Shown here piece after piece: positions 1 to 64,000 of a stretch of 64,000 bases of DNA. The stretch covers positions 26,566 through 90,565 of the forward strand of contig CANJZQ010000006.1 of the NCBI GenBank assembly GCA_947479535.1, read 5' to 3'. Position numbers and translations under genes: made by a program. Every line of letters starts with the position of its first letter. The stretch's first letter is position 1. Origin of the DNA: Oligoflexales bacterium (GTDB lineage: Bacteria; Bdellovibrionota_B; Oligoflexia; Oligoflexales; RGVZ01). Below the pieces are notes generated by a model. It was not told the DNA's origin, ran no database searches, and was given only the letters and a program-made list of their open reading frames with translations.

Positions 1-2
1 AT

Positions 3-1385
3 CATGAATTCGCCCGCAAGTTCGGACTTCCGGTCAAGCGCGTCCTGACGGGATCACCTGATGAATCGAGCGACTCGGCCCACACTGGGGACGGAACACT
101 CGTCAACTCTGGCTTCTTGAACGGGATGGACAAGGCAACCGCCGTCCATCGCATGGGTCAGTGGCTGCAAGAGCACAAACTTGGCAAGCCCACCGTAACC
201 TACAAACTGCGGGACTGGCTGTTCTCCCGCCAGCGTTACTGGGGCGAGCCATTTCCAATCGCGCAAGATAACAACGGCAACGTCGTGACGGTCGACGAAT
301 CTGAGCTGCCGGTTTTATTGCCCGACCTCGAAGATTTCAAGCCCTCTGGAAACGGCGAATCCCCGCTTTCGCGATCGAAAGATTGGTTGGAATACAAAAA
401 AGACGGCAAGGTCTACCGGCGGGAAACCAACACGATGCCGCAGTGGGCCGGCAGCTGCTGGTACTATCTGCGCTACATCGATCCGCACAACGATCATGCA
501 GCATGGGAAAAATCCAAAGAGAAATACTGGATGCCCGTCGATTTGTATGTCGGCGGTGTTGAGCATGCGGTTTTACATCTTCTTTACGCACGCTTCTGGC
601 ACAAGGTCCTCTTCGACTGCGGCCTGGTGTCGACCAAAGAGCCATTCCAGCGCCTCGTCAACCAGGGAATGATTCTGGGGGAAAATGGCGAGAAGATGTC
701 CAAGAGCCGCGGCAACGTGGTCAACCCGGACGACATCATCCGCGAATGGGGTGCCGACTCCCTGCGCCTGTACGAAATGTTCATGGGACCTCTGGAAGCC
801 ACAAAGCCATGGCAGACCGCCGGCATTGTCGGGTGCCACCGGTTCCTGCGTCGCTTTTGGAAACTTTTTGTCACGGATGAAGGCCAACTCAGCGGACAGA
901 TCCAGGCAAAAGAAGACAGTGAAACATTCAAGCGGACTCTGCACAGGACCATCCAAAAGGTAACGCTGGACACGGGAGCCATGCGATTCAACACCGCAAT
1001 CGCCGCCATGATGGAACTGGTCAACGCTGCCTACAAGGAGCCTGCCATTTCGCGCGCTTCGGCCAACATCATGACCTTGCTGTTGGCAAGTTACGCACCA
1101 CACATGGCTGAAGAACTCTGGGCAAGGCTTGGACACACAGAAACGCTGGCTTATGAACCATGGCCCAAGTTTGACGAGGCTTTGTGTCAGGTCGATTCCG
1201 TGACCCTGTCGATCAGCGTCAATGGCAAGATGCGCGGCACCATCGAAATGCCAAAGGATGCCACCCAAGCTGATGTGCTCAACGCTGCAAAAGCCCTCGA
1301 AGGGGTCCAGCGCCATCTGGAAGGAAAACAGATCCGCAAGGAAATCTACGTTCCGGGAAAAATCGTCAATTTTGTGGTTTCCTGA
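3..1385 (+). CDS. leuS: Leucyl-tRNA synthetase, C-terminal part (5' truncated by window start)
   Basis: Frame is open from base 3 upstream of the listed ATG; contains RDWLFSRQRYWGEPFP, the KMSKS motif (GEKMSKSRGNVVNPDDII) and a class Ia anticodon-binding C-terminus. Confidence 0.97.
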   Translation, partial: HEFARKFGLPVKRVLTGSPDESSDSAHTGDGTLVNSGFLNGMDKATAVHRMGQWLQEHKLGKPTVTYKLRDWLFSRQRYWGEPFPIAQDNNGNVVTVDESELPVLLPDLEDFKPSGNGESPLSRSKDWLEYKKDGKVYRRETNTMPQWAGSCWYYLRYIDPHNDHAAWEKSKEKYWMPVDLYVGGVEHAVLHLLYARFWHKVLFDCGLVSTKEPFQRLVNQGMILGENGEKMSKSRGNVVNPDDIIREWGADSLRLYEMFMGPLEATKPWQTAGIVGCHRFLRRFWKLFVTDEGQLSGQIQAKEDSETFKRTLHRTIQKVTLDTGAMRFNTAIAAMMELVNAAYKEPAISRASANIMTLLLASYAPHMAEELWARLGHTETLAYEPWPKFDEALCQVDSVTLSISVNGKMRGTIEMPKDATQADVLNAAKALEGVQRHLEGKQIRKEIYVPGKIVNFVVS

Positions 1386-1391
1386 GGACTG

Positions 1392-1841
1392 ATGGAAAAT
1401 CTTGCAGGGACCTATTTATTTTGGAAGTGGTTGCACATCGTGGCAGTCATCAGTTGGATGGCGGGTATTTTATACCTTTACCGGCTTCTGATTTATCACA
1501 GCGAACGCGGCACCAAAGATCACTCCATCCATGAGCTGCTGTGTCTGATGGAGCATCGGCTCTACCGGTACATCACGATTCCGGCGATGATCGTCGCCGT
1601 CTTTGCCGGCCTGTTCATGGTCGCCTTGGTGCCAGACCTTGGCAGGACCGGATGGTTCGGGAGCAAATTCGCTCTGGTCCTCGCTCTCATGTTCGCCACA
1701 TTTTACGCTGGCAAGCTACAACGAGACGCGACCATTGACGCCCACCGGTTGCCGGCGTCAAGAACCCTGCGGTTTTTAAACGAGGTTCCGACGCTCTTGA
1801 TGCTGGCGATTGTTGCCCTTGTCGTCTTCAAACCGTTTTAG
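1392..1841 (+). CDS. hemJ: HemJ-like protoporphyrinogen oxidase (CopD/UPF0093 family membrane protein)
   Basis: 149 aa, four predicted TM segments, N-terminal LFWKWLHIVAVISWMAGILYLYRLLIYH typical of HemJ. Confidence 0.82.
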   Translation: MENLAGTYLFWKWLHIVAVISWMAGILYLYRLLIYHSERGTKDHSIHELLCLMEHRLYRYITIPAMIVAVFAGLFMVALVPDLGRTGWFGSKFALVLALMFATFYAGKLQRDATIDAHRLPASRTLRFLNEVPTLLMLAIVALVVFKPF

Positions 1842-1852
1842 TCCGGAGCCCT

Positions 1853-3991
1853 GTGTACCCTTCCCCTTCAAATATGCGATTCAAGATCGGGGTCATTTTG
1901 CTCGCGCTCGCGGCTGCTGGACTGATCTTATATAAGTTTGCAAACCGGCAGCTCAACCAACAGGCAGCCTTGCGCCTGGAATCACGACTGGCTGCCTTGG
2001 AATTAAAAACCGGCATCAAAACCGTCCCTGTTGGTTTTTCTGTTGGCTTTGGCGCCATGCGAATCCGTTCATTGCAAATCATTTTGCCAACCCGCGACCG
2101 GCTCTCGAAAAAATTATCGGCACCGATGGCAGATCACGATCCCGATATCGCCGAACTTCTGCAACAGATCGAACCAGCCTTGCGGTCCCTGATCCGCGAA
2201 TTGCGCACCAACTCAGATGAACCAAAATCAAAAGCCATCATGCCCCGGATCGCCCGATGGTTTTTACCGACACGGATTGTCTTTGATATCGCCAAAACTG
2301 AAATCATCGCCGACCGGACGGGATCAAACGCAGGAAAAAAAGAATTAATTCTGAGTGCCACAGAATTTCACGTCCGCCTTGACCGGCGCACACCCAGGAT
2401 CAATTTTCACGCAAAAGAACTTCAATTAACCGGATTCGTACCTGAATCAAACGTCAGCGGGCACCTCAGGTTATGGCCAAAGACCGGAGCCGTCGAACTA
2501 ACCGCATCCCAGACGCCCGATGCAAAATACCACGGTTGGGGCCTTCGCATCAGGACCGGCATCGACACCAGAAAAATTGAGGTATCGATCAACGGTGCGC
2601 ACATGCCGCCGTCCCTTGCGTCGATCCTTGGCAGTTTTGTCGTTCCCTCCACCGATACAACTTTTGAATCCAATCTGGAGTTGTCCCAACTCGGCACGGA
2701 GATGGTGTCGTTCAAGGCATCGATAAAATTTCGAGACCTCTATGTTCACAACCAGATCATTGCTCTGAAAGAAATCGGACCAATGCACCTGGACGCGAAC
2801 TTCAACGGTGCATTTGATCCTGCCAGTTCTGAACTGATCATCGATCACGGGCGGATCGAGCTGCCAGCGCCGGTCGAATTTGAACCTGCAGAACGAAACA
2901 TGGCGCAACGGTCCAACTTCGACTTTGAGGTTGCCGGGGCTATCGAACCAGCCGTCATCGTCAATCTTCGTGCGAATGGGCCTGTAGCCTTGCCAAAAAC
3001 GGTGCAACGCTTCCTGGCACGTTATTTTCCACCCTCATCAAAAAGGTCTCCCCCCGAAACCTGGTCGGTAAGAGCCTTCGTCGCTCGAACCCCTTGCCAG
3101 GCACTGGTCGACATCCTGCCCGCGAAGTTAGCCCCGGCTTTGGATGATTTCATGCTTGCCGGAGACTTCATGGGAATCATGACGGTGACGTGGCCAAAAC
3201 GAAGGCCGGCTGATTTTCAACTGCAGATGAGTCACGACGAATTCACTTGCGAAGTCGCAAACGAGCCCGATTTTTACGCGGCCAAAAACCTCAACGGCCC
3301 GGTGACAGTCCAGAGGCGTTCCCGTGGCATGCCCAACCGGACCATTGATCTGGGACCGCAAAACCCTGCGTTCGCTCCATACCGCAGCATCGGCCGTTCC
3401 TTTGTCACCACCGTTGTGGCCGCAGAAGACACCGGGTTTTGGGGTCATTCTGGGGTCGCGTCAATTACCTTCCTGGATGCCTTGAGAGATAATTTGGCTG
3501 CAGGACACCTTGCTCGCGGTGGTTCCACGATCACCATGCAGCTGGTGAAAAACCTTTTGCTGAATCACGAACGCACCGCAAGTCGCAAACTCCAGGAATT
3601 TTTTCTCGCCTGGCATCTGGGCCGGACGCTTACGCGGGAAAGAATCCTTGAGCTTTACGCCAACGTTGCCGAATTCGGGCCCAATATTTTTGGTGTCGGA
3701 GAGGCGGCGGATTTATATTTTGGGAAAAAGCCCTCAGACCTGACCATCAAGGAAAGTGTCTTTTTGGTCAATCTGCTGCCAGCACCAGTGAGCCGTGCAG
3801 AAGCCTTCTGTCGTCACCAGCAACCAACTGAGAATTTCAGCCTTTTGATGAACAACTTGATCACCCGGATGCGGACCCTCAAGATCATCAATGAAGAAGA
3901 GCGGAATCAAGCGGCTGCGGAACACCTGACATTTCGCATGGACGACGATGCCATTGGAAAACTCTGTCACCCTGCAAAGGAAGCCACATGA
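1853..3991 (+). CDS. GT51 peptidoglycan glycosyltransferase domain protein with long AsmA-like N-terminal region, no transpeptidase domain
   Basis: VVAAEDTGFWGHSG, GGSTITMQLVKNLLL and ILELYANVAEFGPNIFGVGEAADLYFGK are GT51 motifs; about 500 aa beta-rich N-terminal region after one TM helix; start may be at 1874. Confidence 0.85.
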   Translation: MYPSPSNMRFKIGVILLALAAAGLILYKFANRQLNQQAALRLESRLAALELKTGIKTVPVGFSVGFGAMRIRSLQIILPTRDRLSKKLSAPMADHDPDIAELLQQIEPALRSLIRELRTNSDEPKSKAIMPRIARWFLPTRIVFDIAKTEIIADRTGSNAGKKELILSATEFHVRLDRRTPRINFHAKELQLTGFVPESNVSGHLRLWPKTGAVELTASQTPDAKYHGWGLRIRTGIDTRKIEVSINGAHMPPSLASILGSFVVPSTDTTFESNLELSQLGTEMVSFKASIKFRDLYVHNQIIALKEIGPMHLDANFNGAFDPASSELIIDHGRIELPAPVEFEPAERNMAQRSNFDFEVAGAIEPAVIVNLRANGPVALPKTVQRFLARYFPPSSKRSPPETWSVRAFVARTPCQALVDILPAKLAPALDDFMLAGDFMGIMTVTWPKRRPADFQLQMSHDEFTCEVANEPDFYAAKNLNGPVTVQRRSRGMPNRTIDLGPQNPAFAPYRSIGRSFVTTVVAAEDTGFWGHSGVASITFLDALRDNLAAGHLARGGSTITMQLVKNLLLNHERTASRKLQEFFLAWHLGRTLTRERILELYANVAEFGPNIFGVGEAADLYFGKKPSDLTIKESVFLVNLLPAPVSRAEAFCRHQQPTENFSLLMNNLITRMRTLKIINEEERNQAAAEHLTFRMDDDAIGKLCHPAKEAT

Positions 3992-4668
3992 AACTGGTCC
4001 CTGCTACAGAATCACTTGCCCACTATTTGTCGGACCATGCGACGGCTTTGGATCATGCGCTGCTGCCTGGTGAGGCCCTTGCCTTGGAAGACCTCCGCAG
4101 GGAGACCCTTGGCATCGTTGGCAGTGAGATGCAGATCGCCCGCGAACAAGGTTCCTTCATGTATCTTATCGCCAAGCTGACCGGTGCCCGGCGGGCCCTC
4201 GAATTAGGATGCTTCACGGGATATTCTGCGATCTCCATCGCTGCAGCCTTGCCATCGAACGGTCTGCTCGTCACGATTGACAAAGACGAGGAGAACATAG
4301 CTATTGCGCGTCGCTATTTTCAGCGCACGGGCCAGTCCGGCAAGATCACAACAAAGGTTGGGAATGCATTGGATGAGCTAGGGAAGTTGTTCGAGGAGCA
4401 CGGGCCAGAAAGCTTTGACCTTGCCTTCATCGATGCCGACAAGGGACCAATGCTGGATTATTTCGAACACTGCATGAAATTGCTCAGGGTCGGGGGTCTT
4501 ATCCTGGCCGACAACACCCTCTGGAACGGCGATGTCACAAACCGGTCCAGTCAGGACAAATGCACCATTGCAATACGACAGTTCAATGAAGCAGTGGCCC
4601 AGGACCCTCGGGTCGAAGCGACTTTGGTCAATGTCGCTGATGGAATCATGATGCTGCGAAAAAAATGA
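3988..4668 (+). CDS. Class I SAM-dependent O-methyltransferase (caffeoyl-CoA OMT-like)
   Basis: ARRALELGCFTGYSAISIAAALP and DLAFIDADKGPMLDYFE motifs; ATGA overlap with upstream gene. Confidence 0.88.
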   Translation: MKLVPATESLAHYLSDHATALDHALLPGEALALEDLRRETLGIVGSEMQIAREQGSFMYLIAKLTGARRALELGCFTGYSAISIAAALPSNGLLVTIDKDEENIAIARRYFQRTGQSGKITTKVGNALDELGKLFEEHGPESFDLAFIDADKGPMLDYFEHCMKLLRVGGLILADNTLWNGDVTNRSSQDKCTIAIRQFNEAVAQDPRVEATLVNVADGIMMLRKK

Positions 4669-5208
4669 TTAGCCTCTGATTTCGGACACCAGAGCCTGAT
4701 AAAGCATGACATAATCCTGGTTCAAGGACCTCAATCGGGTGGCGACAACCTTGGCCAGGCGCAAGATGACCCCCACCGACCATTGGGGATACAACCGGCA
4801 AAATCTTTCAAAATCCCCGCCATCGAGAACCAGACAGCGACACGGTTCATCTGCAATAACGGAGGCCGAACGGGCCTCGTGACCAAACAGCGCGCCCTCC
4901 CCAAAAAAGATTCCATTTCCACCCGAGAGCTTCGCGACGGGATAAAAATCACCCTGAACCGTCTTCTTCATCACCATCACGCGACCACTCATCAGAAAAA
5001 ACATGCCACCCCCGACATCGCCTTCGCGAATAATCTCGGAGCCAGTTGCAATATCTTTTACCGACAAAAATTCAGAAAAAGCCTTTAACCCGCCTGGGTC
5101 GGCCTTGAGTTCCTCGAGCAAAGTGATGCCTTCCAGGTACTTCAGAATATCATCTTGGACCGGCTCAACATTGGCATCCCGATTAGGGAATATTTCCTTG
5201 AGTCCCAT
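4669..5208 (-). CDS. Cyclic nucleotide-binding (CRP-like effector) domain protein without HTH
   Basis: GSEIIREGDVGGGMFFLMSGRVMVMKK and GEGALFGHEARSASVIADEPCRCLVL typical of the cNMP-binding fold. Confidence 0.82.
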   Translation of the reverse strand: MGLKEIFPNRDANVEPVQDDILKYLEGITLLEELKADPGGLKAFSEFLSVKDIATGSEIIREGDVGGGMFFLMSGRVMVMKKTVQGDFYPVAKLSGGNGIFFGEGALFGHEARSASVIADEPCRCLVLDGGDFERFCRLYPQWSVGVILRLAKVVATRLRSLNQDYVMLYQALVSEIRG

Positions 5209-6521
5209 CAGGCTGCACTCCCCGTCTTCAGTCCGGCTGCACCCGCCGGATTCTGGGTTTGAACTCCAGGTGCTCCCGCTGCCATCGCCACGCCGCGATC
5301 GACCCGGATCGTGATGAGAACCGTGCCGGAGGGAACCATGTAGTCAGGCGGCGGATTAAACATGGGGCTGTTGCAGCGGATCTGCTTCACAGACTGCAGA
5401 TTGTCGATCAATTTTTTAACGTTACTGGTTTTTTGAGCCTCACGAAGTGCCCGGTCACGGATGGTGTGTGCGTTACCAGAGTGCTCGATCAAACCAACGA
5501 ACAAGGTCTGACCACTTGGATCGATTGCCTTGCACACTTCCGCATAAGTCTTGTTGTGAAGTGCCTCTGGTATATCCTGGGTTTGCAGGGCGGTTCCGGA
5601 CTTGGGATCCAGCAGATCGTTTAAAACGTTCGCCAGCCCGGTTCCGCTGGCCGCTGTGCCCAGGAGCAGACGGCTGTATTGCCGCGAATAGATGATGTCC
5701 GTGACCCCAGCCATGCGCAAGTAACTCGAAAGGTTTGGATCAATAATTTCAGCCGTGACAAAGGCGGTCTTGGCTAATTTCCCCAATGCAGTTGCCGCCA
5801 TGATGGTCCGCGCATCAGCTTCTTCCGCGCTGGGTGAAACTCCCGTTTGAGAGCGTGCGCGATCGGCCAGGATCAACACCCGGCTTGCCTTTTCTGGAAA
5901 GGCTTGCTGCAGGACATCAACACGAAAAAAGTCGCCACCAACAAAGTTTATTTTTTCAAAACGTTTGTCTTCCCGGATCGCATCAATTTCTTCGCGGCCC
6001 ACATTGGCAACGATGACAACCTTTTCTGCACCAGTCCCCGTGTCTTTTCCCACCATATGTTCGAGAAGATCCTTCATATCGTCCCGCCAGCCGCAAATGA
6101 TGAAGTGACCTTTAAGCCGTTCGTCCACGTTGCGCCTCCTTGCAAGGATTGCTTCTTCCAAAAACCAAGCAGAAATACGAGCTGTCAAAATACCGGTGGC
6201 GGCAACGCCGCTCATCATCAGAAACGCGCCAATGAACCTGCCTGGCACAGTAACGGGAAAGCGGTCGCCATAACCGACAGTCAAAAAAGTCACGACACCC
6301 CACCACAGGCCGTCGCCAACGGTCTTGATGTTCGCGTTGGCATCGCCAACTTCCAGGTAGTACGCGCCCAATGACGAAAACAGCCACACCGCCGTCAGGG
6401 CCGCGACAATGATCAGCACGCGCCGACTCTTCAACTCACACCCCCCGATCCCATCGCAATTCTCTAAATGGATTCGGAAAAAGATCGACTTGTGATTAAT
6501 GAAGGACAGAATGGCGGGCAC
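5208..6521 (-). CDS. Potassium channel / ion channel with TrkA-N (RCK) domain
   Basis: Pore-loop sequence GVVTFLTVGYGDRFPVTVPGR plus RCK domain; overlaps the cNMP-binding gene by 1 nt. Confidence 0.88.
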   Translation of the reverse strand: MPAILSFINHKSIFFRIHLENCDGIGGCELKSRRVLIIVAALTAVWLFSSLGAYYLEVGDANANIKTVGDGLWWGVVTFLTVGYGDRFPVTVPGRFIGAFLMMSGVAATGILTARISAWFLEEAILARRRNVDERLKGHFIICGWRDDMKDLLEHMVGKDTGTGAEKVVIVANVGREEIDAIREDKRFEKINFVGGDFFRVDVLQQAFPEKASRVLILADRARSQTGVSPSAEEADARTIMAATALGKLAKTAFVTAEIIDPNLSSYLRMAGVTDIIYSRQYSRLLLGTAASGTGLANVLNDLLDPKSGTALQTQDIPEALHNKTYAEVCKAIDPSGQTLFVGLIEHSGNAHTIRDRALREAQKTSNVKKLIDNLQSVKQIRCNSPMFNPPPDYMVPSGTVLITIRVDRGVAMAAGAPGVQTQNPAGAAGLKTGSAA

Positions 6522-6588
6522 GGAAACGGCAGCAAATCATGCCGTAATCGTTGTGAATTGATGCAGTCTTGGAAATATCGAAAAGCGA

Positions 6589-7578
6589 TCAAAGCCTGAA
6601 GGACAGGAGAGAGGGCTGTTCCTGCCAAGAACGTATTTTCGTTCTCGTCCCTTCGGACACAGATTCAACCCGCGAAGCCGCACAGCTGGCATCATGAGTG
6701 TAAAATAGCCACCAATGCTCCGGCACGGCCACGGCGTAGAGGGCTTCTTTTTCGTTGATGACCAGTTCAGGAAACCGGTCATATCCCATCGAAACCGGCA
6801 CATGAACCCATGCCCTGCCCGGAACAAGATCACCGGCAAAGACCATTTTTGCGTTTGCCCCCTTGATCACCGTATGCATCTGGCCAGGGGTGTGTCCGTC
6901 GGAGAATCTAAAGGAACAGATGTCGGGCAACACCTCGGGGTGGGTCTCGCCATCCACTAAAATTAGACGTCCGGATGCCTTCAACTGGTCCGTCATCCCG
7001 GGAATAAAAGAGGCGCGGTCGCGGGCATGGGGCTGCATCGCACGCGCGAAGCCACGCATGCCTGTGACGTATTTTGCATTGCGGAACAAAAGGTCCTTGT
7101 TTCCCGCCTGGATTTCCGAAAAAGTCGGCAAAATTCCACCTGCGTGGTCGAAATGCAGGTGCGAAAGGATGACAAAATCAATGTCGTCAGGGGTGATGCC
7201 AAGGGCGGCAAGATTTGCGACAAGGCGATGATCCTTTTCGCGGACGCCATAACGTTCCGCCATCGCTGGATCAAAAAAAGCACCTATTCCGGCCTCGCAC
7301 AGGATCAGTGTGTCGCCTGACTCCCCAGATATGCGCACCAGCATGGCCCTGCAGGCCAGCTCAATACGCCCGATGGCATCAGGCGTGACCCATTTTTCCC
7401 AGACTGGACGGGGCACGTTTCCAAACATGGAACCGCCGTCGAGCCACTGCCGATTACCCTCGATTGCGGTGACGGTAACGTCAAGATTTGCAGGATTTGG
7501 AGGTGAAAAATGAGGGGATTTCATGACGGAACCTCGTCGGGGATCGCCCAGCCTGCCAGATGATTTTAGGACATGCAA
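6589..7578 (-). CDS. MBL-fold metallo-hydrolase
   Basis: VILSHLHFDHAGG motif and downstream His residues (SDGHTPGQMH, FAGDLVPG). Confidence 0.88.
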   Translation of the reverse strand: MHVLKSSGRLGDPRRGSVMKSPHFSPPNPANLDVTVTAIEGNRQWLDGGSMFGNVPRPVWEKWVTPDAIGRIELACRAMLVRISGESGDTLILCEAGIGAFFDPAMAERYGVREKDHRLVANLAALGITPDDIDFVILSHLHFDHAGGILPTFSEIQAGNKDLLFRNAKYVTGMRGFARAMQPHARDRASFIPGMTDQLKASGRLILVDGETHPEVLPDICSFRFSDGHTPGQMHTVIKGANAKMVFAGDLVPGRAWVHVPVSMGYDRFPELVINEKEALYAVAVPEHWWLFYTHDASCAASRVESVSEGTRTKIRSWQEQPSLLSFRL

Positions 7579-7833
7579 GCCTGTAATTCTGCAGCAATAA
7601 AATGTCCATTTTTTGAGCGACCCGGTGAAAACCAGCGTAAAGAGGGAAACTCACACCCGAGGCTGCTAGTTATCAACAGAGCCTGGGGATAACTCAAACT
7701 TAAATATTTTCCTCAATCGTTCTGCTTTTTTAAGACGAGAATAAAATTCACGCCCGCTCAATATTTTGTCCCCAATTACCGATCACTTTGGGGGAGTGGC
7801 CGCCCGTCGCGTCACGCCTTTTCGGGGGTCGAA

Positions 7834-9741
7834 TTGCGTCACATCCAAGGAAAATTGATTCTTCTCCTTTTGGGGGCTTTGCTTGCCTGCCCCGGGCAGG
7901 TTTTAGCTGTTAGTGGATTTTCCTTCGAATCCGGCTTTGAACACCCGGCAGTTCGTTGGCTTATAAATCTACACTCGGATGTCGAGCGCCGCCTTCGCCT
8001 GAATTCACAACGAGACACGTCATTGACCCTTGGCTCCCAGGTGAGCGCACACTTGCGCGAGGAAGGCCTTCACCCGTTCATTGAAATCCGTTCCCATGAG
8101 CGGGAACTTGGACTGGCTAAGGGCTCTGGCGAATCGGCAAGAAGCATTGATTTCTGGCTGGGGGGCAAACGGATCCACGGGTTTGGGATCAAGGCAGTCC
8201 CATTGCCATCCACCCAACAGAATTTCTCCCTGGCGGGCAATATCCCTGCCCTGGACGAGGCTGCTGCCGAGCTCGCACTTCAACGCCTGGGCGACTGGCC
8301 GGACCGCGACAGTTCCCTTGCGGTTGCCAGAGAGAATTTGCAGCCAGGCAGCGGCAAAGAAGACAGTGAAGGAAACCTTGTCGTTTCTGCGGCTGAACCA
8401 GTTTTTTTCCCCCTGGGTGAGAACCTCGTACCTGCATGGCGCTTTGCGCTGACCGCAGGCGGCTTGCCCTACGAAACGGTCAGTGACGATCGTGAGATCC
8501 TGCGCTTCGCGCCTCGTTTTTTCGATGCCACCCAAGCATCAGCCAACGTGTTTGAGAGCAACAAATCCCTGGCGATTAAAAAAGACGTTTATTTTGAAAT
8601 TTCAGACGGCCAAGGCAATCTTGAAAACGCACACTTCAAGACTTCCATGAAGTATTCAGGCCAATCCCGGGGATCCATCTCAGGTTCCAAATTTGATTTT
8701 GCGGACACGACCCCGCAATTTCGCGAAGCCAACCTGTTTGCCCATGCGAACGAGCACTTGGATTTCTTGATGGCGCAAGGCTATCGCTGGACTTCTGCGA
8801 GCCCGATCACCCTGCGGGTCGGCGAATGCGTTGATACCTCGTGCAATTGCACGCCTGGGCAAGCATGCTCTGCCAAATCCAACGGCTACTATCTGGTTGT
8901 AGACGATGAAACCAACACCCCGTCGATCCACATCGGAGAGGGGGATGGGGTCCTGCTCAAGGATTTGCATTTTGATACTTCAGTGGTCAGCCATGAGTTC
9001 GGCCATCACGTCGTTTTTTCCGCCATCACATCCTATTCAACTGGCAGCGAGGCGCTGCAACTCCACGAAGGCCTCGCCGACTTTTTTGTCATGATGCGCC
9101 TGGGATCCCCGTGCATGGGTTCTGGCATCTGCACAAGCAGCAGCAGATCCATGTGTTACACCAGCCAGTGCCTGCGTACGGCTGAAAATGAACTGACCCT
9201 GAATTCGCCCGCGTTCCTCGCCGGCGGGGATCATCAGAAAGGCCAATTGATTTCTGCGTTCCTTTGGGACCTCAAGATGGCAGGAATCAGTTACGGCGAC
9301 CTGACCAAAATGGTTCTCGGTGCGATTGACCTTTTGCCACCAGCGGCCACTTTCGGGGATTTTGTCAGTGCGTTGAAAACGACTGATCAAACACTCTTTG
9401 CCGCAACGCACCTGGACACGATTGAGCAAAAAATCCTGGCACGCAATCTGGATGACAGTGCGGCATCTGCAGCCCCCGCATCCAGTGACTCCGGCACGAC
9501 AAAACGAAAATCATCGGGCAACTTTTTCGGCTGCACCGTGATGGCCAATCCACAAGTTTTTCCGCCGCAAGGCGACTCGGCAGAGGGGCCGATGCAAATG
9601 GGAATTTATTCCCACGAACCTGCCGGAATTCCAATTGGCCCGGCAGCAAAGGGATCGGGCTTTGATATTTCGCTGGCGTTGCTCTTGGCCGTGCCCCTGT
9701 TGATTGGTGCGCGGGCGTTGGCAAGAAGGCTGCGTTCATGA
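7834..9741 (+). CDS. Secreted zincin-type metalloprotease with C-terminal TM/Arg anchor (TTG start)
   Basis: Signal peptide, SVVSHEFGHHVVF (HExxH), downstream ALQLHEGLADFF, C-terminal FDISLALLLAVPLLIGARALARRLRS. Confidence 0.72.
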   Translation: MRHIQGKLILLLLGALLACPGQVLAVSGFSFESGFEHPAVRWLINLHSDVERRLRLNSQRDTSLTLGSQVSAHLREEGLHPFIEIRSHERELGLAKGSGESARSIDFWLGGKRIHGFGIKAVPLPSTQQNFSLAGNIPALDEAAAELALQRLGDWPDRDSSLAVARENLQPGSGKEDSEGNLVVSAAEPVFFPLGENLVPAWRFALTAGGLPYETVSDDREILRFAPRFFDATQASANVFESNKSLAIKKDVYFEISDGQGNLENAHFKTSMKYSGQSRGSISGSKFDFADTTPQFREANLFAHANEHLDFLMAQGYRWTSASPITLRVGECVDTSCNCTPGQACSAKSNGYYLVVDDETNTPSIHIGEGDGVLLKDLHFDTSVVSHEFGHHVVFSAITSYSTGSEALQLHEGLADFFVMMRLGSPCMGSGICTSSSRSMCYTSQCLRTAENELTLNSPAFLAGGDHQKGQLISAFLWDLKMAGISYGDLTKMVLGAIDLLPPAATFGDFVSALKTTDQTLFAATHLDTIEQKILARNLDDSAASAAPASSDSGTTKRKSSGNFFGCTVMANPQVFPPQGDSAEGPMQMGIYSHEPAGIPIGPAAKGSGFDISLALLLAVPLLIGARALARRLRS

Positions 9742-10745
9742 AGGCCAACCAGGTGAAAATTTTACTCACAGTGATTGCACTGGGCGTTGGCGGCCGGGTT
9801 TCATCAGCCATGGCGCAGAGCGATGAGACGCCTATAGACATCACGCTGGCGGCCGTATGGGAAGGTGAATCACTTTCCCCAGCCAACGAAGAGGCCTTCA
9901 TTAAATTTCGCCAGCACTTCAGCTCCGCTAAAATCGTCCATTTCATCAGCCCGGTCTATCTCACGCGCGCCGTAAAAAATTCTCGCATCCGTGAAAACGA
10001 GCGCCAGAAAATCCTGGAGTTTATTGGAACGGGTGACCTCGCGGGAATCTACCTGAATGGATGGAAATCGATCACGGAATCGGCCGGAGTTTCGTTCCGG
10101 AACAACCCGACCTTCTGGGGCAACAGCCTGAGCGCCAGACAGTGCCTTGATGATTGCGGCCGGGAGGTTGCCATGACCGCGTATCCGCCGGACGAACTTC
10201 AAAGAATCATACGCAAAAGCCGCACACTTTTTGCCAAAAATGGCTTTGGCAGTCCATCGCTGATGCAAGTGGCGGGTCATGCGGCGGGACCAGACGTGCT
10301 TGCGGCCGCAAGTGCCGAGGGAATCACCCATGATTTCTCCGCCATCGCGCCAGAGCTGCTGTCCCCCAGACTTTATCGCTACCCGCTGCGCCAGCAATTG
10401 ATCGCCCTTTGGGGCGGCGTCGGGCCCTTGATGCCACCCATCCAACTAAAAACCGCCAATGGCCCACTCATTCAAATGACAGCCAATGGAATCCACACCG
10501 AATTCATGAGTGAAGCAGATATCCGGGCTCGACTGGAAGCCGTCATGGGCAGCGCCGGAAGTGCCCCCCCAAAGGCGACCGCGACGCGCCACCTGTTCAT
10601 TGGTTTCCCTGTGGAAACCATCGCGATCAGCTTGCCAAAACTTGAATTTACCCTTCAGGAATTATTCAGGAAGAGCTCTGAGACCAAAACACCCCTGCGG
10701 TGGACGGCAGAAAACCTTTCCAAGGCTTCCGCCAACGCCCACTAA
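9738..10745 (+). CDS. Secreted protein of unknown function, translationally coupled to the preceding protease
   Basis: Signal peptide; ATGA overlap with 7834..9741; no family recognised with confidence. Confidence 0.65.
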   Translation: MKANQVKILLTVIALGVGGRVSSAMAQSDETPIDITLAAVWEGESLSPANEEAFIKFRQHFSSAKIVHFISPVYLTRAVKNSRIRENERQKILEFIGTGDLAGIYLNGWKSITESAGVSFRNNPTFWGNSLSARQCLDDCGREVAMTAYPPDELQRIIRKSRTLFAKNGFGSPSLMQVAGHAAGPDVLAAASAEGITHDFSAIAPELLSPRLYRYPLRQQLIALWGGVGPLMPPIQLKTANGPLIQMTANGIHTEFMSEADIRARLEAVMGSAGSAPPKATATRHLFIGFPVETIAISLPKLEFTLQELFRKSSETKTPLRWTAENLSKASANAH

Positions 10746-10806
10746 AGCCCGTTGCAATTTCAATATAAAAGGCTTTTAATCCCCCCAAGATCACCTCCGT
10801 AAATCA

Positions 10807-12366
10807 ATGGGGAAAAAGCTCATGAATTCCTTCGCCAAGGGCCTTGTTACGGCTACAATTTCCGTGTTTTGCATGGCCAGTTTGACCAATGCAACTGGCG
10901 CAAAAGCCGCCACGGCCCCAACCACGCTTTCTCCCAAAATCAGCCCGGCACTCGCCAAGCAGATGCAGACTGAGGCACGCAGCATCCCGGCGCTCGTCTA
11001 CATGCTTGAGCAGGCGAATGTTGAAAAGGCCTATGAAATCGAGAGCAAAGTGGAGCGCGGGCAATATGTTTTCAGGACACTCGTGGCCACGGCTCGCAAA
11101 TCGCAACGCGGACTCATTGCCTATTTGAAGGCTCACAAGCTCGAATACAAGTCTTACTACCTGGGCAATGCCGTTGCGATTTTTAATGCGACCCCGGAAA
11201 TCATCGGTGAAGTCGCGGCACGGCCGGACGTTCAGCGGGTGGTCGCAGATCCGAAAATCCGGGCAAAAATGCCTGCGACCGACCGCCGGGAATTCGTCGA
11301 GCCCAAGCCAGATGGCGTGGGCGAAAACATCGTAAAAATTGGCGCAGAGCGTGTCTGGAATGAGTTCGCCACGCGCGGAGCCGGGATTGTGATTGCCGGC
11401 CAGGACACGGGTGTGCAGTGGGATCACCCGGCCCTCAAAAATCAGTACCGTGGATGGAATGGCAAGACGGCAGATCACACCTATTCCTGGCATGACGCCA
11501 TCGAAAAGCCAGTCAACACGGACAAGGCCAACACCTGCGGCTACAACGTAAAAGTCCCTTGCGACGATAATTCACACGGAACGCACACCGTAGGAACAGT
11601 TGTTGGAGATGACGGAGGAGCCAACAAGATCGGAGTTGCTCCGGGCGCAAAGTGGATCGCATGCCGCAACATGGATGCCGGCACTGGCGCACCCCACACC
11701 TACCTCGAATGCTTTGAATTCTTCCTGGCTCCGTACCCCCAGGGCGGCAATGCCGCTACCGATGGGAAGCCTGAACTGGCGCCTCATGTCATCAACAATT
11801 CATGGGGCTGCGACCATAACGAAGGCTGTGATGGCAGTGAATTCCTCGGAGTCTTGAAATCTCTTGAGGCTGCGGGAATCATGGTCGTTGCTTCCGCAGG
11901 CAATAGCGGACCAAGCTGCGGAACCATCGAAGCCGCACCAGCGCATCACACAGAAGAAACCCTGTCCGTGGGCGCCCACGACCACCGCTCGGACAAAATT
12001 GCCGGATTCTCAAGCCGCGGACCGTCCGTATTTGACAACTCCATCGGCCCTGATGTGACGGCTCCTGGTGTCGACGTCCGTTCGTGCACGCCAGGCAATG
12101 GCTATGCATCTTTCGGTTGGAGTGGAACTTCCATGGCGGGCCCCCATGTTGTTGGCCAAATCGCCCTGATGTGGAGCGCCGCACCAGCCCTGACTGGAAA
12201 AATCCCAGAGACTGTTGAACTGGTTCGTGCGACGGCCCAACCCAAGACCACAACCGAAACCTGTGGCAAGGTTCCGGGCACGGCGGTGCCAAACAACACT
12301 TTTGGATACGGCACGATCAACGTCTACGAATCTGTCAAAGCCGCCAAAGCCAAGTTCGGTGAATGA
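10807..12366 (+). CDS. Subtilisin-like (S8) serine protease, secreted
   Basis: Catalytic triad motifs IAGQDTGVQWDHP, DNSHGTHTVGTVVGD and GTSMAGPHVVG; signal peptide. Confidence 0.95.
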   Translation: MGKKLMNSFAKGLVTATISVFCMASLTNATGAKAATAPTTLSPKISPALAKQMQTEARSIPALVYMLEQANVEKAYEIESKVERGQYVFRTLVATARKSQRGLIAYLKAHKLEYKSYYLGNAVAIFNATPEIIGEVAARPDVQRVVADPKIRAKMPATDRREFVEPKPDGVGENIVKIGAERVWNEFATRGAGIVIAGQDTGVQWDHPALKNQYRGWNGKTADHTYSWHDAIEKPVNTDKANTCGYNVKVPCDDNSHGTHTVGTVVGDDGGANKIGVAPGAKWIACRNMDAGTGAPHTYLECFEFFLAPYPQGGNAATDGKPELAPHVINNSWGCDHNEGCDGSEFLGVLKSLEAAGIMVVASAGNSGPSCGTIEAAPAHHTEETLSVGAHDHRSDKIAGFSSRGPSVFDNSIGPDVTAPGVDVRSCTPGNGYASFGWSGTSMAGPHVVGQIALMWSAAPALTGKIPETVELVRATAQPKTTTETCGKVPGTAVPNNTFGYGTINVYESVKAAKAKFGE

Positions 12367-13199
12367 ACACTTCATTTTATTGTGACGTTCATACCCATCT
12401 GACCCACGAACGCTTTTGCGATGACCAAAATCAGGTCATCGCGAGGGCGATCGATGCTGGGTTGGGTGCCATCGTCACCAACGGCCTCAACCCGGTATCA
12501 AATCGTGAGGTTTTGGCCCTCGCTGCGGCGATCCCTCAGATCAAACCAGCGCTTGGTATCTATCCGACAGACGCCATCAATCAAATCCTGCCGGAAGACT
12601 ACCCTCACCGGGTCGACCGGTTTGACGTTGATGACGAAATCGCTTTCATTAGGCAATGCGCTGCGCAAAAAAAAATCATAGCCGTGGGAGAATGCGGCCT
12701 GGATGGTCACCTCGTCGGCTCAGAGACGTTTGCGGCGCAGGAAAGGGCCTTCGAAGCCCTGATCGGTGTCGCCATCGAGCACGACTTGCCGGTGATCGTT
12801 CACAGCCGGAAACGGGAAGTCCGGTGCGCAGAGATCTTGGCCAGCCTTGGCGCCAAGAAAGTAGACTTCCACTGCTTCGGCGGCAAAACCAAACACGCGC
12901 AAAAATGGGCCGAGGACCATGGATGGTTTTTTTCAATTCCAGCCAACGCCCGGGTCTCGGAAAGTTTCAAAAAAATGCTGGCGAGTCTCCCGCCGGAATT
13001 CATTTTGACGGAAACGGATGCCCCGTACATGGGCCCAGTCCGGGGCGAACGCAATGAACCAGCAAATGTTGTTGGCACAGTTGCTTATCTGGCAGAGCTC
13101 CGTGGCTGGCCGGAAGAAGACGCAAAAAAAACAGTCTGGGGTAATTACCTCAGACTGTTTGGGAATTTCACTGCTGATGTTGGTAAATCAGTAGGCTGA
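12363..13199 (+). CDS. TatD-family metal-dependent hydrolase/DNase
   Basis: N-terminal DVHTHLTHERF, AVGECGLDG, ILTETDAPYMGP; ATGA overlap with the S8 protease. Confidence 0.85.
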   Translation: MNTSFYCDVHTHLTHERFCDDQNQVIARAIDAGLGAIVTNGLNPVSNREVLALAAAIPQIKPALGIYPTDAINQILPEDYPHRVDRFDVDDEIAFIRQCAAQKKIIAVGECGLDGHLVGSETFAAQERAFEALIGVAIEHDLPVIVHSRKREVRCAEILASLGAKKVDFHCFGGKTKHAQKWAEDHGWFFSIPANARVSESFKKMLASLPPEFILTETDAPYMGPVRGERNEPANVVGTVAYLAELRGWPEEDAKKTVWGNYLRLFGNFTADVGKSVG

Positions 13200-13877
13200 G
13201 CACCCTTCCTGATTGACCCGCATCTCGTAGTCATCAAACAAGTACTTCAAGCGTTCGTTGGCGCGAACTTCAACATTCGCTTCAGCATAAAGCGTTGCAC
13301 AATAAATCGTTGCATCGCTGGCTGCTTCGGGCACCGCCTGCTGCGTGACTTCAGCGCTCGCTTCAGCAGCACGGATCCGGTACCGGATCAGCTTCTGAAC
13401 GCGCACGCTGTAAGCACCTTCAGGAAGGCGATGGATCATGAAACCGCCCGTCGCCAAAGCATCAGCAGAGCGTGCTGACTCACCCTTGATGTAAATTTGA
13501 AAACCCTTGTGGAATGCCCGGTTGTCGATTCTGGTCAAGAATTCGATCTTGCCACCGTTGTCGATCAAATTGATTTGAGTTTGAGGGGCAGCATCCGCAA
13601 GCACAGCTTCAAATTGCGATGAAAGATCGTTGGCGTCAAAAAAAGACTTCCCATTGACCGTCACTTCCGGCGCAGCAGGAATCGCAGCTTCGATACAACC
13701 ATTGAAAAGATCGTACCTGCAGTTCAGTCCGCTATTCCGGTAAATTCCTGTTCCTTCAGCGAAACTGTCTTCCGAGCGTTTGGTAGCCGTAGTGTCGACA
13801 AAGCAGCCTTGGACCATCGCCACCATGAACAACGTCGAAGTAGAGACAGACAACCACCTTGTGATGCGTAAAATCAT
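13188..13877 (-). CDS. Putative lipoprotein of unknown function
   Basis: Signal peptide with lipobox-like VQGC; convergent 12-nt overlap with the TatD-family gene. Confidence 0.6.
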   Translation of the reverse strand: MILRITRWLSVSTSTLFMVAMVQGCFVDTTATKRSEDSFAEGTGIYRNSGLNCRYDLFNGCIEAAIPAAPEVTVNGKSFFDANDLSSQFEAVLADAAPQTQINLIDNGGKIEFLTRIDNRAFHKGFQIYIKGESARSADALATGGFMIHRLPEGAYSVRVQKLIRYRIRAAEASAEVTQQAVPEAASDATIYCATLYAEANVEVRANERLKYLFDDYEMRVNQEGCSAY

Positions 13878-13996
13878 AACGCCTCCGTGCTTATTTTCTA
13901 ATCATTAATCTTTCGCCATTCGTCGGCTCCGGTCAATGCCTAAAACCAAAGAGTCCGCTTTCCCGGAAAGCCCTTTCCGGAAAAATCAAAAGCAAA

Positions 13997-14021
13997 ACCC
14001 CGGCCAACGATTGGCCGGGGT
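13997..14021 (-). terminator. Rho-independent terminator of the 14075..14764 gene
   Basis: Perfect 11-bp stem ACCCCGGCCAA-CGA-TTGGCCGGGGT followed on the minus strand by TTTGCTTTTGATTTTT. Confidence 0.8.
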
Positions 14022-14074
14022 CGCTAAAATGAAGGACTAGAACAAGAATCGAAAAGGAGATTGCGAGTGAAAAC

Positions 14075-14764
14075 TCACAGCCAGATGCTGAAGCCAGCTC
14101 CAATTGTGGTCGAATCGTTGCGGATGGTGTCAAAGCTGGTGTTGCCACTGCCTTTGACGAGATTTTCCTGCACCGTTTTGATCGAGCCGAAAACCGAGAC
14201 TTGGCTTGTCAGGAAGTAGTTCATTCCCATCGAGTAGTACATGCCGCTGCCGTAATAGTTGGCGCGATCCAGGCGTTGTACAAGGTCCATCTTGGAGGCA
14301 ATAATTCCACCGCCAAGCTCGAGGTTGGCCAGAGGTGCCATGAACACAAACCGGGCACCGGCATTGAAACGCGATCCACTAAGGGTTTGCAGGCCGTCGT
14401 CATTACGCCGCAAGGACACGAGGGTATGACCACCAGTAAATTGAATGAATTTCATGACTTCGAGGCCGAAGTTCGTCCCGATACCGAAGCCACGCCATGA
14501 ATCGCTGGATGCGCCAGCACCATCAAGGCTCAAACCAACACCGGCATTGCGGCTGGGCGCGACTTTGCCAGAAAACTTCCCAAATTCAGCGTCGATGGAC
14601 TGCGAGACGAATGTGTGGCTCACATTCCCCGAGCGCATCGTGTTAACGAAGTTGTGATTGCCTGACGCAAGCGTTTGAGCAAAGGCTTGATGGCTGCCCA
14701 TCAGCGCGATGAATGCCGTTGCGACCACGGCTGCTGCGTTACCCTTTAATCTGTAGAAACCCAT
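14075..14764 (-). CDS. Putative outer-membrane beta-barrel protein
   Basis: Signal peptide ending QAFAQ; alternating amphipathic strands, C-terminal TTIGAGFSIWL. Confidence 0.55.
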   Translation of the reverse strand: MGFYRLKGNAAAVVATAFIALMGSHQAFAQTLASGNHNFVNTMRSGNVSHTFVSQSIDAEFGKFSGKVAPSRNAGVGLSLDGAGASSDSWRGFGIGTNFGLEVMKFIQFTGGHTLVSLRRNDDGLQTLSGSRFNAGARFVFMAPLANLELGGGIIASKMDLVQRLDRANYYGSGMYYSMGMNYFLTSQVSVFGSIKTVQENLVKGSGNTSFDTIRNDSTTIGAGFSIWL

Positions 14765-14950
14765 TTCAGCCTCCCCGACTTCAACTACCGCTTAATCAAC
14801 AGCGATCTGGTTTTGTCAGAGATACTTCAAGGGGCGTGCCAGACCCATGCGTCAGCAAAAAAGACCTGCGCCTTTTATTAAACCCAATAATTACAGTGCT
14901 TTATATGTTTAGTCCGGGACAAGAAATCCCGCATTGGATGATTTCGCTGA

Positions 14951-15619
14951 CTAGCGAACGGGGGCTGTGTCCACCGGTTTGACACCAGCCCCGGGGTCAA
15001 GGCGGGAAACCTTTGACGGGGCATGGTCCCGGGCCTGGCCGCCATTCACTTGAATTTCAACCAGTGCGTCACCACTGCGTCCCGTGAACCGGGCACCAGA
15101 CTTGCCCATAAACTCATAAACCCCGGGTTCGCTGCGGGCAATGCCACCCCGAAGGTCCATATCGCCGACATGCTCCTCGAGTTCACCGCCTTCCCCAAAG
15201 GTCCGGCTCAAGCTCATTTTGATTTGGACCTCACCAGATGGCGTCTTGCCTGTTGGCAGGGTTTCAAAATGCCAGTCCCCAAAATAAAAATGATTGGGAC
15301 GGTCCATCCTCGCCTTCAAATTGAAATTCTGGGCACGCCGCGGAATGATCACGTCCCGGGCACCGTTCGCAGCCCCACCAGAGCCGGCAGCGGGAACCCG
15401 TTCAAAACCCTTGATGGTCAAGGGAATCCTTAAACGCGATGCGCTGGCCTCGTCCGCCAAGTCCACATCAGCCGTGTGGCTGGTGGCGGAATCCCGCTCA
15501 AACACACTCCAATCGTCTGGTTGAAAAGGTGCGGCCAACACGGAAGAGCCACCTGCTGCAAAAGCGACAGCAGTCACGGAAGCACCAAAAAACCGCAAAA
15601 AAATTCGACCGGTATGCAT
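14951..15619 (-). CDS. Secreted protein of unknown function
   Basis: ORF with signal peptide beginning at MHTGRIFLRFF (15619) rather than the longer ORF start at 15679. Confidence 0.55.
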   Translation of the reverse strand: MHTGRIFLRFFGASVTAVAFAAGGSSVLAAPFQPDDWSVFERDSATSHTADVDLADEASASRLRIPLTIKGFERVPAAGSGGAANGARDVIIPRRAQNFNLKARMDRPNHFYFGDWHFETLPTGKTPSGEVQIKMSLSRTFGEGGELEEHVGDMDLRGGIARSEPGVYEFMGKSGARFTGRSGDALVEIQVNGGQARDHAPSKVSRLDPGAGVKPVDTAPVR

Positions 15620-15687
15620 CGGTTGGTTGCCTCGCGACTCGTTGATTGGATAGTCTTTCCTTTCATTATAGACCAACAAGGCAGTAA

Positions 15688-17208
15688 ATGGGCAACGCCA
15701 CTTCCCAAACTAGATCAAGACGAGACCCTTGCAGCCTTTTGGTCAATTGGTCGATTGCTGGACTCATTCTGGCAAACTTGCTGTTTTTGGGTCAGAAAAT
15801 TCCAGTTCCTTCGTGGATTGCCAAACCGGTCATTCAATCCCAACTGCGGGCTACCGAAAGGGCCCTTGAGGCTTGGCGCAGCATGCACGGGCATTATCCT
15901 GCCAGCCTCGGCGCCATGATGGCAGCCGCGGAGATCCGGACCCTAAACCCGCCCTTCCATGATATCGCTGGCAATCGCCTGCAATACATCCGAATCGGGC
16001 TGGATTCTTTCATCCTTCGCAGTTTTGGCAGCGACTCTGTACCAGCATCAAGCACCGGGCCGCATGATGATGTGATCCTTGAAAGCATTGCATCCCGCAA
16101 TGCGGGCGGCATGGTGCTGACCAATGGAAATCATCACGTCGTTTCAGATGCATCTGCAGATCCTGTTGCATTCGCATTGTATCCTCCAGCCGCCTCAGAC
16201 GGATTGTGGTCGCCAGACGGGAAATGGATCGCACGAATTGCATCAAACCCGGATAACGGTGAGCACCGGATTATTGTCATGAAAGAAGACCACAGCCGCT
16301 TGCTCATTTCACCGCACGACCGGGTCGAGGAATTTTTGTGGGAAACGGGACCAGAGCCTTCACTAATTTTTTCTGCCACTGGAAGTGATCTTTACGAAGA
16401 TGGAATTTTTCGCTGGCGCGTCATGCCTGACAACAAAAGGGATGCTCCAAGTGACGCCCCAGCGCTGGAAAACCTGCTGAGCCAAAGCTCGAATCAATCA
16501 TTGCCTGGCGGCATCGTGGACAGTCACTCGTGGCCGCCAAAATCCAGATGGGTGATTGCGCTGCTACAAGATCATGGTGAGGCCTTGGCACAGAATGGGT
16601 TGACTGTGATCGCGGCGCCAGAGGCTGAACTCATCGCCAAGGGTGGCAGGACACGGTTTCTTGATCCCGCAAACCTTTGGCAATGCCCCAGAAACAGTGG
16701 AACCTGCAGCCGCATGCCGGGCGTCTCCCGGAAAAAGATTTCATTTAATTTGAGCTTGGATCAAACCCACAAGATCCGTGGCCGGATCACCCCTGCCCAA
16801 GAGCGCTGGAACCACCTTCCACTGCGAGGGCGATCCCAGGACTTGCTTGAATCATGGTTTGCGGCGGCATCGTCGGATGAACTTAATTCTTTGCACCCTT
16901 ACGTCCTCTTTTATGCGATTGTTTTGCAGGATCAAGTTCGAGCTTCAGGAGGTGGAAAAAGCAAGCTTTCCATCCAGCGGAAACTTGCCGAATGGACCGC
17001 TGGCATGACTCAAAAACTCATTCAAAGCCAGGAAACACCGCGCTACCTGCAGGCACTGATCCTTGGTGCCGATCGCCCCTATTTAAAAAACAACGGTCCA
17101 GGTTCGAATCCAGTTTTTGAATTAACGGACGCAGACTTGATGGAGACAGACAGGAATGTCGAAAAAAAACAGCAAAAAAAGCCCAACGATTCAAAAACTC
17201 GCAAGTGA
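15688..17208 (+). CDS. Membrane-anchored protein with GspG/pseudopilin-like N-terminal region followed by TolB/WD40-like segment
   Basis: N-terminal hydrophobic helix; ALEAWRSMHGHYPASLGAM...DIAGNRLQYIRIGLDSFILRSFGSD resembles the pseudopilin C-terminal fold; LWSPDGKWIARIASNPDNGEHRIIVMKED resembles a TolB repeat. Confidence 0.55.
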   Translation: MGNATSQTRSRRDPCSLLVNWSIAGLILANLLFLGQKIPVPSWIAKPVIQSQLRATERALEAWRSMHGHYPASLGAMMAAAEIRTLNPPFHDIAGNRLQYIRIGLDSFILRSFGSDSVPASSTGPHDDVILESIASRNAGGMVLTNGNHHVVSDASADPVAFALYPPAASDGLWSPDGKWIARIASNPDNGEHRIIVMKEDHSRLLISPHDRVEEFLWETGPEPSLIFSATGSDLYEDGIFRWRVMPDNKRDAPSDAPALENLLSQSSNQSLPGGIVDSHSWPPKSRWVIALLQDHGEALAQNGLTVIAAPEAELIAKGGRTRFLDPANLWQCPRNSGTCSRMPGVSRKKISFNLSLDQTHKIRGRITPAQERWNHLPLRGRSQDLLESWFAAASSDELNSLHPYVLFYAIVLQDQVRASGGGKSKLSIQRKLAEWTAGMTQKLIQSQETPRYLQALILGADRPYLKNNGPGSNPVFELTDADLMETDRNVEKKQQKKPNDSKTRK

Positions 17209-18316
17209 CCCGTCCGTTTTTGGAGTGGTCTTGGCCGGCGGAAGTGGGACCAGATTCTGGCCAAAATCGCGACTGAAAAATCCAAAGCAATTGTGTGCCC
17301 TCGGGGGGCAAGACAAGGCCATGCTGGATGTGACCCTGAGCCGCTTCGCGCCGTTGGTTGCACCGGCACGGCGCATGATTGTGACCCACAAGGACCAGCT
17401 CGCCGGTACACGGAAAATCGCCGGAGCAAAGTGTCCCATTCTGATTCCGGAACCACAGGCTAGAAACACTGCCCCCGCCATCGCCTTGGCTGCACTGGCC
17501 ATTGAGAGGATGGCGGAAGATGGCAGCGATCCTGTCATGATTTCCATGCATGCCGATCATGTGATCACGGACCTGAATGAATTCAATGCCGTGATGGCCC
17601 GCGCCGTAACCATCGCTCGAAAGGGATGGCTCACGCTTCTAGGGGTCGTTCCGTCCTTCCCTGAAACCGGATATGGCTACATCGAGCGAGGCCAGTCCCT
17701 TCATTTGCAACCATTCAACACGACAGAATCGGCTTTTGAGGTCGCCGGATTTCGTGAAAAACCAGATTACGAAACGGCGAAGCGTTACGTCGACAGTGGC
17801 CGGTTCCTTTGGAATTCGGGACTGTTCGTGTTTCCTGTGAGGCCATTATTGGCTGAACTGGAACGGAGCCTGCCGAAGGACATGAAGGCCCTGCGCTCTT
17901 GCCTCAAAAAATCGGTCCCTAAAGGCAAAAATCCTTTTGATCAGGCTAAACTGGAAAAGGTTTATCCGCGCCTCACTAAAATCTCCATCGACGAAGCCGT
18001 GCTGGAGAAAAGCAAAAAAATCGCAGTCGTGGATGCTGATTTTGGATGGCAGGATGTCGGGACCTGGGATGCCCTCGCGAAGGCGTTTCCCCCAACCGAT
18101 CATTCAGGCAACCTGGTCTATGGGAAGGCGGTGACCATCGACACCATGAACACAATCATCGATACAGACGGTCCACTTGTTGCCACGATCGGATTGCAGG
18201 ACATGGTTGTCGTGCACCACAAAGGAGCGATTCTTGTGTGCCCAAAAAGTCGTGCCCAAGATGTCAAAAAAATCGTGGAAATCCTGGAGAAGGCAAAACA
18301 CAAGGATCTGCTATAG
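17156..18316 (+). CDS. Mannose-1-phosphate guanylyltransferase
   Basis: VVLAGGSGTRFWPKSRLKNPKQL nucleotidyltransferase signature, PDYETAKRYVDSGRFLWNSGLFVF, DFGWQDVGTW. Confidence 0.92.
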   Translation: MSKKNSKKSPTIQKLASDPSVFGVVLAGGSGTRFWPKSRLKNPKQLCALGGQDKAMLDVTLSRFAPLVAPARRMIVTHKDQLAGTRKIAGAKCPILIPEPQARNTAPAIALAALAIERMAEDGSDPVMISMHADHVITDLNEFNAVMARAVTIARKGWLTLLGVVPSFPETGYGYIERGQSLHLQPFNTTESAFEVAGFREKPDYETAKRYVDSGRFLWNSGLFVFPVRPLLAELERSLPKDMKALRSCLKKSVPKGKNPFDQAKLEKVYPRLTKISIDEAVLEKSKKIAVVDADFGWQDVGTWDALAKAFPPTDHSGNLVYGKAVTIDTMNTIIDTDGPLVATIGLQDMVVVHHKGAILVCPKSRAQDVKKIVEILEKAKHKDLL

Positions 18317-19429
18317 GCGGTAGCCGTAAGCGTTGCCAAGTCCGGTCACGAAGTAAATCCCATCCTGAAGAAACAAAGGCTGCGCCGTGATGCTATAGGC
18401 AGTGGAATCGTGCCACTGGATTGCACCGGTTTGAATGTCGAGCGAGAAAACCCTGCCATCCGACGCTGACGAAACGAGCTTTGTTTCCGCAGCTGTTATG
18501 GTCGAAACCGGAGATCCGGTCATGGTTCGCCACATCTGGCGCCCCTGATTTCCCTCATCCAATCCAACAATATCGCCGTTCACGCAGCCAATGTATATTT
18601 TTCCATTGCGGCTCGTGGACGCAGAAATCGCGGGATATTTTTCTTGCCAGACGGTGCGCAGATCTGGTGACTTGGTGTCAACCGCAGCGACCAATCCATC
18701 GTAGCGTGTCAGATACAACAGATTGTCCTTTACGTGCATTTCACCAACCACATCCGGAAAGCGGGCTTCGCTCACAGACGGGTTCACGCGCCACGATTGC
18801 TTGCCAGTTTGCAAACCAATCGCAACGATTTCACCAGAAGCCAACCCTGCCACCACGGTGTCGCCGAATACAACTGGAGCCGCGCCGCCACCAACGGTCA
18901 AACCCTCGGGAAATCCTGCGTCAAAAAGCCACAGGCTTTTGCCTGTTTGATAGTCGATTGCATAGATGACCTGCGCCGACGTCTGGATCAGCAGGGTATT
19001 GCCTGCAAGAACTGGTTTCCGATCGGTGAAGGAATCAAGAGAGGCTTCCCACGCTCGTTTCCCGGTGGAGACATCCACCTTGAAAGCCTTGCCGCCACGG
19101 GTTCCGAACACAACAAACCCGCCCAGATTGGACATCGGACTGGTGACGTCCCCGCCAGCATTGAACCACCAGTTGAACTTGTCGCTGGTGAAAACTCGTG
19201 ATCCGACCCAGCCTTCACCAAAATCACCAACAACCGAATCGCCGTGGACCGTGAATCCCGACCGGTAATCGCGACCGAGTGGCTTTTCGCGATCGACAGA
19301 CGGCGCCATCTTAAAGGATCGCAAACGGAACGGTCGAGAATCTCCATTTGCCGCGTGCAAACTGATTGGTGTTGCTGCCATCAGCGCAAAAAACGCAACT
19401 AATTTTGTGATTCGTACGCGTGCAATCAT
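18311..19429 (-). CDS. bamB: PQQ-repeat beta-propeller protein, BamB-like
   Basis: Repeated AFKVDVSTGKRAWEAS / IYAIDYQTGKSLWLFD / VVAIGLQTGKQSWRV / VFSLDIQTGAIQW; sits directly downstream of a YfgM-like gene. Confidence 0.75.
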   Translation of the reverse strand: MIARVRITKLVAFFALMAATPISLHAANGDSRPFRLRSFKMAPSVDREKPLGRDYRSGFTVHGDSVVGDFGEGWVGSRVFTSDKFNWWFNAGGDVTSPMSNLGGFVVFGTRGGKAFKVDVSTGKRAWEASLDSFTDRKPVLAGNTLLIQTSAQVIYAIDYQTGKSLWLFDAGFPEGLTVGGGAAPVVFGDTVVAGLASGEIVAIGLQTGKQSWRVNPSVSEARFPDVVGEMHVKDNLLYLTRYDGLVAAVDTKSPDLRTVWQEKYPAISASTSRNGKIYIGCVNGDIVGLDEGNQGRQMWRTMTGSPVSTITAAETKLVSSASDGRVFSLDIQTGAIQWHDSTAYSITAQPLFLQDGIYFVTGLGNAYGYRL

Positions 19430-20209
19430 TTAAATGGTCGCCAGCAGCGCGCGGGCTTTTGTGGCCTCATCCGACGAGCTGTGTTTTTCCAGGATTGTGT
19501 TCAAGGTTGCCTTCGCATCGTCACGGGAATTCTTCGCGATTTCAATGCGGGCTTTTCCCAGAAGGATCCGCGGCTTCAGGTCTTCGCTTACCGTCCCCAA
19601 CAATGTGCCCGCCTGCTTGAGGGCATCGTCATAACGCTTCAGGTCCTCAAAGATTGCCATGGCCATCAACCGGCCAATGGTTTGGTGGAACGGCGACGCC
19701 ATCGATTTTGCGATCACTGGTTCGACGAGCTTGATCGCAGATTCGAGATCCGCCTGTGTCACCGGATCTTTATCCAAGGTTATGTTGGTCGCGCGAAGTC
19801 CGGCCAACCAGCCTTCCTCGTTGCCCGGATTAGCCTTGTTGAATTCAAGGTATTGCGCCAAAGAGGCTGAATGGTCGGGCTTGAACTTGGAAGCAGCCTG
19901 GGCTGCAGGATCTGCTTTTTTGTACGCGGCTTCGGTTTCGGAACTGTATTGGTCCTCAATCCGCGCCAATTCCTTCAGTCGACCGTCCTTGATCTTGCCG
20001 GTCACTGCCTGCCAGATGAAACCGCCGGCAGCCACGACGACCAGCGGAAGCAACACAAGTCCCACCTGCTTTTTGTTGATGAGAACCCAGTTCATCAGAC
20101 GGAACATCCTGGTCTGAAATGCATCTGGTCCCTTGATTTCTGATTTCTTGAGTTCTGACATCGTGTCGCGCTCCAGCATTGAGGGACTCTTGTCGAGTCC
20201 AGGATCCAT
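19430..20209 (-). CDS. YfgM-like single-TM tetratricopeptide protein
   Basis: N-terminal cytoplasmic tail, TM VGLVLLPLVVVAAGGFIW, C-terminal TPR-like helices; adjacent to bamB as in many Proteobacteria. Confidence 0.7.
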   Translation of the reverse strand: MDPGLDKSPSMLERDTMSELKKSEIKGPDAFQTRMFRLMNWVLINKKQVGLVLLPLVVVAAGGFIWQAVTGKIKDGRLKELARIEDQYSSETEAAYKKADPAAQAASKFKPDHSASLAQYLEFNKANPGNEEGWLAGLRATNITLDKDPVTQADLESAIKLVEPVIAKSMASPFHQTIGRLMAMAIFEDLKRYDDALKQAGTLLGTVSEDLKPRILLGKARIEIAKNSRDDAKATLNTILEKHSSSDEATKARALLATI

Positions 20210-20293
20210 AAAGACCCCTCATCTTAGAAGCTGTGGTAGCATAAAACCAAGCCAAATTTTCCCCCTCCCCAAACCCGGGCACAGGAGGCCGCC

Positions 20294-21691
20294 ATGTCCA
20301 CAAAATTGGGCCACCTTCTCGTTGCAGAAGGACTGCTGTCTGAGCAGGACCGCAAAACGATTCACGAGGCCTCCGGCAGTGCACCCGGCGCCTTCGCCAA
20401 GGGTATTCTTGCCCTCGGACTTTTAGGCGACGATGAACTGGCGGCTTTTCTCGCCGACCGGACCCATTTTCGCGTTGCCGCAAAAGATATTTTTTCTGAG
20501 GTTGACGATCGTGCCCTTGGCGCAATCGATACCCCGCTCCTGCGCCAGCTCGAGGTTCTCCCCTTGAGATTGGACTCAAACGTCCTGGCGGTGGGCATGA
20601 TTGATCCCTTGGACCGGGCCACGGTGCACCAGATTGAGTTCTTCACTGGCTGTAAGGTCAGACCACTGATTGCCACCTTGAAACAGGTCCGGATGGGCCT
20701 GGCGCGACTGATCCCGGGTTACCAGCCGACCCCATCGCCCTTTGAAGTCTTCATGAGCACACACATGGGTACCTTGCGGACCGGGTTGTCCAAAAAAGAC
20801 ACGGCCAAGGAGCTCGTTTCACGGATACAGCCCCAGGTCGCACCCCGACCCGTGTCCAGCCCTCGTGACATTTCCGGAACCACTGCCACCCGCAAGGACT
20901 CTTATCAGGTGGACGCACCGGTCAATCGGGCAACCGACCAGATGGGCGACACCATGCAGTCCGATCCCGCCGTTGATGCCGATGGGGCTGCCATGTCCAG
21001 CTCAGAACCGTCCGTGGACCTTGGGTTTGACACAGCTGCGCCCGAAACCAAACCGGTGGAAAATGCGTCTCCCGCGAAATTGGCGCCTGATTTCGGAATG
21101 CCCCCGGCCATGGCCAGCAATGAGGCGATCGCCAACAAGGCCCTACTGGCCCTCAACAAGCAAATCCTGGATATTTCTGTTCAGGACGACACACCATCGT
21201 CTCTGAAGACCCTGGTGGACGGACTTTTCAAGGCTGGGATTGAGGCAGGATGCGTCGCCGTTCGTCCCAGCGGCGAAAACGAAACCGGGACCAGCGCAAC
21301 GGGAGCCATTTGGTCCGGGGCCGACTCGGTCCCAAATGCAGCTTTGGGTGAATTGCGCGGTGAACTAACCGGTCAGCTCTTGGAAGCCATTTCGACTTAT
21401 GCACCCGACACCATGGAATCCGACGGCTGGCTCCAGATCATGACGGACGATGCCCCTGCGGTTAAAGCTGCTTTGGATTTGATTGAACCGGGCGAGGCAC
21501 GGTCTGCCATTGAAACCGCCCTCAGGACCGTGGAAAGCGTCCTGTTGACGCGAGCCTTCAAGCTACAAACCAACCCCAGCGATCTTGTGGCCATTCTGGT
21601 CTGGCCAAATGCCAGTGCGGGACATGAAGCCCTGCGGGCATCAGTCTCGAATGCGTTGAGGGCCTACGCCCAGAAGGTGGATAAGAGCTAG
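20294..21691 (+). CDS. MshEN/GspE N-terminal domain protein lacking an ATPase domain
   Basis: MSTKLGHLLVAEGLLSEQDRK...LEVLPLRLDSNVLAVGMIDPLDRATVHQIEFFTGCKVRPLIAT is the GspE N-terminal fold; no Walker motifs in the C-terminal half. Confidence 0.75.
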   Translation: MSTKLGHLLVAEGLLSEQDRKTIHEASGSAPGAFAKGILALGLLGDDELAAFLADRTHFRVAAKDIFSEVDDRALGAIDTPLLRQLEVLPLRLDSNVLAVGMIDPLDRATVHQIEFFTGCKVRPLIATLKQVRMGLARLIPGYQPTPSPFEVFMSTHMGTLRTGLSKKDTAKELVSRIQPQVAPRPVSSPRDISGTTATRKDSYQVDAPVNRATDQMGDTMQSDPAVDADGAAMSSSEPSVDLGFDTAAPETKPVENASPAKLAPDFGMPPAMASNEAIANKALLALNKQILDISVQDDTPSSLKTLVDGLFKAGIEAGCVAVRPSGENETGTSATGAIWSGADSVPNAALGELRGELTGQLLEAISTYAPDTMESDGWLQIMTDDAPAVKAALDLIEPGEARSAIETALRTVESVLLTRAFKLQTNPSDLVAILVWPNASAGHEALRASVSNALRAYAQKVDKS

Positions 21692-21922
21692 TCGGCTGTT
21701 TTGGGAGATCAAAGGGAGTTTCAACGGGGTCAGCAACAAACGCAGCATCAACGGGATCACCGGGGTTTGAATCCAGGTGAAGGTGGTCAGCCGACCAGCT
21801 CTTGTGAAACCATAGAGCAGCGAATGTGCCAGACGCCTCTACCGTTAAATCATCAGTCACGACGGGAACTTGAGCCATGATGTCGCGCCCCGCACTCCAT
21901 CCTTTTTGCCTCCCGTGCGAAC

Positions 21923-23164
21923 ATGCGACCAAACCCTGAACAGTTGGAACAGGACGGAAGCGCTCAGGCCCCCGGTTTGAGCAGGTCGGAACAACGTTTG
22001 GTGGGCCTTCTGGCGTTCGTCCAGTTCGTCAATATCCTTGATTTCATGATGGTTATGCCCCTGGGGCCAGACTTCAGCGCCGAGCTTGGAATCCCAACCT
22101 CACATTTGGGAATTGTTGGGGGCAGTTACACGGCATCTGCCGCCGTCAGTGGGCTGATTTCAGCCTTTTTCCTGGACCGCTTTCCTCGCAAAAAAGCCCT
22201 GATCATCGTCATTGCCGGACTGGGAATCGCCACCATGGCCGGGGCCCTGTCCACCGGGCTGGCCTCTCTCCTCACGGCACGAATCGTTGCCGGTGCATTC
22301 GGAGGGCCGGCCTCTGCCCTTGCCCTCGCGATCGTTGCCGATTCGATCCCGATTCGAAAACGGGGGCGAGCCCTGGGGGTCGTCATGGGTGCTTTTTCCC
22401 TGGCTTCAATTGCCGGGGTTCCGGTGGGTCTGGAACTGGCGCGCCTCGGCGGTTGGCGCACCCCGTTTATCGGGGTTGGCGCTTTGGCACTTCTGGCGAT
22501 TATCGGAACGCACCGGTTCATGCGCGAGCCCAAAGTGCACATGAAAGCCCCCAATCTTAATTGGCGGAAATTGATCGGGCATTTGAGCCATGGCGACACG
22601 GTGATCTCCCTTGCATTGGCCGCAAGTGTCATGTTTTCTGGGTTCATCGTGATCCCAAACATCGCCGCATTCGTTCAGAAAAATCTAAACTTCCCCCGCG
22701 ATCAAATGGGCGTGATGTACTTTACGGGCGGCCTTGCCAGCCTGGCATCGATGCAGATTGCAGGCAGGATCACCGACCGTCTGGGCTCCATGCTGACCAT
22801 TTGGACTGGAACGATCGTTGTGCTCGTCGCCCTTGTCTTTGGATTTGCCGCGCATCATGCCGCATTCACTCCGGTGGTGATTGCAACGCTGTTCATGACC
22901 GGAACCTCCATCCGGGCCATTTCGTTCAATACGCTGACAAGCCGCATCCCATCGCCGCAGGAACGCGGGGCATTCATGTCCTTGCAATCGACGGTGCAGC
23001 ACGTGGCTTCGGCATCGGGAGCCTTTGTATCTTCAAGGTTGCTCACATCGGATCCAGATGGCAGGCTACTTGGCATCGAAATGGTTGCCACCATTTCGGT
23101 TATTGTTTCCCTTTTTGTTCCAATTCTGGCGGGAATTCTGGAACGACGACTGGCAAAACGCTAA
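21923..23164 (+). CDS. MFS transporter
   Basis: 12-TM pattern; QFVNILDFMMVMPLGPDF, FLDRFPRKKALIIV MFS loop. Confidence 0.9.
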   Translation: MRPNPEQLEQDGSAQAPGLSRSEQRLVGLLAFVQFVNILDFMMVMPLGPDFSAELGIPTSHLGIVGGSYTASAAVSGLISAFFLDRFPRKKALIIVIAGLGIATMAGALSTGLASLLTARIVAGAFGGPASALALAIVADSIPIRKRGRALGVVMGAFSLASIAGVPVGLELARLGGWRTPFIGVGALALLAIIGTHRFMREPKVHMKAPNLNWRKLIGHLSHGDTVISLALAASVMFSGFIVIPNIAAFVQKNLNFPRDQMGVMYFTGGLASLASMQIAGRITDRLGSMLTIWTGTIVVLVALVFGFAAHHAAFTPVVIATLFMTGTSIRAISFNTLTSRIPSPQERGAFMSLQSTVQHVASASGAFVSSRLLTSDPDGRLLGIEMVATISVIVSLFVPILAGILERRLAKR

Positions 23165-23190
23165 AACCAACGCAAGCCAGAAGGGACACG

Positions 23191-24444
23191 TTGAAAAAGA
23201 TCCATTTGAATCTGACCCTTTGGCTGGTCATGGCATTGGCTGCAGGAATTCTGACCGGCGTCTCATTTGGCCCGTCCGTGGCGTTCCTGGGCGACCTCGG
23301 TAAGCCCGTCATCAGCATCATCAAAACCGTCGCAACCCCGCTGGTGTTTTTTGCGATTGTCGATGCGGTCGTGACGACCCACGTCCGGGGTATAAGTTTT
23401 CTGCGCCTGCTCACCCTGACCACCTTCAATGGTTGCCTTGCCCTGGCGATCGGCCTTTCCCTGCACGCTTTCTTTCAGCCTGGCGAGGCCTTGCGCGCCC
23501 TGGCTGGAGTGCCCCAAGCCACATTGAACGATGTCCAGACTTCAGGAAATATGGCAGCCGCCGCGCCGGCACTGACCCTGGATTTGCAAAAAGTCCTCGA
23601 TGGCTTCGTCCCAAAGAGCATTGTTGACCCCTTTAGCACATCTAACATCGCTGGAATCGTCGTCCTCGCCTTGCTCGCTGGCTTCGGATTGCGGGCCCAT
23701 GCCGCCACATCCAGCGAGGCTCAAAAGTCAGTTGACCGACTTGCCGGCATCAATCACACCATGCTCAAAGGCGTGGAACACTGCATCAAATGGGTGGTGT
23801 GGCTCGTGCCATTTGCTGTCTTTGGTGTGTCGGCAAAAGCCGCCGGAGAGCGCGGCCTGCAGGCTTTCACCGGACTGGGTTATTACGTCGTCGTCGTCTT
23901 GGCGGGTTTCGCATTCCAAGTCGGCATTGTTTATTCAGCATGGATCAAATTTTACTGCCGGCAATCCCTACATGCCTTTTGGACAGTGGCTCAAAAACCG
24001 GTTTTTTATGCCTTCGGATGCAATTCCAGCCTTGCCACCCTGCCCCTCACGCTGGCCTCTTTGGACAAGCTCAAAGTGTCCCGTAGGTCCTCAACCCTGG
24101 CGGCGTGTGTTGGAACAAACCTGAACAACGACGGGATCATTTTGTACGAAGTTGTCACAGCCTTGGCCGTAGCCTCCGCCAGCGGAATCGATCTGCCCTT
24201 CGTGCAGCAACTCACTCTGGCTGGCCTGTGTCTAATCGCTGCCATGGGTGTGGCCGGAGTCCCCGAAGCCGGATTCGTATCCCTTTCCCTTGTCCTGACC
24301 ACGCTTCACCTGCCCACAGCAACCCTACCCCTGCTTTTGAGTGTCGACTGGCTCCTTGCCCGGGCGCGATCTGCGGTGAATGCAACCAGCGACATGGTCT
24401 GTTCTTCGGTCCTGGACCAAATGGAGAAAAACGAAAAAGGGTAA
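23191..24444 (+). CDS. Dicarboxylate/amino acid:cation symporter (DAACS), TTG start
   Basis: ORF frame opens at 22561 inside the MFS gene, but homology-like sequence begins at TTG 23191 after SD-like AGAAGGGA; NSSLATLPLTLASL and AAMGVAGVPEAGF motifs. Confidence 0.85.
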   Translation: MKKIHLNLTLWLVMALAAGILTGVSFGPSVAFLGDLGKPVISIIKTVATPLVFFAIVDAVVTTHVRGISFLRLLTLTTFNGCLALAIGLSLHAFFQPGEALRALAGVPQATLNDVQTSGNMAAAAPALTLDLQKVLDGFVPKSIVDPFSTSNIAGIVVLALLAGFGLRAHAATSSEAQKSVDRLAGINHTMLKGVEHCIKWVVWLVPFAVFGVSAKAAGERGLQAFTGLGYYVVVVLAGFAFQVGIVYSAWIKFYCRQSLHAFWTVAQKPVFYAFGCNSSLATLPLTLASLDKLKVSRRSSTLAACVGTNLNNDGIILYEVVTALAVASASGIDLPFVQQLTLAGLCLIAAMGVAGVPEAGFVSLSLVLTTLHLPTATLPLLLSVDWLLARARSAVNATSDMVCSSVLDQMEKNEKG

Positions 24445-24563
24445 AAAAAATCATCAAAACAGTGGTTTCCAGCCATAACAATCCAGAACAACCTGTGGCA
24501 AACTTTTGCAAATTCAGTTTTGGTTTTCCCTGACTTGTTTTTCACTGACGTTAGGAAATCACC

Positions 24564-25190
24564 ATGGACGCACCCAAAGTCTACCTTGTTGATGACGACG
24601 AAACCTTTCTGAAAGTGGTTACCAGCCTTCTGAACTCTGTCCGTCTCTCCGTTGAATCTTTTTCTTCCGCTAAAAACTTTCTCCAAATTTTTCAGAAACA
24701 AGCTGAAGGCATCACCAATGCCTGCATCTTGCTTGATATCAGGATGCCTGAAATCAGCGGGCTCGATGTGCTTGAGATCGTGACGAAGGATCCCATGTGC
24801 CCACCGGTCATCATGATCACAGCCCACGCCGACGTGCCTTCTGCCGTGCGCGCGATGAAGGCGGGGGCATTCGATTTCATTGAGAAGCCATTCACCGGAC
24901 AGGCGCTCATTGATATCATTCAAAAGAGCATCGAATTCGATCGCCAAAAGCGAGGGAAAACACGCCAAAACAAGACTTTATTGTCTCGATTGGCTTCGCT
25001 GTCCAAACGTGAACGCGAGGTCCTTGACCTGGTGGTTGCGGGAAAGGCCAGCAAGCAAATTGCCGAGGAGCTTGGCATCAGCATTCACACGGTAGACAAT
25101 CACCGCGCTCACATCATGACCAAAATGAAAACAGATTCGGTGGCAGACCTTGTACGCGCAACGGTTTCTGCTTCGGTAGAATCAAATTAG
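24564..25190 (+). CDS. FixJ/NarL-type response regulator (REC + LuxR HTH)
   Basis: VYLVDDDETFL, LLDIRMPEISGLDVLE, EKPF; SKREREVLDLVVAGKASKQIAEELGISIHTVDNHRAHIMTKM. Confidence 0.93.
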   Translation: MDAPKVYLVDDDETFLKVVTSLLNSVRLSVESFSSAKNFLQIFQKQAEGITNACILLDIRMPEISGLDVLEIVTKDPMCPPVIMITAHADVPSAVRAMKAGAFDFIEKPFTGQALIDIIQKSIEFDRQKRGKTRQNKTLLSRLASLSKREREVLDLVVAGKASKQIAEELGISIHTVDNHRAHIMTKMKTDSVADLVRATVSASVESN

Positions 25191-25213
25191 CAGGCTCACC
25201 CTGAAGGCGTCGA

Positions 25214-26323
25214 TCAAGGCGCAGAGAACCTGGTTTTTCTTTCCGACAAGACAGCACCAGAAATGTCCTTTGCCAGGCATCGATAGACTTTGCCTGATTC
25301 CGGTTTGAAGGCACTGCTGATCCGGTAAATCTTACGCGAACCGTTAATTTTACCGTCTTTGATTTCCTTGCAGCTGCTGTCCGCAGACCCGTCGCAGAAA
25401 TAAAGCTTCTCGGTTTCACGGGTGGCACTGGCCTCCAAGGCAAATGCCGGGTCACCGGAATCTGTCGTGGCCGGTTGCAGGTTCAAGTACACCGACCCCA
25501 TCTGTTTCTGCAATTCGATCAGCTCTGCATTGGTCGCAGACGCGATGGAATCATCGGTAACCGAGACTTCCGGACTTTCTGGATCCTGCACAAGCGGAAT
25601 GCGAGCTCCGGCCAATACAGCAAGTTTCATCGTCGCCAAGGACGCTGCAGAACTCAAATCAACATGCCCCGAGGCAGAATACTCCATCATCCACGACGTC
25701 ACTCCGGCAATGGCGCCTTTGATGAAAATTGGCCCCCCGGAATCACCTGGGCCAACACTGGCATCCATTCCGGAATCCCTCTGCCGCGATGCCCTTGACG
25801 ACTCAATAACCCCTTCATCAACGGCCGTGATGGTGTTCGTCCCTTTGCGCTTCGTGCCAGCCTCATCGCCATCAAAACTCTGGCCGTAACCGACCATGAC
25901 GGCACGGTCCCCGGCCTTTGGCTTTTTGCGGTACATCGGGGCAATGGCGGGGGCTGTGTTGTCTGGAAAAATGGCAACCGCCAGATCCGATCCACCAAAA
26001 CTGCGGACCTGCGGCGTTGCAACAACCTTTATGGCTTTGACGTTAACGCGTCGTTTCAGCGCGACAGCAGATCCCTCGCCATCCGAGTTCACTGGATCCA
26101 CACAATGACGAGCGGTCAAAAATGCGTTGTCGCTGACGAAGGTCCCGGTGCAACGGCCGATCCAAAACACCGCCGGGTATTCATCCTCTTCAATGATTTT
26201 ACCATTGACGAGTTTTTCGAATTCAGCGGCGGACTTGATCGTTCCAGATGTCCGGCAACCACTGACCAGTGCAGCCAAGCCTGAAAAAAAACACGCTGCT
26301 ACGAAAACGCTCCTGAAACGCAT
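25214..26323 (-). CDS. Trypsin-like (S1) serine protease, putative lipoprotein
   Basis: Lipobox LVSGC; LTARHCV, SDLAVAI and GPGDSGGPIF triad motifs; start at 26323 preferred over 26389 because of the signal peptide. Confidence 0.85.
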   Translation of the reverse strand: MRFRSVFVAACFFSGLAALVSGCRTSGTIKSAAEFEKLVNGKIIEEDEYPAVFWIGRCTGTFVSDNAFLTARHCVDPVNSDGEGSAVALKRRVNVKAIKVVATPQVRSFGGSDLAVAIFPDNTAPAIAPMYRKKPKAGDRAVMVGYGQSFDGDEAGTKRKGTNTITAVDEGVIESSRASRQRDSGMDASVGPGDSGGPIFIKGAIAGVTSWMMEYSASGHVDLSSAASLATMKLAVLAGARIPLVQDPESPEVSVTDDSIASATNAELIELQKQMGSVYLNLQPATTDSGDPAFALEASATRETEKLYFCDGSADSSCKEIKDGKINGSRKIYRISSAFKPESGKVYRCLAKDISGAVLSERKTRFSAP

Positions 26324-26333
26324 CCTTAACTCC

Positions 26334-29300
26334 TTAATCCTCGATCCTCGCAGGTTTTCCGGGCAAATAGCTGTAGAAACAGGGCACAACCAAAAGGGTC
26401 AAAAAAGTCGACACAAAAACACCACCAATCACGGCCATAGCCATGGGCGTCCGGCTTTCGGCCCCAGGCCCAAAAGTAAAAGCCGCTGGAAGCGCAGCCA
26501 CAATGGTCGCAAAAGACGTCATCAGGATGGGACGCAGGCGGGTTGGACAGGCTTCGATCAGGGCATCTCGAACACCCAGTCCGGCTTCGCGCCGCTGATT
26601 CGTAAAATCAACCAACAGGATTGAGTTTTTCTTCACGATCCCCATGAGCAGGATGACACCGATGGCACTGTATATGTTGATGCTCTGATCCGTGACGAAC
26701 AGGGCCACAAGGGCTCCCGTGATCGAAAAGGGGAGCGCAAGCAGCACCGTCAACGGATGCACAAAACTATTAAACTGAGACGCAAGAACCATATAGGCGA
26801 CGACGATCCCGAGAATCAGCGCAAAGATCAAACCGGAAAAAGCCTCTTTGAATGATTCTGAACTGCCTCCAGGAACCAGCCGGTAGCCTTCAGGCAACAC
26901 GGTGGCGATCTCCACCTGTAACTTTGCGATGGCATCCGCCTGAGAAACCTTGGGAGCCAAATTGGCATAAATCGAAACCGCCCGTTCACGGTCCTGACGT
27001 GAAATAGAAGTTAGACCTTTTTCCACTTTCACGGCAGCAACGTCACCCAGAGGAACCAGCTCACCACGATTGTTGCGCAGCATCACCAATTTGACATCGG
27101 CAGCATCGCCACGCTCGCCTGCATCCAAGCGCACACGAATATCGTAGCGATGCCCGCCACCAGAAAACGAACCCGCATTGGACCCACCAAACAGTGCGCC
27201 AACCGTCTCACCAATATCTGCGACACTGACGCCACGCGCTGCGGCCCTCGCCCGGTCGGGCACGATGTGCACTTCGTCCACCAGACCACGGAAGTCGCTG
27301 TCGACATCAACCACCAGCCCGGAAGCCTCCATGGCTGTCTTTACTTTCTTTACGGCTTCCATCAGGCCTTTCCAGTCCGGTCCACGAAGGTTGAATTCCA
27401 CTGGAAACCCACGGCGTCCACCGAAGCCACTAAGGGACAAATCTTGTACGATGGACTTGATACCAGTCACGATGCCCAAATCTTTGCGCAAGATCGCGGC
27501 ATAATCCTGCTGGCTGCGCCTGCGTTTCAACGCAGGGTCCCAAACACGCTCATGAAGAGGCTTGAGCGTCACGAACAGCGTCGCCGAATTGACGTCACCG
27601 CCACCAAAACCACCCACCGACCCAAAGTAACGGGAAATGTCAGGAATCGCCGACAACTTGGACTCGATCTCGGACATTTTGCGATCGGTGTAATCCAGCG
27701 ATGAACCCTCTGGAGCCTTGAGCCGAAGCAGCAGCGACCCTTGGTCTTGAGCCGGCACGAATTCCTTGCGCAAAGGCTTATACAAAAACAGGCTGCATGA
27801 AAACAGTGCCAGGGAAAGTCCCATTGTCCATACCCGCCGCTCCAAAATCCACGGCAGGATCCGGCGATACCATTCCGCCATGGCTAAAAAAGCGGATTCG
27901 ACGGATCGTCCAATGCGCGTCACGCGTGGCCCGACATACAAAAACTGTGAGCACCGCATCGGAGCCAAGGTCAAAGCTTCAAGAAGGGAAAGCATCACCG
28001 CCACCGAAATGGTGACCCCAAACTGGAAGAAATATCGTCCAATAAGACCCTTCATGAAAGCCACCGGCAAAAAGATCGCCACAACTGCAATCGTTGCTGC
28101 CAGGGCAGCGAATCCGATCTCGCGAGAGCCATCCAATGCGGCGCGTACTTTGCCTTTTTTCATTTCGCGATGCCGTACGATGTTTTCGAGGACCATGATT
28201 GCATCATCCACCACGATCCCGATGGCCAGAGACAATCCAAGCAATGTAAAAATATTCAAGGTAAAGCCAAGGGCCTTGAGGACGATGAAGCTGCCGATGA
28301 CTGAAGTTGGAATGGCTAAAATAACGTTGATCGTTGCGGACCATGAACCCAGAAAAAGCCAACACACCAAAGCCGTCAGCAAAGCCGAGAGGACCAGGGT
28401 AAAGTTGAGTTCATTGATGCTGTCTTCGATAAAAACGGTCGAGTCAAAGTTGACGCCCAGCTCCATTCCCGACGGGAGTGTTTTTTGAATGTCCGCAAGG
28501 CGTTTTTTTACGGCCTTGCCCACAGCGACGGCATTCGATCCACGTTGCTTTTTGACACCGAGGCCGACGGCCACGGCGCCCATGGCGCGGCTCCTGCGGC
28601 GCGCATCAGACAGGCCGTCCTCGACATGAGCCAGATCGCGCAAACGGATGTTGCTGAAAACAGGACCACCACCACGTCGCGAAATCGGGAGCGACCCCAG
28701 TTCCTCTGCCGAAGAAGCCTCGCCCAAGGTTCGTATGGCAAGTTCCTTGTTTGCATTTTCAATGCTGCCTGCAGGAACCTCTATGTGCTCGGACTTGATC
28801 GCATTCACCACGTCAGAGACGGTCATTGCGTACTTGCCCAGACGCGCATTTGATACATCAACCCGCATCGCCGGATCAATCAAACCCCCGAGATTCACAT
28901 CGGCTACCCCGGGAACCGTCAGAAACTGGGCCCGGAGCTGATCCCTGACAAACGCCATTAATTCACGCTTGGGCATCGTCTTTGATGAAACCGCAAGCCA
29001 GAGGATCGGCTGATCTTCCGGGTTGGACTTTGAAACACTCGGGACGTCTGTGTCACGTGGCAGGCGCCTTTGGATCTGTGCCAGTTTGGTTTGGATCTCC
29101 TGAACCGCTGTATCCAGATCGATGCTCAGGTCAAATTCCAGGCTGACGCTTGCTGACCCTGGTCGCATGGAACTCGACATGCCTGTGATGCCTTGAACTG
29201 AAATCACAGCATTCTCGATCAAATCCACAACGTCGGCTTCCATGACCTCCGGGGAGGCACCGGCCAACGATGTGGAAATGGTCACGACGGGAAAATCAAC

Positions 29301-29417
29301 GTCGGGCAACTGACTGATCCCCATTTCACGAAACCCGAGCCATCCAAAAAGGATCAGGCTGACCATCAACATCCAGGCAAAGACTGGCCGGCGGATTGAA
29401 ATTTCAGAAATATTCAC
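26334..29417 (-). CDS. RND-family efflux permease (HAE1-like)
   Basis: 1027 aa, MNISEISIRRPVFAWMLMVSLILFGWLGFREM, GIVVDDAIMVLENIVRH, GIVKKNSILLVDF. Confidence 0.95.
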   Translation of the reverse strand: MNISEISIRRPVFAWMLMVSLILFGWLGFREMGISQLPDVDFPVVTISTSLAGASPEVMEADVVDLIENAVISVQGITGMSSSMRPGSASVSLEFDLSIDLDTAVQEIQTKLAQIQRRLPRDTDVPSVSKSNPEDQPILWLAVSSKTMPKRELMAFVRDQLRAQFLTVPGVADVNLGGLIDPAMRVDVSNARLGKYAMTVSDVVNAIKSEHIEVPAGSIENANKELAIRTLGEASSAEELGSLPISRRGGGPVFSNIRLRDLAHVEDGLSDARRRSRAMGAVAVGLGVKKQRGSNAVAVGKAVKKRLADIQKTLPSGMELGVNFDSTVFIEDSINELNFTLVLSALLTALVCWLFLGSWSATINVILAIPTSVIGSFIVLKALGFTLNIFTLLGLSLAIGIVVDDAIMVLENIVRHREMKKGKVRAALDGSREIGFAALAATIAVVAIFLPVAFMKGLIGRYFFQFGVTISVAVMLSLLEALTLAPMRCSQFLYVGPRVTRIGRSVESAFLAMAEWYRRILPWILERRVWTMGLSLALFSCSLFLYKPLRKEFVPAQDQGSLLLRLKAPEGSSLDYTDRKMSEIESKLSAIPDISRYFGSVGGFGGGDVNSATLFVTLKPLHERVWDPALKRRRSQQDYAAILRKDLGIVTGIKSIVQDLSLSGFGGRRGFPVEFNLRGPDWKGLMEAVKKVKTAMEASGLVVDVDSDFRGLVDEVHIVPDRARAAARGVSVADIGETVGALFGGSNAGSFSGGGHRYDIRVRLDAGERGDAADVKLVMLRNNRGELVPLGDVAAVKVEKGLTSISRQDRERAVSIYANLAPKVSQADAIAKLQVEIATVLPEGYRLVPGGSSESFKEAFSGLIFALILGIVVAYMVLASQFNSFVHPLTVLLALPFSITGALVALFVTDQSINIYSAIGVILLMGIVKKNSILLVDFTNQRREAGLGVRDALIEACPTRLRPILMTSFATIVAALPAAFTFGPGAESRTPMAMAVIGGVFVSTFLTLLVVPCFYSYLPGKPARIED

Positions 29418-30658
29418 GGGCTGTTTCCCATCGCTAAAAGAAGGGTGTGCAGGGTTTGCCCCAACTGGACCCGTGCCTTCACAGCCGTGCGCCGGGCATC
29501 AATCGCCGAGGTTAGAGCTTGCAATGTCTCCAGGCTGGTCGCCAACCCAAGGCGTTCGTCTTGGGCCACGCGCCGGTAGTAAGCATCCGATTTTTTAGCC
29601 GACTCATCAAAGAGCGCATTTTGTTTTTGGCTCGCGACGTAGCGTTCCCATAAATCGCGGGCCTCATCCAGCGCCATACGTTCTGCAAGCTGTTGACGAA
29701 GTGACTGCTGCACCTCCACGGACTTTGCTTCTCTCACCGCAGCATTGACCCCACCACCAGAAAATATTGGCAATGATGCACTTAACGTCACATCCCAATT
29801 GCTGCCTGCTGAACGCGAATCGGAACGCTTCAAATAATAATTTCCAGAGAGGTCGATATTTGGCATATGCCCAGCCCTTGCGGCATTCACGCTCTCCTTG
29901 GCGACATCGAGAGCGATGCGTTCTGCAATCATGTCGGGCCGCGACAAGACCTTCACACGAACCTGCTGCCAATCTGCCACCGGTGATTCCAGCAGCGGAG
30001 TATCACAGACGGAATCCACTTTGAGTCCCGTGGCAGACTCCATGGACCGGCGCACAGACTCGAATTGAATCTTTGCGGCATCGAGTTGGGCCCGCGCGCT
30101 GCTCACTTGTGCTTCAGCGCCCAGTCCGTCCGTGGCACGGGACCTGCCAATGGCGACGCGGCTTTTGATTTCAGAATACCTGCGTTCTGAAAGGCTGCGC
30201 AGATCGTTCAACGCCGCCACCTCCGCCTGGGCACCGAGTGTGCTGAAATAAAGGATCGTCAGGTCTCGCGCCGCTTTGACATTTGCCGCCGCCGCCCTCG
30301 CCTGACCAGCCTCTACCTGGGCATTGGCCGCGCGAAGCAAAGCATACTCGCGTCCGCCCTTGTACAGAGGTTGAGCCACGACAATTTTGGAACCGGTTTG
30401 CAAGTCCTCCCCTTGCGTGGCCGAACCCGACAAAGCAAGCGAAGGCATGACTCCCGCCCGGGCTGAATCCAGCCTGGCCTTGGCTTCGTCAATTGCAGCA
30501 TTTTCAATTTTGACTGCCTCTGACTTTTCGGATCCCGTCCGAATCACGGAACTCAGATCCGTGCAAGCCGCACTGGCAATATTTCCGGTCAGGGGATTCG
30601 ATGCCAGGCAGCAGAAGTAAACAAAAATGACGCGTTTGAATGGACGTGGTGTTCGCAT
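29414..30658 (-). CDS. TolC-family outer membrane efflux protein
   Basis: Signal peptide; repeated alpha-hairpin heptads; ATGA overlap with RND gene. Confidence 0.88.
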   Translation of the reverse strand: MRTPRPFKRVIFVYFCCLASNPLTGNIASAACTDLSSVIRTGSEKSEAVKIENAAIDEAKARLDSARAGVMPSLALSGSATQGEDLQTGSKIVVAQPLYKGGREYALLRAANAQVEAGQARAAAANVKAARDLTILYFSTLGAQAEVAALNDLRSLSERRYSEIKSRVAIGRSRATDGLGAEAQVSSARAQLDAAKIQFESVRRSMESATGLKVDSVCDTPLLESPVADWQQVRVKVLSRPDMIAERIALDVAKESVNAARAGHMPNIDLSGNYYLKRSDSRSAGSNWDVTLSASLPIFSGGGVNAAVREAKSVEVQQSLRQQLAERMALDEARDLWERYVASQKQNALFDESAKKSDAYYRRVAQDERLGLATSLETLQALTSAIDARRTAVKARVQLGQTLHTLLLAMGNSP

Positions 30659-30732
30659 AAGTCACCAATTGTAAGGTAGACCGGGTTCCAATCTCGAAAG
30701 GATAACATATTAATCCGGCCAACCGCTTTATC

Positions 30733-30748
30733 AGGCACATGATTTGCT
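30733..30748 (+). promoter_or_regulatory. Sigma-54 (-24/-12) promoter P1 upstream of the YqjE-like gene
   Basis: AGGCAC-ATGAT-TTGCT, one mismatch to TGGCAC-N5-TTGCW; 76 bp before the start codon at 30824. Confidence 0.6.
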
Positions 30749-30823
30749 TACGGACTAGGGGTTGCCGAAGGCACATAATCAGGCAGCACACAGCAACCTG
30801 TTCTTTTTAGCAAAGGAGCCCTC

Positions 30824-31171
30824 GTGGGAAATGAATTCAGCAAAGAACAGGTGCCGCAGTTCCTCCGAGAGGTTACCGAAGACGTGTCTGTCTTGACACG
30901 AATGAGTGTTGCCAATGCCGCCATGCGGATCCGCCAAATCATAGACGACGAGCGCCGTCAGCTTTCCGCCACCATGATCCGCGCACTCCTGTCACTTCCC
31001 ATCATCATCATGGCGACGCTTTTTGCTGGTGCCTCTGCCGTCGAATGGCTGGCCAACGTTTTCCCCCTGCCACTAGCCTCTGTCTACGCAGTGGCCGCCT
31101 TGTGCTTTGCCCTGCTGGCAACTGTCATTTTGGTCTGGCCAAAAACAAAAGGCGGGAAAGACCATGGCTGA
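30824..31171 (+). CDS. YqjE / phage-holin-family (DUF1469-like) small membrane protein
   Basis: 115 aa, amphipathic N-terminus then two TM segments ALLSLPIIIMATLFAGASAVEWL and LASVYAVAALCFALLATVILVW; AAAGGAG SD, GTG start. Confidence 0.75.
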   Translation: MGNEFSKEQVPQFLREVTEDVSVLTRMSVANAAMRIRQIIDDERRQLSATMIRALLSLPIIIMATLFAGASAVEWLANVFPLPLASVYAVAALCFALLATVILVWPKTKGGKDHG

Positions 31172-31550
31172 ACCGACGCAAAACTATGCATTTCAGGAAT
31201 TGCGTCGAGCCGCGAGGGCCAAGCAAAGGCTTTTAGAGAATCTGAAGCAGCTGGAATCCGTAGCGACCAGCACAGCAGGTCCGGCTGTCGCGGCATCGCT
31301 CGCCGCCCGAAGGGCCATTCGATCAGCACCGATCGTAAGCGTCGCTGCGGTCTGCCTTGCCGGCTACATGGTTGGACGGCGCCCTTCCCGGCGTAGATTT
31401 CCTGAACACCCACAAAGCCAAGACCCCCATTCAGGCCATATTTATCAACGAAACCCAATCTGGGCAGGCCTCGCAGGGGCGGGTCTGCAGCTCCTGGTTG
31501 ATCGTTTGACAGGCTGGGTTCATGCGGATAGATTCGAGCCTCACGAGTGA
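31164..31550 (+). CDS. Small YqjK-like membrane protein
   Basis: ATG at 31164 (8-nt overlap with YqjE-like gene); basic coiled N-terminus then short hydrophobic segment APIVSVAAVCLAGYMVGRR. Confidence 0.6.
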   Translation: MAEPTQNYAFQELRRAARAKQRLLENLKQLESVATSTAGPAVAASLAARRAIRSAPIVSVAAVCLAGYMVGRRPSRRRFPEHPQSQDPHSGHIYQRNPIWAGLAGAGLQLLVDRLTGWVHADRFEPHE

Positions 31551-31562
31551 GGCCATCCAAAA

Positions 31563-32312
31563 GTGTCGTCGACCCTGATCATCGTCCCGACTTACAACGA
31601 GTGCGACAACATTTCGCTATTGATGGATGGGATCAACGCCCACGCCCCCTCCTGTTCGATTTTATTTGTCGATGACAATTCGACCGATGGCACCCAAAGC
31701 GAAATACAAAATTTCATTGAGGCAAATCCAACCCGGATTTTCATCGAGAAACGGTCCGGCAAGCTTGGACTTGGGACCGCCTACATACACGGCATGAAGT
31801 GGGCATTGAATCGTGGCTTCGATCGCATCATTCAAATGGATGCAGACCTTTCCCATGACCCTAAATATCTGCCGGAAATGATCCAATCGCTTGACCGGAG
31901 CCCGCTGGTCATCGGCAGCCGCTATGTGCGGGGCGGTGGCACTAAAAATTGGTCAGCACCCCGGAAGTTCATCAGCAGGTTCGGCAGCTTCTACGCCAGA
32001 ATCATCCTGCAACTTCCGGTCAATGATTTTACTGGGGGCTTCAATGGTTGGCAGGCAGCGACCTTGAGGTCGCTGCCCTTGGATGACGTGAAGAGCAACG
32101 GCTATGTGTTTCAAATTGAAATGAAGGCCCGCGCCCTGCGCAGCGGCTTTGCCTTTCGTGAATTTCCAATCGTCTTTGTCGACCGCCAGGTCGGCCAATC
32201 GAAGATGACTTCTGGAATAGTCTATGAGGCCATGTGGCGTGTCCTGACCTTGCGCGCCACCCTTGCTGAACCGCAAAGGAAACGGGTCACCGCCCCGCGC
32301 GCCGGGCAATAA
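31563..32312 (+). CDS. Polyprenol-phosphate mannosyltransferase-like GT2 glycosyltransferase (GTG start)
   Basis: LIIVPTYNECDNISLLMDGI, FVDDNSTDGTQ, IQMDADLSHDPKYLPEM, NGYVFQIEMKARA. Confidence 0.9.
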   Translation: MSSTLIIVPTYNECDNISLLMDGINAHAPSCSILFVDDNSTDGTQSEIQNFIEANPTRIFIEKRSGKLGLGTAYIHGMKWALNRGFDRIIQMDADLSHDPKYLPEMIQSLDRSPLVIGSRYVRGGGTKNWSAPRKFISRFGSFYARIILQLPVNDFTGGFNGWQAATLRSLPLDDVKSNGYVFQIEMKARALRSGFAFREFPIVFVDRQVGQSKMTSGIVYEAMWRVLTLRATLAEPQRKRVTAPRAGQ

Positions 32313-32460
32313 ACATTCCCAGAAAAAATCCGACTGCCATGGACACCAACGGGCGCTCACGGACGATTTGCCGCAATCGCGTTGCCCCAGACTCGAGGGC
32401 CTGGTTTACATCAACTTCCTGTAGCCATACCCGCGCTTTTTCGACTTCTGTTGTGTTCAT
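32287..32460 (-). CDS. YqjD/ElaB (DUF883)-like 57-aa inner-membrane-tail protein (absent from supplied ORF track)
   Basis: Reading the minus strand gives MNTTEVEKARVWLQEVDVNQALESGATRLRQIVRERPLVSMAVGFFLGMFIARRAGR*; RERPLVSMAVGFFLGMFIARR matches the DUF883 tail pattern; ATGA overlap with 32457..32702. Confidence 0.75.
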   Translation of the reverse strand: MNTTEVEKARVWLQEVDVNQALESGATRLRQIVRERPLVSMAVGFFLGMFIARRAGR

Positions 32461-32702
32461 GCTGCTGTGTACCCCCGTGCCTTCGAATCCTTTTCAAGCA
32501 AACCAAGAACATGGCGCTTTACTTCAAGAATATGTTCTGAATCCTCATCAATCAGACGATTGAGCAGAACCTCACAACACTTCGACTTCTCCTTTTTTGC
32601 ATCTTCCAGGTAGCGTTTGTAGGCATAAACGCCATCTGACTTGCACTTCAAGATGTTGATCCAATCGTACATCAGATCATCCACTTCATTTCCGACTGTC
32701 AT
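32457..32702 (-). CDS. Small helical protein (possibly ferritin-like two-helix), 81 aa
   Basis: ATG at 32702 preceded by strong SD AAAGGGGGCAAAT and a -24/-12 site 49 bp upstream; the longer ORF to 32828 has a low-complexity N-terminus. Confidence 0.65.
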   Translation of the reverse strand: MTVGNEVDDLMYDWINILKCKSDGVYAYKRYLEDAKKEKSKCCEVLLNRLIDEDSEHILEVKRHVLGLLEKDSKARGYTAA

Positions 32703-32750
32703 ATTTGCCCCCTTTGGTCCGGTATCACCGATCGTGACATGGGACGGCAA

Positions 32751-32766
32751 AGCAAGCGGTGTGCCT
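32751..32766 (-). promoter_or_regulatory. Sigma-54 promoter P2 upstream of the small helical protein / YqjD-like pair
   Basis: Minus strand AGGCAC-ACCGC-TTGCT, same AGGCAC variant as P1. Confidence 0.6.
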
Positions 32767-32824
32767 GAGCCGTTGATTAAGAGCTGGGGCCTGTGACGTT
32801 TTTCACTTTTTTTAGAGCCATCTT

Positions 32825-34234
32825 TCATGTGCCAAGCTCCTCACGAAGGCATTCCCTCGTCATCTCATATTTCACCATCAACCGATAAATATCAGCCCGG
32901 TAACGCCCACAAATTCGGGCAGCCTCGGAAATATTGCCACGCGACAACTTCAGCAACTCGCGCAGATAATATTTTTCAAAATTCTCTTTTGCCTCTGAGA
33001 GCGGCATGGCCAGATAATCAGCAAAAAGTGTTGGAGTTCCAAGCGCAGACGCTGCCAGCACCGCATCGCTACCAGCCTGATCATCAAGCATATGCTCCAG
33101 ATGCAATTTCTGATCACGCGACAAGACCACACCGCGTTCCACACAATTTTGAAGTTCGCGGATGTTCCCCGGCCATGCCCGGGCAGACAATCGAGACATC
33201 ACATCCTGCGCAGGCGCTGAGACAGTTTTGCCAAATCTGGCATTGAACAGGCCCAGGAAATAATTAACGAGCAGCGGGATGTCTGAACGACGTTCGCGCA
33301 AAGGCGGCAGGTGAATTTTAAGAACCGAGAGGCGGTAAAACAAGTCCTCCCTGAACCTTCCTTTGCGGACTTCCTCTTCAAGGCTACGGTTGGTTGCGGC
33401 AATGACGCGCGTATTCACCTTGATGGACTGGTTTGATCCAACCGGTGTCACACGGCTTTCCTGCAAAACGCGAAGCAATTTAACTTGAAGCTGAAGGGGC
33501 ATCTCGCCAATTTCATCTAAAAACAAGGTTCCATCGGAACATGTCTCAAAGAAACCCTTGTGATCGGATTTCGCGTCAGTGAATGCGCCACGCTTGTGGC
33601 CAAAAAGCTCTGATTCCAAAAGATTCTCTGGAATTGCACCACAATTGATCGCTTCAAACCGTTTTCCTTCGCGACGGCTGGTGGTATGCAATGCTTTTGC
33701 AACAACCTCTTTCCCTGTCCCGCTTTCACCGGTGATCAGAACCCGCGAATCGACATCACGAAGGATGTCGACATAATCCAGGACGCGCTGCAAGGACTTG
33801 CTTTCGCCGATCAATCCAAAATCAGAAGCCTTGAGTCCCGAGGGCTGACCCGCATCTGCCAAACCTGCACTTTTTTCGTTTCCACCAATACGATTCCTGA
33901 TGCCCTCGACAAGAACACCTGGATCACCGGTTTTTACCAGAAAGGAGGTCGCCCCCTTTTCCATGGCGTCAACCGCAACCTCGATGCTTCCCTGAGCCGT
34001 CATGACAAAAACCCTGGTGGCCGGGCTCTCGCGCAGGATCACAGGCAATGCGTCAAGTCCGTCTTCAGTACCCAAGTGGACATCCAAAAGGATTCCATCA
34101 TAGCGATGCCGGCGGAGCATTTCTGACGTTTCACTCAAACATTCCGCTGTATCACAGTGAATGCCGGCGGCCCGAAAACGGGCAGACAGTAATTCCAGCA
34201 GACAGGGATCATCATCGACAACGAGAATCCTCAC
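32825..34234 (-). CDS. NtrC-family sigma-54-dependent response regulator (REC-AAA+-Fis HTH)
   Basis: RILVVDDDPCLLELL, GILLDVHLGTEDG, Walker A GESGTGKE, ESELFGHKRGAFTDAK (GAFTGA variant), FLDEIGEMPL, C-terminal GNISEAARICGRYRADIYRLMVKY. Confidence 0.96.
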   Translation of the reverse strand: MRILVVDDDPCLLELLSARFRAAGIHCDTAECLSETSEMLRRHRYDGILLDVHLGTEDGLDALPVILRESPATRVFVMTAQGSIEVAVDAMEKGATSFLVKTGDPGVLVEGIRNRIGGNEKSAGLADAGQPSGLKASDFGLIGESKSLQRVLDYVDILRDVDSRVLITGESGTGKEVVAKALHTTSRREGKRFEAINCGAIPENLLESELFGHKRGAFTDAKSDHKGFFETCSDGTLFLDEIGEMPLQLQVKLLRVLQESRVTPVGSNQSIKVNTRVIAATNRSLEEEVRKGRFREDLFYRLSVLKIHLPPLRERRSDIPLLVNYFLGLFNARFGKTVSAPAQDVMSRLSARAWPGNIRELQNCVERGVVLSRDQKLHLEHMLDDQAGSDAVLAASALGTPTLFADYLAMPLSEAKENFEKYYLRELLKLSRGNISEAARICGRYRADIYRLMVKYEMTRECLREELGT

Positions 34235-34605
34235 GAGACACCTCTCGCAGGCAGGCTTGACACCGCAAGCAATACACCCTCTGCAAGGCCCCGCAATTCC
34301 GCGATATCACGCGACATTGCGACCATATCCTGGCTCGACGCGGCCTGAACTTCAAGACGACCTGCAACATCTGCAATGCAGACGTAACCGTAGCTTCCCG
34401 ATGAACCCCGGATGATGTGAGCCAGCCTTCCGGTCTCGGTAAAGTCACCCCGGCGCAGGGATTCACCTATCAATGCAACGCGCTTCTGCAACACCACCGC
34501 AAAACCAGGCAGGAGCTGCCGCACAACGGGATCATCCATGTACACCGACCACAAAGGATTGTTTGGATATGGCAACCCACCCTTGACTCCGTTTTGATGT
34601 TTCAT
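34231..34605 (-). CDS. Stand-alone HPt (histidine phosphotransfer) protein
   Basis: LAHIIRGSSGSYGYVCIADVAGRLE matches the HPt phospho-acceptor helix; ATGA overlap with the NtrC-type regulator; ATG at 34605 preferred over 34695 because the -24/-12 site lies at 34650..34665. Confidence 0.82.
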   Translation of the reverse strand: MKHQNGVKGGLPYPNNPLWSVYMDDPVVRQLLPGFAVVLQKRVALIGESLRRGDFTETGRLAHIIRGSSGSYGYVCIADVAGRLEVQAASSQDMVAMSRDIAELRGLAEGVLLAVSSLPARGVS

Positions 34606-34649
34606 GATGCCCCTCCCAAAATGTACGCTTCCAGATACAAGCGGACGTA

Positions 34650-34665
34650 AGCAACGACAGTGCCA
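34650..34665 (-). promoter_or_regulatory. Sigma-54 promoter P3 upstream of HPt-regulator operon
   Basis: Minus strand TGGCAC-TGTCG-TTGCT, perfect consensus, 45 bp before ATG 34605. Confidence 0.82.
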
Positions 34666-34758
34666 TGTCCCCACGGAGGCTTCTTCCCACATCACTTGGA
34701 TTCACGCAAGCAAGCCAAGGCGGTATCGAGGATGAATAAAATAACCTATCGCTGCGTT

Positions 34759-34777
34759 CGTTGAGTTTTCCTCAACG
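34759..34777. promoter_or_regulatory. Inverted repeat, candidate enhancer site upstream of P3
   Basis: CGTTGAG-TTTTC-CTCAACG, about 95-112 bp upstream of the P3 -24 box and not followed by a T tract on the minus strand. Confidence 0.35.
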
Positions 34778-34796
34778 GTCCGTCGTGAAACTGGAA

Positions 34797-35240
34797 TTAA
34801 GCGGTTCGCAGCCCGTCAAAATCAATTCCGGTGCCATTTCCGATCCCGGTTGCGACATAAGAACGGGCAGAAACCAGGCGCAGCAAGTCGGTACTGGTGA
34901 TGATTCCGAGCAGGCGGCGCTCCAAAACCACTGGCACGCAAGAAATCTGCAACCGTATCATCGTGGCTGCAATATCCTCCACCCGGCTGGTCCCAAAACA
35001 GGTCACTACGTTCCGCGTCATCATTGAGGATACTGGTGCTTCAGGCACATCAATGCGCCCATCACGAAGCGATGACGCCAAAAGTACATCACCATCTGAA
35101 ATGATACCGACCAGCTCACCCCGCTCGACCACAGGCAAGTGACGAATGCCGAATTCGCGCATCAAACGGCGCGCTTTTGCAATGGATGCAGAAGGGTTTA
35201 CAAAAACGACATCTTTTTTCATTGCCTGGCAAGCACGCAT
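34797..35240 (-). CDS. Tandem CBS-domain protein
   Basis: ARRLMREFGIRHLPVVERGELVGIISDGDVL and TMIRLQISCVPVVLERRLLGIITSTDLLRLV; ATG at 35240 preferred because the ORF-track ATG at 35306 overlaps the -24 box. Confidence 0.9.
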   Translation of the reverse strand: MRACQAMKKDVVFVNPSASIAKARRLMREFGIRHLPVVERGELVGIISDGDVLLASSLRDGRIDVPEAPVSSMMTRNVVTCFGTSRVEDIAATMIRLQISCVPVVLERRLLGIITSTDLLRLVSARSYVATGIGNGTGIDFDGLRTA

Positions 35241-35289
35241 CGATGACCCCCGGATGTGGCTGTTCCTGAATTGCAACACCCGACGGTGC

Positions 35290-35305
35290 AGCAACCCTCG
35301 TGCCA
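35290..35305 (-). promoter_or_regulatory. Sigma-54 promoter P4 upstream of the CBS protein
   Basis: Minus strand TGGCAC-GAGGG-TTGCT, perfect consensus, 50 bp before ATG 35240. Confidence 0.82.
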
Positions 35306-35344
35306 TCTAGCCGGAAATCGCCATTGATATGACCAAGACCGTCC

Positions 35345-35362
35345 ATTGCTGAAGACAGCAAT
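35345..35362. promoter_or_regulatory. Inverted repeat, candidate enhancer/operator between CBS and kinase genes
   Basis: ATTGCTG-AAGA-CAGCAAT, at about -67 to -84 relative to the inferred P4 start site. Confidence 0.35.
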
Positions 35363-35409
35363 AGATGGCAAAGGCTAGCGATTCCTGACATCCGGAAAAA
35401 GGACAACCA

Positions 35410-37005
35410 ATGATCAACGACCCATCCCAGACAATTGATGCAGCATCGCGGGACCAGATTGACTTCACAGCGATCGCGGCTCACGTCTGCGATTCCATTG
35501 TTTTCGTTTGGAACGTGGATGACGACCGGGTTGACGTCGTGGCTGGGTCGCACCAATCATTCGGTATCCGATCAGATTCAGCCCGGAATCGTCCTGGTTG
35601 GTGGTTGGAAAAAATACACCCGGAAGATTTACCGAGGGTCCAGAGCCTTGTGACATCCATCGTTCCCGGCCAAGACAAGATCAGCTGCGAATACCGGTTA
35701 ATGCGTGACGACGGACAATGCGTTGATGTGCTCGATCGTGCCAAAGTGATCTGGAAGGATGGCAGGGTGTATCAATTCATCGGCGTGAGCACAGATGTAT
35801 CTTTACTGGTTTCCACCCAAAGGGAACTTGCAACAGCCCGGGAACTTGCTGAAAAGGCTTCGTCAATCAAGTCCAGATTTTTAGCCAACATGTCACATGA
35901 ACTGCGAACTCCGCTAAATGCAATCATGTCGTCAATCGAGTTGATACGGTCGGCCCGGATGGGCCTCTTTGAGTCAAAAAAACTGCTTGGAGTCATCCAA
36001 AGAAATGCACGCCATGTTCTGCGCCTTGTTGACGACATCCTTGACCTCGCCAAAGTCGAAGCTGAGATGCTGCGCATCGATCCGGCCACGATGAATCTCC
36101 GTCCATTTATCTCTGAAATTACGGAAGTATTTCAACTTCATGCCAACTCAAAAAACCTGAATTTCACGGTCGAAATCGAAGACGACGTACCGGAAACTGT
36201 ATGCACTGATTCGGGCAGGCTTCGCCAGATCCTCAACAATTTGATTGGAAATGCGCTGAAATTTACGGAATGCGGATTCGTCCGTGTTCAAATAAAAATG
36301 AACGGAAAGGGGATCGAATTCAGGGTTTTTGATTCGGGACCCGGGATTGCAGGAACCGAGGCACAAAAACTTTTTACGCCGTTCGTGCAACTCGACGAGT
36401 CCCTGTCGCGCCGCTTTGGCGGAACTGGACTAGGACTGAGCCTCTCACTAAAACTTGCCGCGATGCTCGGTGGCTCCCTGTCTCTCGAATCATCCACCCC
36501 GGATCAAGGTTCCACTTTCCTGATGACACTTCCCGCGACCTCCAATTCCGAGGCTCGTCTGGCACCAGAGGCATCGTATACAGCACGGTTTTTTTCCTCA
36601 AAATCAAAGCCTCTGGCTGGCAAGCGCATCCTTTTGGTGGACGATGCCGTGGACAACCGCATGCTGTTCCAAAAGATCATGGAATTACACGGGGCAGAGG
36701 TTTTTCTCGCCACAAACGGGCTTGAATGTGTCAATTACGTTTCTAAATGCAGGAACAAGGCCGCCCTGCCAGATATTATCCTGATGGACATTGAGATGCC
36801 GGTTATGGATGGGCCAACGGCCCTGACGAAGTTGCGAAATGCAGGAATTCAAATTCCAGTGGTCGCATTGACAGCCCACGCCATGGCAGAGCATCGACAA
36901 GAATATTTGCGCCTCGGTTTCAACGGATACCTCAGCAAACCAGTCGATCAGCGGGAACTGATCGATCTGATTTGCAATAAAACGAAGATACCAGTGCAAA
37001 CTTGA
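35410..37005 (+). CDS. Soluble hybrid sensor histidine kinase (PAS-HisKA-HATPase-REC)
   Basis: FLANMSHELRTPLNAIMSSIELI H-box, NLIGNALKFTECG, GGTGLGLSLSLKLAAMLGG, C-terminal REC RILLVDDAVDNRMLF...LMDIEMPVMDG...SKPVD; no TM segments. Confidence 0.96.
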   Translation: MINDPSQTIDAASRDQIDFTAIAAHVCDSIVFVWNVDDDRVDVVAGSHQSFGIRSDSARNRPGWWLEKIHPEDLPRVQSLVTSIVPGQDKISCEYRLMRDDGQCVDVLDRAKVIWKDGRVYQFIGVSTDVSLLVSTQRELATARELAEKASSIKSRFLANMSHELRTPLNAIMSSIELIRSARMGLFESKKLLGVIQRNARHVLRLVDDILDLAKVEAEMLRIDPATMNLRPFISEITEVFQLHANSKNLNFTVEIEDDVPETVCTDSGRLRQILNNLIGNALKFTECGFVRVQIKMNGKGIEFRVFDSGPGIAGTEAQKLFTPFVQLDESLSRRFGGTGLGLSLSLKLAAMLGGSLSLESSTPDQGSTFLMTLPATSNSEARLAPEASYTARFFSSKSKPLAGKRILLVDDAVDNRMLFQKIMELHGAEVFLATNGLECVNYVSKCRNKAALPDIILMDIEMPVMDGPTALTKLRNAGIQIPVVALTAHAMAEHRQEYLRLGFNGYLSKPVDQRELIDLICNKTKIPVQT

Positions 37006-37455
37006 TCAGGCGCTGCGACGCATCGACTCATGGCTTTTCGGGGCCGCAGACGATTCCTTGGCAGCCGGATGCTTTTCTGCCGGTTTTTCGGAAGACCTTT
37101 CCGGAGTTTTATCCTGCTGATTTTCAGTGGTTTTTTGAGCTGCCGCCTTGCGCCTTGCAGCCAAACCGCGGCGTGCCTCTCCACCCTTGCGGCCAATCAG
37201 AGCCATGTGTGCTGTGTCCCGACTCACGATTTCGCCACCCTTGCGACCAGCGCGACGGGCTTCTTCCGGAGTGAATTTGTGAGCTGTGCCCTTGACGTGG
37301 GCAGCCCGGCCGCCCTTGCGCGCGATGGCACGTTGCGTGCTGGAATCCATCGACGCAAAACCACGCAACGACTTTGGCTTCGTGGCTGGTTTCTCTTCTG
37401 ATTTCTCGTGGCTCTTTTCGTGACCCTTGTCTTCCCCAGCGTGTTCTTTTTCCAT
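37006..37455 (-). CDS. KGG-repeat stress-type protein (GsiB-like)
   Basis: Three repeats AIARKGGRAAH, EARRAGRKGGEIVS, ALIGRKGGEARRG flanked by charged low-complexity tails. Confidence 0.85.
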   Translation of the reverse strand: MEKEHAGEDKGHEKSHEKSEEKPATKPKSLRGFASMDSSTQRAIARKGGRAAHVKGTAHKFTPEEARRAGRKGGEIVSRDTAHMALIGRKGGEARRGLAARRKAAAQKTTENQQDKTPERSSEKPAEKHPAAKESSAAPKSHESMRRSA

Positions 37456-37511
37456 GGTCTGAACTCCTCACATTGGTAAAAGTCGCGAACTGCGCTTTAC
37501 CAACCAAGGAG

Positions 37512-37527
37512 AGCAAGACCTGTGCCG
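37512..37527 (-). promoter_or_regulatory. Sigma-54 promoter P5 upstream of the KGG protein
   Basis: Minus strand CGGCAC-AGGTC-TTGCT, one mismatch, 57 bp before ATG 37455. Confidence 0.65.
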
Positions 37528-37547
37528 GGTGCACCTGGGTCCCGCTC

Positions 37548-38897
37548 CTATTTTTTTCCAGCCTTGAAAAAAGCAGCTGCCAACACGCTACCCGAATTCC
37601 CCTTCGCAGGAATTGAGATGGTCGAGGGAACGACATCCGCCGGATCATGCGGTTTAGCGGCATCTGCCAGCTTCTGATCAGCTTCGTCCTTCAGAGACAC
37701 ACTGATCCTTTTCTTGATCCGGTCCACCGAAATGACGCGCACGAGAACCTGCTGCCCCGCCTGGACAACTTCCGCCGGTCGGTTGATCCGTCGCTTGCCT
37801 GACATTTCTGACACGTGGAGCAGGGCGTCCAGTCCGGCGGCAAGTTCAACAAAGGCTCCAAACTCAGCCATTCGGGTTACGGTCCCCTGGACTTGACGTC
37901 CGGGGGCAATTCCCTCAGGAATGTTATCCCACGGATCAGCGTCAGCTTGCTTGATGCTGGCCGAAATCCGCAACTTACCCTGAAAGGGCTCCATCTTTAA
38001 AATCTTCACCGTCACCGTCTCACCGGGGGTGAATCGAGAATGCAACGCCTGTCCCCTGGACCATCCAGCTTCGCTCTGCGGAACCAGGGCAGACAGCCCG
38101 GAGCCGAGGTCAACAAATAATCCAAAGGATTCAATCTTGCGGATGACCGCCGACACCACCTTGCCGGCCTCAAGGGAACCCAGCAGGGCCTCGCGACCTG
38201 CCTCCTGCTCTTCGCGCTGCAATGCTGCACGGGAGAGAACGACGTTGCGGCCTTCCAGACGCGTCACACGAAATTGAAAAGTCTGTCCGATGTATTGATC
38301 GGCAGGCAGACGTGGTCCTGAATCCATCTGCGAGAACGGCACGAACCCTTTCGCCCCTTGCAGAGAAACCTCGTAACCGCCCTTGTTTTCGCCAGTTACT
38401 TTTCCAGAAACGGGCATTCCGGACGCATGGGCGTCCCGCAGTGAATCAGCACCGCCACCTGCCCCCTTCACCCCACGGGCCTCGCGAGATCCCTCGACCG
38501 AGACAACTTCGCCTTTGCGTGCCGCGCTGACGACGTAGATTTTCAGGTTGCTTCCGGGCTTTAGTTCCGAAATTTCCTGCTCGGAAAAATCATCGCAAGA
38601 GATCACCCCTTCAAGCCGGCCGTAGTTATGCCCTGATTGGTTTTCCGTCTGCCCGGCGAAGAGTATGTTGTCGCTGCCCACGGTGATCACGACGACGTCA
38701 ATCAAATCACCGGGACGCAGGTTTTTGCGCGAGAAAGTCTCTGATTTTAATTCTTTCCACCACTCGTCGGGATTCAGCAGGTCTGGTTTACGTTCACCGT
38801 TCTCGCCGGCGCCCGTTGAGATCTCCTCTGGCGCCTCATCCTCAAACAGGGAGTTGAAGTCGACCGGTTTGCCATCGACCATCATTTTTTTTGACAT
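37548..38897 (-). CDS. S1 RNA-binding repeat protein (RpsA-like)
   Basis: S1 motifs VSAVIRKIESFGLFVDLGSGLSALVPQSE, VQGTVTRMAEFGAFVELAAGLDALLHVSEMS, RISVSLKDE. Confidence 0.88.
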   Translation of the reverse strand: MSKKMMVDGKPVDFNSLFEDEAPEEISTGAGENGERKPDLLNPDEWWKELKSETFSRKNLRPGDLIDVVVITVGSDNILFAGQTENQSGHNYGRLEGVISCDDFSEQEISELKPGSNLKIYVVSAARKGEVVSVEGSREARGVKGAGGGADSLRDAHASGMPVSGKVTGENKGGYEVSLQGAKGFVPFSQMDSGPRLPADQYIGQTFQFRVTRLEGRNVVLSRAALQREEQEAGREALLGSLEAGKVVSAVIRKIESFGLFVDLGSGLSALVPQSEAGWSRGQALHSRFTPGETVTVKILKMEPFQGKLRISASIKQADADPWDNIPEGIAPGRQVQGTVTRMAEFGAFVELAAGLDALLHVSEMSGKRRINRPAEVVQAGQQVLVRVISVDRIKKRISVSLKDEADQKLADAAKPHDPADVVPSTISIPAKGNSGSVLAAAFFKAGKK

Positions 38898-39006
38898 GAA
38901 TTTTCTCCCAAAAAGACCTCAGTTCTACTGGCATGACTCGTGCTTTACAGCCCGGCATGACGATTGTCTAGAGTTTGCTTGAAACGCAGACAAACAGCCA
39001 AATTTA

Positions 39007-40206
39007 TTGAGTTTTCCCAACCGAACTGGATTATCCGCCATGACCATTGATTCGATCGTTCGCAGAGAAAAAACGGTTCTCTCAATTTTCGGCACGCGCC
39101 CCGAAGCCATTAAAATGGCTCCGGTGGTCCAAGAACTCCAAGCCCTAGCCGGCATCGGTTGCAAGGTTTGTGTCACGGGCCAGCACCGGGAGCTGGTCGA
39201 CCAGACGCTCGATCTATTTGGGATCGAATCCGACTACGACCTGGAAATCGAGGGTGACAACCATAACCTTTTTGAAACAACGACGAATTCCTTGACGAAC
39301 CTCCGGGAGGTCCTTCTTGACGCAAAACCGGACCTGGTTTTGGTTCACGGGGACAGCACCACAGCCATGGCGTCGGCAATGGCCGCTTTTTACATGCGCA
39401 TTCCTGTGGGGCATATTGAGGCAGGCTTGCGCACCTTTGACAAGGTGACTCCTTTCCCTGAAGAGTTCAACCGGCGCACCGTGAGCATGCTGGCGGACTT
39501 GCATTTCGCGCCGACCGCAAGGGCACGCCAAAACTTGATCGCAGAAAAAAAAGCGCCGGATATGATTACCGTCACAGGCAACACGGTCGTTGACGCCGTT
39601 CGTTGGATCGATGCCCGTCGCGAGGACTTTCCAATGTTGCGCCAGCGATTCGACGATCGCCCCCTTATCTTGGTCTCCGCCCACCGCAGGGAAAATTTTG
39701 GTCGACCGATGGAGCGCATCTGCGACTCAATTCGAACCTTTGCCCTGCAAAATCCTGGGGTAAACTTAATCTATCTGGTGAATTCAAATCCCAACGTGAC
39801 AAGACCTGCACGGGAGATTCTTGGAGAATTGCGGAATGTTTTCCTGATCCCGCCAGTGGATTACACCCAAATGATTTTCCTGATGCGACAATGCCAATTT
39901 ATCGTCACCGATTCGGGGGGAATCCAGGAAGAGGCACCAACATTTGGCAAGCCCGTGGTTGTCCTGCGTGACCTGACGGAACGGCCAGAGGCGATTGAAA
40001 GCGGCAACGCGGTGCTGGTCGGCAGCGATCCAGAAAAAATCCTCATGGTCATGGCAGCCTTGGCAAATAAGCACTCTGAGGCTTACGAACGCATGTCACA
40101 CGGCGCCAATCCGTTTGGCGATGGCCGCGCAGCCGCGCGAATCGCGTCACGGGTGCAACGGGTCCTGATACCAGACGCACTTGTCACAGAGAAGCGAGTC
40201 CTTTAG
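39007..40206 (+). CDS. wecB: UDP-N-acetylglucosamine 2-epimerase (non-hydrolysing)
   Basis: LSIFGTRPEAIKMAPVV, VHGDSTTAMASAMAAFY, GHIEAGLRTFD, TDSGGIQEEAP, LRDLTERPEAIESGNAVLVG. Confidence 0.95.
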   Translation: MSFPNRTGLSAMTIDSIVRREKTVLSIFGTRPEAIKMAPVVQELQALAGIGCKVCVTGQHRELVDQTLDLFGIESDYDLEIEGDNHNLFETTTNSLTNLREVLLDAKPDLVLVHGDSTTAMASAMAAFYMRIPVGHIEAGLRTFDKVTPFPEEFNRRTVSMLADLHFAPTARARQNLIAEKKAPDMITVTGNTVVDAVRWIDARREDFPMLRQRFDDRPLILVSAHRRENFGRPMERICDSIRTFALQNPGVNLIYLVNSNPNVTRPAREILGELRNVFLIPPVDYTQMIFLMRQCQFIVTDSGGIQEEAPTFGKPVVVLRDLTERPEAIESGNAVLVGSDPEKILMVMAALANKHSEAYERMSHGANPFGDGRAAARIASRVQRVLIPDALVTEKRVL

Positions 40207-40225
40207 GATCGGACGCGGAACATGA

Positions 40226-42243
<2,018 letters not shown>

Positions 42244-42285
42244 GTTAGCGTTCGTCATCCTGCACCAATCCGTCATCCTGCACCA

Positions 42286-42320
42286 ACCCGTCATCCTGAG
42301 CGCAGCGAAGGATGACGGGT
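42286..42320. repeat. 12-bp-stem palindrome in a GTCATCCTG-type repeat between convergent genes (possible bidirectional terminator)
   Basis: ACCCGTCATCCT-GAGCGCAGCGA-AGGATGACGGGT; preceded by two 18-bp tandem copies of CGTCATCCTGCACCAAyC (42253..42288). Confidence 0.75.
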
Positions 42321-43252
42321 CAAGAAAACGTAAGCGGCATCTTGAAAAAACACCGGCCTTGTTCATCAGCCGGTGGAATTTGACCACCATTGATGTTGAC
42401 CTGAACACTCGGGTGCAGAAGCCGGGGCGCAGAAAGGGTTTTATCCCGCGCCGTGCGAAACTCGATGTATTGTTCGCGGGTGGTGTCGGCCTTTAATTGA
42501 ATATTCGATGCCTTGGCCTCGGCCACCGTGGTCTCCCAGCGCAGTGGTCGTCCACCAGGCTGATAGTCATGCCCGACAAACAGCCGCATTTCGTCCGGCA
42601 GTTGATAGATTTTTTTTGCAATCGAGTCGTACAAGTCCCGGGCACTGCCTCCAGGAAAATCACAGCGCCCCGTCCCGGAATCGGGAATAAACATGGAATC
42701 CCCGGTAAACGCCGCACAACCATTCAAAACCCATGTCGAACAGGCGGGAGTATGACCTGGCGTTTGCATCGCTTGGAATTCCATGGCCCCAACACGAAAC
42801 CGTTCGCCGTCCGCAACGAGACGGTCAAATTGATGACCATCGGCAGTGAACCATGATTCGATTCCATAAATACCGCTGAACAACTTTTGGACTTCGCGAA
42901 TACGATTTCCGATGGTGACCATGGCCGCGGGAAATTGACGTTTCAAAACCTGTGCGGCTGACAAATGATCGGCATGGGCATGGGTTTCCAAAATCATGCG
43001 CAAGTTCAGTTTTTTCTCTTGAATGAAATCACAAAGCAGTCTGACCGTTTTTTCTGCCACAACACATCCAGCGGGATCGTAATCCAAAACCGGATCAACG
43101 ATCACTGCATCCATGGATTGGCTGTCATACACCACGTAAGAAAGTGTTGAGGTATCTTTTTCGAAAAAAACGGCGACATCCAAGGCATCGCCAAGGCGCG
43201 TCGAACCAACCATTCCGGTCAACAGGGGAGACGACATCACGTGGCCTTTCAT
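42320..43252 (-). CDS. MBL-fold hydrolase, persulfide dioxygenase/ETHE1- or Blh-like
   Basis: ILETHAHADHLSAAQVLKRQF, FTGDSMFIPDSGTGRCDFPGGSARDLYDSI, FVGHDYQPGGR. Confidence 0.85.
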   Translation of the reverse strand: MKGHVMSSPLLTGMVGSTRLGDALDVAVFFEKDTSTLSYVVYDSQSMDAVIVDPVLDYDPAGCVVAEKTVRLLCDFIQEKKLNLRMILETHAHADHLSAAQVLKRQFPAAMVTIGNRIREVQKLFSGIYGIESWFTADGHQFDRLVADGERFRVGAMEFQAMQTPGHTPACSTWVLNGCAAFTGDSMFIPDSGTGRCDFPGGSARDLYDSIAKKIYQLPDEMRLFVGHDYQPGGRPLRWETTVAEAKASNIQLKADTTREQYIEFRTARDKTLSAPRLLHPSVQVNINGGQIPPADEQGRCFFKMPLTFS

Positions 43253-43263
43253 TTCAAAATCGA

Positions 43264-44496
43264 TCAGTTCAGCTTCGCAAAGGCATTTTCAATGATTGCA
43301 ATTCCCTGATCCAGTTCGTTGTCCGTAATCACCAGTGGTGGCGCAAACCGGATGATGTGGTGATGGGTCGGTTTCGCCAAAAGCCCTGCCTCCATCATCT
43401 TGATGCAGATGTCCCAGCCAGTGTGCTTAAATGAGGGATCGACCACCACAGCATTGAGCAGGCCCTTGCCACGAATCTCTTGAACCCAGGAATACTTTCC
43501 AATGGATTGCCGCAGGCGACTTCGGAATCGTTCTCCGGCCTTTGCAGCCCGTTCACAAAGGTTCTCATCAAGGACCACTTGAAGCGCAGCCATCGCCACC
43601 CTGCAAGCCAATGGGTTTCCACCAAAAGTCGATCCATGCTCGCCTGGCTTGATCACCATCATGACATCATCGTCGGCCAAAACGGCCGACACGGGAAGAA
43701 CACCACCAGAGAGAGCCTTGCCAAGGATCACGATATCAGGACGTACCCCTTCGTGATCACAGGCCAGCATGCGTCCGGTTCTACCAATCCCGGTCTGAAC
43801 CTCATCTGCAATCATCAAGACATTATGGCGGGTGCACAGTTCACGGATTCCCTTAAGATACCCGTCATCGGGAACCACAACACCGGCCTCACCCTGAATT
43901 GGCTCAAGCATGATTCCCGCAACATGAGGGTCCTTCAACAACACCGCAGCAGCAGCCAGATCATTGTACGGAATCAGATCAAATCCCGGGGTGTAAGGAC
44001 CGAATTCATCGCGACTTGCCGGGTCGCTCGACGTCGAGACCGCCGCAATGGTTCGCCCCCAAAAGTTGCCCTTGGCGAAAACAATCCGCGCTTTTTCGGC
44101 TGGGATTTTTTTCTTCTGATAACCCCATTTACGGCAGATTTTTACCGCGGTCTCACCACCTTCCACGCCTGTATTCATTGGCAGAACGCGCTGGTATCCA
44201 AAAAACTCCGTAACGAATTTTTCATAGGGGCCCAAACAGTCATTGTAAAAGGCGCGCGAAGTCAGTGTCAGTCTTGATGCCTGCTCGACCAGAGCCCCGA
44301 TGATTTTTGGATGGCAATGCCCTTGGTTGACGGCGGAATAGGCACTCAAAAAATCCAGATACTTCTTGCCTTCCGGGCTCCAGAGGTAAACGCCCTCGCC
44401 CCGGGAAAGCACGACCGGCAGCGGATGGTAGTTGTGAGCACCATATTGGTCTTCCAGCGACATCAAAAACTTTGAATTTGCAGATGATAAAACCAA
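43264..44496 (-). CDS. rocD: Ornithine aminotransferase (class III PLP)
   Basis: [77 protein letters not shown]. Confidence 0.93.
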
Positions 44497-44588
44497 TCGA
44501 AACTCCGGGCGTTTTATGATGGAGCCGCCAGTCGGTCTAAGCTAAGCTCCTGGAATGCTTTTTTAACACGTCCGGAGCACCCGTCCAA

Positions 44589-45824
44589 ATGATCCGCTGC
44601 ATCAAATTGACTCTGGCATCCCTTTTCGCCTTAAATTCTCTGCCGGCCGTTGCACAAATGGAAATGCATGCACACCATGGCCCCTCCCATGAAACCCCTG
44701 AGTCCCAAGGGTTTACGTTCCACATCCGGCAGGTGGCCGGGTTTAACCGCCAAAGCGGCCCGCGCGGCGGCCAGAGCGCCGCGGGTGAAAACTACCAGAT
44801 GATGGTCTACCGGGGCACATTTGGCCCCGTCGCCTTGGAACCGCACCTGATGACCAGCCTCGAACCGTGGACCCTGCCTGCAAAAGGATCGCCGCAGCTA
44901 TTTCAGGCCGGCGAAACATACAACGGCAAGGCCCTCGTCGATCATCAGCATCCCCACGACCTCTGGATGGAAATCACCGAAAAACTTATTTTTGAATTTG
45001 CTCCGAAAAGTACCGTTTACGTTGTCGGCGGACCGGTCGGATCGCCAGCCCTTGGTCCCGATGCCTTCATGCACCGCGATTCGGCCCAGCACCTGCCATG
45101 GGCGCCCTTGGGCCACCACTATCAGGACTCGACCCATGTCTCGATGGGAGTGCTCACATCCGGGATCAAATTTGACATTGTAGAAGTGGCTCTTTCGCAA
45201 TTCAACGGCCGGGAGCCGGATGATAAACGCACCGACCTTGAAAAAGGAAAACTGGATTCTTGGTCAAGCCAAATCAAATTGTACCTTTGGGACGGGCTTC
45301 ATGGTCAGGCATCTACTGCGATCCTCAAGGACCCCGAGGCCCTGGAGCCTGGCAATCAGCGCCGCACCACACTATCGATCCATTGGAAAACGGGCGAAAA
45401 ATCGTCATCCGGATCTTTCAAACACGCGACAAGCTTCGTCTATGGCAGCAATCAGAAAATCATAACGGAACCGGACACCAGCAACGAAACAACCGACGAA
45501 ACAACCAAGGTACGGAAATCCTGGTTGGCTGAAACTGACCTGACCTGGGGTGATGGCCTTTGGTGGACCGGACGATTTGAATCCCTTGACCGGCACGGCC
45601 TTGGACTACGGGATGACGAGGCCAAAGCCGGCGAGACTGACCACACCGTTCGTGCTTTAACGGTAGGCGGCTTTGTCGATATCCCCGCATTGTCCAATAG
45701 CAACGTCAAAACTGGACTCGGGCTGGACGTCACAGCACACTTGATCGATGCCGCAACGCGCAAGGACTACGGCAGCAACCCCTACGGATCCCATGCGTTC
45801 GTCATGATAAATGCAGGATGGTGA
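44589..45824 (+). CDS. Secreted/outer-membrane protein with His-rich N-terminus
   Basis: Signal peptide, mature N-terminus QMEMHAHHGPSHE, internal DHQHPHDLWMEI; beta-strand-rich. Confidence 0.6.
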   Translation: MIRCIKLTLASLFALNSLPAVAQMEMHAHHGPSHETPESQGFTFHIRQVAGFNRQSGPRGGQSAAGENYQMMVYRGTFGPVALEPHLMTSLEPWTLPAKGSPQLFQAGETYNGKALVDHQHPHDLWMEITEKLIFEFAPKSTVYVVGGPVGSPALGPDAFMHRDSAQHLPWAPLGHHYQDSTHVSMGVLTSGIKFDIVEVALSQFNGREPDDKRTDLEKGKLDSWSSQIKLYLWDGLHGQASTAILKDPEALEPGNQRRTTLSIHWKTGEKSSSGSFKHATSFVYGSNQKIITEPDTSNETTDETTKVRKSWLAETDLTWGDGLWWTGRFESLDRHGLGLRDDEAKAGETDHTVRALTVGGFVDIPALSNSNVKTGLGLDVTAHLIDAATRKDYGSNPYGSHAFVMINAGW

Positions 45825-46906
45825 CAGCAATGAATTTTTCAACTTTGAAGATTCCAACATTATTTCTCACTGGATTTGTTTCAATGAACGCCAGCGCGAA
45901 AACAATGGAATTCAAGGTCCTTGAGCTGGATCAAAACCAAACCGGACCGTATGCATTATTCTCGGGCGGGAAAATCGACGGCCTCTCGGTCGGCGATGAA
46001 GTTTGTGTTCAGAAGCCTGCATCCAAGGACCACGTTTTTTGCGCGAAGATCGTCAGCGTTCGCAAGCGTGCCGCAGCATTCTACGTTCCCGCAGGCAATC
46101 AACCCGACGTCGTCATGGGCTCTATTGTCACTTTTGAATCCACGGAAGAAGCCGCCACGACTGCGACCCCGAAAACGCCAACAGAAGCTGACTCACCCGC
46201 AGGACCATGGTTTCTTCCTGCCCATCATTTTGACGTCAACTATCATTTGCAAATCACGCCTGCTATCGACACCAACTCGGTTTCCTTTCAGGCGCTCCCG
46301 CGCGATACCCTGAACGAACCCTGGGCGGCGCGGCATGCCCTGAATCTTGCGCCGCTTGGGCTGGGTTTTGGATATGCGCGGGATTTCCTTCGGGAAGGGA
46401 ATCACCTTGGCATCCGCGGCTTCTATGCAAAGTCCCAGACGGGAAGTTTTGACAACGACTATGATCTTTCGGACGTCGAATCACACGTCGAATCCGACAC
46501 CGTGGCAACCACCTTGGGGTTGGCTTTGTTCTATGGCATCGATCGCAATCTCACTGAAAATATAAATTATAGAGCCAGCGGTGGCGCAGGAATCCGGCGC
46601 ACCAGCGCAGCCATCTCGTCAAAGTTGAAGGGAACTTCTGAAGCGACGTTGGTCGATGGCAACATCATCGCCACGGCGCCTGTGATCGAGTTTGGAACAG
46701 GCGCTCACTACAAAACTTCTGACATCCATTGGACTGCGGATTTGATGGTTGCGGTTCCACTCAGCGTCAAGACCACGGCGAGCGGCACTTTCAATTCTGT
46801 TCAGGATGTGGCAAGCGACGACGTCAAATCTAGTGTGGCAGATGCCGTGGGCAGCACAAAAGGATTTGAAATCAGTTTGGCGCTGGGACTGTTCAAATCG
46901 ATCTAA
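45818..46906 (+). CDS. Putative outer-membrane protein, coupled to upstream gene
   Basis: Signal peptide; overlaps preceding gene by 7 nt; C-terminal barrel-like region. Start may be 45830. Confidence 0.55.
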   Translation: MVTAMNFSTLKIPTLFLTGFVSMNASAKTMEFKVLELDQNQTGPYALFSGGKIDGLSVGDEVCVQKPASKDHVFCAKIVSVRKRAAAFYVPAGNQPDVVMGSIVTFESTEEAATTATPKTPTEADSPAGPWFLPAHHFDVNYHLQITPAIDTNSVSFQALPRDTLNEPWAARHALNLAPLGLGFGYARDFLREGNHLGIRGFYAKSQTGSFDNDYDLSDVESHVESDTVATTLGLALFYGIDRNLTENINYRASGGAGIRRTSAAISSKLKGTSEATLVDGNIIATAPVIEFGTGAHYKTSDIHWTADLMVAVPLSVKTTASGTFNSVQDVASDDVKSSVADAVGSTKGFEISLALGLFKSI

Positions 46907-46916
46907 ACGAATTCGA

Positions 46917-47561
46917 TTAGCCGGCCTTCTTAAAAACTTTGGTGATTCCGCTGGCATATTCCAGCCATTGCCGAATCTCCTGAACCGGCCCCACCAGAAC
47001 GGCAGCCCCAAGCCGGACCGCTTCTTTTGGCATTCCGTAAACGGCGCATGTTTCCTGGTCCTGGACCGCGGTGAACGCCCCCCGATCCAAAAGGTTTTTC
47101 AATCCCTGAGCCCCATCTCGGCCCATACCGGTCAAGAGAACAGCAAAGATTCGAACTCCCGACAGATACTTTGCAGCGCTGTTAAAAAGATAATCAACAC
47201 TGGGACGATGGTCACTGACAGGCGGGCTATCGTCCAAAAAAAGAATCGGACCCGAAAGTCCTTTTCGAATGCCAATGTGATGAGAACCCAGTGCCAGATA
47301 GATCGTACCTGCGCGCAACACGGTCCCCGATTTTATCTCTCCAAGTTTCAGACGGGAATTTCGCGCAAGGCGTTCCGCAAAATTGGCGGCCAGTGCCGGT
47401 GTAATGTGCTGCACGACGACAACTGGAGGGCTGTCAGCCGGCATGACGCGCAAAAGTTCGGTCAGAGCATCTGGTCCGCCGGTGCTCGCCCCAATGACGA
47501 TCACTTCGGCTGGTCCTCCAGCCGCCATCCATTTCCGAAGTTGGAAACGATCCTGTGGCAT
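46917..47561 (-). CDS. CheB-type methylesterase domain protein lacking a receiver domain
   Basis: VIVIGASTGGPDAL, VVVVQHI, VLLTGMGRDGAQGL (Ser/His/Asp catalytic motifs). Confidence 0.88.
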   Translation of the reverse strand: MPQDRFQLRKWMAAGGPAEVIVIGASTGGPDALTELLRVMPADSPPVVVVQHITPALAANFAERLARNSRLKLGEIKSGTVLRAGTIYLALGSHHIGIRKGLSGPILFLDDSPPVSDHRPSVDYLFNSAAKYLSGVRIFAVLLTGMGRDGAQGLKNLLDRGAFTAVQDQETCAVYGMPKEAVRLGAAVLVGPVQEIRQWLEYASGITKVFKKAG

Positions 47562-47673
47562 TTGAATTAAGCTCCAATAAATCTATCAATAGATTTTTCG
47601 AGCCTTTCCACTCAAATCTTGAGGAAGCGTGTTTTGCCAAGCGAACCCGGCTATGCATAACCAACCAATGCCA

Positions 47674-48984
47674 TTACATTTTTCGCGAATTATTCGGCGT
47701 TTCGGCAATGCTTGAAAAACCTTTCAAATTATCAGCTAAAACGCGTTCATGCCCGTTGGTTGAAGGGACATAGTAATGTCTACCTCGCAATACCTCGGGC
47801 AGGTATTCCATGGCCGCCGCGCCTGCTTTATCGTCGTGCGCATAGGCATAGCCCTTGCCGTAGCCCATCGACTTCATGAGCTCGGTTGGGGCATTTCTCA
47901 GCGCCATGGGAATTTCCAAGGCACCAAACTCCCGAACATCTTCCAGAGCTTTATTGATGGCAACGTAGGACCGGTTGCTCTTTTGAGACGCGGCCAGAAA
48001 GGTTGTTACTTGTGCCAGAATGATGCGGGCCTCTGGCATTCCAATCTGATGCACTGCTTCGAAACCGGCCTGAGCCATCACCAGCCCCATCGGTGTCGCA
48101 TTGCCAACGTCTTCGCTGGCAGCGATCACGAGACGCCTTGCGATGAACAACACGTCCTCGCCAGCATCAATCATTCGCGCCAGATAGTGCAAAGCGGCAT
48201 CTGGCTGGCCAGCACGAATGCATTTAATAAAGGCACTGATCGTGTCGTAGTGCTGATCGCCCTTCTTGTCATAAAGGAGCGCAAAGGTATCGCCCATTGA
48301 CTTCAATGCCGCGATGTCCACAGGGCTGACATCAGACGGCGCTGCGGCACACAAGGTTTCCAAAATATTCAACGCACGACGGGCATCACCAGCGCTGGAT
48401 CTGGCAATCGCCTCCAACACGTCAGGTGCGATGTCCGTTCGGAGTTGGGTATGACCCGCAGACGAAAGCGCCCGGTTCATGACAGCGAGCAAAGATTCTT
48501 CGGTGATCTTGTTGAACCGGAAAATAATGCTGCGGGAGTTGACGGCGGCATTCACTTCAAAGGACGGATTTTCCGTCGTGGCTCCGATGAACTTGATCAC
48601 GCCCGACTCCAGAGCCGGCAACAAAACATCCTGCTGGTTTTTACTCAGGCGATGGATCTCATCTAAAAACAAAAGATGCGCCTTGCATCCTGCATCCACT
48701 TCATCTTGCGAGGCTTCAATCACTTCACGCAGGTCTTTTACGCCCGCGCTGACTGCCGAGAGAACGACAAGTTTACGGTTTGAGGCCCTGCCGATGACCG
48801 ACGCCAGAGTGGTCTTGCCACTCCCGGGAGGCCCCCAGAAGAGCCACGAGCCAAGGCGATCCTGTTCGGCCAGCCGACGCAGCGGTGCCCCGATGCCCCA
48901 AATGTGATCCTGCCCCAGAACCTCATCAAAACGCTTTGGGCGCATAACTTCGGGCAGGGGCAGATCGGCATTCGATGGAAACAT
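47674..48984 (-). CDS. rarA: Replication-associated recombination protein A (AAA+ ATPase)
   Basis: LPEVMRPKRFDEVLGQDHIWG, WGPPGSGKTTLA, LFLDEIHRLSKNQQDVLLPALESG, GATTENPSFEVNAAVNSRS. Confidence 0.95.
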   Translation of the reverse strand: MFPSNADLPLPEVMRPKRFDEVLGQDHIWGIGAPLRRLAEQDRLGSWLFWGPPGSGKTTLASVIGRASNRKLVVLSAVSAGVKDLREVIEASQDEVDAGCKAHLLFLDEIHRLSKNQQDVLLPALESGVIKFIGATTENPSFEVNAAVNSRSIIFRFNKITEESLLAVMNRALSSAGHTQLRTDIAPDVLEAIARSSAGDARRALNILETLCAAAPSDVSPVDIAALKSMGDTFALLYDKKGDQHYDTISAFIKCIRAGQPDAALHYLARMIDAGEDVLFIARRLVIAASEDVGNATPMGLVMAQAGFEAVHQIGMPEARIILAQVTTFLAASQKSNRSYVAINKALEDVREFGALEIPMALRNAPTELMKSMGYGKGYAYAHDDKAGAAAMEYLPEVLRGRHYYVPSTNGHERVLADNLKGFSSIAETPNNSRKM

Positions 48985-49006
48985 AAAGAAAGGATCCTTC
49001 GCTTTG

Positions 49007-49079
49007 CTCAGGATGACGGGGATTATCGCGTCACCCTCAGGATGACGGGGATTATCGCGTCACCCCCAAAGATGACGGG
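49007..49079. repeat. 29-bp tandem repeat (2.5 copies) of GTCATCCTGA-family sequence between C25 protease and rarA
   Basis: CTCAGGATGACGGGGATTATCGCGTCACC at 49007..49035 and 49036..49064, partial copy to 49079; preceded by GGATCCTTCGCTTTG. Confidence 0.85.
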
Positions 49080-50804
49080 TTACTCCCCCACCATCAAATC
49101 CAACTCCGGGTCACCAATGAGGTTTGACTCCAAAGCTGTGTACACCATGACATTCGAGCGGTCCACAGAAAGCACGGCAGCCTTTGCCATGTGGTTCATG
49201 AAGCCAACGGTTTTAATCTTGTCCTTAAATCGCATCGACCAGAACGCCCGGTGCAATACCGCGGAGCTCCCTTCGCCATCCCGCCCGGGCTCGTACCAGC
49301 CGTAACGGGTGTTGGAGATCATTGCCGCCGGACCAAAATCAGGCAAGCGCACGGCATGGATCGTCCAGTTGTCGATGTCTGGATTGTTCGGATAACACCC
49401 CTGAGAGTAGAAGAATGCCGGACGCGACTTGAATTCTGAAACTCGAGTCGTATTCATGCGCAGTGCATAATCAGAATTCGCATGTCCCAGGTGATTCATC
49501 ACATGGAAATCCCCTGCGGCCATCGTCTCAAGAAACTGGTCTGCACTGACGGGTGCATTGAACTCATCGTAAAGCTTCGTAAACTGCGTTGAATCTGGAA
49601 AGCCGCTGGTGATTGGCGCCACATTGCGACCTGTCTCCAGGTTATCAAGGCTCCACCCACCTAAAGTTGTGCGATCGAGCTCTTCACCAAACGACATTGC
49701 CGTCATTGTCCGGCCTGCCTTTCCAGCATCAACGAGAGCCATGTGCTTCCCGACCCACGCGGCCAATTGGTCCGTCGTCTTGACGCCAACACGGCCGACT
49801 GCGACCTCACATTGCCAGTCGTATTGGCTGGCTGATCCAGTAAATGTCCCATCCAGGCAGCCATAATACTGGTCGGATGGGACTGGATCGCCGTTGTTGC
49901 TGCCCATCCCGGAACGAATCCGCTGCCATGGCAAATTCGCCTTGTCGCCGACAAGCAACACATAATCAATGGCGTCGTCGCGATATTTGCTTTTGATGAA
50001 TTCCCGGATTTCTGCGGCTGTAGGATTGGTACCGATCGATTCAAGGGTTGCGAGACTCACACGGAGTCCCCGGGCGCGTTTTTCCTCGATCAATGGGCGA
50101 AGCACTGTATTGGATTCGTCTCCAATGATCGCCTGCTTTCCGATGATCAGGTATCCAACTGGCGCCTCGTCCACTTCCGCAATTCCGCGCGACGTTTTTG
50201 TAACGATGACGTCATTGTCAATATTGCGAACCGCGAGTTCAAAATCCCGCGCCAGATTGGGGCGTAGCATCCTGCCGAGGGGAGCGCGTTGAACTGGCGA
50301 GGTTTCCACCGTGATTTTAATTGAGTTAAAAAATCGCGCCTTCGTGGGACTGATCATCTGGAAGGGATAAACGGGCACTTCCACAAAATCAAATCCGCGA
50401 AAAGAAACCACGCGGGGTTCGCCGATTAACTTCGCTGGATATAATCCGGCAACATAGCGGGAAACCAAAGGCCTTGTGTCATAGCCAAGGGAAATGACCC
50501 GCTGGCGGCCGGCCATTTGCGGCGTGTAGTCAATTTCGGATCCCTCGGACGCCTCGTACTTGACGTAATTCAGCCCCTGTCCGGCGGGGAGCATCACTTT
50601 CAAGGTCCGCACCGGGATCACCGGGTGGAGTTCCTTCCGGTAATCTGGCAGGGTCTTGCCCCAGGGACGGCAATCTTCATCTGCCCGGCAACGACCGTCC
50701 ACCGGACTTTTGATGTCAAACGAGAGCTGTTTGGTGATGGTTTCTGCGAGCCCGGTTCCACTGGAGACTAAAACCAGAGCTGCGGCGAAAAATGAATTTC
50801 TCAA
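49080..50804 (-). CDS. Peptidase C25 (gingipain-like) family secreted protease
   Basis: YLIIGKQAIIG, RDDAIDYVLLVGDKANLPWQRI, FHVMNHLGHANSDYALRM and FFYSQGCYPNNPDI (His/Cys dyad region); signal peptide. Confidence 0.85.
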   Translation of the reverse strand: MRNSFFAAALVLVSSGTGLAETITKQLSFDIKSPVDGRCRADEDCRPWGKTLPDYRKELHPVIPVRTLKVMLPAGQGLNYVKYEASEGSEIDYTPQMAGRQRVISLGYDTRPLVSRYVAGLYPAKLIGEPRVVSFRGFDFVEVPVYPFQMISPTKARFFNSIKITVETSPVQRAPLGRMLRPNLARDFELAVRNIDNDVIVTKTSRGIAEVDEAPVGYLIIGKQAIIGDESNTVLRPLIEEKRARGLRVSLATLESIGTNPTAAEIREFIKSKYRDDAIDYVLLVGDKANLPWQRIRSGMGSNNGDPVPSDQYYGCLDGTFTGSASQYDWQCEVAVGRVGVKTTDQLAAWVGKHMALVDAGKAGRTMTAMSFGEELDRTTLGGWSLDNLETGRNVAPITSGFPDSTQFTKLYDEFNAPVSADQFLETMAAGDFHVMNHLGHANSDYALRMNTTRVSEFKSRPAFFYSQGCYPNNPDIDNWTIHAVRLPDFGPAAMISNTRYGWYEPGRDGEGSSAVLHRAFWSMRFKDKIKTVGFMNHMAKAAVLSVDRSNVMVYTALESNLIGDPELDLMVGE

Positions 50805-50891
50805 GTTGCCCTCCTTGGCGTGACTTGTTAGCGAATATGGGGGCTATGCTAGCACCATCCGGAGAAATCTGGATGCCTGCGGTCCAGGCAC

Positions 50892-52448
50892 TTGATGTTG
50901 TACCAAAAGGACATTCAAAACATGTTGTATCGTCAACTGATTTTGGGAATCGCCGTCTCATTGTTTGGTTCCGTTGCCATGGGCGCTGAACCAAATTCTT
51001 TATGGATAAAAAAAACAGTTGCGGAGGCCTTGGACCAAGCCAGACGTGAAAAAAAACCGGCATTGCTTTATTGGGGCGCCGTCTGGTGCCCACCATGCAA
51101 TCAGTTGAAGGCTCAGGTGTTCAGCCACCCGGATTTCGCGACGGCAACTTCCTCCTTCATCCGCATCTACCTGGATGGCGACGATGCCGGCGCCCAAGAT
51201 TGGGGCGAAAAACTCAACGTATCCGGTTATCCGACAGTCCTTGTCCTGGCTCCCGAAAAACATGGCCGCGGGATCAGAATGAAAGAACGACTCCGGATCG
51301 CAGAATTCGTTAATTTCGCTGAATTCCGGACGTTGCTTTCGACGGCACTTGCCAGCAGCATGCCAATGAAAAAAGACCTCGCCTCAAAGGCGTTGCACGG
51401 CAAGGCGACTTCTGAGGAATGGAAACTCCTGGCGTTCACTTGGGATATTGCGGAGACCACATCCAACGCGGATGAAGCGCAGACAAAATCTGCAGTCGAC
51501 GAATTAAGAAAACTTTTTTCTTCGTGTCCTTATCCGGAAATCCGGGGCTTGTTGGCTGCACGCCTTCTGAATTTAGATGCCGGAATTCACCCCGAGTGGC
51601 TGGAAGCCGTCATCGCGAACGAAGCGTCGCTGTATGCGGCACGAGGACCCCTCCTTGCTGGGGCAAGCCAATGGCTGGAGAAGGCGCCATCAGACACCGC
51701 CCGGGATACCGCTGATAAACTTCGCGCTGCCATCAAAAGGCTACGCGACCATCCCGGCATTAGTCCGGCAGAACAATTGCAAACATGGGTCACCAGCCTT
51801 GACCTTGAGCAACACATGGCCGACCGCAAATGGATTGATTCCAGACAATGGGAGAAAACCCGCGACGACGCTGTCTCCGCGGCAATTCAAATTGAGTCGT
51901 CCAGCAAGTCCCCTTTCGAACGCCATGCTGTCGTCAGTGACGCGGCTGGGATTTTTGCAGCCGCAGGGAAAATAAACCTTGCGATGGAATTGCTCAAACG
52001 TGAAGCCGGCACCTCTGATACACCGTGGTATTACCAATCCACTTTGGGCTCCTTGGCCCTTCAGAAAAAAGAATACAAAGAAGCTCTAAACTGGTCCGCA
52101 AAGGCGCGGGACAGCGCACAGGGTCCAGCCACCAGGCTTCAGTGGCTGGCAAGCGACATCTTGCTGCAGTCCAAAATCATTCGTGAGCAGGCGGCAAACG
52201 GATCCCCAAAAGTGACTTCTGAAGAGGCCACGGCGCCAGAAATTGCAACCTGGTTGGATCTGGCAAAGTCTCTCCCCGACGGCTTCTCAGGACGAAATGC
52301 CTTGCGTGCACGCAAAATAAAAGAAGCAGTCACAGCATGGGCAGAAACACCCATTAAACGGGCAACGCTTACAAAATGGACAGAAACTTGTATCATGCTT
52401 AAAAAAGAGGCGAAAAACGCCTGCACTAAAACACTGCTAAAAGACTGA
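50892..52448 (+). CDS. Secreted thioredoxin-fold protein (DsbD-gamma/TlpA-like) with long helical C-terminal region
   Basis: ALLYWGAVWCPPCNQLKAQVF CxxC motif, VSGYPTVLVLAP; start possibly 50922. Confidence 0.8.
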   Translation: MMLYQKDIQNMLYRQLILGIAVSLFGSVAMGAEPNSLWIKKTVAEALDQARREKKPALLYWGAVWCPPCNQLKAQVFSHPDFATATSSFIRIYLDGDDAGAQDWGEKLNVSGYPTVLVLAPEKHGRGIRMKERLRIAEFVNFAEFRTLLSTALASSMPMKKDLASKALHGKATSEEWKLLAFTWDIAETTSNADEAQTKSAVDELRKLFSSCPYPEIRGLLAARLLNLDAGIHPEWLEAVIANEASLYAARGPLLAGASQWLEKAPSDTARDTADKLRAAIKRLRDHPGISPAEQLQTWVTSLDLEQHMADRKWIDSRQWEKTRDDAVSAAIQIESSSKSPFERHAVVSDAAGIFAAAGKINLAMELLKREAGTSDTPWYYQSTLGSLALQKKEYKEALNWSAKARDSAQGPATRLQWLASDILLQSKIIREQAANGSPKVTSEEATAPEIATWLDLAKSLPDGFSGRNALRARKIKEAVTAWAETPIKRATLTKWTETCIMLKKEAKNACTKTLLKD

Positions 52449-52455
52449 ATGAATC

Positions 52456-53250
52456 ATGGCAGAATCGCCCAAACCCGTCGCCCTTGTCACCGGTGCCAAC
52501 CGTGGCATCGGATTTGAAGTTTCCCGCCAACTAGGCGCGAAGGGCTTCAGGGTCATCATGACATCGCGCGATGACGTTAAGGGGCAAAAGGCTGCAAGAA
52601 CCCTGGCCGGTGAAGGTCTGGATGTTGTGTTTTACCAATTGGACGTCCTGCGCCTCGATGACAACAAGGTCGCCAATGACCTGAAGCTCTTCATCGATTC
52701 ACAATTCGGACGATTGGATGTCTTGATCAACAATGCCGGTGTTTTTTTGGATCCCTCTCGCGCTCGCGGTGGATCACCAAGTGTTTTTGACGCAAAGTTA
52801 TCGCTGATCCGTCAGACCATGGACATCAACCTCTATGGACCTCTGGTCCTCTGTCAAATAGCAATGCCACACATGCGCCGGCAACATCATGGCCGGATCG
52901 TCAACGTATCCAGCGGCATGGGGCAGATGAGCGAAATGGGTAGTGGTTACCCTGGCTACCGCCTGTCCAAGGTCTCCTTGAATGCTTTGACGAAGATTGT
53001 TGCGGCAGAAGTGGACAACGATTTTCATGAGACCGACATCCTTGTAAACGCGGTGTGTCCCGGCTGGGTGCAGACCGAAATGGGCGGCGAAGGTGCAACA
53101 ATTCCCGTGGCTCAGGGGGCCGATCCGATTGTTTGGCTGGCCACCCTGCCCAAAGGAAGCGGGCGGGACAAAAACCTCGTCAGCCGCATTGGCGGGGAGG
53201 ACCGCCTTAACGGCTTGTTTATCCGGGGCCGTAAAGTGATACCATGGTGA
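52456..53250 (+). CDS. Short-chain dehydrogenase/reductase
   Basis: ALVTGANRGIGFEVSRQL, VLINNAGVF, VNVSSGMGQM, YPGYRLSKVSLNALTK, VNAVCPGWVQTEMGG. Confidence 0.94.
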   Translation: MAESPKPVALVTGANRGIGFEVSRQLGAKGFRVIMTSRDDVKGQKAARTLAGEGLDVVFYQLDVLRLDDNKVANDLKLFIDSQFGRLDVLINNAGVFLDPSRARGGSPSVFDAKLSLIRQTMDINLYGPLVLCQIAMPHMRRQHHGRIVNVSSGMGQMSEMGSGYPGYRLSKVSLNALTKIVAAEVDNDFHETDILVNAVCPGWVQTEMGGEGATIPVAQGADPIVWLATLPKGSGRDKNLVSRIGGEDRLNGLFIRGRKVIPW

Positions 53251-53624
53251 TAATGAAACACCTTCGCATCATCATTGCTCTGATTTCATGCTTGTCTTTC
53301 GCGGGACGGGCGGCAGCGCAATGGAACTTTCTTGAACTTGACTCCACGCTTGCCCAGATCATGGATCATCAGGTGCAGGATGATGATTCGGGCTGCTGCT
53401 GCGATGAAGATGAGAAAGCAAATGAAGAAGAATCTTCCGACGACTGCTGTGAAGATTCCTGTGATGCCTCGCTCTGCCCCGTATGCGCAGATCAGATCCT
53501 TCCTGACAGTCTCCTTGCAAGCCTTCCGTCCCTAAAATCCACGCCGTTGTTAATGTTTGAATTATCCAGCGCCATCTCCGATGGCTGCCGTTTTGGCCTC
53601 GAGCGTCCTCCCCGCATCGCCTGA
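53244..53624 (+). CDS. Small secreted Cys/acidic-rich protein of unknown function
   Basis: Signal peptide then DDDSGCCCDEDEKANEEESSDDCCEDSCDASLCPVC; overlaps SDR gene end by 7 nt; alternative ATG at 53253. Confidence 0.6.
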   Translation: MVIMKHLRIIIALISCLSFAGRAAAQWNFLELDSTLAQIMDHQVQDDDSGCCCDEDEKANEEESSDDCCEDSCDASLCPVCADQILPDSLLASLPSLKSTPLLMFELSSAISDGCRFGLERPPRIA

Positions 53625-53679
53625 TTCTTTTTTAAGCGCTTCTACTAAAAATCTGTGCATCAAAAAATTCCTTGAATGA

Positions 53680-54090
53680 ATGGAGTTCAATATGAACCGC
53701 ATTTTGTCGAAACTTTTTGCATTGATGTTCCTCGTCGGCTTCTCCATGAAACTTTATGGCGCACCGATTGCAATTAAGGCCAATCCCGTGGAATCCAAAA
53801 CCCACACAACCGGGCAAACGCAACATCACGACGATTGTGGCGACTGTGATGATGGCGATTGCGACGATTGTGATGATTGCGATTGCCATGATGGCGACTG
53901 TGGCGACTGCTGCCACGACGGTTGCGACAGCGGATGCTGTGAAGATTGCGATTGCGGCTGTGACTGTTGTGACGGCGGCTGTGACGACGGCAAATGTGAC
54001 AACGGCAGCTGTGACTGCAACGGCTGCGAGGACTGCGACTGCCAAGACTGCGATTGTAATGACGGCGATTGCCACGACTCCAAAAAATAA
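53680..54090 (+). CDS. Secreted Cys/Asp/Gly-rich low-complexity protein (metallothionein-like composition)
   Basis: Signal peptide MNRILSKLFALMFLVGFSMKLYG (likely ATG 53692); last 88 residues contain 27 Cys in D-C, D-D-C and C-x-x-C spacing. Confidence 0.68.
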   Translation: MEFNMNRILSKLFALMFLVGFSMKLYGAPIAIKANPVESKTHTTGQTQHHDDCGDCDDGDCDDCDDCDCHDGDCGDCCHDGCDSGCCEDCDCGCDCCDGGCDDGKCDNGSCDCNGCEDCDCQDCDCNDGDCHDSKK

Positions 54091-54105
54091 AGTCGTGTGA
54101 TCCTG

Positions 54106-54140
54106 AGCGGGGCCCCGTCATCCAGTACGGGGCTCCGCCT
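54106..54140. terminator. GC-rich imperfect palindrome between convergent genes
   Basis: GAGCGGGGCCCCGT-CATCCAGT-ACGGGGCTCCGCCT, near-perfect stem just after the stop at 54090 and before the pirin stop at 54152. Confidence 0.5.
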
Positions 54141-54151
54141 GCGAATCACCA

Positions 54152-54871
54152 TCACGGAAGATCAAAAAAGAGCGCCTCGGCGTTCTGGTCCCCTATCACC
54201 CTCATCCGTACCGAATTCTCTTCACGGATCGCAAGTCCGTCGCCGGGAGACATCCTGATCACGTTGACTGCGCCGTGACTGGATGTCGTGATCTCCACTG
54301 AACCTGTAATCAACTGAAACCAACCGTATCCGTACCGCAATGAAATCTCCTGTTCCGATCCAGCTGGCATCTTGCCTGCATAAATGCTGGCATCCGCCCG
54401 AATGGGAATCGACCCACCGCAGGCCGGATCGTCATCAGGCGCCGCCACCCGTGTCATTGGCCCGACGTCAAAGGCCCGCTGATCGTAAATTGGCGGGCCA
54501 CCGGATTTGCGTGGAAGAATCCAAATTTGAAGCAAGTGACAGTCCTCTGGCGAGGGATTGGCTTCGCTGTGTAAAACCCCCGTTCCAGCCGACATGTATT
54601 GCACCTCACCTGGACGAATAATCGCACCATTACCCATGTTGTCCTTATGTTCCAACGCGCCGGAAACAATGTAGGTCAAAATTTCCATGTCACGATGTGG
54701 GTGCATACCGAAACCACGACCACCAGCCACCACATCTTCATTGATGACCCTCAAATTACGAAATGCGATCCTTTCCGGATCAAAGTATTCGCCAAAACTG
54801 AATGAATGATACGTCTTGAGCCAGCCGTGATCGAAATAACCACGATCTAGACTCTTTCTCAGTGCGAGCAT
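54152..54871 (-). CDS. Pirin family protein (YhhW-like)
   Basis: HGWLKTYHSFSFGEYFDPERIAFRNLRVINEDVVAGGRGFGMHPHRDMEILTYIVSGALEHKDNMG. Confidence 0.94.
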   Translation of the reverse strand: MLALRKSLDRGYFDHGWLKTYHSFSFGEYFDPERIAFRNLRVINEDVVAGGRGFGMHPHRDMEILTYIVSGALEHKDNMGNGAIIRPGEVQYMSAGTGVLHSEANPSPEDCHLLQIWILPRKSGGPPIYDQRAFDVGPMTRVAAPDDDPACGGSIPIRADASIYAGKMPAGSEQEISLRYGYGWFQLITGSVEITTSSHGAVNVIRMSPGDGLAIREENSVRMRVIGDQNAEALFFDLP

Positions 54872-54993
54872 GGAATTCCCCCTCCCTCTCCGAAGACCTC
54901 AATCCCACTTCTAACAACGGACAAATCGATTAAAAGCTTAGAAACATTCAAAAACACTGATAAAATCGTCAGATCCCACGGAGGATCCGCATT

Positions 54994-55473
54994 TTGAACC
55001 TGCAGAGGCAGTGGAACACATACGTGAAAGGCAGGATGATCCGTCTGATCAACTGGTGGCCTCCGATGCTTTTTGCTGGAATTCGCGTCACGCGATTTTC
55101 CGACGACTACCGTGAAATCGACGTCTGCCTGAAAATGCATTCGTGGAACCGAAATTACGTTGGCGTTCATTTTGGCGGGTCGCTTTACGCAATGACCGAT
55201 CCATTTTATATGCTGATGCTGATGGAAAACCTCGGGCGTGACTATATTGTTTGGGACAAGGCGGCCACAGTCCGCTTTAAACGGCCCGGCAAGGGCACGG
55301 TCAAAGCCACGTTCGCCATCACGGAATCTGACTTGGATAAGATCCGTCGCGAAACTGCTTCAGGACAGAAGTATGAACCTGTTTTCACAGTCCAAGTGAT
55401 CGATGCTTATGGAACTGTGGTAACTGAAGTCGTCAAAACGCTATACATCAAACGCAAGGACAAGGGGTCGTAA
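54994..55473 (+). CDS. DUF4442 / hotdog-fold thioesterase-like protein (TTG start)
   Basis: MHSWNRNYVGVHFGGSLYAMTDPFYMLMLMENLG...DYIVWDKAATVRFKRPGKG. Confidence 0.8.
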   Translation: MNLQRQWNTYVKGRMIRLINWWPPMLFAGIRVTRFSDDYREIDVCLKMHSWNRNYVGVHFGGSLYAMTDPFYMLMLMENLGRDYIVWDKAATVRFKRPGKGTVKATFAITESDLDKIRRETASGQKYEPVFTVQVIDAYGTVVTEVVKTLYIKRKDKGS

Positions 55474-56201
55474 TGGAAACCATGTTGAGCCTCGCAACCC
55501 TGACCCTGCTCGAGATTGTTCTCGGGATCGACAACATCATTTTCATTTCCATCCTTGCCGGAAAACTCAAGGGAAATGAAAAACGACTGGCCCGCCAGCT
55601 AGGCTTGATGGGTGCCTTGATCACCAGACTGGGACTTCTGGCAACCATGGCGTGGATCGCCCAACTGACCACGCCTTTATTTGAAGTTGCTGCAGTACCC
55701 ATCAGCGGGAAGTCTTTGATCCTGATCCTTGGTGGCGTGTTTCTGATATTCAAGGCAACACACGAGATCCACGACAAACTGGAAGGCGACGAATCGGCAT
55801 CAGATTCAAATCCAAAGCGGAACACACTCGCCTGGACGGTTGCCCAGATCATGGTCATCGACATTGTCTTTTCTTTGGATTCCGTGATCACCGCCGTTGG
55901 CATGAGCAATCAACTTGGCGTGATGGTACTCGCCAACGTGATCGCCCTGGGCATCATGCTGGTTGCGTCGGGCAGCATCTCGGATTTTGTCGACCGTCAC
56001 CCGACCATCAAGGTTCTGGCACTGTCCTTCCTGATTATGATCGGACTTTTTCTGGTCCTCGACGGGGTCGGAATGCACGTGCCAAAAGGCTACATTTATT
56101 TCGCCATGGCCTTCAGCTTGTTTGTTGAATTCGTCAACATCCGGGTCACCCGGAAACCAAAGCCACTGCACCTTCACAACGTGCCGAAGAATCCTGGTTA
56201 A
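55473..56201 (+). CDS. TerC-family integral membrane protein
   Basis: LEIVLGIDNIIFISILAGKL, VFSLDSVITAVGMS, FVEFVNIRVTR; TAATG overlap with upstream gene. Confidence 0.94.
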   Translation: METMLSLATLTLLEIVLGIDNIIFISILAGKLKGNEKRLARQLGLMGALITRLGLLATMAWIAQLTTPLFEVAAVPISGKSLILILGGVFLIFKATHEIHDKLEGDESASDSNPKRNTLAWTVAQIMVIDIVFSLDSVITAVGMSNQLGVMVLANVIALGIMLVASGSISDFVDRHPTIKVLALSFLIMIGLFLVLDGVGMHVPKGYIYFAMAFSLFVEFVNIRVTRKPKPLHLHNVPKNPG

Positions 56202-57481
56202 GAGTCTGCCAAAGGATCTTGGCCATGGCTGACGATTGTGGCGATCGCAAGATCGCCCGTCACGTTGACCACGGTCCTGCACATGTCCAGCAACCGGTCG
56301 ATCCCCAGGATCAGACCCAAACTTTCTGGCGGGATCCCCAACTGCTGCAGCAGAACCATCACGAGGGGCAGAGACCCCCCCGGCACTCCAGCCGTGCCCA
56401 CACCGGCAAGGACAGCCATGCCAACCACCGTCATCTGCTGGGTCAGGTCCAGGTGAACCCCCGACAATTGGGCCAGAAATAAAACCGTCACGCCTTCAAA
56501 AAGAGCCGTGCCGTTCTGATTGGCAGTCGCACCTACCGTCAGAACGAACCTGGAAATCCGCGGTGGCAGTTTCAACTTTTTCTCGGCCGTTTGAAGCGAA
56601 TGCGGCAATGATGCGTTCGACGACGCCGTGGCAAACGCATAGAGCATCAAGTCCTGACACTGGCGAAAAAATTCAACAGGACTTTTTCGGGCGATCAATT
56701 TCAACGCGGTGCCATAAACAACAATCATTTGAAACAAGAGGCCGCCGACAACCACCAGAACGAAAGCACCAAGGGGCACTAAAAGTTGCAATCCACTGCG
56801 GTAGAATGATCCAAACGTCAGTGAAAAAACGGCCACTGGAGCCAATTTCATGGCCCAAGACATCAAGTACAAGCAAACATCAAAAAGTTCTTTCAAGATT
56901 GCGTGAACCGTGCGCGGCCGACCGGTGGTTTGAAACAACGCAAACCCAAATGCCAAGGCAAAAAACATGAGGCTCAGCATTTCGCCATCAAGGGCCTTCA
57001 CGGCTGCCTCGATTGGGTTTCTTGGAATGATATCGATCAATGTCTGACTGAATGATTTTCCAGACGAAGCATTCGCCGCGATGGACGAAAGCAGGTCTTT
57101 GCTCTGTGCCGCAATGCCCATGTCAATCTTCACAATGCGTCCCGGCTGAACGAGATTCACCAGGGTGACGCCGACGGCCACAGAGATTCCGCTAAAAATG
57201 AAGGTCCAGAACAAGGTCTTCCGGGCCACAGCACCAAATTGCTGGCCTTCGGCCAATTCGTAGATCCCCAACACAATCGCAGAGAACACCACAGGAACCA
57301 CAATCATGAAAATGAGGCGCAGAAATATTTGCCCGACGGGGGGCAAGATGTGCGTGGCAAAAGCATTGACCCAGGTCACGTCACTGAACTGATGCGCAAT
57401 GATCCCGCCGACCAGCCCAGCAACAAGTGACAAAATCAGAGTTGACGGCTTAACAGATCGAGGCATGCTCGCTGATGACAT
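56198..57481 (-). CDS. Dicarboxylate/amino acid:cation symporter (DAACS)
   Basis: TAFATASSNASLPHSL-type serine-rich motif, NQNGTALFEGVTVLFLAQ, VGTAGVPGGSLPL; start at 57481 preferred over 57604. Confidence 0.93.
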   Translation of the reverse strand: MSSASMPRSVKPSTLILSLVAGLVGGIIAHQFSDVTWVNAFATHILPPVGQIFLRLIFMIVVPVVFSAIVLGIYELAEGQQFGAVARKTLFWTFIFSGISVAVGVTLVNLVQPGRIVKIDMGIAAQSKDLLSSIAANASSGKSFSQTLIDIIPRNPIEAAVKALDGEMLSLMFFALAFGFALFQTTGRPRTVHAILKELFDVCLYLMSWAMKLAPVAVFSLTFGSFYRSGLQLLVPLGAFVLVVVGGLLFQMIVVYGTALKLIARKSPVEFFRQCQDLMLYAFATASSNASLPHSLQTAEKKLKLPPRISRFVLTVGATANQNGTALFEGVTVLFLAQLSGVHLDLTQQMTVVGMAVLAGVGTAGVPGGSLPLVMVLLQQLGIPPESLGLILGIDRLLDMCRTVVNVTGDLAIATIVSHGQDPLADS

Positions 57482-57509
57482 GTAACAAAACTCCTTCGAC
57501 AGCTGAATT

Positions 57510-58277
57510 TCACTCGACGGGCGCAGGATTATCCATCGGAAACCGCCGCTGCGATCCCGCGACACTCGCAATCCGTCTACAGGTTTCCGTAACAGGTCTG
57601 CCATTGCATCCGTGGCGGTGTGCCAATCCCCTCAAGACCTCATCCAGGCGTTCTGGTAGAACCTGACCATTCTTGGGCAGGCTCCCACGCACCGTTGAAT
57701 TCAAGCGGATGCCCGCCAAAACCCAAGTGGAAACCCCATCAATTTCAACTTGCGGATGGTCCACGGTACGGTGGCACATGCCACAGGTCATGCGAGACCC
57801 CGGGTCAATAGGCGTAAAAGCCCCAGCAAGTGCATCCGCGAGGGTCACGGGATGCCCGGACGGGATGTTGGCGAGGATCACGCGTTCGCGGTCCCCGGGG
57901 ACCAAAGCCTGACTGACCTCAAGGCGATCACCATTGAGCCCAGCCACCAGATTAAAAGACAGGATCAGGCCACTATCAAAAACCTGAAAACACCGCAGGT
58001 CACCCTCATCAGGATTCGCGGGCTGACCGCTGCTCTGGCTTGCGGTGCAGGCGACACTGGCATAGGGCGCCAACTTGTTCAGGACATATGAGACCACCGC
58101 CTGGCCCCTCAAACCGTTGGCATCAGCGGCGTTTCGGCAGTCGATAATATCAATGATTCCAGCGGGATCTTCGCAAATGTCACCAAAAAAACGCGCGTGC
58201 GCCTGCCCAAATGAGGGCACCATTGCGGCACCACCCGCCAATAAAACAAGCAGCCATTTAGTTCCAGCCGAGGCCAT
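57510..58277 (-). CDS. Secreted protein with single CxxCH motif (possible c-type heme)
   Basis: Signal peptide ending AHA; MTCGMCHRTVDHP. Confidence 0.6.
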   Translation of the reverse strand: MASAGTKWLLVLLAGGAAMVPSFGQAHARFFGDICEDPAGIIDIIDCRNAADANGLRGQAVVSYVLNKLAPYASVACTASQSSGQPANPDEGDLRCFQVFDSGLILSFNLVAGLNGDRLEVSQALVPGDRERVILANIPSGHPVTLADALAGAFTPIDPGSRMTCGMCHRTVDHPQVEIDGVSTWVLAGIRLNSTVRGSLPKNGQVLPERLDEVLRGLAHRHGCNGRPVTETCRRIASVAGSQRRFPMDNPAPVE

Positions 58278-58365
58278 CCCCCGGTCCTACCAAAATGCGA
58301 AAGGCCCCGCCAGCGTTCCCGCTCGGTCGAACCTGCCGCAATCCGTATTTAGTTTGCTGCCTTAC

Positions 58366-59709
58366 TCAAAATCCAAGGACACGGGCCGTCCACACTGGAC
58401 CCATCCATTCGCGGATCACTTGGCGGTTTCGCTCGGCTTCAGGGGATTTGGCAAAGAATTCCAAATACCGGCTAGCCTGACAATCAATCACGCCATCGCC
58501 GGCACTTTCTTTGATGTACGAAACAGATTCCTCGGCCAGCATGGCAAAAGCTGCCTTGAATTGCTGATCCTGCAAGTAAGCAGGTTCTTTTTCTTTCAAG
58601 GCCGCCACCGCCGATGCGCCGTAGTGCAAAAACTCCGCGGCGCCGTCGCCGACACAAACCTCGCCTCCAAGCACCGACAGTTTTCCAGCGCGTTTCAATT
58701 CCACAGCAACCCGCAAATCAGCGCGGTAGCCACTCCATTCGTCAAAAATGTAGAGCACTTCAGACCAGTCTCCGTCCACCTGCTGAATGATGTAAAGGTT
58801 GTAACGGCTGGCTTGCTTCATGGTCGGGGGCACGTAATTGCGCACCTCACGGGCGTGCATCTTTGGTTCAAGGACCAGACCTGCCTTGCCGTCACCAACG
58901 TAGACGGTGTTGTCATGAGCATCGGTTTTATTTCGCGTTTCCGCGTTCATCATGTGTTGCGTCTCATGGGCATTGGTCGTTGGAGTATCGCTTGTGTACT
59001 TGCGCACAGAGTGCGTCATCACATCGCGGTAGAACGCACTGCCACTGTCGTTGCCATTCCAGCTGGCAAGGGGAACGTCCACCGTCTGCAGAACCCTGCG
59101 CCAGTCAAAGTCTCCTGCATCCCCAGGACCAAAACCGTTACCGGATTCCGGAGTCACCTGACCCTGCATTTGGGAACCAGATCCGAACCCGGCAGCGACC
59201 CCCACCTGAGTCACCTTCAAATTGATTTTCATTGCGACAGAAGTTTTACCGGCGATGGCATCTTTGCGCAGGATCTCTGCATCCCGCGGACCTTTGATAT
59301 TGCTGAAGTAGACGGAATCGAGTCCCTGCGAAGATGAAGATGACCCCTCTGACAGGAAACCCAGTTCCATTCCAATGGAATAGTCACAGCCTTGGGCCAC
59401 CGTCTGGGTGAACGTCCCGGCCGTCCAAGTGCGGGTCATATCAAGTGTGGTCGCCCTGGGACAGGATGCGTCCAGGGGTTCGATCAGGAGGCGAAATCCA
59501 TTGAGCAGCTTTTTTTGCGCCGCGCCTAAATTGCTTGTATCAGGCAGGCCGACTGTGATGGAGCTCAGGGAACCTGCGTTGCCGGGGAAGTTTGCTTGGG
59601 AAAAACCGCCAGGTCCGCAGGACGACAGCAAGCCAACCAGAAGGCTCAGAGGCATTGCCAAAGCACCAAAAAAGGGCACAGCACGTAAGGTGTTTCTGGC
59701 GCGCATCAA
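58366..59709 (-). CDS. Putative lipoprotein with HExxH-like motif
   Basis: Lipobox LLSSCGPGG; TTNAHETQHMMNAETRNKTDAH. Confidence 0.62.
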   Translation of the reverse strand: MMRARNTLRAVPFFGALAMPLSLLVGLLSSCGPGGFSQANFPGNAGSLSSITVGLPDTSNLGAAQKKLLNGFRLLIEPLDASCPRATTLDMTRTWTAGTFTQTVAQGCDYSIGMELGFLSEGSSSSSQGLDSVYFSNIKGPRDAEILRKDAIAGKTSVAMKINLKVTQVGVAAGFGSGSQMQGQVTPESGNGFGPGDAGDFDWRRVLQTVDVPLASWNGNDSGSAFYRDVMTHSVRKYTSDTPTTNAHETQHMMNAETRNKTDAHDNTVYVGDGKAGLVLEPKMHAREVRNYVPPTMKQASRYNLYIIQQVDGDWSEVLYIFDEWSGYRADLRVAVELKRAGKLSVLGGEVCVGDGAAEFLHYGASAVAALKEKEPAYLQDQQFKAAFAMLAEESVSYIKESAGDGVIDCQASRYLEFFAKSPEAERNRQVIREWMGPVWTARVLGF

Positions 59710-59866
59710 AGCTCCTCTTCGCAGGCAAGCTGGTTTGCATCATTCTGGTTGATTCAAAATGAAATAATGCAACATCTGGACCAGACACAAGCGACTGAAA
59801 TCATTGATTGGAAAACAATAAAACGACCAGCCTTTTGACACATCCGTCGCAATCACAAGTCGGGAT

Positions 59867-62374
59867 TTAGCGGACTTTAAAATCCTTCAAATTTATGGAA
59901 CAGGCAACACCGGCAACCAGACAAACGGTCAAATCGAACGTCTTCAGGCTGGAAAAACGGAATAATCCTCTCAACCAGGGCACCGACAACACAAGGGTCA
60001 ATAGAACGATGGACATAAAAACCATGCCCAGAACCATTCTGTTCTTCCACCCTCCCGATCGACCTGCGATCAATCCAATGTTCGCAGCCATCAAAGTCGT
60101 GAAAGCTGAAGTCCTTATGTCTGCCTCAGACAGCCCGCGGAAAACTGCTAAAAAAATAATTCCGGTGATTGCCATGAAAATCTTGGTTCCACCCCAAATT
60201 GTCTTGCGCCCAAGATCCGCTGAAAACAACTTCTGATCAAGCGGACGAGGCGGACGTAGCATGAGATTTTCATCTGGGGGGACACCTTCAAAGACGATGG
60301 AACACGCAGGCTCAATGATCAAATGCAAAAACGCAATGTGAACTGGCATCATGATCATCGGAAGATCAAAGAAAGCTGGAATGATTGACAGCGCTGCAAT
60401 TGGAATGTGAATGACGAGCAAATACGAGATTGCGTGCCGGAGGTTATCATAGACCAATCGACCGGCCTTGATTGCCGATACGATTGAACCAAAATCATCT
60501 TCCAACAACACCAGAGATGCCGACTCCCGCGCGACGTCCGTCCCCCGCATCCCCATGGCAATGCCAATATGAGCATTCTTAAGTGCTGGGGCATCATTGA
60601 CCCCATCTCCCGTCATCGCGACAATCTCGCCCTGGGCCTTTAGAGCCTTGATGAGGCGCAACTTCTGTTCTGGAACCATCCTTGCGCATACGCCTACCTC
60701 ACGAACCCGGGCCGTTAAATCATCTTCGTTCAGACTGGCAAGCTCATCCCCCCTCAGCACTGCGTCAGGATTTTGCAACCCGATCTGACGTGCAATGCTT
60801 GAAGCGGTGACGCCATGATCGCCGGTGATCATGATGACCCGGATCCCGGCCCCTTTGCATTCAGCGATCGCCTGCGAAACTTCGGGGCGGATGGGATCTT
60901 CCAAGCCCAACAAACCCACAAATTCAAAATCGAAATCATGCTGGTCTTCCGGAAGATTTTCCCGATTCGCAAAAGCCTTGGCAACTCCAAGGACCCGCAG
61001 GCCATCACCTGCCATAGCACTAACGTGACGCGCAACTTGTTCCCGGATGGGAGAGGAAAGATGGCACAAATCAGCAATAGCTTCCGGCGCACCCTTTGCC
61101 GCAACAAAATGATGACCGATCTTATTGGATTTCCATGCATGGGAAAGTGCCATGATGCGATCTGACAAGGGATACTGCCTGATCAGAGTCCAATCAGGAT
61201 GCAAATGCTCAGGGTCTATTAGTGGTCCGCGACCAACGTCGTGAATCGCCCGGTCCATTGGGTCGAAGGGATCTCGTTCTGCGGCAAGAATTCCGAACTC
61301 AACGATCTCGTGAAACACTTCAGGAATAGCCTTTCCTTGAAATGAACCCAGATCAATAAAATTTCCATTGGCGCAGAGCCTGCGAACAATCATGCGGTTT
61401 TGTGTCAAGGTTCCAGTCTTGTCGACACATAGAACCGTGACCGTTCCCAACGCCTCAATCACCGATGCGCGGCGCGTCAGAACTCGTTTTTGAGAAAGGC
61501 GCCATGCTCCGATCGCCAAAAAAACAGTTAGAACGGCGGGAAGTTCATTTGGCAAAATCGCCATGGCCAAGGTCAGCCCCGCCAAGATCCCGGCCAACAA
61601 ATCCTGACGGCTGATAGCGAACGCCAGGACGACGGCCATACATAAGAACCCAGCAATGACCGCTATGGTTTTGACCATGCTTCTGGTCTCCACTTGTAGC
61701 CTCGTTGGCTCTGGAGACGCCTCCCGCAGAAGTCGACCAATCTTGCCAAGTTCCGTAGAACTTCCAATCTTCGTGACCCGGGCGATTGCGCTGCCCCGCA
61801 CAACGGTCGTGCCGGCAAAAACAAATATTTTCTGGCGTGACGGATCGACCTCATTGCCTGGTAGGATTTTTTGCACAGGCATCGACTCGCCTGTCAGCAT
61901 GGATTCATCGACCGATAAATTCACGCAGCGAACGATTTCGGCATCGGCGGAAACCCGGTCCCCTTCATTGAGGATCAAAATATCGCCCCGGACGACCTCT
62001 CGTCCGGGAATTCGCCTCACCTGTCCCTCGCGCAAAACAAGGGCGCGCGGGCTGGAAAGATCCCGCAGGGCCTCCAGGGCGCGTTCCGTTTTACTCTCTT
62101 GATACAGGGTGATGCAAAGGATGAGCGCAAGAAAGCCAAGAAGCATGAGCGCTTCCTGGCGATCACCCAAAATGAAGTAGATCAATCCGCAGCCAGCCAA
62201 TAAAAAAACCATTGGCTCGGTGATGATTTCAAAAAAAATCCGGCCTAACCGCCTATGGCCGGATTGTGGAAGTTCGTTAGGACCCTCGGCTTCGACCAGC
62301 GCGATAACATCTCTATCCGAGAGTCCCTGAAGTTCACTCCCAACGGAAATTTTTCGACGGCCTGCTGCGGACAT
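59867..62374 (-). CDS. P2-type cation-transporting ATPase
   Basis: LCVDKTGTLTQNRM phosphorylation site, MITGDHGVTASSIARQIGL, AMTGDGVNDAPALKNAHIGIAMG. Confidence 0.95.
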   Translation of the reverse strand: MSAAGRRKISVGSELQGLSDRDVIALVEAEGPNELPQSGHRRLGRIFFEIITEPMVFLLAGCGLIYFILGDRQEALMLLGFLALILCITLYQESKTERALEALRDLSSPRALVLREGQVRRIPGREVVRGDILILNEGDRVSADAEIVRCVNLSVDESMLTGESMPVQKILPGNEVDPSRQKIFVFAGTTVVRGSAIARVTKIGSSTELGKIGRLLREASPEPTRLQVETRSMVKTIAVIAGFLCMAVVLAFAISRQDLLAGILAGLTLAMAILPNELPAVLTVFLAIGAWRLSQKRVLTRRASVIEALGTVTVLCVDKTGTLTQNRMIVRRLCANGNFIDLGSFQGKAIPEVFHEIVEFGILAAERDPFDPMDRAIHDVGRGPLIDPEHLHPDWTLIRQYPLSDRIMALSHAWKSNKIGHHFVAAKGAPEAIADLCHLSSPIREQVARHVSAMAGDGLRVLGVAKAFANRENLPEDQHDFDFEFVGLLGLEDPIRPEVSQAIAECKGAGIRVIMITGDHGVTASSIARQIGLQNPDAVLRGDELASLNEDDLTARVREVGVCARMVPEQKLRLIKALKAQGEIVAMTGDGVNDAPALKNAHIGIAMGMRGTDVARESASLVLLEDDFGSIVSAIKAGRLVYDNLRHAISYLLVIHIPIAALSIIPAFFDLPMIMMPVHIAFLHLIIEPACSIVFEGVPPDENLMLRPPRPLDQKLFSADLGRKTIWGGTKIFMAITGIIFLAVFRGLSEADIRTSAFTTLMAANIGLIAGRSGGWKNRMVLGMVFMSIVLLTLVLSVPWLRGLFRFSSLKTFDLTVCLVAGVACSINLKDFKVR

Positions 62375-62421
62375 TCTAAACTGCCCCTAAGGTTCCGTGT
62401 TGCCACTCGAAGGCCACCCAC

Positions 62422-62832
62422 TTAGGCTTTGGAAAGTTCTGCGGCCTGGACCTGCTGATTCAACGTCCAAAAATCGTAGAGGTAGCCAATCCCAAGAATT
62501 CCGCCCGTAAGCAACCAGATCAACCCCCTGGCCCAGTGGCGCAAATAAAAATGATGCGCGCCAAACATCCCGAGGAACGTCAGAAGAAGCCAGGCGACGT
62601 TGTAATCGTAGCGACCTCTGGCGGGAAATTTCTCAGATGCTTTCTCCACCATCCCCGGGATGAGAACCAGGTCGATCAGCCAGCCGACACCGAACAATCC
62701 AAAAGTTGAAAACCAGATGGTCCCACTGATGGGACGCCCGACATAAAAGCGATGGGATCCAAGAAACCCAAAAATCCAAAGGACGTAGGCCATCAAGACG
62801 CTGTGCTGACCGGATTCCGGAATCATATCCAC
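62422..62832 (-). CDS. TM2-domain membrane protein (two TM2 units)
   Basis: LWIFGFLGSHRFYVGRPISGTIWFSTFGLFGVGWLIDLVLIPGMV and FLGMFGAHHFYLRHWARGLIWLLTGGILGIGYLYDFWTLN. Confidence 0.9.
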   Translation of the reverse strand: MDMIPESGQHSVLMAYVLWIFGFLGSHRFYVGRPISGTIWFSTFGLFGVGWLIDLVLIPGMVEKASEKFPARGRYDYNVAWLLLTFLGMFGAHHFYLRHWARGLIWLLTGGILGIGYLYDFWTLNQQVQAAELSKA

Positions 62833-62929
62833 CTCACTTTATTCAATTAAATCAGAGCATTGAACCGAACTACCCCTCGGCCCTGCAAAATCCACTTTAG
62901 CCGCAAAGGTTACAGCCCGATCTTCCCAC

Positions 62930-63577
62930 ATGAAACCGACTTTTGTGGGGATTTTGATGAAAGCCATCCGGATGCAGCAAGCTGTGATTCAACGCGCTTT
63001 CATTCTAACCGTTTTCCTGGCGTCGGCTTCCTGCAGCTCGAAAGCCCCCGAGTCAAAACCATCGGATCCAACGACCACCTTCTCCCCAAGTCCAACGCTA
63101 GGCCCCCAAATCAGCACAGCCCTCTATGATGCAAGCAACCTTGCAGCCAAATATCCCTCACTCATCAATGTTCCTGAGGGCGAGCCCTGCAAAACGGCTG
63201 GCAACGCTTTCATCCGCGGCAAATTCAATGGCTCTGACATCAACCGATGCACCAACGTCAAGGTCGAGTCAGGTTGGTGCGATTTTTCCGCGATCGCCCC
63301 AAAATTTGCAGCCCTCGGGAAAGTAACGATAAGCAACCCGACCGGAGGCATTTCGGAAGGAAAGGATCCCGACGCGTTTTTTGCTGCGGTGAAAGCCGCT
63401 GGCTGGCTGCCGGATCAATGCGGGACCGTGGACGGCGGAGGCGGAGTCAGAGAGCCCGTCGTATTTTTATACCGGGAACCAAAAGACGGCAGCGGACTTG
63501 GTGTCATGCCAGTTTGCCTGCCGCTGGGAAGCGGTGCCCCGGCACAATTTAAAAACCTGACATTGTGTGAAATTTGA
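62930..63577 (+). CDS. Putative lipoprotein of unknown function
   Basis: Signal peptide with lipobox LASASC; start may be internal (62957 or 62969). Confidence 0.6.
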   Translation: MKPTFVGILMKAIRMQQAVIQRAFILTVFLASASCSSKAPESKPSDPTTTFSPSPTLGPQISTALYDASNLAAKYPSLINVPEGEPCKTAGNAFIRGKFNGSDINRCTNVKVESGWCDFSAIAPKFAALGKVTISNPTGGISEGKDPDAFFAAVKAAGWLPDQCGTVDGGGGVREPVVFLYREPKDGSGLGVMPVCLPLGSGAPAQFKNLTLCEI

Positions 63578-63608
63578 TCCGAGGCCAGCGAATGCAGGAG
63601 CAAACATC

Positions 63609-64000
63609 GTGAAAAAAATTCTCGCCACCGCTGCGCTCCTGACATCCTTGGTGTCACTGGGATGCAAGATGAGATCGGATGTATCCGGACAACGTAACCT
63701 GAGATCCGCCGCCACAGTTGAATCGACACCTGCATGCCAGGCGGCTTGCACCGACGTTTCCGACGAAAGCAACTGGGCCGTCTGTTATTCCTGCCGTTGC
63801 AAGGCCGCCATGGATGGATGGTTGCCGTCTCCTGCCGAAGTTAGTTGTGATGCAGCCAGGGAAATCCCCGTATACCAGGCGGTCGATACGCCGAACGGAA
63901 CGGCACTCCAGAAAATCACAAAGGCCGAGGACGAGTGCTTTAATCCGCCCCGCCTCGTCAATGCTCAACACGAAAAAGGCGGCTGCATTCCGGGCAGCAA
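63609..64000 (+). CDS. Putative Cys-rich lipoprotein, GTG start, truncated by window end (absent from ORF track)
   Basis: GTG at 63609 gives VKKILATAALLTSLVSLGCKMRSDV...CQAACTDVSDESNWAVCYSCRCKAAMDGW, open to the end of the window. Confidence 0.65.
   Translation, partial: MKKILATAALLTSLVSLGCKMRSDVSGQRNLRSAATVESTPACQAACTDVSDESNWAVCYSCRCKAAMDGWLPSPAEVSCDAAREIPVYQAVDTPNGTALQKITKAEDECFNPPRLVNAQHEKGGCIPGS

Follow-up and report, generated by a model that had tools for sequence, protein, structure and literature searches.

On contig C6 of a lake bacterium of the Oligoflexales (genome of 2.4 Mb, 91% complete), a window of 64,000 nucleotides, which is the whole stretch of DNA analysed here, contains an ORF whose product is rich in Cys, Asp and Gly behind a signal-peptide-like N-terminus, and a second small ORF with clustered Cys directly upstream of it. 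The question raised by this locus is whether these are a tandem pair of similar metallothionein-like proteins, as the initial annotation had it, or two proteins of different kinds. On balance it is probable that the pair is a metal-response unit, in which the first gene would encode a nascent-chain metal sensor and the second an exported metallothionein-like sponge.

Genomic Setting of the Pair

The nearest relative of the host found in a named collection is the Oligoflexales metagenome-assembled genome CANFEB010000034, of the phylum Bdellovibrionota. The host's own genome is referred to here as G000, and its congeners as G001 and G003, each approximately 90% complete, and G002, an Oligoflexales metagenome-assembled genome. 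The features of the locus are collected in Table 1.

Table 1. Features at and around the leader and Cys gene pair, in window coordinates.
Feature	Coordinates	Strand	Evidence
Thioredoxin-fold protein, exported, WCPPC; possible operon mate	50892..52448	+	Thioredoxin_7 E 6e-13
Short-chain dehydrogenase (SDR), possible operon mate, abuts leader	52456..53250	+	adh_short E 1e-41
Leader ORF, 123 aa, Sec signal peptide by sequence; candidate CutF/CruR-like nascent metal sensor	53253..53624	+	
Codons of GCRFGLERPPRIA-stop tail, candidate ribosome-arrest motif	53583..53624	+	GLERPPR kept in G002
Intergenic region from leader to Cys gene, 67 nt (59 nt in G002)	53625..53691	+	
Predicted RNA hairpin, part of SD and start codon of Cys gene	53678..53704	+	
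Shine-Dalgarno (SD) GGAG of Cys gene	53682..53685	+	Identical in G002
Cys/Asp/Gly-rich protein of 132 aa with 27 Cys, signal-peptide-like N-terminus; candidate metal sponge outside the cytoplasm	53692..54090	+	
HHDD...SKK region, residues 45-132, includes Cys/Asp core; short degenerate repeats	53824..54087	+	
Strong GC-rich hairpin, no T-run, between Cys gene and convergent pirin gene	54107..54138	+	

The thioredoxin-fold protein that had been placed about 0.8 kb upstream is borne out by its Thioredoxin_7 match and its WCPPC motif. The distance of 0.8 kb between this gene and the leader is indeed present, but it is not empty, being filled by the SDR gene, so that four genes are packed tightly on one strand. 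The surroundings of the pair were not found in the congeners by DNA search. No metal transporter or metal regulator directly adjoins the pair, which counts against the sensor model. The gene row itself is adjoined on the minus strand by a gingipain-type C25 peptidase with a signal peptide (49080-50804; Peptidase_C25, E 5e-38).

Coding Status of the Cys Gene

The ORF was initially annotated at 53680..54090, and this frame is upheld, as are the 88 residues from HHDD to the end with their 27 Cys. The preferred start is ATG 53692, 12 nt inside the one first given, with the SD sequence 6 nt before it; since both this SD and this ATG are also present in G002, the protein is taken to be 132 aa in length.

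A stretch that is repetitive, and in which other frames are also open, might carry such an ORF as a functionless low-complexity accident of a GAY-TGY repeat. Comparison with G002 effectively refutes this origin, which can be set aside for practical purposes. The frame stays open in that relative, where an intact copy of 129 aa is 78% identical over the aligned positions, with near identity in the signal-peptide region and in the end CHDSKK, and the indels between the two genes are in-frame only. At aligned codons, 58 of the 91 base differences fall in third positions (p=3e-9), as do 40 of the 59 within the Cys core alone (p=7e-8), and for the N-terminal part the NG86 estimate of dN (0.17) is well below that of dS (0.88). 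The signal peptide, the C-terminus, the SD and the partner gene are all conserved. By this comparison the ORF is a real gene, and the third-position bias settles that the plus-strand frame is the coding one, a point of some weight given the other open frames in this stretch.

An Ala/Val/Ile-rich ORF of 147 aa on the minus strand at 53632-54075 could be mistaken for a membrane protein by a gene caller; it was rejected as a real gene, as the third-position bias favours the plus frame.

The core of the window copy is built of degenerate repeat units of 9, 12, 15, 21, and 24 nt. The repeats in G002 differ from these and are fresher, with a 15 nt unit present four times in perfect copies and units of 45-51 nt. 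That the repeats differ while the composition is kept means that repeat turnover is ongoing and that the Cys/Asp/Gly content, not the exact pattern, is held.

Composition and Likely Role of the Cys Protein

Of the 82 residues of the core, 30 are Asp, 27 are Cys, and 13 are Gly; the Cys are spaced as CxxC (8), CxC (7), and CC (3). Cys makes up 25% of the mature part, in which there is no Phe, Trp, or Tyr, and the net charge is -29. Other called genes of the window have a Cys content of at most 3.3%, except for the leader, at 7.9%, and an end ORF, at 6.2%. The last of these is a truncated exported ORF with approximately 6% Cys, at the contig end (63567-64000).

The N-terminus of the Cys protein, MNRILSKLFALMFLVGFSMKLYGA, resembles a Sec signal peptide and is kept in G002. 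The signal peptidase site would lie after YGA, which is not the classic AXA and counts against the model. There is no match to a Pfam or NCBIfam family, metallothionein families included, and a profile search of the PDB gave insignificant matches only, to small disulfide-rich peptides. A cytochrome c is ruled out by the absence of the CxxCH motif.

Bacterial metallothioneins such as SmtA/BmtA and PmtA reside in the cytoplasm, and their Cys and His follow defined patterns. The Cys protein is like them in being small and Cys-rich, with CxC and CxxC and hardly any aromatic residues, but differs in its signal-peptide-like N-terminus, its Asp content of approximately 30%, its repeats, and its lack of a profile match. 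As a rule of thumb, metallothioneins use 20 Cys for 7 Zn, and on this analogy the 27 Cys here would hold some 9-10 divalent ions, or a larger number of Cu(I). Of the initial interpretation, the candidate exported metal sponge stands as the best reading of the downstream protein, given the signal-peptide-like N-terminus, the lack of aromatic residues, the metallothionein-like Cys spacing, and the absence of both CxxCH and an MNIO enzyme; the tandem pair, discussed below, does not.

The 26-27 Cys could also indicate a disulfide-linked polymer of the surface or periplasm, or a thiol-based redox buffer, on which the thioredoxin-fold protein would act. The periplasm is an oxidising compartment, and the WCPPC gene lies two genes upstream on the same strand. 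The proposal is nonetheless improbable. Protein searches of the congeners gave no match for the thioredoxin-fold, SDR, and pirin genes, including in G002, which keeps the pair, its contig ending at the leader. High Asp and CxC/CC spacing are typical of metal-thiolate proteins, a partner with the anatomy of a metal sensor points to metal, and conservation does not support a role in a coat or in redox buffering.

Bufferins and oxazolins are comparable to the sponge envisaged here in that they are peptides with Cys repeats which, once exported, sequester extracytoplasmic copper (PMC12452194). The Cys protein might by analogy be a post-translationally modified metallophore precursor (RiPP) of this type, MNIO-modified and Sec-exported, since the common plan of a Sec signal ahead of a region of Cys repeats, in a copper setting (PMC12452194), would accommodate it. 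Such peptides require an MNIO enzyme and a partner (PMC12452194), neither of which was found: there is no MNIO enzyme (PF05114) in the 91%-complete genome, by a search whose control works in Caulobacter, and there is no partner gene beside the pair. There is, moreover, neither an EGKCG-type repeat nor a DUF2282 match, and it is very improbable that the Cys protein is a precursor of this sort.

The Upstream ORF

The upstream ORF also proves to be as first reported, its start probably being ATG 53253 (alternative 53244). Judged by sequence, it begins with a signal peptide, MKHLRIIIALISCLSFAGRAAA-Q, with a hydrophobic core of 2.83. There follow an acidic stretch and then C65, C66, C70, C75, and C78, which provide the motifs C66-EDS-C70 (CxxxC) and C75-PV-C78 (CxxC). 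The C-terminus is G-L-E-R-P-P-R-I-A-stop, in which R118, P119, and P120 are numbered out of 123 residues, and Cys are found 39, 42, and 47 residues before the RPP.

In G002 the contig ends within the leader, so that only the last 39 or so residues are readable, which counts against the model. It ends NRPLILEVRHPLGDGWQIGLERPPRAA-stop, 59 nt before the G002 Cys gene. The sequence GLERPPR-x-A-stop is common to the window and G002, with synonymous differences in the GLERPPR codons.

This anatomy is not that of a second copy of the downstream protein, and the tandem pair of similar Cys-rich proteins put forward by the initial annotation is not sustained: the leader has a single CxxxC/CxxC cluster, followed after approximately 40 residues by an ERPPR end. 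It might still be that two exported metal-binding proteins share one operon, the upstream one being a stable chaperone or a second sponge, under ordinary transcriptional control and with no arrest. Both do begin in the manner of a signal peptide and contain acidic stretches rich in Cys, and the hairpin evidence for translational control, given below, is weak. That explanation is unlikely, however, as the comparable conserved part of the leader is the extreme C-terminus, GLERPPR-x-A-stop, whose distance from the Cys cluster is fixed. An end of this type is a hallmark of CutF/CruR leaders with no evident use in a chaperone, and no homology is seen between the leader and the Cys protein.

Comparison with CutF and CruR

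By the published rules, CutF-like proteins have fewer than 150 (170) aa, a Sec signal, a central CxxxC or a Cys/His variant of it, and PP within the last 15 residues (PMC8456105, PMC9973294). The leader has all of these, being 123 aa long with a signal peptide by sequence, C66-EDS-C70 with C75-PV-C78 in addition, and P119 P120, kept in G002; the downstream gene that the rules also expect follows on the same strand after 67 nt (59 nt in G002). Indeed, of the window's 278 ORFs of 60-170 aa, no other combines a PP end with a Cys motif lying 35-60 residues ahead of it and a hydrophobic N-terminus.

The R. capsulatus protein CutF has the Cys motif C69xxxC73 and the C-terminus EGPPPRL (PMC9973294, PMC8456105). 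Its export is delayed on copper binding and the ribosome dwells at the Pro-rich end, whereupon a stem-loop over the next SD is opened (PMC9973294). CruR arrests at RAPP, as evidenced by toeprinting (PMC12992588); this arrest is relieved by copper, and the CxxC is 45 residues before the RAPP (PMC9426467). The spacing from Cys to Pro motif is approximately 45 residues in both.

The leader is like CutF (cutFOG, Rhodobacter capsulatus) in being small and, to judge by its signal peptide, Sec-exported, with a CxxxC and a terminal Pro-Pro followed by Arg, EGPPPRL in CutF and ERPPRIA in the leader, and in lying only a short distance before a gene of extracytoplasmic metal defence, which is presumed to be such here. 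It differs in that the downstream gene of CutF is a multicopper oxidase and here a Cys/Asp-rich candidate sponge, in having no clear strong stem-loop over the SD, and in having no detectable sequence homology outside the motifs. With CruR (Bordetella pertussis, DUF2946) it shares a CxxC at a near-fixed distance from a C-terminal Arg/Pro-Pro, 45 residues in CruR against 39, and presumably, by analogy, an action on the next gene after the start of transcription. CruR ends RAPP, and copper switches the TonB transporter off by way of Rho-dependent termination (PMC9426467, PMC12992588), whereas the leader ends ERPPR, has no DUF2946 match, and precedes a presumed detoxification gene that would be turned on. 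That the end is not the ribosome-arresting RAPP or RGPP counts against the model.

No Pfam or NCBIfam match was obtained for the leader, and the DUF2946 (PF11162), CzcI, and CopL profiles were negative, the end being RPPR, not RAPP; the same profile scan also misses SilD, which is a named CutF-like protein. BLASTP of the leader tails and tblastn of the leader tail against plasmids gave nothing significant. The link between the leader and CutF therefore rests on anatomy and on the published rules, not on alignment.

The Massilia sp. H6 plasmid NZ_CP103372.1 carries an unannotated ORF of approximately 142 aa (L043 ~2994-3425), with a Sec signal, CSSCSAFC, and the end DGPRRPPRHQSA, at the head of a TolC-family/copper-oxidase operon. 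Its Cys lie 39, 43, and 46 residues before RPP, so that the shortest spacing, 39, is that of the leader as well. On these features it is an overlooked CutF-like leader. Two ORFs on Cupriavidus metal plasmids, each with a Sec signal, have CDAC-40-RPP and CSAC-40-RPP, and these hypothetical proteins of metal-resistance plasmids are CutF-like by the rules, although they do not carry that annotation. They are located at L018 5701-6096 (pMOL30 RMET_RS30505) and L042 2977-3375, upstream of a methyltransferase gene.

The CzcI and DUF2946 profiles have no match in the host's own genome, while the relatives give one CruR-like candidate. This ORF, in G030 of the same order (L032 1471-1920, minus strand), has CASC, a C-terminal RGPP, and a weak DUF2946 match. 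The next ORF on that strand, of 374 aa, is porin-like, and the G030 protein is thus a CruR-like leader candidate within the order.

RNA Features

A hairpin involving part of the SD and the AUG of the Cys gene is predicted in both the window and G002 (z -2.1 and -2.8 over 50 nt). It shows no covariation and ranks 6th of 31 window start regions by stability. This is compatible with translational control, and is not proof of it. Beyond the Cys gene, the predicted, very stable GC-rich hairpin (54088-54150; -30.9 kcal/mol, z -3.9) is probably the end of the transcript.

A Model for the Pair

In the metal-response unit proposed here, the product of the first gene would be a small Sec-exported leader, whose Cys cluster would bind metal within or close to the translocon before the ERPPR end has left the ribosome. 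The ribosome would pause at that end, the pause would alter the mRNA around the next start, and the Cys gene would be translated under metal excess. Outside the cytoplasm, soft and divalent metal ions would then be bound by the 27 Cys and 30 Asp of its product.

Metal would be expected to turn the sponge on, by analogy with CutF, which precedes a detoxification gene; the opposite sign of control, as in CruR, would be less sensible at this pair. Cys-type CutF-like leaders are mostly upstream of copper genes, and a CopA-type P1B ATPase is encoded in the host genome, which would suggest copper as the most likely metal, with zinc, silver, and cadmium as further possibilities.

Nascent-chain metal sensors are known upstream of oxidases, RND pumps, TonB receptors, and periplasmic chaperones. 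Among the published neighbour classes of CutF-like leaders there is no metallothionein-like protein, and the word "metallothionein" is absent from the main text of the paper that lists them, such lists being by Pfam class, in which a domainless protein would not appear. The pairing of sensor and sponge looks new, its parts being known in kind. It is put forward only tentatively that an exported sponge is under a nascent-chain sensor, with metal measured at the translocon, an immediate translational response without a transcription factor, and a pair that is mobile as a unit.

If right, the pair would connect two fields and be a simple two-gene metal-responsive cassette, its downstream protein would be a further kind of extracytoplasmic Cys sponge besides the bufferins, without modifying enzymes, and CutF-like control would reach the Bdellovibrionota. 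Small Cys-rich secreted ORFs with an RPP(R) end would, moreover, probably be leaders rather than sponges.

Distribution and Possible Movement of the Pair

No homolog of the Cys protein other than that of G002 was found by profile search in 58 genomes of the phylum, and there is no copy in the congeners G001 and G003, nor elsewhere in the order or class. Peptide patterns searched in approximately 85,000 GTDB genomes found it in G002 only, in a scan that needs one of two short peptides, so that compositionally similar unrelated proteins would escape it. It was likewise not found in plasmids or viral contigs. A match in G022 (E 0.006) contains stops and is due to chance. The GLERPPR pattern is present in five genomes of the phylum, G000, G002, G004, G009, and G010, and in the last three, of which that in G004 is in an excinuclease-like gene, it is a chance occurrence by context. 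The pair is known from two genomes only, which counts against the model.

The pair of G002 adjoins an MFS gene, the ortholog of which is at approximately 21985-23161 in the window. In both the window and G003 the place directly after this MFS gene is taken by a symporter-type gene and not by the pair. That the place is different in G002 and both genes are nevertheless kept shows that the leader and the Cys gene stay together, and the differing MFS neighbourhood indicates that the pair is accessory and that it, or its surroundings, moved as one unit.

A dispersed repeat of approximately 35 bp, GAAAGGATCCTTCGCTTTGCTCAGGATGACGGGG, is found in the window at 48985-49065 and 42287-42313, at G000:C10:73-217 (L036), in L010, and in L005 (13211-13240). 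It is present four times in tandem at one contig end, and is also found beside the pair in G002, where it is a possible seed for relocation of the pair.
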